This document shows, piece after piece, positions 1-55,727 of a stretch of DNA of 55,727 bases. Source of the DNA: Candidatus Poribacteria bacterium. GTDB taxonomy: Bacteria; Poribacteria; WGA-4E; JAJDTR01. A program made the position numbers and the translations under genes. Positions within the stretch are counted from its first letter, which is position 1. Each line of letters starts with the position of its first letter. The stretch is taken from the NCBI GenBank assembly GCA_028820655.1, contig JAPPIK010000006.1, positions 247,427 through 303,153 on the forward strand, given 5' to 3'. Under the pieces are notes generated by a model that had not been told where the DNA came from, did no database searches, and was given only the letters and a program-made list of their open reading frames with translations.

Positions 1-1
1 G

Positions 2-256
2 AAGAAGACGTTTACCCGCGCCTATGCCGCCAACACGAAGTTCTTGGACGGGGTGGTGACGTTCGAGTCGGGGGTGTCGGAGGAGATGCGCCACGTGTTA
101 TTGGAGGCGGAGACCTCCGGCGGATTGCTGTTTGCGGTGGCGGAATCCGAGGCGTCTGAAGCGGTGGCGGAATTGCACGAACGGGACTGCCCGGAAGCCG
201 CCGTTGTTGGACGGGTCGTCGAATCGGCGAGAGCGGAGATAGGTGTGTTTGCATAG
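2..256 (+). CDS. selD: Selenide, water dikinase (SelD), C-terminal fragment
   Basis: Only the last ~84 codons are inside the window; the gene enters from the left edge in the frame starting at base 2. SelD makes selenophosphate from selenide and ATP in the cytoplasm, for selenocysteine and selenouridine synthesis. The fragment shows the family C-terminal motif ETSGGLLFAV (families usually have DPQTSGGLL), followed by an alanine/glutamate-rich helix and a closing AAVVGRV strand, as in the second lobe of SelD/PurM-fold enzymes. The stop is TAG at 254-256. No selenoprotein, selA, selB or tRNA-Sec is seen in the window. AIR synthase (PurM) or ThiL share the fold, but the ETSGGLL segment favours SelD. 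Confidence 0.82.
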   Translation, partial: KKTFTRAYAANTKFLDGVVTFESGVSEEMRHVLLEAETSGGLLFAVAESEASEAVAELHERDCPEAAVVGRVVESARAEIGVFA

Positions 257-349
257 CGGGCGGGGATGTACATTACGAAGTGATTCCCCATCAGGAATTG
301 CGAGGATTGTTTTTCGGGGATCCTAAAAAGTGTGACTGTTCAGTCCGCC

Positions 350-373
350 GGTCTGGATTAGCCAATCCGGACC
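350..373. repeat. CCGGATT hairpin repeat, copy 1
   Basis: GTCTGGATT and AATCCGGAC form a 9-bp stem with one G-U pair and a 4-nt loop. The hairpin is followed by CGAGCGG, as in the copy at 7796-7819. It lies in the selD-pyrE gap, which is otherwise featureless apart from short GC-rich self-complementary stretches. Confidence 0.6.
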
Positions 374-452
374 GAGCGGGGGACAGGGAACGCGCCGAGT
401 CGGGGGTTAGAAGCCCGACCCACGAGACAGGGGTGAGTATCGGAAGTTGGGA

Positions 453-965
453 ATGACGAGAGAGGAGCTTGCAGGCAGGATTAGAGAGGCCTCCTACTTA
501 ACCGGGGAGTTCAAGCTGAGATCGGGGAAGACGAGTTCATTTTACTGGGACAAATACCGATTTGAAAGCGATCCGGCGTTATTGGCGGCTCTTGCGGCCG
601 AGATGGAGTCGCTCCTGCCTGACACTTTCGACAGGTTCGCGGGATTGGAGTTGGGAGGCGTTCCGTTGGCGACCGGGCTGTCGCTGCGTACGGGAAAGCC
701 GTGCTTATTCGTGCGGAAAGAGGCGAAGACGTACGGCACGTGCAATCTGGTTGAGGGGGGATTTCAGCCGGGTGACCGGGTAGTCGTGATCGAGGATGTT
801 ATCACGACAGCGGGGCAGGTGTGCGAGTCGGTAGGTGAGATACGGGAACGGGGTTTGGTGGTGGAGCATGTGGTGTGCGCCATTGACCGGGGGCAGGGCG
901 GGAGAGAGAAGATTGAAGCGCTGGGGTGTTCGCTGAGGTCGGTGTTTACGTTGGATCAGCTTTGA
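453..965 (+). CDS. pyrE: Orotate phosphoribosyltransferase
   Basis: PyrE converts orotate and PRPP to OMP in de novo pyrimidine synthesis (cytoplasmic, normally a dimer). The 170-aa protein has the early family segment LRSGKTSSFYWDKY. It then has FVRKEAKTYGT, corresponding to the catalytic lysine loop RKEAKdhG. The PRPP-binding motif is VVVIEDVITTAGQ near residues 110-122. The ATG at 453 is preferred over an in-frame TTG at 447, because GGAAG at 442-446 then sits 6 nt upstream. The next gene begins 70 nt after the stop on the same strand. The length is slightly short of the usual 180-210 aa, and the C-terminus reaches the end of the fold without a tail. Confidence 0.93.
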   Translation: MTREELAGRIREASYLTGEFKLRSGKTSSFYWDKYRFESDPALLAALAAEMESLLPDTFDRFAGLELGGVPLATGLSLRTGKPCLFVRKEAKTYGTCNLVEGGFQPGDRVVVIEDVITTAGQVCESVGEIRERGLVVEHVVCAIDRGQGGREKIEALGCSLRSVFTLDQL

Positions 966-1035
966 CGGAAGCAACGGTGTGATCGGGAGGTTTCACCGAC
1001 CGGATTGTGATGGGTATGTGCAGCGCGTCGCTACT

Positions 1036-1833
1036 ATGAAGATATTGTTCGTTGGAGATATTGTCGGCCAGCCGGGTCGAAAAGCTGTTTTGACGCTGCT
1101 GTCGCGACTGTCGGAGCGTTACGGACGTTTCGATTTCATCTTGGTGAACGGGGAGAACGCCGCGGGCGGCAAAGGGTTGACAAAGGCGATTGTCGATGAA
1201 CTCATGGGGGCGGGCATCCATGCGATTACCACTGGCAACCATGTTTGGGCGCAGCGCGAGATTCTGACGTTCATTGACATTCAGCCGAATTTGGTGCGAC
1301 CGGCAAACTATCCGAAAAGCGCTCCCGGTTGCGGCTGGACCGTCGTTTCAAATTCCTCCGGCGCCAAACTCGGCGTGATTAATATCGCCGGTCAGGTCTA
1401 CATGGGAGGGTTCGACAACCCGTTTCAAACGCTAGACGCGATCTTGCCGGAGATTGGCGAGCAGGCTGTCTGTCTGTTTCTGGATTTTCACGCGGAGGCG
1501 ACGGCGGAGAAGATAGCGATGGGCTGGCACGCCGATGGACGGGTGGCGGCCGTGGTTGGCACGCATACGCACGTTCAAACGGCGGATGAACGGGTTCTTC
1601 CGGGGGGCACGGCGTACATCACCGACGTTGGAATGACGGGACCCCATGATTCCGTGATCGGCACGCGAAAAGAGGATGTGCTCCACCATTTCACCACAAT
1701 GCTTCCGGCACGGCATAACGTGGCGAAGGGCGATGTTATTCTTTGCGGCGTCGTGATTGACGTGGACGATGGTTCGGGAAAAGGGCTTTCCATCGAGCGG
1801 ATCCGAATGCCGTTGGAGAATCAAGTCCCGTAG
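1036..1833 (+). CDS. ymdB: YmdB-family metallophosphoesterase (2',3'-cyclic nucleotide phosphodiesterase)
   Basis: This is a calcineurin-like di-metal phosphoesterase of the TIGR00282/YmdB family, which in Bacillus hydrolyses 2',3'-cyclic nucleotides and affects RNA turnover and biofilm gene expression. The metal-binding motifs appear in order: FVGDIVG at the N-terminus, NGENAAGGKG, TTGNHVW, DFHAEATAEK and VVGTHTHVQTAD. The ATG at 1036 starts directly with MKILFVGDIVG, the canonical beginning. In-frame codons upstream (from 979) have no family similarity. The 265-aa length is usual for the family. In Firmicutes ymdB often follows rny, but no rny is visible here. Confidence 0.93.
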   Translation: MKILFVGDIVGQPGRKAVLTLLSRLSERYGRFDFILVNGENAAGGKGLTKAIVDELMGAGIHAITTGNHVWAQREILTFIDIQPNLVRPANYPKSAPGCGWTVVSNSSGAKLGVINIAGQVYMGGFDNPFQTLDAILPEIGEQAVCLFLDFHAEATAEKIAMGWHADGRVAAVVGTHTHVQTADERVLPGGTAYITDVGMTGPHDSVIGTRKEDVLHHFTTMLPARHNVAKGDVILCGVVIDVDDGSGKGLSIERIRMPLENQVP

Positions 1834-1996
1834 GGTGAGCATTGCGCACCAACTTTTAGAAACCCTCTTGAAGGACGGAAGCTATATAACCCGTTATTGT
1901 CCTTGGCGAAGTATTTCCTAACATGAAGTGTTTTTCGATTCGCGCACTTTTACTGGCTTGGAGAGAGTGTCACTTGGCTGATGCGCCTAAAACACC

Positions 1997-3307
1997 ATGA
2001 TGTTTCCCGATAAAAAGACATACACCGTTAGCGAAATCACGGCGATTCTGCGGAATGTCGTCGAGTCGGATCCGAGGTTTCAGGACTGCTGGATCGAAGG
2101 GGAGATTTCCGGCATAGCCCGTCCGAGATCGGGGCACATCTATTTCAAGCTGAAGGACGACAAATGCCAGATCAGTTGCGCAATGTTTCGACAAGCCGCC
2201 ATGCGGCTAAAATTTCCCCCGAAGGACGGGGACGCGGTTTTGCTCCACGGACATCTCGGTATCTATGAGGTACGGGGTGAATATCAGATCATCGGGGATC
2301 GGATGGAGCCTGCCGGCGTCGGTGCGCTGCAACTGGCTTTCGAACGATTGAAGGAGCAACTTCAACGGGAGGGATTGTTCGAAGAAGAACGCAAGAAGCC
2401 ATTGCCGACATTTCCTCGGAAGGTTGGCGTTGTAACGTCGGCGACGGGGGCGGCGCTGCAAGACATCCTCCGGATGTTGAGCAAAAGGTATCCGTTGGTG
2501 GAAGTGGTGTTGTGCCCGACGCTTGTGCAGGGAGACGATGCGGCTCCCATGATTGCGCGAGCCATTGAACGCATGAACCGCTTTGCGGACATCGATGTCC
2601 TCATCGTCGGCAGGGGCGGAGGATCGATTGAAGATTTGTGGGCGTTCAACGAGGAGATTGTCGCACGCGCCATTTTTGCTTCGGAGATTCCGATTGTATC
2701 GGCTGTCGGACACGAGACGGACTTTACCATCGCCGATTTCGTGGCGGATCGACGCGCCCCAACCCCAACGGCTGCGGTCGAGTTGATTGTTCCGGATCAG
2801 GATGAGTTGCGGCGGCACATTGGCAATGCCGATGTTCGGCTTCTCCGAAGCGTCAGGGCGCGCATTGCGTCGTCGCAAACGGAACTATCCAATTTGGACA
2901 ACCGTATCGTACCCGGTCAGCGTATAGACGCTATCAACCGATTTTACCAAACGATTGACCGGCTCGAGATGCAGAGTCACCGGGAATTGAAACAACGGCT
3001 GACGGAGGCGCGCGGCAAATTGGACGGTTTCGCCGCGCCCCTCAAGCGGCTTGCGGCGCAACGCCTCAATTCGAATATGGAGAAGTGGAAGGTCGCGTCG
3101 GCGCAGTTGGCGGCGTTGAATCCGATCGCGACGCTGGCGCGGGGTTACAGCGTCTGCCAGCGCGATAATGGAGAGGTGATTACCGAAGCGTCGCAGGCGA
3201 AGGAAGGCGAGGCGCTAGACGTTCGGCTCTCGCGCGGTGCGTTGACGTGCGAGGTAGTCGAGAAGAGGGCTGAAAGCGCCCCGGGCAGTGGAAGCAACAC
3301 AGGTTAA
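1997..3307 (+). CDS. xseA: Exodeoxyribonuclease VII large subunit
   Basis: XseA is the catalytic subunit of ExoVII, which degrades ssDNA bidirectionally in repair and mutation avoidance. The 436-aa protein has an N-terminal OB fold (WIEGEISG, HIYFKLKDDK, ISCAMFR). The nuclease core includes VGVVTSATGAALQDIL, IVGRGGGSIEDLWAFN and GHETDFTIADFVADRRAPTP. A long coiled-coil region and a C-terminal ARGYSVCQRDNG-type beta segment follow. Length and motif order match the family. Two adjacent ATGs (1997 and 2000) could serve as the start. xseB follows after 29 nt, so the two subunits are very likely co-transcribed. Confidence 0.96.
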   Translation: MMFPDKKTYTVSEITAILRNVVESDPRFQDCWIEGEISGIARPRSGHIYFKLKDDKCQISCAMFRQAAMRLKFPPKDGDAVLLHGHLGIYEVRGEYQIIGDRMEPAGVGALQLAFERLKEQLQREGLFEEERKKPLPTFPRKVGVVTSATGAALQDILRMLSKRYPLVEVVLCPTLVQGDDAAPMIARAIERMNRFADIDVLIVGRGGGSIEDLWAFNEEIVARAIFASEIPIVSAVGHETDFTIADFVADRRAPTPTAAVELIVPDQDELRRHIGNADVRLLRSVRARIASSQTELSNLDNRIVPGQRIDAINRFYQTIDRLEMQSHRELKQRLTEARGKLDGFAAPLKRLAAQRLNSNMEKWKVASAQLAALNPIATLARGYSVCQRDNGEVITEASQAKEGEALDVRLSRGALTCEVVEKRAESAPGSGSNTG

Positions 3308-3336
3308 ATATTGAGAGGTGGTCACAAGGAATAGGT

Positions 3337-3630
3337 ATGTCTGAAGAATTGACGTTTGAGGAAACTCTAAAACAGCTTGAGAATGTGGTGGAACAGCTTG
3401 AACGCGGGGATTCGTTGACGTTGGATGAATCTTTGGCGGCGTTTGAGGAGGGTGTTCGACTGACGCGGTTGTGCCGCAAGGCGCTTGAGGAGGCGGAGTT
3501 GCGGGTACGGCGGCTGGTTGAGGATGAGGAGAGTGAGGCGGATCGGGCGCCAACCGAAAGTGAGAGTGAAGCGTCTCAAGGATCGAGAGCCGAGGAAGCC
3601 TCGGAAGATGAGGGTGGTATTCCTTTTTGA
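3337..3630 (+). CDS. xseB: Exodeoxyribonuclease VII small subunit
   Basis: XseB is the small helical subunit that binds the XseA coiled-coil in ExoVII. The first ~65 residues match the family: FEETLKQLENVVEQLERGD, then LDESLAAFEEGVRLTRLC and an acidic helix. The final ~30 residues are a low-complexity Glu/Ser-rich tail (to GGIPF), longer than in many XseB proteins but a common variation. AAGGA about 9 nt before the ATG at 3337 fits a ribosome-binding site. The gene lies 29 nt after xseA. Confidence 0.93.
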   Translation: MSEELTFEETLKQLENVVEQLERGDSLTLDESLAAFEEGVRLTRLCRKALEEAELRVRRLVEDEESEADRAPTESESEASQGSRAEEASEDEGGIPF

Positions 3631-3756
3631 GCGGGGTGGTGTATGGGAATCGTGACGCGTTGGGTTCGGTGCGGTTTGAAAGCGGAGCAAAGTGTTTGAT
3701 GTCATTGGCTGGGGTCGTTCAACCCAACCTACGGACTCGTTATTCACTCGGTTGAT

Positions 3757-4043
3757 CGCACTCGCTAATCGCTCGCCTTATCGCTCCCACAAAAGGCAAA
3801 GGCTGGTGCGCAGTGCGCACCCTACGATACAGTTCGTTAAGGCGTCCGGAAAAGGGGATTTCTTTCGCACTCGCCAATCGCTCGCCTTATCGCTCCCACA
3901 AAAGGCAAAGGCAGGTGGGTAGTGCGCACCCTACGATACAGTTCGTTAAGGCGTCCGGAAAAGGGAATTTCTTTCGCACTCGCTAATCGCTCGCCTTATC
4001 GCTCCCACAAAAGGCAAGGGCTGGTGCGCAGTGCGCACCCTAC
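3757..4043. repeat. 109-bp tandem repeat (about 2.6 copies)
   Basis: Units begin at 3757, 3866 and 3975, giving an exact 109-bp period; the third ends with the ...GCGCACCCTAC block. Each unit carries CTCGC(T/C)AATCGCTCGCCTTATCGC, then the palindrome-like GGTGCGCAGTGCGCACC (degenerate in unit 2) and GTTCGTTAAGGCGTCCGG. The array fills most of the 455-bp xseB-dxs gap. A TTCAACCCAACCTACGG element sits just before it at about 3718-3734. I see no gene here. The copies are nearly identical, so the duplication is recent. Confidence 0.9.
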
Positions 4044-4085
4044 AATTAACTTGGCAGTTGATACAATCTGTCATGGAGTTTATTG

Positions 4086-5951
4086 ATGATACTGGAGAAG
4101 ATTGACAGTCCCAAAAATCTGAAATCTCTGAGTCTGGCAGAGCTTAAAACGCTGGCTCAAGAGATTCGCGAATACATGCTCGCCGTGTTGTCCGAGCACC
4201 CGGGGCATTTTGCGCCGAACTTTGGAACGATTGAGCTTGCCATCGCCCTCCATCATGTTTTAGACACGCCGCGCGATCGAATCATCTGGGACATCGGACA
4301 TCAAGCGTATCCTCACAAACTGTTGACCGGGAGACGCGATCAATTCCCGACGGTGCGCGAATTCGGTGGCATCAGCGGCTTTTTGAGCCGGGAAGAGAGC
4401 GAGTACGATGTATTCGGCGCAGGTCATTCCAGCACCTCGCTCGCCGCCGCACTAGGCATTGCCACCGCGCGGGACATCAACAAGAAGGATTATAAAGTTG
4501 TCGCCGTGATTGGGGACGGCGGACTAACGGGAGGCATGGCGTTCGAGGCGCTGAATGCCGCCGGAGATTTTCGTACCGACATGACAGTGGTGCTTAACGA
4601 TAACCAGATGTCGATCTCCGCGACCGTCGGCGCGTTCTCGAAGTACTTCAATCGTCTCACGAGCAACAAAGCGTACAATGTGCTGAGATCCGGCGCTAAA
4701 GAGTTCATGGATTTTATCTCGCCGGACGCCAAACACGTGGCGCGGAAGATAGAAGCCGCGCTTAAGCCGGGCACGCTGTTCGAGGCGTTCGGTTTTCGGT
4801 ACTTCGGGCCTCTCGACGGTAACGACCTTGAAGCGGTGTTGCCGGTGCTCGAAGGCGTGAAGGCATTGCAGGGACCGATTCTGGTGCATGTCAGCACTCG
4901 AAAAGGGAAGGGGTATGCCCCCGCCGAAACGGATCCTGTAGGATTCTACAGCCTCAGCGGCAAGCTCGATGTTCAGACCGGCAAGTTTCTCGCGGCTAAA
5001 TCCTCCGTGCCCAAGTACACGGATGTGTTCAGTCAGGCGTTAATCAAACTGGCGAAGGGCGACTCCCGAATTGTGGGTGTGACGGCCGCGATGCCGAGCG
5101 GCACCGGGTTGGACAAGTTTCAAGAGGCGTTCCCCAAACGGTTCTTTGATGTGGGTCTGGCTGAACAGTGCGCCGTCACTTTCGCCGCCGGGCTGGCGAC
5201 TCAGGAAATCAAGCCGGTTGTCGCTATTTATTCCACGTTCTTGCAGCGCGCTTACGATCAGGTGATTCACGATGTCTGTATTCAGAACTTGCCCGTGACC
5301 TTCGTCTTGGACCGCGCGGGACTCGTCGGCGCCGACGGTCCTACCCACCACGGCGTGTTCGACTACGCCTATTTGCGCTCGCTGCCGAATATGGTGGCAA
5401 TGGCGCCCAAAGATGAAGATGAACTGCAACACATGGTAAGGACCGCCGTTGAGTACGATGATGGGCCAATCGCGTTTCGTTATCCCCGCGGCTCAGGGAT
5501 TGGTGTTCCCATGCAGAAAGAACCGCAGGCGCTGCCTATCGGCAAAGGGGAGGTACTTCGGGAGGGCGACGATTTGCTGATTGTGGCAATCGGGAATCGC
5601 GTGTATCCCGCAACCGAAGCCGCGGACGTGTTGGCGGATTCGGGAGTCTCGACGGCAGTCGTCAATGCGCGTTTCGTTAAACCGCTGGACGAGGAGTTGA
5701 TAGTGCCGTTGGCGGAAAGGATCGGGCGCGTTATTACGATTGAGGACGGTGTGCTGATGGGCGGCTTTGGAAGCGCCGTGTTGGAGGCGCTTGCGCATCG
5801 GGGGATTCAGGATGTTCAAGTAAGACGTCTCGGAATCCCGGATCAGTTCATCGAACACGGCGATGTGAAGACGTTATACAGTCTTTGCGGCTGCGACGAG
5901 GAGGCGATTGTTCGCGGAGGGCTGGCGCTTGCAGGGAAGAGCAGTGGTTAG
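4086..5951 (+). CDS. dxs: 1-deoxy-D-xylulose-5-phosphate synthase
   Basis: DXS condenses pyruvate and glyceraldehyde-3-phosphate (TPP-dependent, Mg2+) in the first step of the MEP isoprenoid pathway. The 621-aa protein shows the DXS N-terminus with WDIGHQAYPHKLLTGRRD. The TPP/Mg site GDGGLTGGMAFEALNAAG is followed by LNDNQMSIS. The transketolase central domain has DRAGLVGADGPTHHG, and the C-terminal domain has EDGVLMGGFGSAV. The ATG at 4086 has GGAG at 4075-4078, 7 nt upstream; an in-frame TTG lies just before it. A possible extended -10 (TGATACAAT, 4059-4067) lies at the 3' end of the tandem-repeat gap. The xseA-xseB-dxs-tlyA order is a common bacterial arrangement; ispA is missing. Confidence 0.96.
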   Translation: MILEKIDSPKNLKSLSLAELKTLAQEIREYMLAVLSEHPGHFAPNFGTIELAIALHHVLDTPRDRIIWDIGHQAYPHKLLTGRRDQFPTVREFGGISGFLSREESEYDVFGAGHSSTSLAAALGIATARDINKKDYKVVAVIGDGGLTGGMAFEALNAAGDFRTDMTVVLNDNQMSISATVGAFSKYFNRLTSNKAYNVLRSGAKEFMDFISPDAKHVARKIEAALKPGTLFEAFGFRYFGPLDGNDLEAVLPVLEGVKALQGPILVHVSTRKGKGYAPAETDPVGFYSLSGKLDVQTGKFLAAKSSVPKYTDVFSQALIKLAKGDSRIVGVTAAMPSGTGLDKFQEAFPKRFFDVGLAEQCAVTFAAGLATQEIKPVVAIYSTFLQRAYDQVIHDVCIQNLPVTFVLDRAGLVGADGPTHHGVFDYAYLRSLPNMVAMAPKDEDELQHMVRTAVEYDDGPIAFRYPRGSGIGVPMQKEPQALPIGKGEVLREGDDLLIVAIGNRVYPATEAADVLADSGVSTAVVNARFVKPLDEELIVPLAERIGRVITIEDGVLMGGFGSAVLEALAHRGIQDVQVRRLGIPDQFIEHGDVKTLYSLCGCDEEAIVRGGLALAGKSSG

Positions 5952-6145
5952 TGGCCGGTAAGGAATGAGGGATGGAAGAGGGGAAGCGGTACGCGTTGAC
6001 GAGTGGTAGATGACATGTTGGGTTTCGCTTGGATTTCGGGAGGTTTGATTTGTATGACATATCGCGAGCCGTTAGCGCGCGGGTGATTTCTTATGGATGA
6101 ACGCTCAACCCAACCTACGGTTCAACTATGGTTGAAAGGCAGATG

Positions 6146-6174
6146 TTGAATCTGGGCTTCGATGGTGGTACAAT
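6146..6174 (+). promoter_or_regulatory. Candidate sigma70-type promoter
   Basis: TTGAAT (6146-6151), a 17-bp spacer and TACAAT (6169-6174) lie about 43 nt upstream of the coiled-coil gene at 6217. The gap before it (5952-6145) carries a TTGGGTTTCG ... AACCCAACCTACGG inverted pair of the dispersed GTTGGGTT family. Confidence 0.45.
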
Positions 6175-6216
6175 GGAAAATCTACGGTTGTCATCTATCC
6201 CCGAAGGAGAAGAGTG

Positions 6217-6710
6217 ATGGAAGAATGGATTAAAGTTATCGCGCCGGTTATTGCGCCGCTGATCGGGATTGCCGCCTTGTGGTGGAAGCTTACGACAAGC
6301 ATGGCAACCAAAAGGACGTTTCAGATTTCAGAACCGATATGAACAGAGCGGATGACAACCAGCGCGTCGACATGGTGAATCTTGAAAAAAGGCTCCTCGC
6401 AGACATGCGGCATCTTGAAGAAACGCTTCGCGCGGACATGGGAAATCTTGAAAAGAGACTTTTCACCGAAATGAGCAAACTCAATGACAGGATGGACAAG
6501 CTCGACAACAGGATGGACAAGTTCGACAACAGGATGGACAGACTCGACGACAGGATGGACAAGTTCGGCGACAGGATGGATGGACTTTATGATGCGCACC
6601 ATGCGGACATCATGAAAGTGCTAGATAAAATGGACGGCGTGGCAAACGATTTACGCGCGGAAATCAGGGAACGAATACATGGCAAAGCTGGCAGCGTTGA
6701 GGACCGATAA
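6217..6710 (+). pseudogene. N-terminally anchored coiled-coil protein, frameshifted
   Basis: An ATG at 6217 with GAAGGAGA just upstream opens a frame reading MEEWIKVIAPVIAPLIGIAA, a single hydrophobic anchor. That frame stops at about 6341. Around 6279-6300 the coding sense passes to another frame, which continues YDKHGNQKDVSDFRTDMN and then long heptads (LEKRLLADM, LDNRMDKFDNRMD) to a TGA at about 6710. Read together the two parts make a ~160-aa membrane-anchored coiled-coil protein, a common architecture. Neither part alone looks complete. It may be a real frameshift, a sequencing or assembly error, or recoding. The function is unknown; it is oriented like the flanking dxs and tlyA. Confidence 0.55.
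6483..6587 (+). repeat. 21-bp tandem repeat encoding heptads
   Basis: Five units of a 21-bp motif (GACAACAGGATGGACAAGTTC-like) encode successive heptads of the form (L/F)DNRMDK inside the coiled-coil gene. The unit length of seven codons keeps the coiled-coil register, so copy number could vary without breaking the frame. Confidence 0.8.
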
Positions 6711-6952
6711 AGATTCCCGGCTATCGGGTTGCGTCAAAATAAAAAGGGGAGCAGAGCAGGGGAATCGCATCCGATTATAGAAGCACTGAATTTCAATCAC
6801 CAGTCACCGATTTCCTCTTTCGAAATTCCCTTCCTTGATTCACCCCTCGTTTACTTCCCACACCACGCCTTGGAGTGATAGCGTGGAGTCTTCAATCATC
6901 AAATCGGCGATTCCCTTCTTGGGTGAATTTCCCCACTGACCATCGAATTTCC

Positions 6953-7792
6953 ATGCAACCTACACGCCATCGTCCAAACAAGCAACGTCTTGATACACTC
7001 CTCGCGGACCGGGAGCTTGTCGAGAGCCGGGAAAAGGCGAAGCGGCTCATTCTTGCAGGTGAGGTCTTGGTTGACGGCGAGCCGCATTCCAAACCGGGGC
7101 TGAGCGTTTCGGTGGACGCGAGGGTCGAGATAAAACAGCCGTTGCGGTATGTGAGCCGCGGCGGGTTAAAGCTGGAGAAAGCCTTCCAGATTTTCGATGT
7201 CCACGTTATGGGGAAAACGGCGCTCGATGTCGGGGCATCGACCGGCGGATTCACGGATTGCCTACTCCAACACGGCGCGGGGTACGTCTATGCGGTGGAT
7301 GTGGGCTACGGCCAATTGGCGTGGAGACTGCGCCGGGATTCGCGCGTGCGGGTGATCGAGCGCACCAACGCCCGCGCGATGGATCGAAGCTGCTTCGATC
7401 TTCCGATAGAGGCTTGCGTGGTTGACGTTTCGTTTATCTCGCTTCGCACCGTGTTACCGGCAGTAAAAAAGTGCATCGAAGCGGGGAGCGACCTCATCCT
7501 GTTGATTAAACCGCAATTTGAGGCAGGACCGGCACACGTGAACAAGGGCGGCGTCGTTCGCGATCCCAAGATTCACATTAACGTCATCCGATCTCTCATT
7601 CAATGCGTCGACGAGATGGAGATGTTCGTGTTGGGAATTACGCACTCGCCTATCCGGGGACCGGCGGGCAATATCGAATATCTCCTCTGGATAAATGAGA
7701 ATGCGATTAGTGCGCAACCTTTTACGCCTGATACCCCGGTGCAGGTTGTGAACGAAGCGCATCGCGAGTTCGCTGTTAATTGTTGTCTATAA
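6953..7792 (+). CDS. tlyA: TlyA family rRNA (cytidine-2'-O)-methyltransferase
   Basis: The protein has an N-terminal S4 RNA-binding domain (RLDTLLADRELVESREKAKR ... GEVLVDGE) and a C-terminal FtsJ/RrmJ-like SAM methyltransferase domain. The SAM-site segments are LDVGASTGGFTDCLL and VYAVDVGYGQL; IKPQFEAG and SPIRGPAGNIEYLLW follow. TlyA enzymes 2'-O-methylate 16S and/or 23S rRNA, and some homologues have been described as hemolysins. The ATG at 6953 gives a 279-aa protein of normal family length. Upstream in-frame codons from 6875 do not look like TlyA. No strong Shine-Dalgarno is seen. It lies downstream of dxs, as in many genomes. Confidence 0.93.
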   Translation: MQPTRHRPNKQRLDTLLADRELVESREKAKRLILAGEVLVDGEPHSKPGLSVSVDARVEIKQPLRYVSRGGLKLEKAFQIFDVHVMGKTALDVGASTGGFTDCLLQHGAGYVYAVDVGYGQLAWRLRRDSRVRVIERTNARAMDRSCFDLPIEACVVDVSFISLRTVLPAVKKCIEAGSDLILLIKPQFEAGPAHVNKGGVVRDPKIHINVIRSLIQCVDEMEMFVLGITHSPIRGPAGNIEYLLWINENAISAQPFTPDTPVQVVNEAHREFAVNCCL

Positions 7793-7795
7793 GAT

Positions 7796-7819
7796 GGTCC
7801 GGATTTGTCAATCCGGACC
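7796..7819. repeat. CCGGATT hairpin repeat, copy 2
   Basis: GGTCCGGATT, TGTC, then AATCCGGACC form a perfect 10-bp stem with a 4-nt loop just after the tlyA stop, followed by CGAGCGG. It matches the copy at 350-373. There is no T-run after it, so a repeat or mRNA end-processing element is more likely than a rho-independent terminator. Confidence 0.65.
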
Positions 7820-7873
7820 GAGCGGATTGGAGCGTAAGTCGAGCTGCCGCAAGGGGCAGGCGATGATCACATC

Positions 7874-10800
7874 ATGAGCCGAAGAAAGATCGTCACAACA
7901 ATTCTCACTGCAATTCCTATCTGCCTAATCGTGGGCGGGGTGGTGTTTCTGCGCTCGGATTATCTGCTCGAGCGGATTCGCGCAAAGATTGAGACAGAGT
8001 TGGGGCAGCTATTCGAACAGCCTCTTCTGTTCTCGGCGGAGTATGCGGATTCGAACGCGATAACGCTGGACAACGGGCGGCTTCCGGAGGGGTTGCGGAC
8101 GGCATTTGCCGACTACGGCATCGAATTTTCGCCCGCCCTTTCCGTGCTCTCCACGGAAAAACCCGGTGAGTGGATTGTCTCCGACAAGAACCATAAATGG
8201 CGGTACGTCGTCAGGCGCGACGGCAACGAGAGAGGAAATCGGCGCTATGATGATCGCCGGTTCTTTAATGTCTTCAAATACATTGTCAGCATCGGCACAC
8301 TTTCCGGGGACATCTTCACCGGCTTGAGCTTGAATCAGTTTGAAGTCTCGGATGGACAACGTCAACATCGACCGCTCGTATCGGCGGAAGAGATAGTGTT
8401 AAAATACGATCTTTTGCGATTGATAGGCAGAAAGGTCTACATCACCACGTTGCGTTTGATGCGACCCGAGTTCAATCTTCACACGCGGGAGGATGGTCGT
8501 CTCAACTTGGCTGCGATTCTGACTGCGATTTTACCGGAAACCGACTCCACATCGGATTCAAGCGTCCAGATTGAATGGGGCATCGCCAATGCCGAGATTA
8601 TCGATGGACGCGTGAACTATGAGAATGGCGAACGTAATCTGAAGGTTGCCGTCAGCGGCATTGAAAGTCACGTCGAGGGACCGCTTAATCGGTGGGAACA
8701 TACCGGACACTTGGCTATACAAGATGGGAGTTTCGATTTAAATGGGGCGGCGACGAAGATTCATGAGTTTAAAACGCAGTTCAAGTTGCTCGTGGGCGAA
8801 GGCGAGTTTAATGAGATGCACCTGGCGATGGGGAAGTCGCGCGCGACGATTTCCGGAAAGGTTCGCGATTTCACGGAGGCGTCGCGTTACTTGGAGAGCC
8901 GAATCGATTTGGATCTTGATTTGGGTGACATCCGGAATCTCCTGCCCGACGAGTTGGAGGTCGCCGGGAATGCGCGAATCATCGTTGAAGCGAAGGCGAC
9001 ATCATCGGATATCAGCGGCAAGCTGGATCTAAGGTTGAGTTCGGCGACATTCAACGACTTTCACCTCGAGGAGCTCCACGCCGATGCCGAGTTCAACCGG
9101 GACGCGCTGAGGTTGACCGATGTGAATGGGACGCTCGCGTCCGGGGCACTCACCGCTGGATTGGAGGCAAGTTTAGGCAGCCTCGGAGACGGTCTTTTCT
9201 CTTCAACCTCCACTGCCGAACGATCGCCTCAGAACACCGCGGCGCAGCCGACTTCGTCCGAAGAGGTTGCGAAATCACCGATTGGCTTTGACGGCTGGGC
9301 CAAGCTCGAGGGCGCCACCGTCGAAGAAATCCTTCCCCTGTTTATCGACATTCCCGATGAATTTCTCACCCTGACCGGTATCTTGGACAGCCACATCCAG
9401 CTCAGCGGTTCGCTGCCGATAGCTCAAGAGGTATCGGCGCACAGCGATGAACGTCCGAAATTGGCGATTGGTGACACGTTAACCCTTACGGGCGGGTTGA
9501 AAATCTACGAAGCCGCTATGAACGACGAGTCCATCGGCGTTTCGGAAGCCAGGTTTGAGCTAGCGGAGAACCAACTCCAACTTGACGCCAATCTTGATGC
9601 CGCAAAGATTCAAGTGAACGGCACAGCCGGGCTGGCGGAGGCGCTGGATCTCGATTTGGAGATACGGCGCATCGACACCGGAAAACTCACGAAAATCATA
9701 CGCGCCCCCGATCTCAGCGGCGAGGCGACGCTCCGCGGAAAGATCACAGTGGATGTTCCGCTAACCGGACTTCTGAAGATCCCCGAAGCCAGTCTTTTCG
9801 ACGTGCCTATCGGCGTGCTGACGGCGGACTTCTACTATCAGGACGGCAATGTAACGCTTCAGCCGGTCCGCCTCTCCAAAGGCGAAAGCCTATTGACCTT
9901 GGTCGGAGTTGCCCGGATGGAGGGCGATATGCCCGTCGAGTTCCGCGTCCGTGCTCAACCCTTCCAGATTTCGGATTATGTGCGTCTGTTGGCGGGCGCG
10001 GAGTATCCAGTTTCGGGTGTTGTCACCGGCAATCTAGCGCTTGACGGGACGCTGAACGGACTTGACGGGCGCGGGAGCCTCAACGTCGCGAGTGCGAAAG
10101 CGTGGGATCTGGCGCTCGACCCGTTAATTCTTCCGCTAGTTATCGATGATTACACCCTACATGTGACCGATTTCGAGGTGTTCGCGCGCGAGCAACGCGG
10201 CGTCATCAACTTCCAAATCTCGCCGGAGTTGAATTATCAACTTAATTTTCAGAGCGATCCGATGCGATTGAAGGAGCTTGCGATCGCCCGCGCGATACCG
10301 GATTTTCTGTTGGACGCCGACCTCGTCGTGAACGCGACCGGAGAAGGCAATGCCGCCAGTCCGCGAATCGACGTCAATTTCGATTTTGCGGACATCAGCT
10401 ACGAAAATCACACCATTATCCCTGAAGCTGATGGGACTCGAAACTCCCCCGAGATTCGAATCAGCGGCGTGTTCACTGAAAACGCGCTCCGGTTCGAGGG
10501 CACGGGTTTTAACGGGAGCAGCCAGATACGCGGAATCTTAGAAGCGACCCTCGGCAACCCGTATCAACTCTTTGTGCGCAGCAACGCGATAAATGTCAGT
10601 CCCATACTCGGCGTGTTTCACGATTCCCTCGAAGAGATACCGGCGACTGCCAACGGCACGCTTGAAGTTAGCGGCACATTGGTGGATTTGACCAAGTTCA
10701 CGCTGAATACGGCGCTCACCACCCTTGCGCTCGAAGTGAACGGTAGGCGGTTGACAAACGCGGCGCCGATCCGATTCGGTTGTGTCGACAACATCTGGCG

Positions 10801-13800
10801 AGTTGATTCATTTTCGCTCGCCAATTTGGAGGGAAGAGCCGTCCGCACGCCGTTTGTGAATCTCCGCTTAACCCTTGACGATCAGTCGATTGATTTTGTC
10901 GCCGAATCCAGAGATTTCCAGCTTGAACCCTTATGCGGGGTGTTGAATCTTCCCGCTACCCTATCCGGAAGCGCCAGCTACAAACTTACCGGCACCGGTA
11001 GTATCACAGATCCGGAACTGACGCTTGAATGGTCGGTCCCCGAAGCCCGCCTTGAAAACGCCCAGGTTCCAATCGTCGTAAGCGAGGCGTCGGGCAATGC
11101 CGCCTATGCCGCCCACACACTTACGGTTGAACCTTTCGACTTTCTCTTGACGGGGTGTCCGGTGCACGTCGAAGGAACTGCCGCCGTAAATATCGATAAC
11201 CTTCAATCCTCGACGATGAACTTCCGCACATCCATCATGAATTTTGATGTGGGAACTATGGAATCACGGCAATTTCTCAATGAAAGGGACGATTGGCAAT
11301 TACCGGTCGAGCTGCCTACGGAGGGACAGCTAAACCTAGAAGCGTATTTCACCGGAACCTTTAGCGATCCGGAGATTGACGCATCAATCGACGTATCCGA
11401 CGCCAAAGTGCACATTGTCGATTATCATCAGCCGCTTGAAAACATCGACCTTGGTCTGCGTGTTGTTGGCGGTGACGCGACATCGGCTGAACTGCTGACA
11501 CTTACCGTTGCCGCCGCCGCATGGAACGTAGGAGAGGGACGCTATCAAGCGGAAGGGAGTTGGCAGCTTCCCCGGACGAAAACTCAGACCACGCTCATCG
11601 ATGTTCTCCCGTCGCTCGCCGAACTTAATCCGTTGTTTCAGCTTCAGCTTGATGGCAAGGACACCAATTTGACCGATTTTGCGAGTCACTTCGCCAACAA
11701 AACCGGCAATCACGGAATCTCCGAGTACCTGTTCACCGACAAGATTACCCGAGCGACAGTCGATTCGCGGCTTGAACTCAAGGGCGACGGATACAGCCTT
11801 GATAGGATTTCGGCACACCTGACGCTTGACAATTTACACGTAGATTTTGACGAGAACGACATACTAAGCGTCGAACCGATTCGCGCCGAATTAGCCGGCG
11901 GCACGTTCCGGATTAACTCGTTCCAAATCGGGTCGCCTAGCAGAGTGGAGGGCCGTAAGGGAGGAGGAAACGACGATTCGACAGCCGACACTCGTTCATC
12001 TCCGAACATCATCAAGTGGGCGGACACGCGCGGTTGGATCAGCTTGGATGGGGATTTGGGGATTGATTTTGAACTTACGGGTTTTCCGTTCGGCGCACTG
12101 CTGCCTGGAATGACGGTGCCGCTGTTTAACAGCACGGTCGGGGTTGAAGCGATCTTGAACGGGGTGGCTCGCGTAAGCGGGAATGTCGCCAGTCCCGTCA
12201 TTGAAGCGGAGTGGGAGGCGCAGGGCAGCATCGGCGACAAACTCACGTCGCATTTTTTGGAGTTCGCCGACACCGGACAGGTGGAGTATCGCAATCAGGT
12301 ATTCGAGATTAAGCAGACCGAATTGAGCGGTTACGGCAATCGTTTGACAATACAGGGCACGATACCGATCGATCTGCGGCTTCAACCGCACGAACTGAAA
12401 GACCGGTTCCTTGATCAGCCGGTCCATCTCGAAATACGGAGTCAAGAAGCCAATCTCAGTTTTTTCTCCCAGTTTCAACCGCAGCTCGAAACCGTCGGCG
12501 GAATAGCCGACGTGAATCTTGAGATACGGGGCACAACCGCATCACCGCATTTGTACGGCACGGCATCGCTCCAAGAAGGGATGGTCAAATTCACCGAATT
12601 CGATACGCCAATCTCAAACACACGGATAAACCTGCGAGCGGACGGCGAGGACCTTCGCGTACCGGAGTTTCGCTTTGAAATCGGCGAAGGGAGTTATGCA
12701 CTGGACGTTTATTGCGACATGAACGGGCTGCTCCCCAAGAACTTGGAAATTCGGAGTTTTCATGCCCAACAGGCGCAACTCTCCGACTTCGCCCGAAACC
12801 TTCTGCCCGCGATAATGGGGGAGAATTTGAGCGGACATGTGACGGCGCAGGGACACTTGCGTCTTCCGGCGGATCGTTTTGTCACGGCCGGGGACGCGCC
12901 GTGGCTACCCAAGATCATCTTACCGTTAACGCCGCACAATCTGGCCCGCCACGCGTCGGGCGGGTTGAAGGTCGAGGAGGTTTTCATCAAGGCTCTTGAT
13001 TATAAGGTGCACAACCTCAGTCCGATCGAGTGGCGTTTATCCGCCGGACAACTGAATCTTGCAGATGGATTCATATTACAGGACCAACTCGTTGACAACG
13101 AGGAGAAAGGGCGGTTCACGTTGGTCGTGGAGAGCGGTCAGTGGACAGCTCCCGGGAAAACAGTGGTCAGTGAAGAAGAGGCGGTTGTCAGTGGTCTGTA
13201 CGTTTTCGACATGCGCACGAGCAACTTGAATCTTGGCTTTGTCTCCGATTTTCTTCCAAAAGGATATGTCGTTAACGGGTTGCTCGATTCAGAATTGAGC
13301 GTGCGCGGCACGGGGGAAAACCCCGAACTCACTTTCCGGTGGGACACCTCGAACCTGTCTATAAACAGTGCCGGCGTGGACGAGTGCAGAGGAAAGATTG
13401 CTTACCGTAACGGGAAAGTGTATACCGAGAAACCGGCGCGTCTTGTCATCGGACACAATCGCGCGGAATTCTCCGGATCGATACCCTTCGAATTGTCTCT
13501 CGACAGGATGCACGCGGCTCTGCCAACTCCGGACGCGCCCGGGAAGGCCGGCGCCATTGAAGGGAGATTGGATGTCTTCATTGAAGATCTGGAGTTTCTA
13601 CCCCTTATCCAATCGCAAATCGGATTCGCCGATGCCACCGGAGGTGTTAATGTGACCTTTGGCGGGCCGATTGACGCGCCGAAACTCAAAGGCGTAGCCA
13701 ACTTTGACGACTTGGCGTTCAATTTAACGGAGGCGAATATCGATGTGAAAGAAACCGATGTAATCGTGGATTTTACGAATAAGGGTTTCGATATTCGGGG

Positions 13801-14965
13801 CTGGGACGGGGTTTTGAACGGAGGGGCTTACCGAGTGTCCGGTAACGGGTCGTCCGACTGGCACCGCCTCGAATACCTCGATCTCACGGCTGAGCTTGAC
13901 GGCGGATCCACGTTTGAAGATCCCGGGCTCTACCGCATCACATGCGGCGAAGTGAAGGTGTTCATGGAGGGAGCGGTCGGAGGCGGGAATCTGCTGGTTG
14001 TCGATTCTGCCGACTCTGTTAAAGGCTTGCCACCGGTGCAGGGCGAGGTTCGGATAGTTGAAGGCATCTATGAACGACATTGGCAGGATCTCGTTGATGA
14101 GTGGTTTGATCAATCAGCCGAACTTCATCTTGAAGTCTGGTCGGATTACCCCATCATGAGAGACCTCAGATTTGATCTGCGCGTGGATGCCCCGGACGGT
14201 TTTCGGGTAGTATCCAATTTGGGCAAACTCGATATTGAGGTGTCGATAAACGGAAAACTTTCCGGTCGTATACAGAAGCCGTCGTTTGTCGGGAGGGTCA
14301 ACCTTCAGCCAAGGAGTGAATTCACACTTAAAAGCTTGAAATATCCGTTTGCGATCGAGGAGGGTTCGTATATCGAAAACACGAATCCGCTTGAATTCAA
14401 TCCCCGCTACGAGATTTACGCCAAGACGCTGGAACCCATTGAGCGGGTTCAGGTCGTGTCGACCGATGGCAGGGCTTTTACGCGGGACGTGGAAATCCGT
14501 GCACATTTCAGCGGTTACCTCAAGCAGGAAGAGCAGAGACATCGACCCGAGTTATTCGCTGATGTACTGGGCCGAGGCGCAGGCGAAGAGTACGATTTGA
14601 CCCCATTGCAGGTGATGTCCGTTCTGGCGACGCGCGATGTTGCCGCGCTTGGAGATTCGCCCTTCGGTGCCACTCTGCCCATGCTGGCTCTATCATCCTC
14701 GCGATATTTTGGAAACCGTTTGGATGAAATTATCGGCGTGCAAGCAATTGTGGACTACAATCCCACCGGCGGCGAGAAAACGAGGTTCCTTCTCTCAAGG
14801 GAGATTTTCAGACGCATTCTCGTCACGTATTCCTCCACCTTACAGATTCATGGGGAGCCGCGTATAGAGGTGGAATATCAGATTAATCGGGGGTTCTCGG
14901 TTACGGGAGAGCGAAATGAACAGGGGACATACGGTTTGGATTTGAAGCTGGAGCAGCGCTTTTGA
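7874..14965 (+). CDS. tamB: Giant TamB/AsmA-like (DUF490) protein
   Basis: TamB-like proteins are anchored in the inner membrane and span the periplasm as a long beta-taco groove. They work with an Omp85 partner in outer-membrane protein assembly and/or lipid transport. This 2363-aa protein starts with one N-terminal membrane segment (TTILTAIPICLIVGGVVFL). It continues with very long repetitive beta-strand sequence in which G-x-hydrophobic, LxGxA and sGxhxxxhxl patterns recur. The C-terminal ~300 residues resemble the conserved DUF490 end (VNLQPRSEFTLKSLKYPF, EPRIEVEYQINRGFSVTGER, DLKLEQRF). E. coli TamB is about 1259 aa, so this one is nearly twice as long. The Omp85-family gene follows on the same strand after ~120 nt, which supports a TamAB-like pair. 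The ATG at 7874 lacks a strong Shine-Dalgarno. Confidence 0.88.
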   Translation: MSRRKIVTTILTAIPICLIVGGVVFLRSDYLLERIRAKIETELGQLFEQPLLFSAEYADSNAITLDNGRLPEGLRTAFADYGIEFSPALSVLSTEKPGEWIVSDKNHKWRYVVRRDGNERGNRRYDDRRFFNVFKYIVSIGTLSGDIFTGLSLNQFEVSDGQRQHRPLVSAEEIVLKYDLLRLIGRKVYITTLRLMRPEFNLHTREDGRLNLAAILTAILPETDSTSDSSVQIEWGIANAEIIDGRVNYENGERNLKVAVSGIESHVEGPLNRWEHTGHLAIQDGSFDLNGAATKIHEFKTQFKLLVGEGEFNEMHLAMGKSRATISGKVRDFTEASRYLESRIDLDLDLGDIRNLLPDELEVAGNARIIVEAKATSSDISGKLDLRLSSATFNDFHLEELHADAEFNRDALRLTDVNGTLASGALTAGLEASLGSLGDGLFSSTSTAERSPQNTAAQPTSSEEVAKSPIGFDGWAKLEGATVEEILPLFIDIPDEFLTLTGILDSHIQLSGSLPIAQEVSAHSDERPKLAIGDTLTLTGGLKIYEAAMNDESIGVSEARFELAENQLQLDANLDAAKIQVNGTAGLAEALDLDLEIRRIDTGKLTKIIRAPDLSGEATLRGKITVDVPLTGLLKIPEASLFDVPIGVLTADFYYQDGNVTLQPVRLSKGESLLTLVGVARMEGDMPVEFRVRAQPFQISDYVRLLAGAEYPVSGVVTGNLALDGTLNGLDGRGSLNVASAKAWDLALDPLILPLVIDDYTLHVTDFEVFAREQRGVINFQISPELNYQLNFQSDPMRLKELAIARAIPDFLLDADLVVNATGEGNAASPRIDVNFDFADISYENHTIIPEADGTRNSPEIRISGVFTENALRFEGTGFNGSSQIRGILEATLGNPYQLFVRSNAINVSPILGVFHDSLEEIPATANGTLEVSGTLVDLTKFTLNTALTTLALEVNGRRLTNAAPIRFGCVDNIWRVDSFSLANLEGRAVRTPFVNLRLTLDDQSIDFVAESRDFQLEPLCGVLNLPATLSGSASYKLTGTGSITDPELTLEWSVPEARLENAQVPIVVSEASGNAAYAAHTLTVEPFDFLLTGCPVHVEGTAAVNIDNLQSSTMNFRTSIMNFDVGTMESRQFLNERDDWQLPVELPTEGQLNLEAYFTGTFSDPEIDASIDVSDAKVHIVDYHQPLENIDLGLRVVGGDATSAELLTLTVAAAAWNVGEGRYQAEGSWQLPRTKTQTTLIDVLPSLAELNPLFQLQLDGKDTNLTDFASHFANKTGNHGISEYLFTDKITRATVDSRLELKGDGYSLDRISAHLTLDNLHVDFDENDILSVEPIRAELAGGTFRINSFQIGSPSRVEGRKGGGNDDSTADTRSSPNIIKWADTRGWISLDGDLGIDFELTGFPFGALLPGMTVPLFNSTVGVEAILNGVARVSGNVASPVIEAEWEAQGSIGDKLTSHFLEFADTGQVEYRNQVFEIKQTELSGYGNRLTIQGTIPIDLRLQPHELKDRFLDQPVHLEIRSQEANLSFFSQFQPQLETVGGIADVNLEIRGTTASPHLYGTASLQEGMVKFTEFDTPISNTRINLRADGEDLRVPEFRFEIGEGSYALDVYCDMNGLLPKNLEIRSFHAQQAQLSDFARNLLPAIMGENLSGHVTAQGHLRLPADRFVTAGDAPWLPKIILPLTPHNLARHASGGLKVEEVFIKALDYKVHNLSPIEWRLSAGQLNLADGFILQDQLVDNEEKGRFTLVVESGQWTAPGKTVVSEEEAVVSGLYVFDMRTSNLNLGFVSDFLPKGYVVNGLLDSELSVRGTGENPELTFRWDTSNLSINSAGVDECRGKIAYRNGKVYTEKPARLVIGHNRAEFSGSIPFELSLDRMHAALPTPDAPGKAGAIEGRLDVFIEDLEFLPLIQSQIGFADATGGVNVTFGGPIDAPKLKGVANFDDLAFNLTEANIDVKETDVIVDFTNKGFDIRGWDGVLNGGAYRVSGNGSSDWHRLEYLDLTAELDGGSTFEDPGLYRITCGEVKVFMEGAVGGGNLLVVDSADSVKGLPPVQGEVRIVEGIYERHWQDLVDEWFDQSAELHLEVWSDYPIMRDLRFDLRVDAPDGFRVVSNLGKLDIEVSINGKLSGRIQKPSFVGRVNLQPRSEFTLKSLKYPFAIEEGSYIENTNPLEFNPRYEIYAKTLEPIERVQVVSTDGRAFTRDVEIRAHFSGYLKQEEQRHRPELFADVLGRGAGEEYDLTPLQVMSVLATRDVAALGDSPFGATLPMLALSSSRYFGNRLDEIIGVQAIVDYNPTGGEKTRFLLSREIFRRILVTYSSTLQIHGEPRIEVEYQINRGFSVTGERNEQGTYGLDLKLEQRF

Positions 14966-15088
14966 AGCGCTGGAAAAACGGTGGTTAATCGCCGCGATTG
15001 GGAGAGTTGGTCTATGAAACACATTGTAGTTAATCACGCTGATATTGACTGAACAGCGTTCGTCTTTTTTATATCCCTCTTGAAAAAA

Positions 15089-18000
15089 ATGATTATGATT
15101 TCCCGCTTAACGCTCATCGCTAAACATTGCCATCTCCTATGCGCGCTTTTCCTTATCCTATTCCACTACGGAGCGATCGCCTCCGTGCATATCAACCGCG
15201 CCAAACCACAACCCACAATCACCAAAATCATCTTCTTAATCAATGGAAAAAAAATTCCGGACGATTCCTCCCGATTGGAAAGACTGAGGCGGATCTGCGG
15301 AATATCTTCCGCACAGCCGCTGTCTGCCTACGCTGTCGGCAACAGCATTAAGAAACTCTACGCCACTGGAGAGTTTTCCCAGATTGAAGTGTTGAAGCAA
15401 AAGGTATTTGGCGGCGTCGTCCTGAGATTCCAACTCACCGAAAAGGTGCTTATCGAGCTTATCAAGTTATCGGGGAACCGCTTGGCTGACGAGATGATTC
15501 GCGATGTCATCAAATCTCGAGCCGGGGGCGAATACATTGAGGCCGTCGCACGGGAAGATAGACAACGCATCCAGGACCTTTATCTTGACCAAGGATATTT
15601 TCAAGTTCAAGTGCGCTTTTCCGCCCCTGCACCTTCACAAATCAAAGGACCGGTTACGCTGACTTATAATGTGAATGAGGGAAGTCGGTCAGTGATTCGA
15701 GAATTTCTGTTCAGCGGAAATGCTTCGATACCTTCCGAGCGGCTGAAGCGGTCGCTAAAGAGCAAAATTGGAAAACCTTACGCTAAACAACTGGTCGAAC
15801 GCGACATTCAGCATCTGATGTCACTCTATCGGCGCGACGGATTCTTGAACACTCGCGTTCACACGGAGCGGCACCTCGATGTCGCTGAGCTATCCCTCAC
15901 GTTCAAAATCGTCGAAGGCAAGAAGGTCACCGTTAAGGGAATCGACGACGACGAACTTCGCAACCGAATGAGTCTGTTCAAGCAAAACAGTTATTCCGAT
16001 GCCATTCTTGAAAGCAACAGAGAGCAGATCCGGCAGTTCTATCGCCAGAAAGGATATTATGATCCCAGCGTCGACTACCGGATTGAAAAGGATACAGAGC
16101 GCGAAGTGGTCATTCGGTTCGTTATTGACCTAGGCTTGGCGCCTCGGATTGGTCAAATCACTTTTGAAGGGAACAACGAATTTAAGCGCACGGATCTACT
16201 AAATGCGATGAAAACCAGGACACACAGCCGATGGGCGCTCCCCGGATTGAGGTGGCTCTTTTCCAAGGGTATCTTCGATTCGTTGGTGTTCGAGACGGAT
16301 ATCCGCGCGCTGGAACTGCTGTATCGAAAGGAGGGGTATCCCGATGTGCGGGTGGATGTCCGGGAGGAAATTGACGCGGCGAATGAGCGTCTCAACCTGC
16401 ACATCATCGTGAACGAAGGGGAACAACAGATAATTCGGCGTGTCACGGTGACCGGGAACCGAATATTCAAAACTGAAGAATTGCTGTCGCAGCTTGACGC
16501 CGAACCGGGAAAGCCTTACAGCAAGGAGGGCATCGCAGTCGACGACTATTCGAAATTGCTGTCGCTCTACGATAAGAAAGGTCACATCTATGTAATTGTA
16601 CAACCGGAATATAACGCGCTTCTGTTTCAAACGAGATTACGGCGCCCGGACAACTGGGACGCTCTTGAGAACCGACTTCCGGAAAAATTCTCTATTCGCG
16701 CACCAGAATCTTTCCGCGAGTTGCTTGAGGGTGCGTCGACCAGGGATGTCGAAGCCGGAACCCCTACCCTTCACTTATCGCCGAATGTGTTCATAGAAAA
16801 ACGCGAACGCGGCTGGCTGATGACGGATCAAGACACGGGCCGCAGCTATATCGTCGACAGAGAAGATAACACCCTCAACATCTACGAGATTGGTCTGTTG
16901 CGATACAATATTACCGAAAGAGAGCAGGTTATATTCGGAGAGTTTAGCTTTTCCAGCAGCCCCAGCACGGGTTTTCTCGACGATAATCGGTCTTCATCTT
17001 TCAGGGGAGATATGGGAAATTCGGCGGACTCGACTTCTTCGGTGGACGCTACGCCCGGGATTCGCGAGCACGTGCTGCGGCGTGAATTCGAAAGTTTGGG
17101 TTTGCGCGAAGGCGCAGTATTTAACCCCGACGAGCTACGCGAAGCGCAGCGGCGTTTGTCGAGGCTGGGCATTTTCAGGCGCGTCGGAATAGAGACACCG
17201 GGTAGTCGTGAAGACAAAGAGGTGCTTGAAGATATAGCGGCGCTTGATGTTAATGTTCATGCCGAATTGAGACAGCCGGGATCCATCAGCGTTCGCGGCG
17301 GATACAGCCCATCCGAAGGTATTCGGGGCACGCTCGCGGTACTGCATAGCAATCTGTACCAACGGAACATGAGGGCGGGAGCAAAGCTCAGCGCGGGGAC
17401 GCGAGGCAACCTATATGAACTTACCCTCATCGAACCTTGGCTAATCGGGCCCACGATGGGAACGCTGCGGATATTCGAGGACAACTTGGAGGAACAGGAC
17501 AATACGCGGGCGAGGGGCGCCACCGCAAATTTGGCGCGGCGGCTGAGCCTATACAGCAATGCCGCGGTGCAGTACAAATATCAGGAGTTGACACAGCGAA
17601 TCGAACTCGCGCGGGCGCCGGAATCCCCAAATGCGGTCTTGCCCACGGAGAGACATACGACCGTCAGCAGCTTGGGATTGTCATTTCACCGTGACAACCG
17701 GGAACCGTTTCTTAATCCGAGCGACGGCTGGCTGAACGAATTTGCCGTCGAATACGCGGGCGGGTTCATCGGAGGGAAATCGAGTTTCTTCAAATTAACG
17801 GGGGACAACCGGTTCTATTCACGCATCGGGGACATGGTTCTTGTCAATGCGCTGCGCCTAGGTTACGCCAGAGGGTTACGCTCGAACCGCGAACGGGAGA
17901 TCGTCTCCTTCGAGCGGTTCAAAGCGGGCGGGTCAACGACGATTAGGGGGTACAGAGACCGCTCTTTGGGTCCGCTCGATGACGAGTTGTCGAACACCCA

Positions 18001-18256
18001 TCGTGGCGATGTGCTCTTCATCTACAACGTGGAGTTGCGGTTTCCTTTATACAAACTCTTCGGCGGCGCGCTGTTCTTTGACACCGGGAATGTGTGGGAC
18101 AACCTCGCCTCAATCGACACCGATCCGTTGCATTCCGCAATCGGTGTGGGGGTGCGCGTGGATACCCCGTTAGGGCCGGCGCGCGTTGATTACGGTTTCC
18201 CCCTTGTTGGTGACGAATCCCCCCAGGTTAGTCTCGGTTTGGGCCATGCGTTTTGA
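15089..18256 (+). CDS. Omp85/BamA-TamA family outer-membrane assembly protein with about seven POTRA domains
   Basis: This ~1055-aa Omp85 protein has an N-terminal hydrophobic signal-like segment (HLLCALFLILFHYGAIA), a series of POTRA repeats and a C-terminal D15-type barrel (about residues 690-1055). POTRA starts are recognisable near VIREFLFSGNASI, IGQITFEGNNEF and IRRVTVTGNRIF; I count about seven, against five in BamA and three in TamA. A ~110-residue stretch with a non-POTRA look (about 520-635) interrupts the sixth. The barrel has the conserved FKAGGSTTIRGYRDRSLGP loop and LGPARVDYGFPL, and ends in an aromatic F. The start is uncertain: ATGs at 15089 and 15095 follow a TTG at 15080, with no clear ribosome-binding site. 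The neighbouring tamB suggests it is the TamA partner, but BamA cannot be excluded. Confidence 0.88.
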   Translation: MIMISRLTLIAKHCHLLCALFLILFHYGAIASVHINRAKPQPTITKIIFLINGKKIPDDSSRLERLRRICGISSAQPLSAYAVGNSIKKLYATGEFSQIEVLKQKVFGGVVLRFQLTEKVLIELIKLSGNRLADEMIRDVIKSRAGGEYIEAVAREDRQRIQDLYLDQGYFQVQVRFSAPAPSQIKGPVTLTYNVNEGSRSVIREFLFSGNASIPSERLKRSLKSKIGKPYAKQLVERDIQHLMSLYRRDGFLNTRVHTERHLDVAELSLTFKIVEGKKVTVKGIDDDELRNRMSLFKQNSYSDAILESNREQIRQFYRQKGYYDPSVDYRIEKDTEREVVIRFVIDLGLAPRIGQITFEGNNEFKRTDLLNAMKTRTHSRWALPGLRWLFSKGIFDSLVFETDIRALELLYRKEGYPDVRVDVREEIDAANERLNLHIIVNEGEQQIIRRVTVTGNRIFKTEELLSQLDAEPGKPYSKEGIAVDDYSKLLSLYDKKGHIYVIVQPEYNALLFQTRLRRPDNWDALENRLPEKFSIRAPESFRELLEGASTRDVEAGTPTLHLSPNVFIEKRERGWLMTDQDTGRSYIVDREDNTLNIYEIGLLRYNITEREQVIFGEFSFSSSPSTGFLDDNRSSSFRGDMGNSADSTSSVDATPGIREHVLRREFESLGLREGAVFNPDELREAQRRLSRLGIFRRVGIETPGSREDKEVLEDIAALDVNVHAELRQPGSISVRGGYSPSEGIRGTLAVLHSNLYQRNMRAGAKLSAGTRGNLYELTLIEPWLIGPTMGTLRIFEDNLEEQDNTRARGATANLARRLSLYSNAAVQYKYQELTQRIELARAPESPNAVLPTERHTTVSSLGLSFHRDNREPFLNPSDGWLNEFAVEYAGGFIGGKSSFFKLTGDNRFYSRIGDMVLVNALRLGYARGLRSNREREIVSFERFKAGGSTTIRGYRDRSLGPLDDELSNTHRGDVLFIYNVELRFPLYKLFGGALFFDTGNVWDNLASIDTDPLHSAIGVGVRVDTPLGPARVDYGFPLVGDESPQVSLGLGHAF

Positions 18257-18705
18257 GATTGAATTCTGCGCAATGTGCAACTCGCGACAGAGTAATTCGC
18301 AATAAATCAAGGAGTTCTATTGTGCGGGAGAGTTTATCCCACGGGAATTACAATCGAGACTGACTGTCTGATTTTGCCATCAAGACTTCCTATGGAATCT
18401 CTATCCCCTTCCCTATCGTTCTTTTGATCACCCATCATTCATTTCGCCTGATCCCACGCTGTTCAATCGGTCTATTGCCAGTCGCTTGCATGATCTATCC
18501 ACCCGGATGCGTTGGAAAGACTAGATTTCGCAATTCCGACCGTGGAGGGCATGGAAACCGGGTTTTGTTAAAATAGTGATTGGTTCCAGGGCATCGGGAT
18601 CTAAGTACGTGCGCGCGCGACCGTCTAGCGGCAAGAATCAACCACGCCGCGGAGTCATAACTCGCCAGATATTCAATTCACTGGCGAAAAAAGCAAAGAG
18701 GAATT
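18257..18705. other. Intergenic region, no gene recognised
   Basis: This 449-bp gap lies between the Omp85 gene and the antiporter gene. It has no convincing reading frame, RNA gene or array repeat. The A/T-rich patch near 18560-18585 (GGGTTTTGTTAAAATAGTG) could hold promoter elements for the antiporter, but I cannot assign -35/-10 boxes with confidence. Confidence 0.4.
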
Positions 18706-20730
18706 ATGGATATTCCTTTACTCTATGTCATCTGCACGATCTTCGGCTTGTCGATAGGTGTTCTATTGGTCTGCCATAGACTACGTGTGCCGTCAATTGT
18801 CGGTTTTCTCGTGACTGGGCTTATTGCGGGGCCTCACGGACTGGCACTCATTAAGGCTGACGGCGAAGTGGAGATTCTAGCAGAGGTCGGGGTTATCTTG
18901 CTGCTTTTCACCATCGGGATTGAGTTTTCGCTCAAGAGTCTGCTTCAGATTAAGCGATCGGTTCTCGTAGGTGGATCGTTACAAGTCGGATTGACACTTA
19001 CCGCAGCGTTTGCGATCGCCCGGTATTTCGGGACGCCGTCAAACCAATCGATTTTTATCGGCTGCCTTGCGGCGGTCAGCAGCACGGCGATTGTGATGAA
19101 ACTGCTGCAAGAGCGCGACGAAACACGCACCCCGCATGGGCGCACAGCCTTGGCAATCCTAATCTTTCAGGATATTGCCATCGTACCGATGATGCTGATT
19201 ACGCCGCTCCTAGCCAACCAAGCGAGTGACATTAGCAATGCGCTCATTCTACTGCTCGCGAAAGGTGTCGCGATGATAGCTGTGGTGGTGGTTGGGGCAC
19301 GATACGTCGTTCCGGTAATTCTTTCACAAGTTCTTCGCACGCGGAGTCGAGAGGTATTTCTCTTGAGCGTACTTGCCATCTGCCTCGGTGTCGTCTGGTT
19401 GACATCGCGTTTTGGCGTGTCTTTGGCGCTGGGCGCATTCCTCGCAGGATTAATCGTCTCCGAATCGGAATCGAGCCACGATGCGCTTGGTCACATCACA
19501 CCGTTTCGGGACGTGTTCACAAGTTTCTTCTTTGTTTCCGTTGGGATGCTGCTAGATTTTCACGTGCTGATTGAAAGACCTTTGCTAATTGCGGGACTGA
19601 CGGTAGCAATTCTCGCCGCCAAGAGCCTGATCGCGGGAGGCGTGACAACTATGCTCGGATATCCGTTACGCACGGCGATTCTGGCTGGGCTCACCTTGAG
19701 TCAGGTTGGGGAATTCGCGTTTATCCTGTCGAGAACGGGTGTCGAACATGGACTGCTGAGTGACTTAAATTACAGAGTGTTTCTGGCAGTATCAGTTGTT
19801 ACGATGGCGGCGACGCCGTTTATCGTCGCAGGCGCTGCCCGTGTGGCAGACGAGGTATCACGATTACCGCTGCCGAACAAACTTGTAGTGGGATTTAGGC
19901 GGATCGCCCAAGCGCAACAGCTAGATCAAAGGAACCACATCGTCATCGTCGGATTCGGGCTGAACGGAAAAAACGTCGCAAAGGCGGCACGTGCGGCAGA
20001 CATCTCTTACGTGATCGTGGAGATGAATACGGAGATTGTGCAAGCGGCGCGTTCCAACGGTGAACCGATTTTCTACGGAGATGCTGTTCACGATGCGGTG
20101 CTCCGGCATGTAAACGTGAAATCTGCGCGCGTAATTGTCGTCGCGATTTCAGACGATGCCGCGGCGCGCCGTATCGTAGCAGCAGCACATGCGTTGAACC
20201 CGGCAGCGCATATTGTCGTCAGAACGCGTCACGTTGCCGAGGTAGAACCGCTTTATCGCGCCGGGGCGAACGAGGTGATTCCGGAGGAGTTCGAGACTTC
20301 GATTGAGATTTTCACGCGGGTACTGATGGAATATCTTGTTCCACACGACGAGATTGAACGGTTCATCGCCGAGGTACGTGCCGACGGTTATCAGATGTTT
20401 CGCGGTCTGCCCAGACGGGCACCGACCGCGCCTGACGAGATTGTGCATCACCCCGATCTGGCGATTTCGGTGCTGCGCGTTGATGAAAAATCGCCTTACG
20501 TCGGAAAATCGATAGAAGAAATCGCGTTGCGAAGGAGTTACGGTGTAACGGTGGTGGCAGTCTTACGGAACGGTAAGATTTTGCCGAATCCACGGGATGA
20601 CATGCGATTTGAGCGCGATGACGAAGTCTACCTGCTCGGGATGCCTGAACGGATCGCCATGGTTGCAGACTTGTTTGAAATCCCTCCATACCAGACACCG
20701 CCGCAAGCACGCGAGCAGGCCGATTTATAG
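18706..20730 (+). CDS. CPA2-family (KefB-like) cation:proton antiporter with RCK domains
   Basis: The 674-aa membrane protein has an N-terminal Na+/H+ exchanger domain of ~12 hydrophobic segments (about 1-390). Family motifs there are GLIAGPHGLAL, ILLLFTIGIEFSL, ALAILIFQDIAIVPM and SQVGEFAFILSRTG. A cytoplasmic RCK-N/TrkA-N Rossmann domain begins at HIVIVGFGLNGKNVAKAAR (about 410-545), and an RCK-C/TrkA-C domain lies at about 590-660. Such proteins exchange K+ or Na+ for H+. E. coli KefB/KefC are gated by glutathione and its adducts, and here an ATP-grasp glutathione-synthetase-like gene lies 12 kb away. GAGGA upstream supports the ATG at 18706. An MscS channel gene follows on the same strand. 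Substrate and gating are inferences. Confidence 0.9.
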   Translation: MDIPLLYVICTIFGLSIGVLLVCHRLRVPSIVGFLVTGLIAGPHGLALIKADGEVEILAEVGVILLLFTIGIEFSLKSLLQIKRSVLVGGSLQVGLTLTAAFAIARYFGTPSNQSIFIGCLAAVSSTAIVMKLLQERDETRTPHGRTALAILIFQDIAIVPMMLITPLLANQASDISNALILLLAKGVAMIAVVVVGARYVVPVILSQVLRTRSREVFLLSVLAICLGVVWLTSRFGVSLALGAFLAGLIVSESESSHDALGHITPFRDVFTSFFFVSVGMLLDFHVLIERPLLIAGLTVAILAAKSLIAGGVTTMLGYPLRTAILAGLTLSQVGEFAFILSRTGVEHGLLSDLNYRVFLAVSVVTMAATPFIVAGAARVADEVSRLPLPNKLVVGFRRIAQAQQLDQRNHIVIVGFGLNGKNVAKAARAADISYVIVEMNTEIVQAARSNGEPIFYGDAVHDAVLRHVNVKSARVIVVAISDDAAARRIVAAAHALNPAAHIVVRTRHVAEVEPLYRAGANEVIPEEFETSIEIFTRVLMEYLVPHDEIERFIAEVRADGYQMFRGLPRRAPTAPDEIVHHPDLAISVLRVDEKSPYVGKSIEEIALRRSYGVTVVAVLRNGKILPNPRDDMRFERDDEVYLLGMPERIAMVADLFEIPPYQTPPQAREQADL

Positions 20731-20865
20731 AAACGTGGAAACGAAAATGCCGCGCCCGACAAGCTTGACTTCAAGTCAATGACATCACCGAATGTATTGG
20801 GTGTTCCTAGCATCCCCACGTGTGCAAGCCGTGTCGAAGATAGACTTATCAAAGGAGAGATCAGG

Positions 20866-22020
20866 GTGACTGATATGGTGGAAGATGTGAAACACTCGTT
20901 CACTTTTGAGATGTCCGTCCCATTTTTCGACGGATTATCAATAGATCTAATTGAAGTTGCAATCTTCATCGTAATCTTCGCCGGATTCCTGCTTCTTGGA
21001 GGATTACTGTATCGCCAATTGCGTCGACTTCTGATGCGTTTGCAGGTGAAAGAAAGTCGCCAGTCAAGGGTGCTTGGGGGCGCATATCTAATCGTGGGGT
21101 TAATAGGATTCATCGTCGCCCTCAATGCATTCGGCGCACCACGAGAATTGATGAAGAGGTTGCTTAGCTATTCGATTCCCATCGGTCAAACCCGCTTGAG
21201 CGTAACGAGTATTGCGGCGGCTGTCGCCATCGTATTAGCTTCAACTCTCTTGGCAAGGTATGTAAGGGTCGTGATGCGCGATAAGGTGTTGCCGCCATTC
21301 CAACTTCCTGTTAACGCAGAGTTTCTCTTTCTCCGGTTTGTCCAACTGATGGTAATCGCATTCGGAGTTCTCGTTGCGGTGAATCTGATAGGATTCAACA
21401 TGAACAGCGTGCTGGTCGCGCTCGGCGGGCTTTCCATCGGAATAGGTTTCGGACTGCAGAATATCGCGTCAAATTTCGTTTCGGGAGTAATCATGGTTTT
21501 TGAGCGTCCAATCAAGATTGACGACAGGGTTACGGTTGGCGGCACCTACGGCATTGTTAAATCCATCAACATGCGCTCAACCGTCGTAACCACGCCGGAG
21601 GATATCGACATTATCATCCCTAATTCCAAGTTTATCTCTGAAACCGTTACCAATCTGACGCACGATAACACGCGTACGCGAATAAAGGTTTCCGTTGGAG
21701 TATCCTACGAATCAGATGAGGATTTGGTGAAAACGGTATTGCTAGAGGTCGCCCATTCTCATCCCGATATAATTAAGGAGATGAATCCCGACCTACCGGA
21801 CGTTGTACCGCCGTTTGTGCGTTTTATACGGTTTGGCGATTCATCACTGGATTTTGAGTTGTTGGCGTGGATTCCCAACGTAATGCGTCGGCTTGAAATC
21901 ATTAGCGAGCTGCACTTCATGATTCGGAAGAAGTTCAGGGAACACGGGATCGTAATTGCCTTCCCGCAGAGGGATGTGCACTTTTACCCCGCATCGGACG
22001 CGCGTCCGAACGAGATATGA
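20866..22020 (+). CDS. MscS-family mechanosensitive ion channel
   Basis: This is a small-conductance mechanosensitive channel-like protein (384 aa), which would release solutes on hypo-osmotic shock. It has four or five hydrophobic segments. The pore-lining TM3 has LGGLSIGIGFGLQNIASNFVSG and then IMVFERPIKIDDRVTVGGTYG, followed by the conserved IIIPNSKFISETVTNLTH of the beta domain and an alpha/beta C-terminal domain ending in FPQRDVHFYP. The GTG at 20866 is chosen because AAAGGAGAG (20851-20859) sits ~6 nt upstream. In-frame upstream codons from 20779 have no family features. It is 135 nt downstream of the antiporter gene and likely shares its osmotic role. Confidence 0.92.
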   Translation: MTDMVEDVKHSFTFEMSVPFFDGLSIDLIEVAIFIVIFAGFLLLGGLLYRQLRRLLMRLQVKESRQSRVLGGAYLIVGLIGFIVALNAFGAPRELMKRLLSYSIPIGQTRLSVTSIAAAVAIVLASTLLARYVRVVMRDKVLPPFQLPVNAEFLFLRFVQLMVIAFGVLVAVNLIGFNMNSVLVALGGLSIGIGFGLQNIASNFVSGVIMVFERPIKIDDRVTVGGTYGIVKSINMRSTVVTTPEDIDIIIPNSKFISETVTNLTHDNTRTRIKVSVGVSYESDEDLVKTVLLEVAHSHPDIIKEMNPDLPDVVPPFVRFIRFGDSSLDFELLAWIPNVMRRLEIISELHFMIRKKFREHGIVIAFPQRDVHFYPASDARPNEI

Positions 22021-22438
22021 AACTTCCCGAGCCATTTGGCACCGCGCAACGCATTCTTGTTAAATTGAGCAATGCAAGCAGAATGCTAGTCCTCAGCATC
22101 TGGTGTACACATCAAGGAAACGTGATTCTGCAAACAATGCCAAAATGGCACGCATGCGTAAAATTTGCTTAGCAAGTTGCGGCGTGCGTGGTTATCGAGT
22201 CTACTGAGAAAGGGAACGAAGGCATTCGAATTCCACCGATGATTCGGTCAATACTAGCCAAATCGCAAGGTTTGACCGCGAATTCACTGCACATTAATCC
22301 CTCCTGAAGGAAGAGTGATGTTGGAAAACGGGATGACACCACATGCCCATGAGTTTTGGCACGTGATTTGCTCATCTAATGATCACGTTGAGTAACTTAC
22401 AAAAAACCAACCACTTACCATTTAAGGAGGATAATAAA
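22021..22438. promoter_or_regulatory. Leader and intergenic region of the small heat-shock gene
   Basis: No CIRCE element is seen in this 418-bp gap. ATCCCTCCT at 22297-22305 can pair, with one bulged C, with the AGGAGGAT that forms the hsp20 Shine-Dalgarno (22425-22432), so the leader could mask the ribosome-binding site. A 25-codon frame (ATG 22318 to TAA 22393-22395), preceded by GAAGGAAGAG, may be a leader peptide. Both readings are weak. Confidence 0.3.
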
Positions 22439-22891
22439 ATGGCTAGAATAACTGCATGGAGACCGCTTCAGGATATCTTCTCGACCCGTAGGGAAATTGA
22501 CCGGATTTTTGACAACTTTTTTCACAACCAAAGCGAGGCAAGGCCAGCGACGGATAGCACCTGGTCGCCGCCGGTTGATGTTGTGGATTCGGAAGATCAC
22601 GTTGAGTTCCACGCCGAAGTTCCCGGTATGACCGAGGACGACGTGAAAGTGTCGATAACCGAGAATGTGCTGAACATTACGGGAGAAAAAAAGACCGAAT
22701 CCGAAGATTCGAAGGATGGCTATCACCTTTCCGAGCGAAGTCACGGTCAGTTCCAGCGTTCGTTTACGCTTCCCGGCAACCTCGTGACCGAGGACATCGC
22801 CGCATCGTGCAAGAACGGGGTACTCTCAATTTCCGTTCCGAAGGTCAAGAAGGAAGAGGCGAGACAGATCCCGGTCAATGCCGGGAAATAA
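22439..22891 (+). CDS. Hsp20/alpha-crystallin small heat-shock protein
   Basis: This 150-aa ATP-independent holdase binds unfolding proteins under heat or other stress. The alpha-crystallin domain runs from about residue 45 to 140. It starts with PPVDVVDSEDHVEFHAEVPG and has VSITENVLNITGEK. It ends in FTLPGNLVTEDIAASCKNGV and LSISVPKVKKEE, with a short C-terminal tail. The ATG at 22439 follows AAGGAGG (22424-22430) with 8-nt spacing. A strong terminator follows the stop within 30 bp, so it is probably transcribed alone or as the last gene. Confidence 0.95.
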   Translation: MARITAWRPLQDIFSTRREIDRIFDNFFHNQSEARPATDSTWSPPVDVVDSEDHVEFHAEVPGMTEDDVKVSITENVLNITGEKKTESEDSKDGYHLSERSHGQFQRSFTLPGNLVTEDIAASCKNGVLSISVPKVKKEEARQIPVNAGK

Positions 22892-22917
22892 ACTTATTCC
22901 TCATCACCCTAACCAAG

Positions 22918-22944
22918 CGCCCTATCGGCAACGATAGGGCGTTT
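22918..22944 (+). terminator. Rho-independent terminator after hsp20
   Basis: CGCCCTATCG (22918-22927), loop GCAA and CGATAGGGCG (22932-22941) form a perfect 10-bp stem followed by TTT, 27 nt after the hsp20 stop codon. Confidence 0.85.
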
Positions 22945-23132
22945 CCATGTTTCACGCCCAATATACGGAGGGAGAAGACAGTTTTACACCGGTGTTGGAG
23001 TTTACCATTGGGTAGCCGCTCAAGTAAAAGACGTTGAAAAAATGACATGGAAAATCAAGCGAAAAATGACTAGCTGATTTTTCCTGATCTGATGCGTTTT
23101 TTTCTTGCATCTTCACCGTAGCACTAGGTATA

Positions 23133-23204
23133 CTTCTCCGCCTTCTCCGCCTTCTCCGCCTTCTCCGCCTTCTCCGCCTTCTCCGCCTTCTCCGCCTTCT
23201 CCGT
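23133..23204. repeat. 9-bp minisatellite (CTTCTCCGC)x8
   Basis: Eight perfect head-to-tail copies of CTTCTCCGC, the last ending in T. The array starts ~110 bp after the start of the hsp20-to-barrel gap and ends 112 bp before the start of the secreted protein gene. It is not part of a credible coding frame; the arginine-run frame on the minus strand is an artefact of the repeat. Copy number would be prone to slippage. Confidence 0.93.
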
Positions 23205-23315
23205 CGTTTTGACGAGCGTATGGAGTGTGCAAACAACTGGTATAAGAGGTGGCACAGATTGGCGAGAGTCGCCTAGTTGATAACTTCAGATGATCTGAAA
23301 AGGAGATCCATTGTT

Positions 23316-24497
23316 ATGAAGAACGGAACGTATTTTCGCGTGGTATTGTCACTTGTAGTGGTCGGCGTGTTTATTCTTGGAAACGGTTTTGCGCAAGAGG
23401 TGTCCGTCACGGATTATGAAGTTCCGGTCAGCAGCGCAGACCGCTTGTTGGTTGATTTTTCCATGAATCATGCAACTACCGGTTCGGATGCCACAGCTAG
23501 CAAAGGAAACCTCGGCGGCATTTACAAGCGGTTTTACGATTCCTTGCCGTTTGGTTACACCATTGACATTCTCGGGTCCGGTTTACTCGATAGGAACATA
23601 GAGACGGATGAATACGATTCCACCTATCAAGTGAACGGAGACGCAAGTGTCAAGAAATATCTGATGCAAAGCAGCGCACTGGCAAAAGATATGTTTGGAT
23701 CCTTACGCGCCAGCACGGACATGCACAATCACTACGACCGGCCCGCTTCCGCCGTCACTGTCGGATTGGGCTATGGGCGGTATATTGAGGCGACTGCATT
23801 GGCACAAGCCGTGCGCATTGAGGAGTTTCTGATGGAAGAGGGGGCGCTAAGCGGTCACTTGCCCAAATCTGCGATTCTTGATCTGAGCAAGATCATCAAC
23901 CGCGAGGAAGAATACAAAGACAAATACGGCGCCACTTACGAAAAAGAGTGGTATGAAGACATGGAAGCCGTGATGCGCGAATCAGGTAAGCTCAAGGACA
24001 ACCAGCTCGGCGCGATTGGAGCTTTGCGCATTGAGGAGGTGCTTGAACGCGAGAGCATTGCCGATCGTTTTTACGGTTGGGATGTGGCTCTCGGTTCAAA
24101 ATTCGATATTACCACGCCATACGAGGACCAGGAACGTCCGGTCGCAAACCTTGACGTGACCGCCAGTTACGCGCGCCCGATAGCGTGGAAATGGCAAATC
24201 AACGAGCGGCTTTCCGTAAACACGCCGTTTGATGACTTTGGATCTGCATACTCCTTGTCATTATCGAGCGACATTTCCTACGAGTTGTCCAACCGTATTG
24301 ACCTGCGCTTGCGTCATCTTCTTCAGCTGGACAAACTGGGCGAACGGGATGCGGAGAGTAGCCATTCGTTCGGCGCCTCGTTCATCTACTACATTGAGAA
24401 CAACGTGAATCTCGTGGTGACCGAGCAGCTTGAGAAGGTGCCGGGAGAAGATCTCGCGTCCAATTTCACGGTGTTACTCAACTATCGCGTCTTCTAA
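23316..24497 (+). CDS. Secreted beta-barrel-like outer-membrane protein, function unknown
   Basis: The 393-aa protein starts with a clear signal peptide (FRVVLSLVVVGVFILGNGFA, then QEVSVTDY). The mature part has alternating hydrophobic/polar strands (VTVGLGYGRYIEATA, RIDLRLRHLLQLDK, SHSFGASFIYYIENN). It ends FTVLLNYRVF, with the terminal aromatic typical of outer-membrane barrels. A helical, charged insert (about residues 170-245, with REEEYKDKYGATYEKEW) separates the strand-rich parts. I do not recognise a named family, but DUF481-like or porin-like barrels are possible. AAAAGGAGAT precedes the ATG by ~9 nt. The upstream minisatellite may influence its expression. It sits inside the osmotic-stress gene run. 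Confidence 0.7.
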   Translation: MKNGTYFRVVLSLVVVGVFILGNGFAQEVSVTDYEVPVSSADRLLVDFSMNHATTGSDATASKGNLGGIYKRFYDSLPFGYTIDILGSGLLDRNIETDEYDSTYQVNGDASVKKYLMQSSALAKDMFGSLRASTDMHNHYDRPASAVTVGLGYGRYIEATALAQAVRIEEFLMEEGALSGHLPKSAILDLSKIINREEEYKDKYGATYEKEWYEDMEAVMRESGKLKDNQLGAIGALRIEEVLERESIADRFYGWDVALGSKFDITTPYEDQERPVANLDVTASYARPIAWKWQINERLSVNTPFDDFGSAYSLSLSSDISYELSNRIDLRLRHLLQLDKLGERDAESSHSFGASFIYYIENNVNLVVTEQLEKVPGEDLASNFTVLLNYRVF

Positions 24498-24584
24498 ATG
24501 AGGCAGCGTTTTTTTGCCGGATTCTTACTCTTCGTACGCGAAACACGCAGCGTAAGAATACGCATGTTGCTGCTTAAAACAGAG

Positions 24585-24682
24585 AAACCGAGTTTTTGCG
24601 ATCGGTATGCTAAATCATAGGTGAACTGGCCTGATTTTTGCCAATCTCGTATTTCCACGTCGGAAAGGCTCGGTTTCTGTGT
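24585..24682. repeat. AAACCGAG/CTCGGTTT inverted pair
   Basis: AGAAACCGAGTTTTTGCG near 24582-24600 and AAGGCTCGGTTTCTGTG near 24664-24680 are inverted copies of a motif that recurs at 42100-42190, 42605-42745 and 45192. It lies in the short gap before the YtxG-like gene. Confidence 0.5.
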
Positions 24683-24752
24683 TCATTCTTGGCAAAGTTG
24701 ATAACTTTGGTAAGAATAGTAAGGGTTACTCTTACCTATTGGGAGGGGCAAC

Positions 24753-25295
24753 GTGGACTGGGTTTCGTTCGCTTCAGTGTTTTGGAAAATAAGTTTGGCT
24801 ATACTGTTACTAGCGCTGTGTGCTCTGCTCGGGTACGTCTGTGCAACGCTGGGTAGCATACGCAATTCTCTGGAAAGCATCCGTAACACTTTGAAAACCT
24901 CTGCGGGTGTGATTGACCGGGAGCTGACAACCTTACTCGGAGATGTCGATCAAACTGTCAGAGAGGTCAATACGGAAATGCCTCAGATTCTAAGAAACAT
25001 CAGCCGAATCACAGCGTCCGTTGACGAAATTAGCAGGACGGAGATTCAACCAACGATCCACAACGTTCGACAGATGACGGAAACGGTTGACCGGAATCTT
25101 GCGAAACTTGATCGAATAGTGAACACCGCGGCGGATTTCTCCCAAGAGACAGTAAGACACGCGAGGTATTATCGGGATCAACTGTCTATGCCCATCACCG
25201 ACACCATCAGCGCCTGGGAGGGTTTCAAGCGAGGATTCGAGGCTTTCAACCAGTCTCGAAAGAGCGGAAAGTCGGCTCATCAAAGTGATGTGTAA
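24753..25295 (+). CDS. DUF948/YtxG-like membrane-anchored coiled-coil protein
   Basis: The 180-aa protein has one N-terminal TM helix (ISLAILLLALCALLGYVCATLG) followed by a long helical region with repeated V/I heptads (IRNSLESIRNTLKTSA, ILRNISRITASVDEIS, MTETVDRNLAKLDRIV). This fits DUF948 proteins such as Bacillus YtxG, a general-stress protein usually encoded beside ytxH. The GTG start at 24753 has GGGAGGGG upstream. The next gene is YtxH-like, which supports the assignment. The molecular role is unknown; a periplasmic or cytoplasmic envelope-associated scaffold is possible. Confidence 0.65.
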   Translation: MDWVSFASVFWKISLAILLLALCALLGYVCATLGSIRNSLESIRNTLKTSAGVIDRELTTLLGDVDQTVREVNTEMPQILRNISRITASVDEISRTEIQPTIHNVRQMTETVDRNLAKLDRIVNTAADFSQETVRHARYYRDQLSMPITDTISAWEGFKRGFEAFNQSRKSGKSAHQSDV

Positions 25296-25480
25296 AACCA
25301 AAATCAGGCACAACGGGAAATGAGTTTCAACGTAGGGTTAGACGGCAGTTACGGGATTTTCGATTAAAATCGGTCGCGTTCAAGACGCGGATGAGATGCT
25401 TTTGCTGTTGTAGATAATCCATGGGTGAATCAATCCGTTGATTATGTCGCATCACAACCAGACTAGCAAGGAGGATTAAA

Positions 25481-25855
25481 ATGGGTGACGAAGGACGAAG
25501 TAGCGGAGCTTTTACGTTTTTTGCCTTTCTGTTAGGTACATTAACCGGTGCATGCTTGGGATTGCTACTGGCGCCTGCCGCAGGACACGAAACACGGAAG
25601 TGGATTCGCGATACGTCGGTGGCGACTAAAAATCGTGCGGAGGACTTTGCCCAGAACACAGTCCAAACGGGTAGCGAAGCCGTACACAAATACGTAAATC
25701 TCGGAAAAGAGCAGATTCATGACACGGCGCAGAATCTAAGAGCCGCGGTCGAGGCGGGAAAAAAAGCCTACGGGGACAAGAGAGAGGAGATCGACAGCGA
25801 CCTTTCTCATAGCGGAGAGGAAACCGCTCCCGATGATGGTGACGATGCTGCGTAG
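25481..25855 (+). CDS. YtxH-like general-stress protein
   Basis: This small 124-aa protein starts with a glycine-rich membrane segment (FFAFLLGTLTGACLGLLLAP) and then AAGHETRKWIRD, the core of the YtxH domain. A charged amphipathic helix with LEA-like spacing follows, then an acidic tail (EETAPDDGDDAA). AAGGAGG lies upstream of the ATG at 25481. YtxH proteins are induced by general stress in Firmicutes, and their function is not known. It is separated from the YtxG-like gene by 185 bp on the same strand. Confidence 0.75.
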   Translation: MGDEGRSSGAFTFFAFLLGTLTGACLGLLLAPAAGHETRKWIRDTSVATKNRAEDFAQNTVQTGSEAVHKYVNLGKEQIHDTAQNLRAAVEAGKKAYGDKREEIDSDLSHSGEETAPDDGDDAA

Positions 25856-25934
25856 AATGAAACACAGGCGCGGCATGCCCTGGTTAGACCACTTCTCCAG
25901 ATCATAAGTACACGACAAGCGTAAACCAAGCAGT

Positions 25935-26040
25935 TGTAGGTTGGGTTGAACGAAAATCCGCTACTAATCGCTGATCTTGTAAGATTTTTCGTGTGCCGAT
26001 TTCGCTTGAACTCACCGAGATTTGAGTGAAACCCAACACC
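25935..26040. repeat. GTAGGTTGGGTTGAACG repeat
   Basis: GTAGGTTGGGTTGAACGAAAATCC at 25935-25958 and GAGTGAAACCCAACACC at about 26025-26041 are an inverted pair of the dispersed GTTGGGTT family. Related copies lie at 3718-3734, about 6030-6115 and 29335-29590. It occupies the gap between the convergent ytxH-like and mscS genes. Confidence 0.6.
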
Positions 26041-26108
26041 AATCCTTTCTCTGCAATTAGATGCGTTTCACCGAGAAAGATTGCCATAGTAGATTCATTG
26101 CATCAAGT

Positions 26109-26969
26109 TCACACACTTGTCGCGTTGAAACCGGTGCGCAGGTGCAAATCCCGCTGAGGGAACGGAATGGTTATGTTCTCTTCTCGGAAGGCTTTTACGA
26201 CGGCAAAATTCAAATCGCTCCTCACAAAATTCTGGCGCGCAGGGATAGCGATCCATACGAGCAATACAAAACTAAGTGAACTGTCACCAAAGTTCAAGAA
26301 CTGCACCCGTGGTTCAGGATCCCGCAACACTTCCGGATGCGCCTCCCCGACCTTCAGGAGGGTTTCCTCGACAAGATCGACATCGGCGCCGTAAGACACG
26401 CCCACATTGACATGAATTCGGACTTTCTCGTCTCGGTAGCTCCAGTTCGTCACGTTTTCGGAAATGAAATTTGAATTCGGCACGATAATCGAGACGTTGT
26501 CCAGCGTTTCAACCCTTGAGCTACGAGCGCGTATCGCACGAACTGTGCCTTGAACGCCGCTAACCTCAACAAAATCACCGACCTGAACGGGACGCTCAAA
26601 CAGCAGGATAAGTCCGCTGATAAAATTGCTGGTGATATTCTGCAATCCGATCCCCAGACCTACCATCAATACCGCGCTCAACGCGGCCAAGGCAGTCAGA
26701 TTTATCCCCGTCTGGTCAATGGCAATGAACGTACCCAGAATAAGTATTACATAGTGCAGAATTCGGCAGATGGCTTCCTGCGCGCCCTGTTTAAGGCGTA
26801 CGCGTGCGAACACTTTGCGCCGCAACAAGCGTTGAATCAACCACGACGCCGCGAACGATAAAATAATAATCAGCGCCATGGTGATCAGCAGCACCGGGGT
26901 CACGGTAACTTCGCCAATAGATACTAGCTTTTGCCCCAATACGTCGAGAATCTCGTTCAAACTCTTCAT
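26109..26969 (-). CDS. MscS-family mechanosensitive channel (compact)
   Basis: The 286-aa MscS homologue has about three TM segments. The pore helix has AALSAVLMVGLGIGLQNITSNF and ISGLILLFERPVQVGDFVEV, the beta domain has SIIVPNSNFISENVTNWSY, and the C-terminal domain ends in FPQRDLHLRTG. Its start codon overlaps the stop of the upstream CASTOR-like channel gene (4-nt ATGA overlap at 26966-26969), so the two are translationally coupled. This suggests that the two channels are made in fixed proportion and perhaps work together. Length matches E. coli MscS. Confidence 0.93.
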   Translation of the reverse strand: MKSLNEILDVLGQKLVSIGEVTVTPVLLITMALIIILSFAASWLIQRLLRRKVFARVRLKQGAQEAICRILHYVILILGTFIAIDQTGINLTALAALSAVLMVGLGIGLQNITSNFISGLILLFERPVQVGDFVEVSGVQGTVRAIRARSSRVETLDNVSIIVPNSNFISENVTNWSYRDEKVRIHVNVGVSYGADVDLVEETLLKVGEAHPEVLRDPEPRVQFLNFGDSSLSFVLLVWIAIPARQNFVRSDLNFAVVKAFREENITIPFPQRDLHLRTGFNATSV

Positions 26970-28903
26970 GATTCGTCCTCCGCCACCAACACAATAAGAT
27001 CGTCCAGTTCACCCAGCATACACGCATCGTCAGGCTGCGGGTTGAGCCTCAGTCCGTGCCTGAGCGTTCGAGCGCCCAGCACTATTTCGCCGCACTGTTC
27101 GGATACTTCCTTTAGGACTTCGAATGCTATCATCTTTCCGGAAATTCCATAATCCGACACCCGCCGCAAAAATATCTCGGCGCCTCCGGCACCAAAAAGT
27201 TCCTCATATACAACATTGAGCTCCCTCCGCAATGCGACCTGCGCCAGCACATGACTCGCTATGGTTGGCGTCACCAATACTTCGGTGTTGACATCGTCGA
27301 ACAGTTCAATGTTATCCGGATCCATCAAATCTACCAAAATCTTCGGTTTATCCGTAATACCCTCCATCACGTTTTGCAGCACCAGATGCCCCATAATTGT
27401 CCTGGCGTCCGATTCCGCCTGAGTCTCCAGCCGGTGGCTGCCGACAAGCATGATATTATCATAGCTTCCCGGTTGCATCGCCTCAAGTTCCGTAGGGGAG
27501 GTGTAATCTCCCTCGCGATGAGTCAGATTGATGTCGTGCGTATGGATGCCCCGGCGATTCAACTCAGTCTCTCGCTCTGTCACGGGGACAAGGGACATGA
27601 CAGTAATTTCGAACCTCTCACGAACGTACCGTTTGACCTCGTCGAGAAATGCGGCGACTTTGTGATTCCATCCCAAGATTAATATACGTCGATTCTCCCT
27701 TACGTATGCTGCAGCGAACTCGCGCCGTTCATCCGTTGGAGGTCGCGATGAGTCGTTCGCAATGATCTCACAATCTTCGTATTTTCGCGCCAGGAATACG
27801 AGGCGGTCCGTCGCTTCCAACATCAGTTCTTTAGGGGGATTTAACAACGGGCGGAAACTCTCGCCATGCGGACGTACAACCCCAAGCAAAATCGCGTTTG
27901 GAATTGGCAACGTTAAATCGCCGAAACGGGAGCCGGCAAATAGTTCAAAGTCGCGTAAAAAAATTGTGTGTCCCTGACCGTGAGACAGGAATTCGTGGAA
28001 CACGCCGGACATGCCGGGGTGACGGACGTTCTGCGCCATGCAGCGTGCAATAAAGACATCACTTGCCAAAACCTCCAGAATCCCGTGGTAACCGGCCCGC
28101 GCCATGGGCACTTTGCGCGGGTCGAAGATTTCCGTCACCAACAACGGCAGCGATTCTTTACTGCTGAGTCGGGCGTGCTTCACGATAGACAGCAATGTTT
28201 TGGCGATGAGCGTGTCAGATTCATTCGCACTGCCGTAAGCGAAGTCTGCTCCCGGCAAAATAATGACGCTGGCGTGTAGGAAGTCCACACGTTCCAAGTG
28301 TTGAAATATTAACGGTGTGCCTGACCGGAAGGTAATTTTTCCAGCTTTCGAGACTTCTCCGAGTGATTTTCGTAGATCTATTGTGTCTTCCAGACTGACA
28401 TCTTCAGCCAGAATCACAATGTGCAGGGATCGTGTCCCGCGCCGCCGCAGAAACCGGCGCACGCGCCCCTCGGCATGCATCAATTCCTCTATAATGGCGG
28501 GTGTGCGATTTGTCCATCCCAAAATCAGAATGTGATTGCGTAGAGCGATCGGGGTGAGTCCGCGTTCAAAATCTCGGATTTTCTGATTGAGCCACTGGGT
28601 CATAATCGCGATCAATGAACCCATGAATAGCACATAACCGAGCACGGTCAAAACGGATGAGATTACGCGGCGGGCCATTCCTTTGTCGTCTCCCAGATAA
28701 CCTGGATCAGTTAAACGCAAGAACGCCCACCAAACGGCTGATTTGCCATCGGTAAACGGGGCGTCGGTCGCCTGCACGGCTATTCCGCCCGCAATAGCCA
28801 CGGCACCGACGAGAGATGCCATGAATAACAATCGAGAGTAGGCACCGCGTAACAGCAGTCGCTCTACCTGAAATTTGAATTTGTTTCTCAGGCGATTAAG
28901 CAT
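26966..28903 (-). CDS. CASTOR/POLLUX-type ion channel with paired RCK-like domains
   Basis: The 645-aa protein has two N-terminal TM segments (LLFMASLVGAVAIAGGIAV and VLTVLGYVLFMGSLIAIMTQ) around a pore-like FLRLTDPGYLGDD region. Two Rossmann-type regions follow, starting at NHILILGWTNRTPAIIEEL (about 120) and RRILILGWNHKVAAFLDEV (about 408). The repeated ILILGW and the central TPLIFQHLERV match the Castor/Pollux NAD-binding family known from plant nuclear cation channels and their bacterial relatives. It probably conducts cations under ligand control of the RCK gating ring. Selectivity cannot be read from the sequence because no TVGYG filter is present; LTDPGY occupies that place. Its stop overlaps the start of the MscS gene. 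Confidence 0.85.
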   Translation of the reverse strand: MLNRLRNKFKFQVERLLLRGAYSRLLFMASLVGAVAIAGGIAVQATDAPFTDGKSAVWWAFLRLTDPGYLGDDKGMARRVISSVLTVLGYVLFMGSLIAIMTQWLNQKIRDFERGLTPIALRNHILILGWTNRTPAIIEELMHAEGRVRRFLRRRGTRSLHIVILAEDVSLEDTIDLRKSLGEVSKAGKITFRSGTPLIFQHLERVDFLHASVIILPGADFAYGSANESDTLIAKTLLSIVKHARLSSKESLPLLVTEIFDPRKVPMARAGYHGILEVLASDVFIARCMAQNVRHPGMSGVFHEFLSHGQGHTIFLRDFELFAGSRFGDLTLPIPNAILLGVVRPHGESFRPLLNPPKELMLEATDRLVFLARKYEDCEIIANDSSRPPTDERREFAAAYVRENRRILILGWNHKVAAFLDEVKRYVRERFEITVMSLVPVTERETELNRRGIHTHDINLTHREGDYTSPTELEAMQPGSYDNIMLVGSHRLETQAESDARTIMGHLVLQNVMEGITDKPKILVDLMDPDNIELFDDVNTEVLVTPTIASHVLAQVALRRELNVVYEELFGAGGAEIFLRRVSDYGISGKMIAFEVLKEVSEQCGEIVLGARTLRHGLRLNPQPDDACMLGELDDLIVLVAEDES

Positions 28904-29738
28904 GGGCGATCAAGACTACTTCGAGATGGAAGTGCGTTGATTATGTATACTCAGCATCGGTTAATTTTGCGCAATTGTGCACCGAAGGTTTGTAGGAGAT
29001 CAAGTGGACGAATAGTGAGTGATCAAGTGAGTGAATAACGAACGCGATAGAGTTCCCATAGAGATCTTCTCCGAATCGCGACGGTCGGGAACCGGAAGGG
29101 ACAAGTCGGGAATCGGAATTCCCTCCTACCGCCTGAAAATTTGTGTGATCGACCGTTATATACCTGCGGATCTTTATTGCGCTCATTAAGGGATTTAATA
29201 TCGCATGAGATTTGCTTCCTAAAGGATGGGGTTAATTATACTCGACATGGCGCTCCGCTGGAGCGCGGGAATTTGGGCTTATCGCGTTCTATCAACATGC
29301 CGATCCTCCGGATCGAAAATCCGGACTCTAAGTACGTAGGTTGGGTTGAGCGACAAACAACCACGCGCTATTCAGTTCTCGCCGGAATCCAGCTTTTGGA
29401 TGTCCTGCCCGTGTCCCAAAGATATTGCGAAACCCAACTATCAAAGAGAATATCGGTGGGTTGATGATTGTCGATTCCATGCGACGAATGTTGGGTTTCA
29501 CTCCAAGTTCGTTGCTCCAAGTTGGAATGAGAGATCGAAAGCCGTCTCTTCGCGTGAAATCTTTTACGAAACTTCGCTCTACCCAACCTACGCACTCGCG
29601 CGGGGCAAGATGCCCCGCCTACAGATTATCGTTTGATTCTTAGAGTACGTGGGTGGGGTTGAGCGGCAAACAACCACGCGCTATTCAGTTCTCGCCGGAA
29701 TCCAGCTTTTAGGTGTCCCGCCTACATTGGCTTTTGAA
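28904..29738. repeat. Repeat-rich intergenic region
   Basis: This 835-bp gap has no credible gene. It holds a GATCAAGTGAGTGAATAACG ... CGATAG repeat (about 28998-29070). A third CCGGATT hairpin lies at 29307-29325, with GTAGGTTGGGTTGAGCG next to it and AACCCAACCTACG near 29582. The palindrome GGGGCAAGATGCCCCGCC is at about 29601-29619. A ~75-bp direct repeat (29331-29408 and 29644-29722) contains AACAACCACGCGCTATTCAG and GCCGGAATCCAGCTTTT. Clustering of several repeat families suggests an insertion-tolerant spacer. Confidence 0.75.
29307..29325. repeat. CCGGATT hairpin repeat, copy 3
   Basis: TCCGGAT and ATCCGGA form a 7-bp stem around a short loop. This is a diverged member of the hairpin seen at 350 and 7796. 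Confidence 0.5.
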
Positions 29739-32012
29739 TTAGTCGACCGAGATTCGCTCGCTCGAATGCACGAATAGCACCTCATTGGCGGCGTCGTAGG
29801 ATTGCAGCGCATTAACGGCGTTATCCGGCTCGAGATCGTCCACAGTCAATCCGGCGATCAACACGTCTGCTTGAGCGGAGCGCTGCGATACCTCTTCCTC
29901 CAGCGCCTCCCGACTGTCACAGGACACGAAGGTTATGTTCTGTCGGGAGATGGGTAGCCGCCCCTCCTTCATGAATTTCGTCAGTCTCTCCTCTTCGCTG
30001 CCCGCGTTTCCCGGGTCAAAGCAGCCAAAAAGCTGGATGTCGGCGCGTTTCCACTCCGAGTGTCCAACGATGATGTAGGCGAACAGCAGCATCATGGGAG
30101 CGTTCGACAGATTCTCCTCAGTCACCCAGACATGAATCTTCGACCGGTACCCGAAGCGGTAGTTTGTCGACCGTAATACGAGCACATTGAACATCAGGCT
30201 CGCGGCAAGATTCGCGCCGCGGCTAACCTCGTTAATTTCATCGGGGTTATCTTCGTCGAACTCGAGCAATACGCAGTTGTTCGGCAAACCGGAAATCCCC
30301 GGCATCTGGAGACAATGCTCCATTGCTTCCAAATAGGACGGAGCAACGAGAGAGTCGACAAAAATACCCGCGCCGCTCAACTCGCTGCGTTGCACCAAGC
30401 TGTCGACGCGAATGCGCGCCTCGATCTCGTTAAGGTAGGAATAATCACCTTGGAAAAACTGAACGAAATGCCCGAATCCGTGCCGATGGCAGATCCAGCG
30501 AAGCAGGTCGAAATGTCCGAGCCGCTTCTCGCCGAAGCGGGTCAGCGCCACAATGGAGGGACGCCAACCGCTTTCGGACAAATTGGCGCGGCTCTTTTGC
30601 AGAATAATCTGAAGGCGGCGCGTAAGCTGGAACATGGAGCCTTGGAAAATCGCGCTCAAACCGCGTTGTTCGAGCCGGGTGCGCCGGAGTCCGATGTACG
30701 TCGCCACCATCAGAACAATGGCAATGAAGGCGTACAGCATACTCATCTGAAACATCATGATTCCGCACATCACGGCGCCCGCTAGGGACAGGTACCAACG
30801 CGAATGAAAGGTCGGACGATAGGATGGGTTCCCCGCAAAATACTCAAGGAAGGACACCACGCAAAGCGCGCCGTAGGTTACCATGAAGAACATACTGAGA
30901 ATTTGCGCAATAGAGTCGATGCTGCCTATCGACACGAATACCATGGCGATTATGCCCGACACACAGGTCGCGTATACCGGTTCTCCCGTCTCGCTCCTCC
31001 CTTTCTCCAATATCCGGTTTGCCTTGGGAATTGGAAGCACACTGTCGCGGGCAAGGGCTTGCAGCGTTCTGGGCGCCACCATAAGCGATCCGATCGCCGA
31101 GGATAGCGCGGCGGCGCCCAACCCGATATATATCACGGGTCCCCACAGCGCAATATCAACCATGATGAACTGGTTGGCGGCGAGCGCCTCCGGACGGGCG
31201 CTTTGCGCCAGTTTTATAGCCACCAGCACGTATATTACCATGCCTGCCAATGTAGCGCCGATCGTGCCGAGCGGTATGCTGCGTCTGGGGTTCTTCAAAT
31301 CGCCAGATAACCCAAGCCCGGCTATCATGCCGGTGAACGCCGGAAAACAGGTAGCGAAGACGATACCAAAGCTGTCGGCGCCATCAATGCGGGCAGTGAT
31401 ATTGAATCCGTCAGGCCGTATAGATTCGTTGCCTTCTCCGATCAGGAAAATAGTGATTGATGCCGCCAGTATGGCTGCGACGCCCCACAGCGCCTGTACA
31501 CCCAATCCGGCGCCTCTCGTCAACATCAATAGAATCAACAGCAGTGTAGCGGGACGGCTTATCCAGCGGGGATCGATATTTCGATTATAGGTAGACGCAA
31601 TCCATTCATACACCGGCCCTAAAGCTTCCGTGAACGCTACCATATAGAAGGCAACCGAGATTGCCTGAGACAGATACAGCGCGATTCCGATGGAGCCCCC
31701 GATACTTGTGCCGAAGGATCTACTGACGATGTAGTAGGCGCCGCCGCCTTCGACGCGGCGGTTGGTTGCGATCTCGGAAACTGCCAGAACTGTCGGAATC
31801 GTCACAAGATGTCCCAAAACGATTATCATGAGGCTGCCCCAAAGCCCAACGTGAGCGACGGCGTAACCGAACCGTAAGAAAAGGATCGCCCCCAGTATGG
31901 TGCTGATGGATGCGAGAAAAACGGGCGCCGTCCCGAAGCTGTGACCCGATCGAGAATAGGCGACCGCGCGGCGGCGATCGGCTCGTGACTGTCTCCCGGC
32001 TTTTGAGAACAT
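29739..32012 (-). CDS. Cation-chloride cotransporter-like APC-superfamily transporter
   Basis: The 757-aa protein has ~12 TM helices (about 25-450) followed by a ~300-residue cytoplasmic domain. The N-terminal part, with STILGAILFLRFGYAVAHVG and SEIATNRRVEGGGAYYIVSR, resembles SLC12/CCC transporters, which couple Na+ and/or K+ to Cl-. The C-terminal domain includes FVDSLVAPSYLEAMEHCLQM and VLIAGLTVDDLEPDNAVNAL; it recalls the regulatory CCC C-terminal domain rather than a plain APC amino-acid permease. The ATG at 32012 is preferred over a TTG eight codons upstream because AAAGGA lies 8 nt before it. It sits between MscS and CASTOR-like channel genes on the same strand, which supports an ion/volume role. 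The ions carried are inferred. Confidence 0.83.
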   Translation of the reverse strand: MFSKAGRQSRADRRRAVAYSRSGHSFGTAPVFLASISTILGAILFLRFGYAVAHVGLWGSLMIIVLGHLVTIPTVLAVSEIATNRRVEGGGAYYIVSRSFGTSIGGSIGIALYLSQAISVAFYMVAFTEALGPVYEWIASTYNRNIDPRWISRPATLLLILLMLTRGAGLGVQALWGVAAILAASITIFLIGEGNESIRPDGFNITARIDGADSFGIVFATCFPAFTGMIAGLGLSGDLKNPRRSIPLGTIGATLAGMVIYVLVAIKLAQSARPEALAANQFIMVDIALWGPVIYIGLGAAALSSAIGSLMVAPRTLQALARDSVLPIPKANRILEKGRSETGEPVYATCVSGIIAMVFVSIGSIDSIAQILSMFFMVTYGALCVVSFLEYFAGNPSYRPTFHSRWYLSLAGAVMCGIMMFQMSMLYAFIAIVLMVATYIGLRRTRLEQRGLSAIFQGSMFQLTRRLQIILQKSRANLSESGWRPSIVALTRFGEKRLGHFDLLRWICHRHGFGHFVQFFQGDYSYLNEIEARIRVDSLVQRSELSGAGIFVDSLVAPSYLEAMEHCLQMPGISGLPNNCVLLEFDEDNPDEINEVSRGANLAASLMFNVLVLRSTNYRFGYRSKIHVWVTEENLSNAPMMLLFAYIIVGHSEWKRADIQLFGCFDPGNAGSEEERLTKFMKEGRLPISRQNITFVSCDSREALEEEVSQRSAQADVLIAGLTVDDLEPDNAVNALQSYDAANEVLFVHSSERISVD

Positions 32013-32083
32013 AGTGAACGGTCCTTTCGAATTCAAGTCGCGTGCAGTTCAACCCGAATTGTTACGCCGCAAGGTGCATTCCC

Positions 32084-33013
32084 TTAATTGGCTGCTCTAT
32101 TGGATTGACTCTCATCATACATTGGCGGAAGTGATGCGGTATTGGACAGTCGATATTCTACGGCGGAGTGCGGATAAGCAAAACCGACATGAGGGCTGTT
32201 TGAAAATGCTTCCATCACCTTCGCGACGATGCGGGTCGATATCCTCTGTCGATCCACGGCAATGGAACGGTAGCGCAGGCGCATCATGATTCCCGAGTCG
32301 AAAAATTCGGCGCGCACCTCCGGTTCCAGACCGGTTTCTTGGATAATTTCCGATGTCACCTCTCTGGCGCACGAAATCAGTGTCTGCTCCGCCAACTCGT
32401 AGTCCGAATCGTAGGACACTCGTACCGGCACCTCGTCCAGGATATATTTGGCCTCCTCCGACACGGCATAATTGATTACCATCTGGTCAAACAGTATCGC
32501 ATTGGGAATCAGTATTCCGCGGTTAGAGGACTCTTCACCTCCGATTGTGCCCCCGACCTCGCCCAGCAAGATATGTGTCGGGGAAATGTCCAGCACATCG
32601 CCCCTTACCCCCTGCACAATAATGCGGTCGCCGATGACAAACGGGCGCTTAATCATGACCATCAACCAAGCCGCCACACCGGTGACCGGACGCTGCAGCG
32701 ACCAACCCAGAATCATGCTGATAAAGGCGACGGTTAAACCCATGGCGGCAAGAGAGCCCGACAGACTGACGATGACGAAAACTACCCCTACCAGCATGAA
32801 GGAGTACCGCCACATCGACAGGAATTGCATCACCTGCGCCTCGGTGCGGTTGCTTCGACGCATCGCGGCGATAATGAGTCCTTTCGTCACTCTATAAGTG
32901 ATCAACAACGCCAGCAATACCAGCATGGCGTATACGAATTTAATCAAGGCCTTACTCATTATCGAAGCCAGCGATTCATCAAGTTCTGTCCACAGATTAA
33001 TCAATGCGTCCAT
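32084..33013 (-). CDS. MscS-family channel (third copy, divergent)
   Basis: The 309-aa membrane protein has ~3 TM segments. The pore/beta region is MscS-like but divergent: GLTVAFISMILGWSLQRPVTG replaces the usual GLGIGLGLQNI. KRPFVIGDRIIVQGVRGDVL, IPNAILFDQMVINY and a C-terminal VRVSYDSDYELAEQTL domain follow. GGAGG precedes the ATG at 33013 by 5 nt; an in-frame TTG upstream overlaps that site. It is the third MscS gene within 13 kb. Its different pore helix suggests a different conductance or gating from the other two. Confidence 0.87.
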   Translation of the reverse strand: MDALINLWTELDESLASIMSKALIKFVYAMLVLLALLITYRVTKGLIIAAMRRSNRTEAQVMQFLSMWRYSFMLVGVVFVIVSLSGSLAAMGLTVAFISMILGWSLQRPVTGVAAWLMVMIKRPFVIGDRIIVQGVRGDVLDISPTHILLGEVGGTIGGEESSNRGILIPNAILFDQMVINYAVSEEAKYILDEVPVRVSYDSDYELAEQTLISCAREVTSEIIQETGLEPEVRAEFFDSGIMMRLRYRSIAVDRQRISTRIVAKVMEAFSNSPHVGFAYPHSAVEYRLSNTASLPPMYDESQSNRAAN

Positions 33014-33167
33014 ATTGTCCTCCAAATTTTGCCCTACGCGGTATAGGGAAATTTACCGCTAAATTGATTCACCTGAATCGAATTATTGAAATTACCGGGC
33101 ATAAGGGCCCCAAGCGCTCGTTCCCAGATCGTTTGAGAGAATCGTCTCAATCCGGGATCATGAATCG

Positions 33168-34214
33168 TTAAAGCGCAGCCAGTTCCACATTGTCAAAGTT
33201 GCGCCTGTAGTATTTCATGTACTGGACCTTTCGCTCAAGCGACTTCATGACGGCGATGGTGAAATTCACCTTTTCGAATCGTTGCGCGCTGCCCAAGCCG
33301 CCGGGGCTGAACACGTTAATCTCCATGAGCTTGTCTCCAACGATATCCAAGCCGACCAGAAACATCCCGTCTTGAACCAGTTTCGGACGCACCATCTCGG
33401 CAAGTTCCAACACCTGCGGCGTGATTTCCGCTTGGCGTAAGCGTCCGCCGGCATGGATATTGCTGCGCATGTCGTCTCCCGTGCGGACGCGTCGGAATGC
33501 GGCATATTTGCCTCGATAGGTTAACGGTTCACCGTTCATAATGAATAGGCGCGTGTCACCCTCTGCCGCGGCGGGAAGGTACTCTTGAGCGATGACATAT
33601 CCGTCGCGGCTCACGGCGTCAATCATCTGATTGAGGTTCGGCATGTCGCCAGGGGTTACCAAGAAGACGCTCTGTCCGCCGGAACCCTGGAGCGGCTTTA
33701 GCACGATGGTGCCCCCCTGTTCTCTGGCGAAGGCTTTAATCTCGTTCTGTTCGCGGGTAATCAAGGTTTGCGGACGCACCTCTTCGGGGAAATGCTGAAA
33801 ATACATCTTGTTCAGCGCTTTGGCGAGTCCGTTTGGATCGTTGAGCACAATCACCCCGTGCCGCATCGCGACTCTCCCGAATATAATGCTGGCGTTTTGC
33901 GCCCAAGGTCGGGAAACCGCGTCATCAGCGGGATTGTTTCGAAGCATCAACACATCAAGGTCGTCAACCGTGATACGTTCGACGACAGCGCGTTTGCTCT
34001 GTAAATCGGCGAAATAGGTCTCATGAGATTTGTAATTCCCTCGCGACGCTTTGCGCGCACGAGCCCGGATATATTCATCTGGATCGTAGGCAAAGTCCCC
34101 CGTCGGAATGATCCATGCCTCGTGCCCCATGTTGGTTGCCTGCATTCCAAGGCGCATGGTTGTAAACCCGGCTTCCTCTGTTTTTATGTCGTTGATGACA
34201 AATCCTATTTTCAA
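33168..34214 (-). CDS. Glutathione-synthetase-like ATP-grasp ligase
   Basis: The 348-aa ATP-grasp enzyme is built like prokaryotic glutathione synthetase. It has an N-terminal GSH-S domain beginning MKIGFVINDIKTEEAGFTTM, then NDPNGLAKALNKMYFQHFPE. The nucleotide-binding region is GTIVLKPLQGSGGQSVFLV, and the Mg2+ site is KLMEINVFSPGGLGS. These enzymes join a carboxylate to an amine using ATP. GshB makes glutathione from gamma-glutamylcysteine, but no gshA is seen nearby. Its start overlaps the stop of the DUF1704 gene by 4 nt, so it is translationally coupled to a predicted metallopeptidase. A role in adding an amino acid to a peptide or protein is therefore possible. RimK-like ligases are the alternative. 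Confidence 0.85.
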   Translation of the reverse strand: MKIGFVINDIKTEEAGFTTMRLGMQATNMGHEAWIIPTGDFAYDPDEYIRARARKASRGNYKSHETYFADLQSKRAVVERITVDDLDVLMLRNNPADDAVSRPWAQNASIIFGRVAMRHGVIVLNDPNGLAKALNKMYFQHFPEEVRPQTLITREQNEIKAFAREQGGTIVLKPLQGSGGQSVFLVTPGDMPNLNQMIDAVSRDGYVIAQEYLPAAAEGDTRLFIMNGEPLTYRGKYAAFRRVRTGDDMRSNIHAGGRLRQAEITPQVLELAEMVRPKLVQDGMFLVGLDIVGDKLMEINVFSPGGLGSAQRFEKVNFTIAVMKSLERKVQYMKYYRRNFDNVELAAL

Positions 34215-36148
34215 TTCTCTTCTCCTTTGATTAGGTCGAGAACCGAAAGTCCACGGTTCAATTGCTTAAGGTTCTCGACTGTGTTTGGCATATCCATATA
34301 GCGTGGACGTAAAAGCGGCGGCGTGAGCACCTTCCGCAGTTGGAGTTCCCGAATTATGGGAATATGTTCCAGCGCAATCTTTCCGACAAACAACGGTTCG
34401 AGAGGTCTTTTCTGTTTCAGGTAGTCTAACAAGCGTACAAGCCCTCTCAGATAAATGGCGTCTTTGGGAAATCCTCCTCCCCGATAGATTCGCATGCTGA
34501 TGGTAAATGCGGCGGATTGGGTGAATCGACAGACTTCATTCAGGTGGCGAAAGGTATCGATGAATGTTGCTCCCTCGATGAGACGCTGAACCGCAATCAC
34601 CCGCGCCGCCAGAGTTCGCAATCGTGGGGGGCTTAACCCGCCCACGAGATACTCGGCAAGTACGGCGATCCCCTCTTGCATCTCTTCATACCCCGCGAGT
34701 CCCGAATAAAGCAGTCGGAACGGCTGCGCTCGACCGTTAAAGTAGGTCAACACGTGTGTGCCGACTTCGTGTTGAATCAACGCCTCCACACGAGACGCGG
34801 GAACCTTCAAGTTTTTCCCTATCAGAAGATCGCTGCGGGACACCATTAACCCCGAATACATATCATCCCGGATTTGGACGGTCGCCTTCAGTTGAGGATG
34901 CGTTTGACTATAATATCGAAACTCGTTTTCAACGCGGGAAGAAAACGCCTTCGCACCAAGGTAGACGCGCCGGGATTCCTCGCGGCTGCGCGGCGGTATC
35001 CGGCGTATCAACTCCTCCGCAAGTTGCATCAGGTTTTTGTCAACTTTGCCAAAGAGCTGCAATCCTCCATGAACGAACTCGGATGATTCAATATGTAACA
35101 GCATGGTGAGTTGTTTGTCAAGTTCGTCGCGTTTTTCTCGGAACAGTTGCGCGAGCGTCGGATCCTCTATCCGTTCGATGGGGATATTCCAGAGCTTACG
35201 CTTGAGTTGCGAGGGATCCGCGGGCTGCGGACGATAGTGAAAAACGGGCGGAGACTCAAAGTGTTTTCGCTTGAACGTTGCGTAAGCGGTATCCGAATTC
35301 ACCGGAGTTACCTGAAGCAGGAAATCGAACGCGTTACTGATTTCGGCGAGCCGTCGATCGACATCCCACACTGCCTTTACGACGGCGCGTCGCCCCATGA
35401 CATGATAGTGCGGCGGGTTACGAGTCGTCTGAGTCCGAGCGAATTGGAAAAACGTGACCAGCAAACTTTGGGTAAGTTCATGTACCAGCGCGCGGCGTAC
35501 GAGCGGGAAGACCTGTCCGTTCGTTGCGCTCCGATAAATTGGACGCACCTCAAGCCCCATTAGATGGCAACCTAAACTGCGAAGCTCCGCAGCGCTAAGC
35601 AGCGGCGGCAATCCGACGGGACCAATCTTGCGGCTGCTGACGATCTCTACCTCGGACTGCATTTTGCGGATGCGGAGAGACCGAAGCGACTTGCCAAGGG
35701 TTTCGATTGTTCGGGTTGGCCCGCCCTCTCTCGGAATAATAATCCGGAAACCCGGATTTGCCACACGATCGTCAGCTTGTTCGTCGGAAGCCACGTCCTG
35801 CCCAGCCCAAAGCTCCAAGACGAGAAATGCACCGAACTCCGGTGACAGTGTCTCTACGATATTTCGGATTAGTTCTGACAAACTTGGGCGCAGCCTTCTG
35901 TTGCCCGAAGCCACTAGGTAGGAGGCCTGTCCCTTCACGAGAGATTCCGTACCAGGATCATGTCGGTTCGGAGGGCGGCGATATACCAAAAGAAAGGGTA
36001 GTTGACGGTCAATGTGAACCCGTCCCTTATCGGGCAGTATGCGTCTGACCTGAGTGTTGTTCGCTAACCGAGCACAAACTGTTTGAATAAAACGCGGAGT
36101 GATTGTTTCTATTGGTTTTTCCGGAAAATGTTCTTTTTTCACAACCAT
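34211..36148 (-). CDS. DUF1704 / QEGLA-motif putative zinc metallopeptidase
   Basis: The 645-aa protein belongs to the DUF1704 family, annotated in bacteria as flavohemoglobin expression-modulating QEGLA motif protein. The zinc-protease-like signature HEVGTH is at residues 460-465 and QEGIA at 491-495, the two family hallmarks. The N-terminal half (about 1-270) is a less conserved alpha/beta region with LVYRRPPNRHDPG. Vertebrate DUF1704 members (MATCAP/TMCP) are tubulin tyrosine carboxypeptidases with this active site. A bacterial member may remove C-terminal residues from a peptide or protein, but no bacterial substrate is known to me. It overlaps the ATP-grasp gene by 4 nt. An N-formylglutamate-amidohydrolase-like gene lies upstream beyond a repeat insertion. 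Confidence 0.85.
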   Translation of the reverse strand: MVVKKEHFPEKPIETITPRFIQTVCARLANNTQVRRILPDKGRVHIDRQLPFLLVYRRPPNRHDPGTESLVKGQASYLVASGNRRLRPSLSELIRNIVETLSPEFGAFLVLELWAGQDVASDEQADDRVANPGFRIIIPREGGPTRTIETLGKSLRSLRIRKMQSEVEIVSSRKIGPVGLPPLLSAAELRSLGCHLMGLEVRPIYRSATNGQVFPLVRRALVHELTQSLLVTFFQFARTQTTRNPPHYHVMGRRAVVKAVWDVDRRLAEISNAFDFLLQVTPVNSDTAYATFKRKHFESPPVFHYRPQPADPSQLKRKLWNIPIERIEDPTLAQLFREKRDELDKQLTMLLHIESSEFVHGGLQLFGKVDKNLMQLAEELIRRIPPRSREESRRVYLGAKAFSSRVENEFRYYSQTHPQLKATVQIRDDMYSGLMVSRSDLLIGKNLKVPASRVEALIQHEVGTHVLTYFNGRAQPFRLLYSGLAGYEEMQEGIAVLAEYLVGGLSPPRLRTLAARVIAVQRLIEGATFIDTFRHLNEVCRFTQSAAFTISMRIYRGGGFPKDAIYLRGLVRLLDYLKQKRPLEPLFVGKIALEHIPIIRELQLRKVLTPPLLRPRYMDMPNTVENLKQLNRGLSVLDLIKGEEN

Positions 36149-36180
36149 AGAACTGTTTTCCTACATAGCGCAAGTTGCTA

Positions 36181-36408
36181 CTTAGCTCGACTTTGTACAA
36201 AAGTACAACGGTTAGGCTGTACGGAAAACCGCACAACATCAAACCCGTAGGCGGGGCATCTTGCCCCGCTGTGATGGTACTGGAAACCGCTACCGACTTT
36301 TTCACAGGTCAGCCGAAATGACCAGATGGTTAAAATCTCCCCCGCTTTTCTTCATCGCTTGATTGACGCCGTTTGTTATACCGCTTAAATGTACAAAGTC
36401 GAGCTTAG
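36181..36408. mobile_element. MITE-like element 1
   Basis: Terminal inverted repeats CTTAGCTCGACTTTGTACA (36181-36199) and TGTACAAAGTCGAGCTTAG (36390-36408) match over 19 bp with one mismatch and bound ~228 bp with no gene. The interior carries GTAGGCGGGGCATCTTGCCCCG. Size, inverted ends and lack of coding sequence fit a miniature inverted-repeat element. No related transposase is in the window. Confidence 0.6.
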
Positions 36409-36666
36409 AACCTGTTTTAAAAGTCATTTCGAGTAAAATCATGCCTGTCGAAACGCTTCTTTCTCGTACAATTCTGTAGGATCAAGCGAGTGGATGGCGA
36501 GCGCGATAGAACTCCCCCTGCGCACCGCACGCCAGCCTTTGAAAGCGCCAGCGGCGCGACAGGTGTATAGCAACACCGGATTGCCCACAGCAAAGCCCCA
36601 GCGGGGCGACAGGTAATGGCACTCAAATGCCCACTAACTGGCTTCTATTTACTTTTAAAACAGGCT
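36407..36666. mobile_element. MITE-like element 2, abutting element 1
   Basis: AGAACCTGTTTTAAAAGT (36407-36424) and ACTTTTAAACAGGCTC (36652-36666) are imperfect inverted ends (one gap, one mismatch) around ~260 bp. The inside has a GGATCAAGCGAGTGGATGGC ... CGATAGAACTCCCC repeat and a GCGCCAGCGGCGCGACAGG ... CCCCAGCGGGGCGACAGG pair. No protein is encoded. Confidence 0.5.
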
Positions 36667-36733
36667 CTTATACGATACAAACTTAGTTGCCCGTTCCCAT
36701 TCGCTGTTCGAACGATTTAGCAACTCGAATTTG

Positions 36734-37537
36734 TTAGCTAGCGTGGAGTTGCTGTATTTCTCCGAGCACACCGGGGATGGTGTACTGAAGCGCTCGTCTA
36801 ATGGCATCGACTTGAATGTCGTCCGGTTTTCCGCTCCACTCATCCATGAAGAATTTCTTGAACTCTATAGCTAGAGAACATCCCGAATCCGGAAAGGACT
36901 CATGAATCCAGCGCGAGAACTGTCCCCCTTGGAATTTTATGTTTTCTCGCACATCAAGCCGTCGCCCCAAGAAATCGTAATTCCGCAGGTCATCTATAAA
37001 ACGGTCAATTAGCGGCCGCCATCGCGTGTTAACCACGGTTCCTGTTCCAATGTTGACCTCAGGATTTCCGGCGGCATCCGCCGGAGGCGCAGAAGCGCCC
37101 CCGCGACGATGATTGTAAGAATGCAAATCAAAGACGACAAAGCAACCAAACCGTTTAACCAAATCTGTCAACACGCTCCGTACCCTCGCATAAAATGCGT
37201 CATATCCTACCAAGGACCTTGCGATAATCTCCGGCGAAGGTTTTTCTCTCCAGACGTGTAGTCCCCATGCGTCTTCAGGCTCGATATAGACCGCTTTTTG
37301 CCGAGGCCGGTTCAAATCTACCTCAAAACGCGAACGTCTGCCGGTGATTCGCGTCGCTGCGACGGTAGTCCACCGACCGGTGAACGGATCTTCTTCTCGA
37401 CGCCGCTCGGCCGAAGTTAAAGCTAGAATCTCGGCGACCTCTTTTCTCACCTCATGCCCGTCGTGAATTGCCGCCGCAACCAAGGGCGAGTTGCCTGTAG
37501 TAATCTTCCAAAACCCATGTTTTTCAAAATCTGTCAT
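36734..37537 (-). CDS. N-formylglutamate amidohydrolase-like enzyme
   Basis: The 267-aa protein matches the N-formylglutamate amidohydrolase (HutG-type, zinc) family. It has ATRITGRRSRFEVDLNRPR, then EDAWGLHVW, FVVFDLHSYNHRR and a C-terminal SLAIEFKKFFMDEW. These enzymes cleave an amide bond of acylated glutamate-type substrates. In histidine degradation they hydrolyse formylglutamate, but no other hut gene is visible. It is on the same strand as the DUF1704 and ATP-grasp genes and 585 bp upstream, with two MITE-like elements filling the gap, so an ancestral three-gene operon is likely. The substrate may be an amino-acid conjugate rather than formylglutamate. Confidence 0.83.
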   Translation of the reverse strand: MTDFEKHGFWKITTGNSPLVAAAIHDGHEVRKEVAEILALTSAERRREEDPFTGRWTTVAATRITGRRSRFEVDLNRPRQKAVYIEPEDAWGLHVWREKPSPEIIARSLVGYDAFYARVRSVLTDLVKRFGCFVVFDLHSYNHRRGGASAPPADAAGNPEVNIGTGTVVNTRWRPLIDRFIDDLRNYDFLGRRLDVRENIKFQGGQFSRWIHESFPDSGCSLAIEFKKFFMDEWSGKPDDIQVDAIRRALQYTIPGVLGEIQQLHAS

Positions 37538-37830
37538 GTTAGCAGAATCCAGTTTTGTTTAGACTGTCGGTCAGCCTATTGGACGAAGAAACGCCTCTAT
37601 CGAATCTGTTTTTCATTCTCTTGAAACTCCTCATATCTCACGCACGACGCATGCACGGATGAGCCTCGAAAAATGGTATTGTCGATATTGAACGAACGGG
37701 TTTCCAATGCAGAGACTATCAGTGTAATTATTTAGTCCATTGACTTCTTGCGGCGAATACAAGGCGCTCCCTTTATTCCACGACCGATGGCAATTTCTCC
37801 CATGTACCCAACATGCGAGCGATATTCCTT

Positions 37831-37954
37831 GTGGGAGGGGCATCTTGCCCCGATGCAGGAGCGATTCCCTACTAAAAGTGGATTTTCATTGCATTGTTGT
37901 TAGTGAGTTGATTTATCGTGAACGCGGAATATCGGGGCAAGATGCCCCTCCCAC
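37831..37954. repeat. 24-bp perfect inverted repeat in a 579-bp gap
   Basis: GTGGGAGGGGCATCTTGCCC (ending CGAT, 37831-37854) and its exact reverse complement at 37931-37954 flank 76 bp. The arms belong to the GGGGCATCTTGCCCC family also present at 29601, 36244 and 42657. The remainder of the gap (37538-38116) shows no gene. Confidence 0.8.
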
Positions 37955-38116
37955 ATATAATCCAGGAATGCCCCGCTGCCGATAGTCAGGCGCAATACAC
38001 TGCCAAACCAATATTGCCAATCGTTTTGGCTGAACTAAACAGTTACCTATCAGTTAATCTGTGAAGCTAGGTTAGCCCGGCATGGTTCTCCGCCGAATAG
38101 AAAACTCCCGTAACAT

Positions 38117-38758
38117 CTAGAACCGAAGGGTCAACAGTGCGCCGAAGCGCTTGCGGGAGGTCAAGGAGTCGATTGAGAACGCCGATCGATCGCGGTCAAA
38201 TTCTATCGCATGACCGTAGGATTCTCGCTCAATCTCTCGGTTGATTCTGCTGGCTGACATTGGTGCGTCGACAAGCGACCAGATAGCTCCGCCCAGAAGA
38301 AGCACATAACCGGGAACATTCTTCCAATCGTCGTCGTCTGCGTCGAGGTTCCCATCAGGGGTATCCGAGTTATCTCCATTAGCGCTGAGAATTAGTCCCA
38401 GACCCACCGTCGCGGCACTCAGTTGCGCACCGCCCTTCACATAATTGCCATTGTAAAATTGACCGGATCCGACTATTGGAAACGACAGCCCGAGCGCTAC
38501 CAACGGACTCTTTTTCTGCCGGAAAGTTGACGCCCCCAAAACCGGCTGTCTGGCGATCTTGACAATCTCCTGCATCCTATAGTTGAATTCCTTTCCGTCT
38601 TGCCGCATTATCTTCAAATAGCGGTCCGGCTCGTGCTCCAGAATCGTGCCGCGCACGATGCCGCCGTTGTCGAGGTAAACGACATCCTCCGTTGGCTCTG
38701 CAAAAGCCTGCGTTGCCGCTATAATAGCTGCCGCGCACGCGGTAATTATGAATCGCAT
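38117..38758 (-). CDS. Secreted/membrane protein, DUF5683-like
   Basis: The 213-aa protein has a signal peptide (MRFIITACAAAIIAATQAFA) and a beta-rich segment (VVYLDNGGIVRGTILEHEPD) that recalls small SH3-like domains. A membrane-inserting region follows: ALGLSFPIVGSGQFYNGNYVKG, then PGYVLLLGGAIWSLVDAPMS. The PIVGSGQFYNG motif and glycine-rich pair of hydrophobic segments resemble DUF5683-type proteins. It ends in an aromatic residue (LLTLRF), compatible with outer-membrane localisation. The function is not known. It is monocistronic on the minus strand. Confidence 0.6.
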   Translation of the reverse strand: MRFIITACAAAIIAATQAFAEPTEDVVYLDNGGIVRGTILEHEPDRYLKIMRQDGKEFNYRMQEIVKIARQPVLGASTFRQKKSPLVALGLSFPIVGSGQFYNGNYVKGGAQLSAATVGLGLILSANGDNSDTPDGNLDADDDDWKNVPGYVLLLGGAIWSLVDAPMSASRINREIERESYGHAIEFDRDRSAFSIDSLTSRKRFGALLTLRF

Positions 38759-38876
38759 AATTTTGTCCTCCGTATGTGTAGGATTGATTGGATTGTCGGC
38801 TGAAAAACCGATTCAGGGTTGCGGGCGCGTCCCCATTGCATCCCCAGCCACAGACCTGCCATTGCGACTGTAACGG

Positions 38877-39440
38877 TTACATGTCTTCCCGCCTCACATC
38901 ATGAATAACCCGCAAAAACACCGGGGTGAAGATATCCCTTTGTTCCCGAATGAGTTGTGAAATATCCACGGTCTTGAATGCCGCGGATTTGCCTTTTACG
39001 TGGATTGTTCCCAACTCAAATCCGGCAGCGGTTATACTATCACGCTTGATAAAGTGCAGCGCACCCGATTTCCCGCCCCCGTGCTTTGGTAGATGTCCGA
39101 TAGTCTGGTTACGGTATTTCCGGATTTTCGCCAGCCACGGATCGTCGGGATATTTTATCTCAATAGTGCGAGCAAAAAGTTTGACAGCATCTTGTTGCAT
39201 CACGAGGGCTTGCAGCGCGCCGTAGATATGAATGTATTTGCCTCCGACATCCAAATCGTTGAAGTTTGTCTCCAAATAAGTTTCCAAACAACGATCCGTA
39301 TCTCTGATAACATCTAAACAATGGTATAAAATCTGTTTCTTTACGGGATTTCTAACTATGTGCTTGAAAAAATCAGTGGGTTTTCCGATCCGTCCTATTA
39401 TATACCTTAGCTGATTGATCAAGGAATCTAACCTTGCCAT
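38877..39440 (-). CDS. Hypothetical helical protein with a HEPN-like R-N-x4-H motif
   Basis: I do not recognise the family of this 187-aa, mainly helical protein. Residues R110-N111-QTIG-H116 form an RX5H motif with a polar residue right after the arginine, as in the catalytic motif of HEPN ribonucleases. It is preceded by helices with YHCLDVIRDTDRCLETYLET. HEPN proteins act as RNA-cleaving toxins or defence effectors, and this gene stands at the left edge of a restriction/toxin island. No MNT-like nucleotidyltransferase antitoxin is next to it. The HEPN assignment rests on the motif and helical content only. Confidence 0.5.
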   Translation of the reverse strand: MARLDSLINQLRYIIGRIGKPTDFFKHIVRNPVKKQILYHCLDVIRDTDRCLETYLETNFNDLDVGGKYIHIYGALQALVMQQDAVKLFARTIEIKYPDDPWLAKIRKYRNQTIGHLPKHGGGKSGALHFIKRDSITAAGFELGTIHVKGKSAAFKTVDISQLIREQRDIFTPVFLRVIHDVRREDM

Positions 39441-39906
39441 CGAAATTCCCTCCGCACAACCGTGACGCAGCCGGCGGTTGTGCCGTTTTCGGCTTAATAA
39501 TCGCGCACACCTTTCTCTTATGATTCGTGGTCGATGGGAGAGGGCGAACCACGTCTACAAGCCATCATTGAATTGTTTCATGATCGGAGCTATTGCTTCT
39601 GGGCCGGAGGAGGGTACACTATAACACTTCTTCACAACATTTACAATCGATTAACATTTGCGTGGATGGGCTAATTCAGGTTGATGGTCTTGCGCCGTTA
39701 TGTGTTGAGATTTCCGGGCGAGAGGGGATCTTTGCGAGAGGTCTATCGCCGTCGAAATTAGGATTTCTATCGCGTTCCCTGCTCAGTCACTTGATCTCAG
39801 TTGATCAGTGCTTGCAATTGATTTCACTTGACAGCCCGTCTTAGGTTGGCTAATCGTAGTCCCGAGAGTTTGCTGTGTTTGCAGTATCGTTTTTAGGAGT
39901 AATGTT
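39441..39906. other. Intergenic region with one inverted copy of the GATCAAG repeat
   Basis: This 466-bp gap lies between divergent genes. About 39761-39796 reads, on the minus strand, GATCAAGTGACTGAGCAGGG then AACGCGATAGAAATCC, a member of the dispersed repeat family. TAGGAG (39894-39899) is the ribosome-binding site of the following TTG-start res gene. No other gene is seen. Confidence 0.5.
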
Positions 39907-41261
39907 TTGGATAATCCATTCTTCGAGCGGCCCATTCTCAACTCGCCTTACGAGCGCCCAAGCCGGCACTGGGAGCTTGACGATTCGGGGCAGCCCACCC
40001 AACAGATAATGGACACCAGAAGGCGGGCGGAATTCATCACGCCGGTGCCCAAGCCGAAGAAGCGAAGGAAATCCTCCCGAAACCAAACGGAGATTGTGTT
40101 CGACGAGGGAGGTGGACTTTCAACCCGGCAGCAGCAATACCACACCGCGATTATCAACGAGGTGCGCCAACACGTCGACCGGTGGCGGAATCTCCCTAAC
40201 GCGAATCAGTGGCAGGTGACCCCTGAAACCGCACGCCTGCTTCAACACTGGCGCAGTCACCAATTCAGCGGTATCCGACCCTTTTTCTGCCAAGTTGAAG
40301 CCATCGAGACCGTGATCTGGCTCACCGAGGTAGCGCCGCGTATGAGTCAGTTAGGAAAGCGCTTCCTCGACCACCTCGACAGTTCCAATAAAGAGGCAAA
40401 TCCAAAGTTGAAGCGGCTCGCGCTGAAGTTGGCGACGGGCGCCGGAAAGACCACCGTCATGGCGATGCTAATCGCTTGGCAGACGGTCAACGCTGTGCGG
40501 CGTTCCCAGAGCGGACGGTTCACCCGCGGTTTCCTTGTAGTTACCCCCGGCATCACCATCAAGGACCGCTTGCGCGTGCTGCAGCCCAACGATCCGGACA
40601 GCTACTTTCGGGGGCGCGAGTTGGTGCCAAGCGACATGCTTCCCGATTTAGAAAAGGCAAAGATTGTCATCACGAACTACCACGCCTTCAAGCTGCGCGA
40701 GCGCACCGAACTCTCCAAGGGCGGGCGCGCACTGCTACAGGGGCGGGGGCAGCCGATCGCGACCCTCGAAACCGAGGGGCAGATGCTGCAACGGGTGATG
40801 CCCGAAATCATGGGCATAAAGAACCTCATGGTGCTCAACGATGAGGCGCACCACTGCTACCGAGAGAAGCCGGGAGAGTCGGACGAGGAAAAACTCACGG
40901 GAGATGACAGGCGGGAAGCCAAGAAAAATGCGGAAGCCGCTCGACTTTGGATTTCGGGACTAGAGATGGTCGGTAAACGGCTTGGCATCAACCGCGTTAT
41001 GGATCTCTCGGCGACGAGAAGGGCGAGAACGACCCCTTACACCTGGTTGTTGAAATCGAAGGCTATCGTGGGGAGGACGCCAAGGAGAAGAAATCCACCA
41101 TGGAGACCTATTGGGTGCCCGGCGTAAATCGGCACGGCAGCTACGGTCGCTGGGCGTTTGCCGAGTTCACGGTTGTGTATGAGATTGAGTCCGACTTTGA
41201 AGCCAAGGTGGAAGAAGAATTCAACAATATGATTGAGGAACACGTCAACCCGTGTCGATAG
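39907..41261 (+). pseudogene. Type III restriction endonuclease/helicase (Res), internally deleted
   Basis: The first ~375 codons are an intact N-terminal half of a BPTD_3080-like type III Res protein. It opens DNPFFERPILNSPYERP, has Walker A LATGAGKTTVMAM, the DEAH-like NDEAHHCYREKPGES and motif III LSAT. Directly after LSAT (about 41015) the sequence jumps. In another frame it continues LHLVVEIEGYRGEDAKEKKS, then YWVPGVNRHGSYGRWAFAEF and FEAKVEEEFNNMIEEH, stopping at 41259-41261. This is the normal C-terminal end of the family. The missing middle (helicase motifs IV-VI and much of the nuclease region, several hundred residues) indicates an internal deletion that also shifted frame. The TTG start has AGGAG 7 nt upstream. 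The restriction activity is lost, although a mod gene survives 4 kb downstream. Confidence 0.85.
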
Positions 41262-42850
41262 TTGTAGGGTGGAATCAAGGGAGAGAATAACGACCGCGAT
41301 AGAACTCCCCCGCCCACCATTCCTTGTAGAGCGCAATCAAGCGACTGAACTATGTAGGGTGCGCACTGCGCACCAGCCTTTACTGTTCTGAACTATGTAG
41401 GGTGGAATCAAAGGAACGGATAGTGACTGCAATAGAGATCCATCAAACGACTGAATAGGGAGCGCGATAGCTAATCTTCTGCCCACCATCCTGTACTGTT
41501 CCTTGATTGAGATTTTCCACTTTTCCCGCCCCGCAACTCGCTACTTTTACATTGAAAACTTAACGGTTGTGTGGTATATTATCCGGTGTCTTCCGCCACG
41601 GCGGCGCAACTTTATTTTGTGCTGGCATGTTGTTGGCATTACGATTCTTGAGAACCCGCTCCAACAAAGGAATTCTCAATTTCAAGTTATGCCAACACAT
41701 TGCTTAAATCGACGCTCCGTTGGCATCTCATCTCACTATATCGGTTCAATGAGAAAAAGCGGTGATCAAACGAGTGGATAGATCAAGTGACTGAATAAGG
41801 AACGATCAAGGGAGCGGCTAGCGACCGCGATAGAAATCCCATAGAAATCCCAGTGCGATAGGGATCCAAGCGTTCATTGAGATAAGTGATGACCGAAAGT
41901 GGATACATATGATGCTCGGAAGATTTATAGACCCATTGTTATTTCCCAAACCGCTGCCGAAGCATTCTTGGAAACGTGGGGTGAAATATATGAGCGCTGA
42001 TTAGCACTGTATCGTGCAGCGTGCGGCGAATGGCTTCAAGCCACGCCCCGTAAGGCTTCAAGCGCTATTTCAGAGCCTTTCGAACCTGTGCGCTCTAAAT
42101 CTCGAAACCGAGTGTTTTCTTGAAAACTTGGTTTCTTTACATCTCCAAACCGCCGAAACTGAGTTTCTTCCTCAAGACTCGGTTTCTTTCTCGCAAAAGT
42201 CCGGAGCAATCGTTCAATGGCACAAACCACCAAATTCCAAGCGTTAGCCCGGAAACGCAAGGAGCTTCTGTTTTATCCCAAGCCGGAACGCCGTCAACGC
42301 ACGCTGCGACTGCATTCATCAACATCCTTTGACTGGTTAAACCTCCCGGTGAAATCATCATCTGGGCTAATGCAGGCTAAAACGGGCGAGTGTTGCTTAG
42401 CGATAGATTGGGGGTTTGATTTCGCTTCGAAAAGATAATTTTGGCATGTTAAATTCGAGTTGTAATCTGCTTTTGCATTCGTCTGGAAATGCTCTCTGCG
42501 GGTGTCTACGTGACGCGTCGCCAATGGAAAGGAATCATGCGAATGGAAAGCAATCGATCAAGGGAATGAGTAATGACCGTGATAGATTTCCCACAGGGTT
42601 GATGTCGAAACCGAGTTTTTTCCCCAAAACTTGGATTCTTTCTCACACTCGTAGGAGGGGCATCTTGCCCCGATGTCCCGAAACCGATTTTTTCCTGAAA
42701 CCGCCGAAACCACGTTTTTCCCCCAAAACTTGGTTTCTTTCTCACACAATGCTGTTGAATCAAGCGAATGGATACTGAGCGATAAAAATCCCCTCTGCCC
42801 CGACCATTGCTGCATAAATCCTATCTTTACACGAATACTCTCGGTGAACC
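41262..42850. repeat. 1.6-kb repeat-packed spacer inside the defence island
   Basis: No credible gene is present. Repeats include GGAATCAAGGGAGAGAATAACG ... CGATAGAACTCCC copies at about 41271, 41403, 41762, 42550 and 42757, and GTAGGGTGCGCACTGCGCACC near 41357. GAAACCGAGTTTTCTTG ... AAACTTGGTTTCTTT hairpin-like copies lie at about 42105-42190, 42607-42640 and 42715-42745. GGAGGGGCATCTTGCCCCGAT is at 42655-42675. A short frame reading RPIVISQTAAEAFLETWGEI (stop at about 42001) may be the tail of a decayed gene, but I cannot place it. This is the densest concentration of dispersed repeats in the window. Confidence 0.75.
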
Positions 42851-44014
42851 ATGAGCAGTCGACGCTTACAAATAACATTGCAGCCTGACGTGTTGCGCTG
42901 GGCACGAGAACGAGCCAAACTCCAGCCCGACGAGTTGGCGAACAAAATGGGCGTGAAAGATCCGGAGCGTGTGTTGAAGTGGGAGCGCGATGGGAAGATT
43001 AGCGTCGCACAGGTGGACAAACTCGCCAAGTGTACCTATACGCCTTTGGGATATCTATATTCGAAGCAACCTCCCGATGATCGCTTGCCGATCACCGACT
43101 TCCGAACCCGCGAGGGCACCCCGCCGCCAAGTCCCGACCTACTAGAAACCGTCTACCTGATGCAGCGACGTCAAGCTTGGATGCGCGATGACCTAATTAA
43201 GGCCGGCGTTGAGCCGCTGGATTTTGTCGGGGCTTACGGATTGGATTCCCAACCTCAAAACGTGGCGAGTGCCATGCGCAAGGCGCTCCAACTGACGGAT
43301 GGGTGGGCAGACACACAGAACACTTGGCGCGATGCGCTTAGATTGATTCAAGACCGACTTGATGCCACTGGCGTGCTCGTTTGCTTTAACAGCGTGGTGG
43401 GCAACAACTCGCGCCGTAAGCTGGATCCGAATGAATTTCAGGGGTTTGCCCTCGCAGATGAATATGCCCCGCTTGTCTTCGTGAATAGCGCCGATTTCAG
43501 AGCCGCACAGATGTTTACCTTGGCTCACGAGTTGGCTCATCTCTTGATCGCCAAGAGCGGCGTTTCTACGTTCCAAGTACTTCAACCGGATTCAGATGTC
43601 ACTGAACAGTTCTGCGATGAGGCTGCGGCAGAGTTTCTGGTACCGGCCGAGGAATTTCGTGCTTTCTGGTCTAGGTCCGCAACGAATAATCCGTTCCAAG
43701 CAATTACTTCCAAGTTCATGGTGAGTTCCATTGTAGCCGCACGCCGCGCACACGATCTCAAGTTAATCAGCACGGATACTTTCTTCAACTTCTACAGAGT
43801 GAATGCCGATGAATGGGAAGGCAATCAGCCGCGTGAAGATGACGGTGGTAACTTCTGGAATACACAGAAATGGCGCATAGGACCTCGATTTGCCACAGCA
43901 ATTGTACGAGCAGTCAAAGAAGAACGTATGCTTTATCGCGAGGCGTACAATTTCACCGGGCTTAGGGGTGACACATTTGAAGATATGCCTGAGAAGCTAG
44001 GGGTGCCAATTTGA
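42851..44014 (+). CDS. XRE-type HTH + ImmA/IrrE metallopeptidase-like regulator
   Basis: The 387-aa protein joins an N-terminal helix-turn-helix region (about 8-65, LRWARERAKLQPDELANKMG) to an ImmA/IrrE-type M78 peptidase domain. The zinc motif HELAH is at residues 226-230, with EQFCDEAAAEFLVP supplying the third-ligand region. Proteins of this type act as antitoxins or repressors that can be relieved by proteolysis. It overlaps the next gene by one base (TGATG). That neighbour is a DUF4411 PIN-like protein, the usual partner of this class, so the pair is a candidate toxin-antitoxin unit. No strong Shine-Dalgarno is visible before the ATG at 42851. Confidence 0.88.
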   Translation: MSSRRLQITLQPDVLRWARERAKLQPDELANKMGVKDPERVLKWERDGKISVAQVDKLAKCTYTPLGYLYSKQPPDDRLPITDFRTREGTPPPSPDLLETVYLMQRRQAWMRDDLIKAGVEPLDFVGAYGLDSQPQNVASAMRKALQLTDGWADTQNTWRDALRLIQDRLDATGVLVCFNSVVGNNSRRKLDPNEFQGFALADEYAPLVFVNSADFRAAQMFTLAHELAHLLIAKSGVSTFQVLQPDSDVTEQFCDEAAAEFLVPAEEFRAFWSRSATNNPFQAITSKFMVSSIVAARRAHDLKLISTDTFFNFYRVNADEWEGNQPREDDGGNFWNTQKWRIGPRFATAIVRAVKEERMLYREAYNFTGLRGDTFEDMPEKLGVPI

Positions 44015-44529
44015 TGAACGAACCTCACCCCTTGTTCCTGCTGGACGCGGACGCCCTCATTGGGGCACACCGCCGTTATTACGCACTGGACCTCTGTCCG
44101 GGATTCTGGGAATGCCTGATACATTATTGTGGAGAAAATCGGGTACGAAGTATTGATCGAGTTCGAGACGAAATTCTTATCAATTCAGATAGGCTGTCTG
44201 GCTGGGTGAAGCAAGCACCGACTGATTTGTTTGTGTCATCAGCGGAGCCATCAGTAACAGATAGCTATGTAGATATGAACCACTGGGTGCAGACAAACCC
44301 ACAGTTCCAACCGCAAGCAAAAGAAAAGTTCGCCAGAGTAGCGGATGGGTGGGTCGCCGCTTACGCGAAAGTCCATAATGGAGTCGTAGTAACGCAGGAA
44401 GTGTTTAGCGCGGATGTGAAGAAAAACGTGCCGCTGCCTAATATTTTTCAACAGTTTGGTGTCAATTACTGCGACACTTTCGAGATGCTGCACACGCTTG
44501 ACGTACGATTTGAATGGGAGCCGCCATAA
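44014..44529 (+). CDS. DUF4411 PIN-like protein (probable toxin)
   Basis: This is a 171-aa protein of the DUF4411 family. It begins MNEPHPLFLLDADALIGAHR, with the DADALI acidic motif expected for a PIN-like nuclease. The conserved basic/acidic segment RSIDRVRDEIL, then VADGWVAAYAKVHNGVVVT and the late acidic YCDTFEMLHTL follow. PIN-domain toxins cleave RNA using clustered acidic residues. ATG 44014 shares its A with the stop codon of the XRE-ImmA gene, which indicates translational coupling. The catalytic role is inferred from family and context. Confidence 0.78.
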   Translation: MNEPHPLFLLDADALIGAHRRYYALDLCPGFWECLIHYCGENRVRSIDRVRDEILINSDRLSGWVKQAPTDLFVSSAEPSVTDSYVDMNHWVQTNPQFQPQAKEKFARVADGWVAAYAKVHNGVVVTQEVFSADVKKNVPLPNIFQQFGVNYCDTFEMLHTLDVRFEWEPP

Positions 44530-44738
44530 TGCCCACGGACAAAAACCTGATTGCAACAGAGTCAGCGGATATCGAAACTGAGCATCCGACATCAAATGAG
44601 CAATCTCAATCACGGCGCGAGAAGGAGGTTCCGTCGGAGAAGCAGGCGACGGAAGCCTTGAAAGTTATTCGGGAATTGCAAAGCAGTGTATTCACCAAAG
44701 GGCGGAAGTTTATTCGGGAAGAGATGAATGAGCGTTGA
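44529..44738 (+). CDS. Small charged hypothetical protein
   Basis: The 69-aa hydrophilic protein starts at ATG 44529, sharing one base with the TAA of the DUF4411 gene. The N-terminal half is Glu/Ser-rich and probably disordered. The C-terminal half (KQATEALKVIRELQSSVFTK) is helical. It matches no family I can name. Its tight coupling suggests it belongs to the XRE-ImmA/DUF4411 operon, perhaps as an accessory or methyltransferase-linked factor. Confidence 0.55.
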   Translation: MPTDKNLIATESADIETEHPTSNEQSQSRREKEVPSEKQATEALKVIRELQSSVFTKGRKFIREEMNER

Positions 44739-44789
44739 AAACTTTGTCAACAGCAAGGAACAATCGCATCGAATCTTTCGGAGTTCGCA

Positions 44790-45158
44790 ATGTTAGGTGA
44801 AGAACAGTACCAAGCATATCGGAACCGGATTGAGGAACTGCGTTGTTTCGGGGAACTTGATGGGATTAGTGTGAATCAGGCGTCCGAAAAGGATTTCTGG
44901 TCATTTTTTGGGGCAACGCCTTTCGTTCTCACGGCGGAGACGGTGCTTTTGGATAATGGCAACTTGCGCGTCATCCGGGATGATGAGGATGGCAATCACG
45001 TTAGACTTCAATTTCTCGGCAATGGTAGGCTCCACTATGTGATTTTTCGGCGACGAAAAAGGAGTAGCCATGTTTCGCGTGTGGCAGGACGTGACACATT
45101 CAATGGTGTTAGGCGTCGGTTGCGACTTTTCGAACTTGAGCCACTGCTGCAAGCGTGA
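44790..45158 (+). CDS. Hypothetical protein in the restriction-modification operon
   Basis: This is a 122-aa protein of unknown family. It begins MLGEEQYQAYRNRIEELRCF with a helix, then NQASEKDFWSFFGATPFVLT and a beta-rich stretch (VLLDNGNLRVIRDDEDGNHV, RLQFLGNGRLHYVIFRR). A basic C-terminus (RVAGRDTFNGVRRRLRLFEL) follows. Its position between a toxin-antitoxin pair and a mod gene suggests an accessory role. A small DNA- or RNA-binding fold is possible but not demonstrated. Confidence 0.55.
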   Translation: MLGEEQYQAYRNRIEELRCFGELDGISVNQASEKDFWSFFGATPFVLTAETVLLDNGNLRVIRDDEDGNHVRLQFLGNGRLHYVIFRRRKRSSHVSRVAGRDTFNGVRRRLRLFELEPLLQA

Positions 45159-45221
45159 CCGACAAATCGATTTGTCCCGCATAGATGCGCCACAAACTCG
45201 GTTTTTCAACTAATCACTCGG

Positions 45222-45268
45222 CACTCTCCACTAGCCACTGTTTCTCCCACTCTCCACTATCCACTGAA
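45222..45268. repeat. CCACT-rich boundary repeat upstream of mod
   Basis: CTCTCCACTAGCCACTG and CTCTCCACTATCCACTGAAC lie directly before the mod start codon. The same CCACTAGCCACTG core recurs at 49786-49812 and 51957-51998, and a related CCACTGGCCACTG forms the ends of the element inside mod. Confidence 0.6.
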
Positions 45269-45270
45269 CT

Positions 45271-48200
45271 ATGCCTAAACGCAAAAAGAACACCAAAACC
45301 GTCGAAACACTCACACATACCGACGATAAACGCCCCAACATCCCCACCGCCGAACTCCAGCCGGTGATGGAGAACGACGATCCCATTCCGGTCACCTACG
45401 AGCGCAACCGCGACCTCGATCCCCAATTCGTGTGGCGGGGGAAGGACGAACAGGACTGGTCGGATCTGGTGGTGCAGGCGCCGCCGCTTTTCATTCAGGA
45501 GAAGGTGCATCCGAAGGTGCTGATTGACGACTTGGTGCGGGGTTCGCAGTCCGAGGACGGGGCGCCGCAGGAACAACTCGACCTGTTCGCGGACTTCAAC
45601 GGCTTGCCGAGCGAGGGCGCCAAGACGGAGTTTTACCAGCACGACGCCAACTGGTCGAACCGGATGATCCTCGGCGACAGCCTGCGTGTGATGGCGTCGC
45701 TGGCGGAGCGCGAAGGATTGCGGGGTAAGGTGCAGTGCATCTACATCGATCCGCCCTACGGCATCAAGTTCAACTCCAACTTCCAGTGGTCTACAACAAG
45801 CAAGATTGTGACAGATGGGAAAGCCGAACATATTACGCGCGAACCGGAGCAGGTAAAGGCGTTTCGGGACACCTGGCGGGACGGGATTCACTCCTACCTG
45901 ACCTATCTGCGCGACCGTCTGACCGTAGCAAGGGCCCTACTAACCGGGAGTGGTTCAATCATCGTACAGATTGGGGAAGAGAATGTACACCGAGTGCGCG
46001 CATTGATGGATGAAGTGTTTGGAGAGGAGAATTTTATTGCAAACATACATTTCCGTACAAAGATTCCGCTCGCAAACACGTACCTCGCCGGAGTAACAGA
46101 CCACTTACTATGGTATGGTAAAGATAAAACCCAAACCAAGTATCGAAAGTTGTTTTTTCCACGACTGGTCGGGGAAGGCACTCAATTTACAGTTGTACGG
46201 GCCAAAGACGGAAACATTCGACGTATGACCAGAGAAGAACTATCGGGCAGAGAAGAAATACCGGAGGGTGAATCGGCATGTCGCGGTTTGGATTTGGTGT
46301 CAGCTGGTCGGGGGGAATCCTGTGTGTTCGATGCAGAATTTGAGGGAACAGTTTACCGGACTTCATCACAAAAAAGTTGGAAGACAAACCCGGCGGGCTT
46401 TGAGCGCTGCAAAAAAGCCAACCGGATTTTAGGTGGAAGTACATCGTTGTCTTATCTGTTCATGCACGGCGATTATCCTGTAAGAGAATATTCTAATATG
46501 TGGAGCGATACGCAGGGAGCATCCGATAAGAGCTATGTTGTCCAGACCAGCGATAAAGTGATTCAGCGCTGCCTTCTCATGACGACCGATCCGGGGGACC
46601 TTGTTCTCGATCCGACTTGCGGGTCCGGCACCACCGCATATATCGCCGAGGGTTGGGGCAGGCGTTGGATTACAATCGACACCTCCCGCGTGGCGCTTGC
46701 TCTAGCCCGCGCCCGCATCATGGGCGCCCGCTACGACTACTACCTGCTCTCCGACAGCCGCGAGGGGCAACTCAAGGAGGCGGAGATTGAAGGCAGAGCG
46801 CCTTCGGAGGCGCCAACCTACGGCGATATCCGTCAGGGGTTCGTGTATGATCGGGTGCCTCATGTCACGCTCAAATCCATCGCTCACAACACCGAGATTG
46901 ATGTCATCTGGGAGCGGTATGAGGAGGAGTTGGCGCCGCTCCGCGCCGATTTGTCGAAGGTTGCCGGTCAGGCGCAAACGCTCGAAGAGTGGGAAGTTCC
47001 GCGCGAACGCCCAGAAAATTGGTCCTCCGAGACCGAGCTGCTGCTCGCCGAGTTCTGGGAGTTGCGTGTCGCCCGCCAGAAAGAGATTGACGCCTCCATC
47101 GCCGCCAAAGCCGATTACGAATACCTTTTCGACAAACCCTACTCAGACAACAAAAAGGTGCGCGTGGCGGGACCGTTCACCGTGGAAAGCCTCTCGCCTC
47201 ACCGCGTGCTCGGGGTTGACGAGAACGACGAACTGATCGATAACCTCGCCGACGCCGAACTCGGCTACGGCGAAACTCAGGACTTTGCGACCCTGATTCT
47301 TGAGCACCTCAAAACCTCCGGCGTGCAACAGGCGCATAAGGAGGACCGCATCTCCTTTACCGGCATCAAACCTTGGCCCGGCGACCTCGTTTGCGCCGAG
47401 GGCAGATACGTCGAGGGCGATCCCGACTCCGGCGTTGACAAACGCGCCGCCATCTTTATCGGTCCTGAATTTGGCACCGTCTCCCGTCCCGATCTCGTTG
47501 AAGCCGCCCGCGAGGCGGCGGACGCCGACTTCGATCTCCTGATAGCTTGCGCATTCTCCTACGAAGCCCACTCCACCGATCTCGACAAACTCGGCAAAAT
47601 CCCGATACTCAAGGCACGAATGAACGCCGATCTCCACATGGCTGCCGACCTCAGCAATACCGGCAAAGGGAATCTGTTCGTGATTTTCGGCGAACCGGAT
47701 ATTACAGTGGCCAGTGGCCTGTGGCTAGTGACCAGTAAAGGACAAAAATTTGCAAATTATGAACAAGTTAAAGAGTTATCAAGACTTGGAAGTTTGGAAG
47801 AAATCAATCGAGTTGGCAGAGATGGTTTACCGCATCTCTGCGGAGTTTCCGTCGGAGGAGAAGTTCGGCATAACCAGCCAGGTGCGGAGAGCGGCAGCAT
47901 CGGTCCCAGCGAACATCGCGGAGGGATCGGAACGTCAGCGGACCGGGGAGTTTCTTCAGTTTCTGGGGATCGCGAGCGGCTCCCTGGCGGAGACGGAGAC
48001 ATTTCTGATTCTGGCGCACCGGTTGGGGATAGCCAAAGCCGAGCAGATCAAACCCTTACTAGATCTAGCGGGGGATATTGGACGGATGCTCAACGGTCTC
48101 AAACGTTCGCTGCGATCAAAAACCTGACCGATGCGGACTTCCCACTGGCACTGACCACTGGCCACTGGACACAGGTTACCGTTCACGGCGTTGATGTGTT

Positions 48201-48492
48201 TCATCCCAACACGGGCGAGATTCGGAGCGACAGCACCGACGGCATCGCCTGCTGGTTTATCGATACCGACTATAACGCGGAGAGTTTTTTCGTGCGGCAC
48301 GCTTATTTCCTCGGCGCGAATGACCCCTACAAAGCGCTCAAGACGACGCTGAAAGCGGAGATTAACCGCGAAGCCTGGGAGACGCTCCACAGCGACACCT
48401 CACGGCCGTTCGAGAAGCCGGCGTCCGGGCGGATCGCCGTAAAAGTCATCAATCACCTCGGGGATGAGGTGATGAAGGTTTTTCGGGTATAG
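45271..48492 (+). CDS. Type III adenine DNA methyltransferase (Mod) with an in-frame inserted element
   Basis: The 1073-aa beta-class N6-adenine/N4-cytosine methyltransferase has the DPPY motif at residues 160-163 (YIDPPYGIKF) and the SAM motif LDPTCGSGTTAYIAEGW near 445-460. Type III Mod enzymes methylate one strand of an asymmetric site and pair with Res. The C-terminal part (about 970-1073) has GVDVFHPNTGEIRSD, YFLGANDPYKALKTTLKAEI and HLGDEVMKVF, as in Res-linked Mods. Between FGEPDI (about residue 810) and QVTVHGVDVF lies ~157 codons of low-complexity, glycine-rich sequence. It is the out-of-frame reading of the inserted S23/IVP element. The Mod frame stays open across it, so the protein may still be made. 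The matching res gene is broken. Confidence 0.88.
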   Translation: MPKRKKNTKTVETLTHTDDKRPNIPTAELQPVMENDDPIPVTYERNRDLDPQFVWRGKDEQDWSDLVVQAPPLFIQEKVHPKVLIDDLVRGSQSEDGAPQEQLDLFADFNGLPSEGAKTEFYQHDANWSNRMILGDSLRVMASLAEREGLRGKVQCIYIDPPYGIKFNSNFQWSTTSKIVTDGKAEHITREPEQVKAFRDTWRDGIHSYLTYLRDRLTVARALLTGSGSIIVQIGEENVHRVRALMDEVFGEENFIANIHFRTKIPLANTYLAGVTDHLLWYGKDKTQTKYRKLFFPRLVGEGTQFTVVRAKDGNIRRMTREELSGREEIPEGESACRGLDLVSAGRGESCVFDAEFEGTVYRTSSQKSWKTNPAGFERCKKANRILGGSTSLSYLFMHGDYPVREYSNMWSDTQGASDKSYVVQTSDKVIQRCLLMTTDPGDLVLDPTCGSGTTAYIAEGWGRRWITIDTSRVALALARARIMGARYDYYLLSDSREGQLKEAEIEGRAPSEAPTYGDIRQGFVYDRVPHVTLKSIAHNTEIDVIWERYEEELAPLRADLSKVAGQAQTLEEWEVPRERPENWSSETELLLAEFWELRVARQKEIDASIAAKADYEYLFDKPYSDNKKVRVAGPFTVESLSPHRVLGVDENDELIDNLADAELGYGETQDFATLILEHLKTSGVQQAHKEDRISFTGIKPWPGDLVCAEGRYVEGDPDSGVDKRAAIFIGPEFGTVSRPDLVEAAREAADADFDLLIACAFSYEAHSTDLDKLGKIPILKARMNADLHMAADLSNTGKGNLFVIFGEPDITVASGLWLVTSKGQKFANYEQVKELSRLGSLEEINRVGRDGLPHLCGVSVGGEVRHNQPGAESGSIGPSEHRGGIGTSADRGVSSVSGDRERLPGGDGDISDSGAPVGDSQSRADQTLTRSSGGYWTDAQRSQTFAAIKNLTDADFPLALTTGHWTQVTVHGVDVFHPNTGEIRSDSTDGIACWFIDTDYNAESFFVRHAYFLGANDPYKALKTTLKAEINREAWETLHSDTSRPFEKPASGRIAVKVINHLGDEVMKVFRV
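47705..48167 (+). mobile_element. IVS-like element encoding an S23/IVP four-helix-bundle protein, inserted in mod
   Basis: Perfect 13-bp inverted ends, CAGTGGCCAGTGG (47705-47717) and CCACTGGCCACTG (48155-48167), bound 463 bp. The only gene inside is the S23-like one. The element interrupts mod at a point where related proteins run straight from FGEPDI to the GVDVF segment. S23/IVP genes are known as intervening sequences in 23S rRNA; here the host is a protein gene. No transposase is present, so movement would have to be in trans or by another route. Confidence 0.75.
47750..48127 (+). CDS. Four-helix-bundle protein (23S rRNA intervening-sequence protein, S23/IVP family)
   Basis: The ~125-aa protein is read in a different frame from the mod gene that contains it. 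It has the family opening YQDLEVWKKSIELAEMVYR, the middle motif SQVRRAAASVPANIAEG and GEFLQFLGIASGSLAETETF. These are the hallmarks of S23/IVP proteins, homologous to the Avd accessory protein of diversity-generating retroelements. They form basic pentameric bundles that bind nucleic acid. AAAGGA at 47737-47742 supports the TTG at 47750; ATG 47759 is the alternative start. The function is unknown. Confidence 0.9.
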   Translation: MQIMNKLKSYQDLEVWKKSIELAEMVYRISAEFPSEEKFGITSQVRRAAASVPANIAEGSERQRTGEFLQFLGIASGSLAETETFLILAHRLGIAKAEQIKPLLDLAGDIGRMLNGLKRSLRSKT

Positions 48493-48540
48493 AAATACAT
48501 TAGACAATCTGCCTTTAGCATTTAGGGAAGGAATCTCGTT

Positions 48541-48945
48541 ATGGATGCATCGAAAGAACTCGAAATCTACAAACAGCGATATGAGACGTTCCGTTATCTT
48601 GATCGTCTACGTTGGCAAATGTTGCAGATCGCGGTCATAGTAGGTTCGTTGATTCTGGCTTATGGAAAAGACGGATCTGAACCGGCACGATGGGTATTCG
48701 TGGTAGTTGGCGCCTTATTCATGGTGCTTGGATTGACAATGCTGAAAATAAGACACGGAATAAATGTTAACAACCAAGTTCTGCATAAAGCCGCAACGCG
48801 GGTTGGTGACACTGATATTCCGCCGGCTTCTAAGTGGTGGAAGAGCATTGGTTGTTGGATTTCTTTGATTTTGATTGGCCTTGGGGTGTTATGTATAGCC
48901 ATATCCATTTTTTCCGCACAATCCAATGGAGGCCCCGATGCATAA
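48541..48945 (+). CDS. Small three-TM membrane protein, putative effector
   Basis: The 134-aa protein has an N-terminal amphipathic helix (DASKELEIYKQRYETFRYLD) and three hydrophobic segments: about 28-44 (LQIAVIVGSLILAYG), 50-68 (WVFVVVGALFMVLGLTML) and 100-123 (ISLILIGLGVLCIAISIFS). It matches no family I can name with certainty, though SLATT-type defence membrane proteins have a similar layout. The TIR-like gene overlaps its 3' end by 8 nt, so the two are co-translated. A membrane-disrupting effector controlled by a TIR-made signal is an attractive inference. Confidence 0.6.
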   Translation: MDASKELEIYKQRYETFRYLDRLRWQMLQIAVIVGSLILAYGKDGSEPARWVFVVVGALFMVLGLTMLKIRHGINVNNQVLHKAATRVGDTDIPPASKWWKSIGCWISLILIGLGVLCIAISIFSAQSNGGPDA

Positions 48946-49546
48946 GGTTTTTACCAGCTACCACCACGCCAAAGATCAATATTACAAAGACTGGCTTGTC
49001 CGGATGGGCGAAAATTACGAGATATTTATTGATCGGTCGGTGGACACAGGAGACATATCCGACAATCTCACCGATCAAGCAATCAGAGAGAAAATTCGAG
49101 ATGACTATCTCCGCGACTCCACGGTTACTATTGTGCTTGTAGGCGAAGAAACAAAACGTCGAGAGCACGTGGACTGGGAGATTTATTCCAGTATGATTGA
49201 TGGCAGAGTCAACAAAAAGTCTGGAATTCTCACGGTGAGTCTACCATCAATTGAAACCAGTTCCTCGATCTACGTCTCGCATTCTGGTGAGAAAAAAGCC
49301 GTCTATCCTGATATCCACGTATGGCAAACCCTGACCAGCCGGACCGAGTTCGAGAGTTACTACCCCTATATGCCCGACAGGATTATTGACAACTTACTGG
49401 AGCAAGAAGCCAAAGTTTCAGTCACCGCATGGTCCAGGATTGAAAACAATCCGAAGAACCTCCAATTCCTTATTGATGCCGCGTTTGAAGATCGCGCTAA
49501 ATGCAAATATGACCTTCGGCGGCCTATGAGGAGAAATAATTCGTGA
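48938..49546 (+). CDS. TIR-like (MTH538/ThsB-type) domain protein
   Basis: The 202-aa protein begins MHKVFTSYHHAKDQYYKDWL and continues DRSVDTGDISDNLTDQAIRE and STVTIVLVGEETKRREHVDW-EIYSSM. This pattern (FISYhH, NWPx/IRD, VVLIG..T..R.W..WEI) is typical of the MTH538 TIR-like family that includes ThsB of Thoeris defence. ThsB proteins sense phage and make cyclic-ADP-ribose-type signals from NAD. GGAGG (48928-48932) precedes the ATG at 48938 by 5 nt, inside the end of the membrane-protein gene. No ThsA (SIR2/SLOG or macro domain) is present, so the membrane protein may be its effector. The TGA at 49544-49546 overlaps a decayed helicase start. Confidence 0.8.
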   Translation: MHKVFTSYHHAKDQYYKDWLVRMGENYEIFIDRSVDTGDISDNLTDQAIREKIRDDYLRDSTVTIVLVGEETKRREHVDWEIYSSMIDGRVNKKSGILTVSLPSIETSSSIYVSHSGEKKAVYPDIHVWQTLTSRTEFESYYPYMPDRIIDNLLEQEAKVSVTAWSRIENNPKNLQFLIDAAFEDRAKCKYDLRRPMRRNNS

Positions 49547-49640
49547 TGGAATTTCGAATTGCCAACACCTTCACGGACTGCCACGCCGATCTCACTGGAG
49601 TTGAGCAGTAAGATGCCAAGACCACGACTTTTGCCTCCGA
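49546..49640 (+). pseudogene. Decayed copy of the helicase 5' end
   Basis: ATG 49546, overlapping the TIR stop as TGATG, reads MEFRIANTFTDCHADLTGVE-Q then TAA. The downstream copy at 52000 reads MDFRIANTFTDSLAKLTGNE-QKGAKTTAF, and the similarity continues past the stop (DAKTTTFAS). This is therefore a relic of the same gene start, truncated by a stop and then lost. The ATPase/nuclease pair lies between relic and intact gene. Confidence 0.75.
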
Positions 49641-49785
49641 ACAGACTCGGTACCGAACGCATGTCGAATTGAGCGCTCAAGCGAGACCATATGAGCAAAT
49701 AGGGCGATCCGATTGCAGGTTGTTAATCCGTGAAATCCTTAAATCCGTTTAATCCGTGATTCAGACAATTGCCAAATGGTGCCTC

Positions 49786-49812
49786 ACTGACCACTAGCCA
49801 CAAACCACTGTC
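49786..49812. repeat. CCACT-rich boundary repeat upstream of the ATPase
   Basis: ACTGACCACTAGCCACAAACCACTG lies in the 312-bp gap (49547-49858) between the TIR gene and the ATPase gene. A second CTTAAATCCGTTTAATCCGTG-type repeat (about 49737-49758) and the helicase relic fill the rest. Confidence 0.55.
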
Positions 49813-49858
49813 GAAAAGTGTTGCCACTGAGGATTAGATCGCGAATAGGAGACTCACA

Positions 49859-51457
49859 ATGAAAACAGATCGGAACGCCAAAACTACAAACATGCAAGTC
49901 CCAACGCCCTCGAATGTTCGGATTTCTGTAAAAGATTTCGGCCCCATCGCGAAAGGCTCTATAGATCTGCGGCCATTGACCATATTTGTCGGTCCGAGCA
50001 ACACCGGCAAAACGTACTTTGCAACACTGATCTACGCACTGCACCTGATGCTGGATGGATTTCAACGGCTACCCGTCGTGTTTGCCTATCGAGATCATTT
50101 TGAGCCAGGTTTCCTCCGTGACGAAACCCTGGCGACAAATATTGGTTTGCGGAAAGAGGAACTTCAGGAAACGCTCAAGAAACTAGAAACCGTAGGGCGT
50201 GCCTTCAGATTCTTGGATTTGCCTAGAGGTGTCCGCGACGCCGTGCGGTCAGTTCTCAAGAATCCCGAAGTATTGGGCGCGTGTATCGGAACCGAGTTTG
50301 AACGTTGCTTCGATCTCAAATCCTTGTCCGATCTGGTGCGATTGTCCTGTGAATCCGGTGGAACACAACTTTCACTTGATGTCAGCGAAGAAAAACAGTC
50401 TCTCTGGCATTTCGACATGGAACTTTCCGCGTCAGGCATCACCACAAGTGGGGAGATTGAGGATATAATCCTTTTCCCTGAGGAGTGGTTGACTTCGACA
50501 TTGGGGCACCATCGGGAATTTCACCGATTCAGCGCGTTAGTCAAAGAGAGAATGGAACTTGATTCTTCACTTGAACGAGGGCACTTGTTTGAGTTCTTTG
50601 ATCGATTATTGTACGCGGCAAATTTTGCCAATGAGCAAGACGACATGCATTACCTGCCTGCTAACCGCAGCGGCATCATGCAGAGCCACCGTCTGATCGC
50701 AAGTTCCCTCGTGGCACGCTCCACGCGCACAGGGCAAGGACACCCCCGTGAATTTCCAACACTGCCAGGCGTGACGGCGGACTTTATGGAGCAACTCATC
50801 CTTTTCACAGAGGAACGAGAGCGGGACGAGCTAATCAAGACGATTGCCGACACCCTCGAACGTGAGGTGCTTGACGGGCAGATACTAATCAATAGGGCGT
50901 CGGCGGGCGGATATCCGGAATTCGTCTATCAACCGCGCAAAACGAACGAAATCATTCGCTTGACCCGTGTTTCGTCCATGGTCTCCGAACTCGCGCCCGT
51001 TGTGTTGTTTCTCCGCGCTGTCATTAATCGCGGCGACATGCTCATCATTGAGGAGCCTGAAGCGCATCTTCATCCCGCGGCACAGACCGAGATGGCGAAG
51101 ACATTGGGCCGCCTGGTGCGCGCCGGGGTGCGGGTTGTGGTTACCACGCACAGCGACTGGTTGCTTAAAGAGATTGGAAATCTGGTGCGCGAGGGGGAAC
51201 TCAAAGATAAAACCGGCCAACCGGACAGAGAAAACCTACTTCCGAGTTCGCTCCAACCCAGCGATGTGGGCGTCTGGCAGTTCCGCAAGGATGGTACTTC
51301 CAAAGGGGCGACGGTAGAGGAAATCCCGTATGACCGAATCGAGGGTGTCGAACCTGAGGAGTATGAATACGTCTCTGAGGCGCTTTACAACCGCTCAGCC
51401 GACTTGCAAAACCAACTCGCGGAAACGGCGGGCGGGACAAAATACAAACATGAATGA
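49859..51457 (+). CDS. AAA/OLD-like ATPase
   Basis: The 532-aa ABC/SMC-like ATPase begins VRISVKDFGPIAKGSIDLRP and has Walker A FVGPSNTGKTYFA (about residues 40-52). Walker B is LIIEEPEAHLHPAAQTEM (about 400-417), followed by the H-loop region VVTTHSDWLLKEI. The central ~300 residues are a helical insert. Such ATPases control nucleases in several two-gene defence systems. The next gene overlaps its 3' end by 8 nt and encodes a PD-(D/E)XK-like protein, so it is probably an ATPase/nuclease pair. AGGAG (49847-49851) is 7 nt before the ATG. Confidence 0.83.
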   Translation: MKTDRNAKTTNMQVPTPSNVRISVKDFGPIAKGSIDLRPLTIFVGPSNTGKTYFATLIYALHLMLDGFQRLPVVFAYRDHFEPGFLRDETLATNIGLRKEELQETLKKLETVGRAFRFLDLPRGVRDAVRSVLKNPEVLGACIGTEFERCFDLKSLSDLVRLSCESGGTQLSLDVSEEKQSLWHFDMELSASGITTSGEIEDIILFPEEWLTSTLGHHREFHRFSALVKERMELDSSLERGHLFEFFDRLLYAANFANEQDDMHYLPANRSGIMQSHRLIASSLVARSTRTGQGHPREFPTLPGVTADFMEQLILFTEERERDELIKTIADTLEREVLDGQILINRASAGGYPEFVYQPRKTNEIIRLTRVSSMVSELAPVVLFLRAVINRGDMLIIEEPEAHLHPAAQTEMAKTLGRLVRAGVRVVVTTHSDWLLKEIGNLVREGELKDKTGQPDRENLLPSSLQPSDVGVWQFRKDGTSKGATVEEIPYDRIEGVEPEEYEYVSEALYNRSADLQNQLAETAGGTKYKHE

Positions 51458-51959
51458 GATTCTAGCCGAAATTCGGCTAAGAGTGTGCGTTGAAAACCTC
51501 GCTAGGTCGTGCAAGGAGGAAGGATGCGAAGCGTCTCTTGAGGATATCCCATACCCTAGAGTTGTGGTAGATGCGAATAAAGCATTCCCGGCTCAGGCAA
51601 TGGAAGGGCAACGATGTGACTACATCCTTTTCTTCATGAATGCCGCTGAAGACACGCTCTTCACGGTTCCGATTGAACTTAAGAGTGGCAAAGTAGATGC
51701 CTCGGAGGCGATTAACCAACTGCAGGGCGGGGCAGCCTTCGCTAATCGCTTCACGCCGACAAGTTTCAGGTCTATCTGCCGGCCAATCCTGTTCCACGGT
51801 ACGCGGAGAATTCATGAGGAGGAACGCAAGGAACTCGGTCGTAAAAAGATTAGTTTCCGCGACGATAAACTAACCGTCAAGACAGCGCGATGCAGTAAAT
51901 CCAAGAATCTGGCGATTGCCCTATCAAGAGATCTGCGTACTGTAGTGGCGCGTCACTAA
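51450..51959 (+). CDS. PD-(D/E)XK-like nuclease, partner of the ATPase
   Basis: The 169-aa protein has the pattern CDYILFFMNAAEDTLFTVPI-ELKSGK-VDASEAINQL. D of CDY, a beta-strand and ELK then a helix with Q correspond to the D-(D/E)xK-Q arrangement of restriction-type nucleases. The C-terminal part (RRIHEEERKELGRKKISFRD) is basic. The ATG at 51450 overlaps the ATPase stop by 8 nt, indicating coupled expression. It would be the cleaving component of a defence pair. I do not recognise a named family, so the nuclease call rests on the motif. Confidence 0.65.
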   Translation: MNEILAEIRLRVCVENLARSCKEEGCEASLEDIPYPRVVVDANKAFPAQAMEGQRCDYILFFMNAAEDTLFTVPIELKSGKVDASEAINQLQGGAAFANRFTPTSFRSICRPILFHGTRRIHEEERKELGRKKISFRDDKLTVKTARCSKSKNLAIALSRDLRTVVARH

Positions 51960-51998
51960 CCACTCACCACTAACCACTGACCACTAGCCACTGTATTT
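51957..51998. repeat. CCACT-rich boundary repeat upstream of the helicase
   Basis: Four consecutive CCACT(C/A/G) units, ACCACTCACCACTAACCACTG then ACCACTAGCCACTG, separate the nuclease stop from the helicase start. Confidence 0.7.
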
Positions 51999-51999
51999 C

Positions 52000-54069
52000 A
52001 TGGATTTTCGAATTGCCAACACCTTCACCGACAGCCTCGCCAAACTGACCGGCAACGAGCAGAAGGGCGCCAAGACCACGGCTTTTGACCTTCAAATGAA
52101 TCCAGCCCAACCCGGGCTGCAATTCCACAAGCTGTCAAAGACCAAGGACCCGAATTTCCGGTCTGTGCGCGTCAGCCAAGACGTGCGAATCATCGTTCAC
52201 CAACTCCGGAACTCCTTGGTGCTGTGCTACGTCGATCATCACGACAACGCCTATCGCTGGGCAGAGCGGCGCAAACTGGATGTGCATCCCCAAACCGGCG
52301 CCGCTCAATTGGTTGAAGTACGAGAGACGATCCAAGAAATCACCGTCCCCGTCTACGTCGCAACCGAGGCGGAGGTTTCCTGCAAGCCGCCGCTATTCGC
52401 GGAAATGCCCGATGACGAATTGCTGGGATACGGTGTTCCGGAAGAGTGGCTGGAGGAGGTTCGCGGCGCGGACGAGGACAGTCTGCTGGCGTTGTCCGAT
52501 AATCTGCCGAGTGAAGCGGCGGAGGCGTTGCTTGAATTGGCTGTTGGCGGAACGCCGGTAATCCAACCGGTTGCAACCGCCGCCGATCCGTTTGATCACC
52601 CCGACGCCCAGCGCCGTTTCCGCTTAATGACGAATGTGGAAGAACTAGAACGCGCGCTCAACTATCCGTGGGAGAAGTGGGCGGTGTTCCTTCACCCGGC
52701 GCAGCGGCAGGTGGTGGAGGGGGATTACAACAGCGCGTTTCGAGTGGCTGGCTCAGCCGGTACCGGCAAGACCGTCGTCGCTATCCACCGCGCCGTGTTC
52801 CTCGCACGGGCGAACCCGGATGCCAGGGTTCTACTCACCACTTTCTCCCAGACCTTGGCTGACGCGCTTCGGACAAAACTCAAACGGTTAATCTACAACG
52901 AGCCGCGGGTTGCGGAACGCGTGGAGGTCGACGCGGTCGACGCGGTTGGCGAGCGGCTTTACCGGGCGCATTTCGGCTCACCGGAAATAGCGACCCAGGA
53001 GGCGGTTAAGTCGATTATGACCGATGTTCGCCAAGACGCAGAGCCGAACCGTTTCAATTTGCGATTTCTGCTGAGCGAATGGGAGAGTGTCGTCGACGCC
53101 TGGGGTTTGGATAGCTGGGAGGCGTATCGCGATATCAGGAGGCTGGGACGCAAGACACGATTGCCGGTGGGACAGCGCTTTATCCTTTGGTCAATATTTG
53201 AAGGGGTCAAAACCAATCTTCGGGAACGCGGTCTGGTGACCCGCTCGGAACTGTTCGGTTTAACTGCTCAAAAACTGAAAGATCGCCGGCATCCGCCGTA
53301 TGATTTCGCGGTGGTCGATGAGGCGCAGGATATTAGCGTCCCGCAACTGCGTTTCCTCGCCGCATTGGGCGGGGACAGCCCTAACAGTCTGTTTTTCGCG
53401 GGCGATCTCGGACAACGTATCTTTCAAACGCCCTTCTCATGGAAAGCGTTGGGTGTCGATGTTCGGGGAAGATCTCAGACGCTCAAAATTAATTATCGAA
53501 CCTCGCATCAAATTCGGAAGCAGGCGGATCTGTTGCTGGGGCCCGAGGTCGCCGATGTGGATGGCAACGTTGAGGACCGACGCGGCACCATCTCGGCATT
53601 CAACGGCGAACCCCCGACCATCCACCGCTTTGAGAGCGAGCGGGAAGAGGCCGAGCTTGTCGGCGTGTGGTTGCAAGAGTGCCTTGACAAAGGCGTGGAA
53701 GGGAAGGAGATTGGGGTATTCGTGCGGTCGAAGACGGAGTTTGACCGAGCGTGTGCGGCGGTGCGCGAAGCCGGATTGGCGTATCGGGTATTGGACGATG
53801 GTACGGCGTCGGGTGACGAGTCTGTGTCCATCAGCACGATGCACTTGGCGAAGGGTTTGGAGTTCCGAGCCGTTGCCGTCATGGCGTGCGACGACGAAGT
53901 CATACCACTGCAGGAACGGATAGAGACGGTCGCGGACGATGCGGATCTTGAGGAGGTCTACAACACGGAACGGCACCTGCTCTATGTCGCCTGCACCCGG
54001 GCGCGGGACCATCTGCTCATCACCAGCGTCGAGCCGGCGTCGGAGTTTTTGGATGATCTGGAGATGTAG
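52000..54069 (+). CDS. UvrD/Rep-type helicase with N-terminal RelE/ParE-like domain
   Basis: This is a 689-aa protein. The first ~95 residues (FRIANTFTDSLAKLTGNEQK, VRVSQDVRIIVHQLRNSLVL, CYVDHHDNAYRWAERRKLD) look like a RelE/ParE toxin fold. An SF1A helicase follows. Walker A is AGSAGTGKTVVAIHRAVFLA (about 250). Motif II is FAVVDEAQDISVPQL, then GDLGQRIFQTPFSW and NYRTSHQIRKQAD. STMHLAKGLEFRAVAVMACD is motif V, and LLYVACTRARDHLLIT is motif VI. Such helicases unwind DNA 3'-5' and accompany restriction and other defence genes. A decayed copy of its 5' end lies at 49546. Confidence 0.88.
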   Translation: MDFRIANTFTDSLAKLTGNEQKGAKTTAFDLQMNPAQPGLQFHKLSKTKDPNFRSVRVSQDVRIIVHQLRNSLVLCYVDHHDNAYRWAERRKLDVHPQTGAAQLVEVRETIQEITVPVYVATEAEVSCKPPLFAEMPDDELLGYGVPEEWLEEVRGADEDSLLALSDNLPSEAAEALLELAVGGTPVIQPVATAADPFDHPDAQRRFRLMTNVEELERALNYPWEKWAVFLHPAQRQVVEGDYNSAFRVAGSAGTGKTVVAIHRAVFLARANPDARVLLTTFSQTLADALRTKLKRLIYNEPRVAERVEVDAVDAVGERLYRAHFGSPEIATQEAVKSIMTDVRQDAEPNRFNLRFLLSEWESVVDAWGLDSWEAYRDIRRLGRKTRLPVGQRFILWSIFEGVKTNLRERGLVTRSELFGLTAQKLKDRRHPPYDFAVVDEAQDISVPQLRFLAALGGDSPNSLFFAGDLGQRIFQTPFSWKALGVDVRGRSQTLKINYRTSHQIRKQADLLLGPEVADVDGNVEDRRGTISAFNGEPPTIHRFESEREEAELVGVWLQECLDKGVEGKEIGVFVRSKTEFDRACAAVREAGLAYRVLDDGTASGDESVSISTMHLAKGLEFRAVAVMACDDEVIPLQERIETVADDADLEEVYNTERHLLYVACTRARDHLLITSVEPASEFLDDLEM

Positions 54070-54177
54070 CACAGCCCCCTGCCGCCCTGATGGCCAACTG
54101 CTACGGATTTTTTCTGCGAAGATGGGGCGGATCCCGGCCGCTCTGCTTGTTCAATCATTGAATTACCTCAAAAGGCT

Positions 54178-54194
54178 GGTGCGCAGTGCGCACC
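54178..54194. repeat. GGTGCGCAGTGCGCACC palindrome
   Basis: Perfect 17-bp interrupted palindrome followed by CTACC, identical in core to units in the 109-bp array (3757-4043) and to a copy near 41357. A nearby GGTGGGCGGCGCCCACCC palindrome (about 54206-54223) is similar in shape. These occupy the gap between the helicase and the tRNA promoter. Confidence 0.7.
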
Positions 54195-54320
54195 CTACCG
54201 AAGATGGTGGGCGGCGCCCACCCGACAAACCCGGTTAATCCCTCCGCTTTCGGTCGATTCATCCTGCGTCTATAGCCGATAGAACCCGCCCATCCGTGCG
54301 GTCAGCGACCGAAAAATCAT

Positions 54321-54350
54321 TTGACATCAAGCAAAAAAAACATGTATAAT
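54321..54350 (+). promoter_or_regulatory. Sigma70-type promoter of the tRNA cluster
   Basis: TTGACA (54321-54326), an 18-bp A-rich spacer and TATAAT (54345-54350) are perfect consensus hexamers 15 bp before the first tRNA. Confidence 0.9.
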
Positions 54351-54364
54351 TCACCCTTGCGTCT

Positions 54365-54439
54365 GCTGGCGTGGCTCAATGGTAGAGCAGGTGATTTGTA
54401 ATCACCAGGTTGGAGGTTCGATTCCTCTCGCCAGCTCCA
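54365..54439 (+). tRNA. tRNA-Thr (anticodon TGT)
   Basis: GCTGGCG (54365-54371) pairs with CGCCAGC (54429-54435); the anticodon arm is GGTGATTTGTAATCACC and the T arm is GGAGGTTCGATTCCTC. The CCA end is encoded (54437-54439). Confidence 0.95.
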
Positions 54440-54451
54440 TACCCACGGCAC

Positions 54452-54534
54452 GGGGAGGTACTCAAGCGGTCAACGAGGGCAGACTGTAAATCTGTTGGCT
54501 ATTGCCTACGGAGGTTCGAATCCTTCCCTCCCCA
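54452..54534 (+). tRNA. tRNA-Tyr (anticodon GTA)
   Basis: GGGGAGG (54452-54458) pairs with CCTCCCC (54527-54533). The anticodon arm CAGACTGTAAATCTG has GTA, and a long variable arm fits a class II tRNA-Tyr. The discriminator is A; CCA is not encoded. Confidence 0.95.
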
Positions 54535-54564
54535 TCCTTTCCTCCATCCCCAATCAGACAGCGT

Positions 54565-54637
54565 GCGGGAGTAGCTCAGTTGGTAGAGCATTGGCCTTCC
54601 AAGCCAATTGTCGCGGGTTCAAGTCCCGTCTCCCGCT
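54565..54637 (+). tRNA. tRNA-Gly (anticodon TCC)
   Basis: GCGGGAG (54565-54571) pairs with CTCCCGC (54630-54636); the anticodon arm TTGGCCTTCCAAGCCAA has TCC and the discriminator is T. CCA is not encoded. Confidence 0.95.
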
Positions 54638-54746
54638 TCGCCGCGCAACTCCTCGGATTCCCAAGTTGCGGGGTGGGACAGATCAAGTAAAATCTCCCGG
54701 AAAGCGGGCACAATGCCCCCGTTAGGTGTGAAACAAACTACTCGTC

Positions 54747-54837
54747 GGAGAGATGCAGGAGATGGCTGAACTGGCATGATTGGAAATCATGTGTGCAGGC
54801 AACTGTACCGTGGGTTCGAATCCCACTCTCTCCGCCA
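54747..54837 (+). tRNA. tRNA-Ser (anticodon GGA)
   Basis: GGAGAGA (54747-54753) pairs with TCTCTCC (54827-54833). The anticodon arm CATGATTGGAAATCATG has GGA, and a long variable arm follows. The discriminator is G and CCA is encoded (54835-54837). Confidence 0.94.
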
Positions 54838-55260
54838 TATTATACTTTCAGCAAAAATGCAAAGCGTATGGTCATCTTGTGTATTCTAACCTTGCGTGAT
54901 GAGTCATACGCCGATGGATATAGAAGCGATACCCAATCTCAAGACCACTGTTCAAAAGACTCCTCAATATTTACTCTTGTATGTTTCGTGATTATAAGGT
55001 AGTCGCGTTCGGACGGGAGTTCACATCACCGAATTACCCTACATTTTTAATCCCTAAAATCTAATTGGCTTGAGAAGTATTCGACATGCAATTGGCAATT
55101 TCACCGATAAGCGTCTCTGAATAATTGCATTGTTCACAGTGTGAATCGGCAAATTGACCGGAAGAGTAGACATACAAAGGCATAGACGAAAACAAAAAAC
55201 ACTAATTGGCGTTAAAATGTTGTAACACATAAGTTATTGATAATTACATGAAAAAAATAT
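54838..55260. other. AT-rich intergenic segment after the tRNAs
   Basis: No gene is recognised. The base composition turns clearly AT-rich compared with everything to the left and stays so through the last gene. TAACACATAAGTTA (about 55222-55236) is an interrupted inverted repeat that echoes the possible operator at 55292. The shift next to a tRNA-Ser gene is compatible with a transferred segment, but no attachment-site duplicate of the tRNA 3' end is inside the window. Confidence 0.5.
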
Positions 55261-55290
55261 TTGACACTACATGTGGATCTATGGTAGCAT
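55261..55290 (+). promoter_or_regulatory. Promoter of the winged-helix-like gene
   Basis: TTGACA (55261-55266), an 18-bp spacer and TAGCAT (55285-55290) lie ~40 bp before the ATG at 55328. Confidence 0.6.
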
Positions 55291-55291
55291 C

Positions 55292-55304
55292 TAAGTGTAA
55301 CTTA
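55292..55304 (+). promoter_or_regulatory. Candidate operator, TAAGT-GTA-ACTTA
   Basis: A perfect 5-bp inverted repeat around 3 bases lies immediately after the -10 box, where a bound repressor would block transcription. A related TAAC/GTTA half-site pair lies ~60 bp upstream. Confidence 0.4.
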
Positions 55305-55327
55305 TCAATTCTTTATTGGTGACACTC

Positions 55328-55717
55328 ATGAAAGATAGGATTACGATAGACGACCTATATTCGGATGCAGGCTCCTACGATGAGGAAGCAGTTTTGCTTA
55401 CGCTCAGAGATAAAATCATTTTTTCCCAGGAACATGAGATTTTATTTGTAATAGATCCAACCAACCTAAAAGCCCGAAAGGCGATTTTATTGTATGCACT
55501 TGCAAAGAAAATGTTGAAAGCAAATCAGAAAATTGATGATGAGATTATCACTAACGCGGAAATTACTGATAAAGTCAAATTGAAGGATAACACTGTACGT
55601 GGCACAATAAAGCGTCTGAGAGATCAGAAGTTCCTCGTGCGTTCTGGTTCTGGATATGAAATCCCAGTGTTCAAAGTCGAAGATGTATTAGACTCATTAA
55701 GAGTTAATGGAGATTAG
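55328..55717 (+). CDS. Small winged-helix-like protein, putative regulator
   Basis: This 129-aa protein belongs to no family I can name. The C-terminal half (NAEITDKVKLKDNTVRGTIK, then RLRDQKFLVRSGSGYEI) has the shape of a winged helix: a helix, a recognition-like helix TVRGTIKRLRD and a GSGYEI wing. The N-terminal half includes EILFVIDPTNLKARKAILL-YALAKK. The candidate operator at its promoter suggests autoregulation. The ATG at 55328 is preferred to a TTG at 55316. It is AT-rich, unlike the island to its left, and another gene appears to follow with a 2-nt gap. Confidence 0.55.
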   Translation: MKDRITIDDLYSDAGSYDEEAVLLTLRDKIIFSQEHEILFVIDPTNLKARKAILLYALAKKMLKANQKIDDEIITNAEITDKVKLKDNTVRGTIKRLRDQKFLVRSGSGYEIPVFKVEDVLDSLRVNGD

Positions 55718-55719
55718 TT

Positions 55720-55727
55720 ATGGCGAA
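55720..55727 (+). CDS. Start of the next gene (cut by the window edge)
   Basis: ATGGCGA begins 2 nt after the TAG of the previous gene and has GGAGA at 55709-55713. It is probably the second gene of the operon. Only two full codons are visible, so nothing can be said of its product. Confidence 0.35.

Follow-up and report, generated by a model that had tools for sequence, protein, structure and literature searches.

Long, fully nested gene pairs on the same strand are rare in bacteria and difficult to prove; the window, a 55,727-nt stretch of a Candidatus Poribacteria contig, raises the question of how a methyltransferase gene is read that carries within it a complete gene of the S23/IVP family. 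The preliminary description had placed an S23/IVP unit with inverted ends between the FGEPDI and GVDVF segments of a protein-coding Mod, with the host frame left open, and had offered three outcomes: that the linker is tolerated, that the element is removed at the RNA level, or that Mod is inactive. The placement is confirmed by Pfam matches, open reading frames and the inverted ends, and so is the open frame, the Mod ORF (45271-48492) running without a stop across the whole unit.

This host ORF (plus strand, 1073 aa) encodes a type III Mod DNA methyltransferase; it matches the family profile (PADLOC MTase_III, 1311 bits; PF01555, 4.7e-29) and both conserved catalytic motifs, IDPPYGIK and DPTCGSGTT, are intact. 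The S23 gene, encoding a four helix bundle of 122 aa, starts with ATG and lies at 47759..48127 on the plus strand, +1 to the Mod frame, with an alternative TTG start at 47750. Its product belongs to the family by a match to the whole PF05635 domain (positions 1-106 of 106, E=7.7e-39), and also matches TIGR02436 (1.4e-36) and PDB 2gsc (8.9e-26); a profile search of the genome found only this one PF05635 match. A weak Shine-Dalgarno-like motif, AAAGGA (47737..47742, plus strand), precedes it. Many nested relatives have GGAGG or GGAG as the corresponding motif. At nested loci the motif lies about 13 nt ahead of the ATG, which is above the usual spacing, and in the window and three others (L114, L222, L223) it is weak or missing.

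Alignment of Mod with uninterrupted homologs, which the preliminary description had proposed, locates the element at the turn of a β-hairpin: in about 40 Mod relatives from the same phylum and from Chloroflexota the insert is absent. Between the hairpin anchors (EPDxE[IV]-turn-xVxVxGVDV) such empty Mods have 39–57 nt, one of them 108 nt (L211), and nested loci 453–630 nt, every length being a multiple of three; in L194 the distance is 381 nt. The element, for which the bounds first described were kept (47705..48167, plus strand), substitutes for the turn, both strands of the hairpin being retained. The S23-site loop of Mod tolerates other insertions as well, since in L211 an in-frame repeat of unrelated sequence (ASPQPHPTPPRNPLPEGEGASR) fills it.

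That the unit entered this genome in one recent event was considered and rejected, as S23 relatives of many groups are nested at the same Mod site. The closest of them reach up to 83% identity, and same-site nesting in Mod is found in Nitrosomonadales, Methylococcales, Smithellaceae, Desulfobacteraceae, Chloroflexota, Methylomirabilota, Nitrospirota, Planctomycetota, Cyanobacteriota and Bacteroidota; searches of Bacteroidota and Cyanobacteriota, together with further S23 places, yielded more nested copies in Mod. The survey covered 288 distinct S23 genes, of which 28 lie in frame inside an identified host, a share that is inflated because the search began from a nested S23; of 116 further S23 places scored, 2 were nested. 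All 28 hosts are defence DNA methyltransferases, assigned by PADLOC to the families MTase_III, DrmMI, PglX and HmaB: 22 are Mods from at least eight phyla, four are DrmMI-like (L114, L231, L232, L295), one is PglX (L226) and one HmaB (L351), with S23 directly before motif I in the DrmMI-like and PglX hosts. Two further nested cases (L145, L156) are partial. The loci come mostly from metagenome assemblies, and the nested sequences are related, so the counts are not numbers of independent events. The S23 genes in three plasmid records are free, none being nested; a phage collection gave a single weak match. In the open-licence literature, no report was found of S23 nested in methyltransferases, nor of heptad arrays flanking S23 genes in general. 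The nesting of S23 in methyltransferases is no one-off insertion: it is a naturally occurring, conserved arrangement in which the same stretch of DNA serves two genes.

The relative frame is constant: S23 is +1 to its host in 28/28 nested genes, and not one of the 288 S23 genes has the remaining sense frame open. The window alone is poor proof that the open frame is no accident, because about 1.9 host-frame stops are expected there and none would occur with P about 0.10; the proof comes from the relatives. In 19 nested genes, synonymous permutation leads one to expect 44.6 host-frame stops in total, and each gene has 0, while the remaining sense frame holds 4–18 stops in those same genes. A host stop requires T at an S23 third position ahead of a codon starting with AA, AG or GA. 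Such positions carry T in 0/773 cases in 26 nested S23 genes (elsewhere 412/2330), whereas in free S23 genes T occurs at 605/2411 risk positions and 1947/6033 others; the open host frame is thus under selection. In the other reading no S23 gene is free of stops, their number ranging from several to many. Some are dictated by the S23 protein, where Met precedes a codon that begins with A, and this probably explains why a single relative frame is observed.

These numbers also bear on the idea that Mod is a pseudogene whose frame is open by chance or base composition. The probability of about 0.1 for the window alone would allow it, and three nested Mods are indeed damaged, by deletion of the methyltransferase domain (L091), a frameshift (L092) or rearrangement (L112). 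Yet the host frame is open in every one of the 28 nested copies, whose GC contents range from 0.36 to 0.62, the other frame does not stay open, the catalytic motifs are conserved and many nested Mods are intact on either side of the insert, which leaves this idea very unlikely. The damage in the three loci lies elsewhere in Mod, and the suggestion that Mod is inactive does not hold as a general rule.

Coding in both frames is visible in the pattern of substitution. Over the 25 nt that precede S23, the host codon positions diverge by 0.19/0.17/0.53, that is, with wobble in the host frame. Within S23, synonymous change over codons 1–30 is 0.24 versus 0.47–0.54 beyond, a dip that is smaller in free S23 genes (0.36–0.45 over the same first stretch); host-frame identity is 0.68 over these codons and 0.38–0.44 further on. 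An effect of translation initiation on synonymous sites of codons 1–30 is conceivable. Beyond codon 30, nested S23 evolves like free S23, with third positions diverging most and constraint equal in both. Conservation of the host-frame amino acids over the entire linker was considered and rejected, as it is confined to the first third of the linker and its ends.

The case that the preliminary description had set against itself, a Mod whose linker lacks an S23 gene, does exist. In L194, however, the linker holds the remnant of a dead S23, lost via substitutions and a deletion in its middle while the host frame was retained, and reading through the element gains strength from it. Divergence in L194 by host codon position is 0.31/0.35/0.63, with a host GC3 of 0.90, and the host frame there persists as ordinary coding DNA after S23 loss. 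This persistence could be taken to mean that S23 is a dead passenger and that the host-frame peptide alone matters, as a domain of Mod, all the more so as the S23p of Coxiella is apparently not made in vivo (PMC4990558). The middle of live nested S23 genes, however, evolves as an S23 gene, diverging by host codon position by 0.37–0.63/0.15–0.25/0.06–0.18, under the same constraint as free S23; a dead passenger is very unlikely.

Removal at the RNA level, by RNase III as in 23S rRNA intervening sequences (IVS) or by splicing, would make Mod the product of a processed RNA. RNase III excises the Coxiella IVS, which carries an S23 gene and heptameric repeats (PMC4990558), and the inverted heptad ends in the window can pair into a terminal stem (z=-4.3 for the window RNA). 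The rRNA fragments, though, stay separate after RNase III excision (PMC4990558), for which reason an mRNA would be severed into two. Nor does removal need an open host frame that is a multiple of three, and such a frame is kept, with its 0/773 T at risk positions, its wobble pattern upstream of S23 and its survival after S23 in L194. Removal is very unlikely on this evidence, and the option that the linker is tolerated and read through is supported by the same three observations.

The linker is predicted to be partly folded. Its first part (47695..47838, plus strand; Mod aa 809-856) is modelled as strands followed by two helices with a pLDDT of about 80, and overlaps the first S23 codons, which are dual-coding by their substitution pattern. 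The following stretch (47848..48075, plus strand; aa 860-935) is predicted to be disordered (pLDDT about 25), and is kept open with its amino acids free to change; the host frame then returns (48085..48201, plus strand) with a predicted helix (aa 939-950) and the second hairpin strand (aa 962-977). Folded and disordered parts appear in two structure models, whose overall confidence is modest (mean pLDDT 57 with 27 sequences and 66 with 23). The substitution pattern along the linker fits this predicted fold of the Mod insert. The preliminary description had not noted that the linker has a dual-coding part for which a fold is predicted. The host-frame stretch NLTDADFPLALTTGHWTQVTVHGVDVFHPNTGEIR of the linker lies inside one tryptic peptide.

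Phylogenies do not bear out one ancestral insertion followed by simple vertical descent, which was rejected by AU tests: nested Mods do not form one clade (p=5e-8), nested and empty Mods being interspersed with at least six changes, and neither do nested S23 (p=6e-4). The Mods of L101 and L116 are not members of the main Mod clade, yet the S23 gene of L101 groups with the main S23 set. Free S23 genes fall within the nested S23 group, and the S23 of DrmMI hosts fall at several places in a quick, weakly supported tree. Since Mod and S23 trees conflict, the element must have arrived or been lost repeatedly; homing-like gain, recombination of the flanks and loss would leave patterns that look alike here. 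With regard to homing driven by a nuclease of its own, the site is the same and the trees conflict, but the element contains no nuclease.

The ends of the unit are perfect inverted repeats of 13 bp, CAGTGGCCAGTGG (47705-47717) being the exact reverse complement of 48155-48167, and the imperfect arms reach 24 nt. They had been taken as hinting at a mobile repeat family. The repeat family is borne out; what had been missed is that each end is built from copies of a 7-nt unit and is no unique 13-mer. The left arm is an array of CAGTGGC units (47705..47730, plus strand), the right arm one of CACTGAC/CACTGGC units (48149..48172, plus strand), and the genome search proposed earlier returned 104 matches with at most one mismatch versus 13 for a reversed control. 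Further intergenic arrays of CACTNNC units lie at 45222-45265, 49785-49798 and 51954-51992 in the defence cluster (8 matches to the pattern in the window versus 0.05 expected).

The same ends had also been expected at other S23 loci. In other genomes, free S23 genes of many phyla are flanked by their own inverted arrays with a period of 7 nt, but the sequence of the unit varies by lineage. In 73 free S23 loci, 37% of the upstream and 48% of the downstream flanks pass the lag-7 threshold versus 1% of control stretches, with at most 4% for periods 4–6 and 8–13. The arms of one locus match each other with a median score of 20, against 9 for swapped partners; in a second set of 75 loci the values are 18 and 9. 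A covariation test of the terminal stem gave no support beyond the shared heptads, the arms of one locus pairing only slightly better than swapped ones (12.2 versus 10.2). Tandem heptameric repeats upstream of S23 were already known from the Coxiella rRNA IVS (PMC4990558). Beyond what was first described, the nested element is recurrent and widely spread, in many phyla and four methyltransferase families, and its ends are 7-nt repeats.

Nesting, relative frame, recurrence, constraint in both frames and tree conflict are demonstrated at the level of sequence, and very probably they reflect a translated Mod with an in-frame S23 element and an entangled +1 S23 gene, repeatedly placed in methyltransferase loops and spread between phyla. 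The element, with inverted 7-bp arrays at its ends, sits in frame in the hairpin turn, and the ribosome would read Mod through it, adding a segment of about 150 residues that begins folded, is disordered in its middle and closes with a helix and the second strand. S23 would be a second product, encoded +1 to Mod on this DNA and made probably from an internal start at its own Shine-Dalgarno-like site; we infer that the protein is indeed made from nested genes. In this entanglement the S23 protein is conserved, and the host frame has to stay open, keeping its amino acids near the first 30 S23 codons. Such elements, which presumably move as units, have very probably settled several times in the same Mod loop and in loops of DrmMI-like, PglX and HmaB methyltransferases, and spread between phyla together with these defence genes. 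Mod is probably active, methyltransferases may be favourable hosts, and entanglement in a gene that the cell needs would protect the element from loss.

Inteins and intron-borne homing genes likewise add a gene to a host gene at a constant position and have a patchy distribution, but the S23 element has no splicing domain and no known endonuclease. The 23S rRNA IVS with S23/IVP genes of Coxiella and Leptospira also have S23 between complementary ends, in Coxiella with tandem heptameric repeats upstream (PMC4990558). The window unit shares the complementary, stem-forming ends and lies in Mod instead of a 23S rRNA gene; here the host is a protein gene with an open frame, by all signs translated and with no sign of excision. 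Rickettsia palindromic elements (RPEs) carry inverted repeats and interrupt protein genes without shifting their frame (PMC10969869), and the unit resembles them as an in-frame palindromic insertion with empty sites in relatives. RPEs, however, measure about 150 bp, and the review describes no second gene in another frame (PMC10969869), while the element here is overprinted with a conserved gene and all hosts found are methyltransferases. In the synthetic entanglement of relE inside ilvA, the inner gene, fully enclosed and in a shifted frame, was stabilised (PMC10359631); that arrangement is engineered, whereas the nesting of S23, its natural counterpart, is recurrent and horizontally spread.

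More tentatively, S23 genes with inverted 7-bp arrays may be a widespread class of mobile elements, the rRNA IVS being one guise, of which one branch persists by entanglement with methyltransferases and spreads with them; the entangling frame would be the only one compatible with S23 coding, and loss of a defence methyltransferase would harm the cell. How S23/IVS elements spread has been unclear since IVS were first described, and the loci outside rRNA bear on this, with sites that are vacant in relatives, ends built alike from 7-bp units and a history of having arrived or been lost more than once. The signal of coding in two frames is clear when phyla and the four host families are compared. 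Annotation may see Mod and a nested S23 as conflicting and discard one.

Mod lies in a defence-like cluster (42851-54069) with an HTH and IrrE-type peptidase, DUF4411, a ThsB-type TIR protein, an AAA_15 ATPase and a UvrD helicase. As to a Res partner, no ResIII match adjoins Mod or lies within 9 kb downstream; the nearest of 25 in the genome is in an upstream ORF (39907-41127) without a PADLOC match.

Other in-frame insertions were seen in these hosts. The DrmMI-like host ORF of L231 contains a DUF559 endonuclease-like domain (aa 989-1093; PF04480, 1.2e-36) in frame between LLPSPTGRGAGGEG-type repeats, which is a second kind of in-frame cargo. A second Mod loop (CAEGRY to RAAIFIGPE) holds short heptad palindromes without S23, in frame, in L095, L096, L098, L100, L102, L091 and L110, and a different repeat in L092 and L107; the empty relatives L196, L195, L033 and L192 have no heptad palindromes there. 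In L092, Mod is frameshifted at a heptad insertion, in a heptad-rich stretch upstream of 1657, and 7-nt units could in this way toggle the Mod frame on and off.

Follow-up and report, generated by a model that had tools for sequence, protein, structure and literature searches.

A WonAB-like ATPase–nuclease pair in Candidatus Poribacteria whose nuclease shares its history with the ATPase tail and not with the ATPase head

Introduction

Among the described two-gene systems, WonAB from the WASA-1 prophage of Vibrio cholerae shares the architecture of the locus studied here, an OLD-type ABC ATPase gene followed by a small PD-(D/E)xK nuclease gene. According to the parts of the published account drawn on here (PMC12137116), activity against phage ICP1 requires both genes, the ATPase motifs and Lys71 of WonB, and WonB is placed by prediction on WonA's C-terminal extensions, which are dimerised. 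The same parts describe abortive infection that acts once phage DNA replication has begun and halts translation on activation; phage DNA is not restricted on entry, the start of replication is not blocked and chromosomal DNA is not degraded. Overproduced WonB is reported there to be toxic only when WonA is present and active, and simple sequestration was ruled out. WonAB was counted in 0.43% of bacterial genomes and the wider operon in 0.96%.

PD-T4-4 was obtained in E. coli by functional selection, as stated in the part of PMC9519451 used here, and is entered in a review table as an AAA ATPase with a PD-(D/E)XK nuclease (PMC10952713, the table being the part consulted). PADLOC additionally holds PDC-M47, a candidate two-gene system whose name we did not find in the literature searched.

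Here we analyse a 55,727-nucleotide stretch of a Candidatus Poribacteria genome (assembly GCA_028820655.1, contig JAPPIK010000006.1, positions 247,427 to 303,153), hereafter the window. A first-pass annotation, made from the letters alone, had noticed in it an overlapping ATPase–nuclease pair, taken it for an apparent mobile cassette and recognised no named system that it matched. We find that the pair belongs to the catalogued and partly characterised WonAB/PD-T4-4/PDC-M47 kind. What is new here is the exchange of the effector end, the kind of system being already catalogued; no earlier report of tail and nuclease exchange in a WonAB-like family appeared in the literature searched, whose coverage stopped short of the ABC-ATPase survey that defines the OLD-ABC + REase operon.

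Results and discussion

The ATPase gene (49859..51457, + strand, 532 aa) and the nuclease gene (51450..51959, + strand, 169 aa) overlap by 8 nt at 51450-51457, as the first-pass annotation had said. The nuclease frame starts at 51330 in a mechanical list of open reading frames; alignments of homologues begin at the ATG at 51450. Downstream lies an intact UvrD-like helicase gene (52000..54069, + strand; UvrD_C 3.6e-21, UvrD-helicase 1e-15), and upstream a decayed 88-nt copy of its 5' end with an in-frame stop (49546..49633, + strand), 81% identical to 52000-52087. The alignment of the two scores 92, against a maximum of 28 over 200 shuffles, so that the placement of the pair between a decayed and an intact helicase 5' end, also proposed earlier, holds. 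A genome search for a third copy found none, each stretch matching only the other. The helicase itself had no match at E<=1e-60 among the 10 relatives searched, 9 of them nuclease-bearing, and thus no empty site was available for comparison. We do not propose the helicase as a component of the system. A fragment that recalls the helicase remnant occurs at another locus (L009, 1191-1376, − strand), which has, downstream of its complete pair, a 5' piece of an ATPase head with Walker A and then a stop.

The reading of the large protein as an OLD/SMC-like ATPase was borne out. Pfam assigns AAA_15 (9e-24) and AAA_21 (1.7e-11), and a scan to E 10 listed no Toprim domain. Among solved structures, its AF2 model (mean pLDDT 79; final ~40 residues at or below 50) best matches PtuA from Septu and Retron-Eco7, with SMC and Rad50 heads next, at TM-scores of 0.3-0.4 by query; the best Foldseek match is Septu PtuA (2.1e-11, TM-score 0.33 by query). 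Walker A is GPSNTGKT (aa 45-52; 49991..50014, + strand), with G45, S47, N48, G50 and K51 invariant in 34/34 homologues. Walker B and the D-loop form LIIEEPEAHLHP (aa 395-406; 51041..51076, + strand), in which E399, P400, E401, H403, L404, H405 and P406 are invariant in 34/34, and the H-loop TTHS (aa 429-432; 51143..51154, + strand) is likewise invariant in all 34. In the relatives shown, the leading E of EEPE and the H lie 33 residues apart, one relative having 34. WonA has the same 33 residues between E300 and H333, assuming that E300 is the leading E of that motif, whereas Walker A Lys and Walker B Glu lie 347 residues apart here (K51-E398) and 266 in WonA (K34-E300; figures from the parts of PMC12137116 used), indicating a longer insert in our protein.

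The small protein is, by prediction, a PD-(D/E)XK-like nuclease. The D...ELK...Q pattern noted previously corresponds to D57, E76-L77-K78 and Q90. Among 138 non-redundant homologues, the position of the proposed active-site Asp, D57 (51618..51620, + strand), holds D in 125 and E in 12, hence an acidic residue in 137; in the proposed ExK motif (51675..51683, + strand) E76 is kept in 137/138 and K78 in 131/138, and Q90 is present in 109/138. All three of D57, E76 and K78 are kept in the 34/34 aligned nuclease homologues. Homologues lacking the conserved D, E and K had been named as the finding that would overturn the assignment, and these figures show the opposite. In the AF2 model (pLDDT 93.4), which is confident and nuclease-like in fold, D57 stands immediately before strand 58-64, and E76 and K78 lie within strand 69-78. 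VIA-align returned mostly PD-(D/E)XK nucleases by title, with unrelated entries interspersed and a middling best Z of 7.6; the nuclease rows include Can2/Card1, BsmI, EndoMS, FokI, NucC and HamA. Because this Z is only middling, we base the superfamily call on the fold in combination with D57, E76 and K78. The best Foldseek E-value is 7.7e-3, and a sequence search for solved relatives gave nothing useful. In the profile search that had been recommended, HSDR_N matched weakly (0.022 for the window protein; 0.0024 at best among 34 homologues), and PDC-M47B of PADLOC matched at 1.6e-5. Three cysteines, C26, C56 and C148, are conserved like the catalytic residues (136, 127 and 133 of 138), and C56 adjoins D57 on its N-terminal side.

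The view that no named system fits was not upheld. The top PADLOC match of the ATPase is PD-T4-4_A (2.4e-37), followed by PDC-M47A (2.6e-29), and both genes match PDC-M47 models, the nuclease weakly (22.7 bits, over residues 41-98 only). A Nitrospirales homologue and the other copy in our own genome match PDC-M47B too. PD-T4-4_B gave no match to the window nuclease up to E 1; an archaeal nuclease (L091) bridges the two, at 6.9e-19 to the profile of the window family and 5.8e-5 to PD-T4-4_B. The likeness to WonAB is one of architecture and published motif numbers: Walker A, Walker B, an H-loop, no Toprim and an adjacent small PD-(D/E)xK nuclease are all found here. PtuAB of Septu and Retron-Eco7 is close in the ATPase, PtuA being the best solved match, and differs in the partner, which by entry titles is an HNH nuclease, while ours has PD-(D/E)XK motifs. 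Gabija (GajAB) and OLD have the OLD-type ATPase domain in common with our locus, and a UvrD-like helicase happens to lie downstream here; in Gabija, however, Toprim is fused to the ATPase, whereas none was found here, where the nuclease has a small gene of its own.

Across 97 genomes, the nuclease (E<=1e-3) was found in 59 and the ATPase (E<=1e-30) in 61. The nuclease occurs in 58 of 72 genomes of the order to which the window belongs (its own included), in 1/10 other members of the class and in 0/15 more distant genomes; the highest count is 7 matches in one genome (G045), one of them a short fragment. A cross-phylum scan covered the best 80 of 247 loci, 19 from Poribacteria and 61 from elsewhere (5 without a phylum), with 8 of the 80 archaeal; many of these records are presumably sponge metagenome bins. 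The survey of gene pairs suggested by the first-pass annotation favours a genuine pairing: in 19 loci recruited by the ATPase alone (L027-L045), a nuclease match lies directly 3' in 18, some split or truncated, and an adjacent nuclease profile match is present in 62 of the best 80 of 247 cross-phylum loci. The 18 others among these 80 include 8 followed, by eye, by a small open frame with ELK, EMK or EFK, and two (L105, L114) that stop at the locus border; L068 was missed solely owing to an open frame that begins far upstream. In L037, the exception among the 19, and in L276 the ATPase frame is open and the nuclease is decayed to remnants by eye, which suggests that the nuclease can be lost before the ATPase. 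Among the 138 full pairs used below, the nearest nucleases are from Nitrospirales (56%) and then Caldilineaceae (49%); the same-genus nuclease (54% over residues 1-99) is split and stands outside this set. Carriage by phages or plasmids was considered and rejected: two collections of phages and plasmids gave no ATPase match at 1e-10, and viral contigs hold distant relatives only.

To compare the histories of the parts, 199 ATPase frames or fragments were reduced to 172 with an adjacent nuclease, 154 full pairs and 138 non-redundant pairs, of which 107 are close to the window and 31 far; since many of these loci were fetched via the nuclease, 172/199 is not an estimate of pairing. In the 107 close pairs, nuclease distances correlate at 0.75 with the ATPase C-terminal tail (aa 433-532; 51155..51454, + strand), our proposed nuclease docking part, and at 0.48 with the ATPase head (aa 19-398; 49913..51052, + strand), our proposed sensor and motor module. 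The partial correlations are 0.65 for the tail and 0.03 for the head, and the difference between tail and head ranges from 0.20 to 0.34 in 60% subsamples. Sixty-residue windows along the ATPase correlate with the nuclease at 0.25-0.48 for starts 19-379 and at up to 0.74 towards the end. Simple decay of linkage with distance was rejected as an explanation, the rise coming only past ~residue 400.

Trees of the parts agree with this picture. At a support of 0.95, head and nuclease conflict in 29/45 and 24/36 splits and head and tail in 23/45 and 8/16, compared with 1/16 and 1/36 for tail and nuclease and 2/27 and 2/34 for the two head parts 19-160 and 161-398. At 0.99, tail and nuclease conflict in 0/6 and 0/16, aa 261-398 and nuclease in 7/14 and 6/16, and aa 89-260 and nuclease in 5/17 and 6/16. 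The head itself is not a single unit, because its parts 89-260 and 261-398 conflict in 3/17 and 3/14 splits at this support, not far below the figure for 89-260 against the nuclease. Chimeric assembly as the source of the mosaics was rejected on 17 copies whose seven source genomes have 1-4 contigs each (of 19 chosen; the other two are absent from the non-redundant full pairs), where the correlation with the nuclease is 0.50 for the tail and 0.20 for the head. No swap signal was seen in the 31 distant pairs, in which head (0.80) and tail (0.81) correlate with the nuclease alike. In the Poribacteria-like clade, then, the ATPase tail and the nuclease have one history and the head has another. 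Orphan tail cassettes in the style of polymorphic toxins were also sought and rejected: a tail profile (A3) run over the 97 genomes found five tails in open frames shorter than 210 aa, namely G016 (at a contig start), G039 (a partial match), G032 (with two stops), G042 (a head with stops) and G065.

Individual mosaics can be read directly. A copy from the same genus (G001) and the second copy of our own genome (C36) occupy the same site, between the same two neighbour genes, whose products we read as a sulfatase and a glycosidase-like protein. Compared in 100-column DNA windows, the G001 copy is, over the first ~1200 bases of the ATPase gene, 0.57-0.87 identical to C36 and 0.49-0.78 to the window copy, with near-equal values in columns 1001-1100; past ~base 1200 it is 0.53-0.85 identical to the window and 0.36-0.57 to C36 (the last window, of 30 nt, being set aside). 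The switch falls in the Walker B/D-loop region (51041..51076) and points to a single breakpoint near Walker B in this set of three. In the pair L062/L266 the tail is 99% and the nuclease 92% identical and the head only 41%; their first 100 nt are also alike, so that an internal segment of the head was exchanged there. L015/L033 show the reverse, with heads 86% and nucleases 27% identical. Among 56 comparisons with heads at least 75% identical, nuclease identity is at most 45% in 11, and among 135 with nucleases at least 75% identical, head identity is at most 55% in 27, the comparisons in both sets being non-independent. Breakpoints differ, at ~residue 400 in G001 and ~466 in L020/L230. The DNA comparison of L247/L258 was set aside, the L247 nuclease beginning ~360 nt past the ATPase, beyond the compared stretch. 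Adjoining the second copy in our own genome is another ATPase pair (L004, 4234-6080; AAA_21 1.3e-26 and DUF4276 4.1e-47); at the same site the same-genus genome has the ATPase–nuclease pair alone, without the AAA_21/DUF4276 pair.

We think it probable that the locus is a two-gene conflict system of the WonAB/PD-T4-4/PDC-M47 type, most likely anti-phage, in which an ATP-driven head activates a tail-held nuclease and the parts reshuffle. The antiviral function of the pair and the role of the head as sensor are both something we infer from the family. The ATPase would work as a dimer of ABC type, sensing infection through its head and the variable insert there and holding the nuclease with its C-terminal tail; driven by ATP, a change in the head would switch the nuclease on, and the active nuclease would cut nucleic acid, either RNA or DNA. 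Such cleavage would arrest growth and so prevent phage production, as PMC12137116 reports for WonAB. Sensor heads and effector ends would be reshuffled when copies recombine near the conserved stretch from Walker B to the H-loop. The border between the modules coincides with the transition from the ABC head to the C-terminal extension, and this extension is the part predicted in WonA to form the nuclease-binding surface (PMC12137116). The simplest reading of the sequences would be that tail and nuclease must fit each other physically and heads are free to vary.

Other arrangements could account for some of the same observations. The pair might form a direct restriction or repair complex whose head binds DNA like Rad50 or SMC and whose nuclease cuts invading or damaged DNA without sacrifice of the cell. 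The ATPase model does match Rad50 and SMC heads as well, and the matches of the nuclease model include restriction enzymes and repair nucleases; yet patchy spread and variable copy number speak against housekeeping repair, and WonAB, in the parts of PMC12137116 used here, acts without restriction on entry, a block to the start of replication or chromosomal degradation. We regard this arrangement as unlikely. Still less probable, in our judgement, is a toxin–antitoxin or addiction pair, in which the ATPase would merely neutralise a toxic nuclease and thereby keep the locus in the genome. The overlap of the genes fits such a pair, the joint exchange of tail and nuclease fits it equally, and L037 and L276 keep an open ATPase frame next to a nuclease decayed by eye, as if the nuclease were costly; the toxicity of WonB, however, requires WonA to be present and active, and the same report rules out sequestration for WonAB (PMC12137116, parts used).

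A working part of a mobile element, serving transposition or integration and not immunity, is very improbable. Two features would suit it, the decayed second copy of the helicase 5' end upstream of the pair and a repeat present on either side: a 17-nt sequence, CACTGACCACTAGCCAC, found by a repeat search around the pair, occurs upstream (49785..49801, + strand) and in the same orientation downstream (51975..51991, + strand). This repeat, however, occurs at 94 genome sites with at most 2 mismatches (1 for a reversed control), and was rejected as an element end, being dispersed genome-wide and marking no element of the pair's own; moreover, our second copy and the same-genus copy share one ordinary site. 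A Pfam scan of neighbours, covering a subset of the window's open frames, revealed no transposase or integrase. Of the earlier idea of a mobile cassette, patchy and multi-copy occurrence across many phyla and the exchange of tail and nuclease therefore stand, while the repeat search around the pair gave no element ends, the neighbours scanned held no transposase or integrase and the flanking repeat is a dispersed one. What sequence comparison shows to move is the ATPase tail together with the nuclease.

Returning to the conflict system of WonAB type, we somewhat favour the view that tail and nuclease are an exchangeable effector end and the head an exchangeable sensor. This would amount to polymorphic, combinatorial immunity in sponge-symbiont bacteria, with several copies per genome recombining inside the ATPase gene. 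The logic of exchange would resemble that by which domains are shuffled in polymorphic toxins or in type I specificity subunits. If the head senses and the tail with its nuclease executes, natural head/tail chimeras separate both functions and locate their border, and would offer ready tests of the signal recognised by WonA-like ATPases and of the way in which they switch on a nuclease. The distribution also indicates that a family reported in fewer than 1% of bacterial genomes (PMC12137116) has relatives that are common and multi-copy in a single lineage, with the nuclease in 58 of the order's 72 genomes. Restriction–modification and CRISPR genes are described as enriched in sponge symbionts in the consulted parts of two studies (PMC8163846, PMC5099237).

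The neighbourhood in the window is defence-like, with a type III-type methyltransferase (PADLOC MTase_III, 1311 bits), a ThsB-like TIR gene (PF08937, 6e-22), an HTH/ImmA-IrrE gene and a DUF4411 gene, and a cluster of tRNA-Thr, Tyr, Gly and Ser genes (54365-54837) lies downstream of the helicase at the edge of these genes. For 20 Poribacterial copies, by comparison, no clear defence enrichment was found: the commonest Pfam families among their 118 neighbours are Laminin_G_3, GFO/IDH/MocA, TPR and TPP enzymes, mainly metabolic and repeat proteins among the 25 of 161 families listed, which speaks against a simple argument from defence islands. At 1e-25, PADLOC matched 72 model families among these neighbours against 44 among 117 control genes, counting models and not genes; the control omitted one protein of 2,427 aa.

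Two smaller features of the window deserve mention. In 48541-49546, a small protein in which membrane helices are apparent by eye, and which matches no family above its cut-off in Pfam and PADLOC scans, overlaps the ThsB-like TIR gene by 20 nt. The methyltransferase frame (45271-48492) contains, in another frame, a gene for a 23S rRNA-intervening-sequence protein (PF05635, 8.3e-39; 47750-48127, + strand), which leaves it uninterrupted. By eye, CAGTGGCCAGTGG-type repeats precede this gene and their reverse complement follows it. Variants of the CACTGACCACTAGCCAC repeat bracket the same gene, and repeats of this type may mark the ends of intervening-sequence-protein elements.
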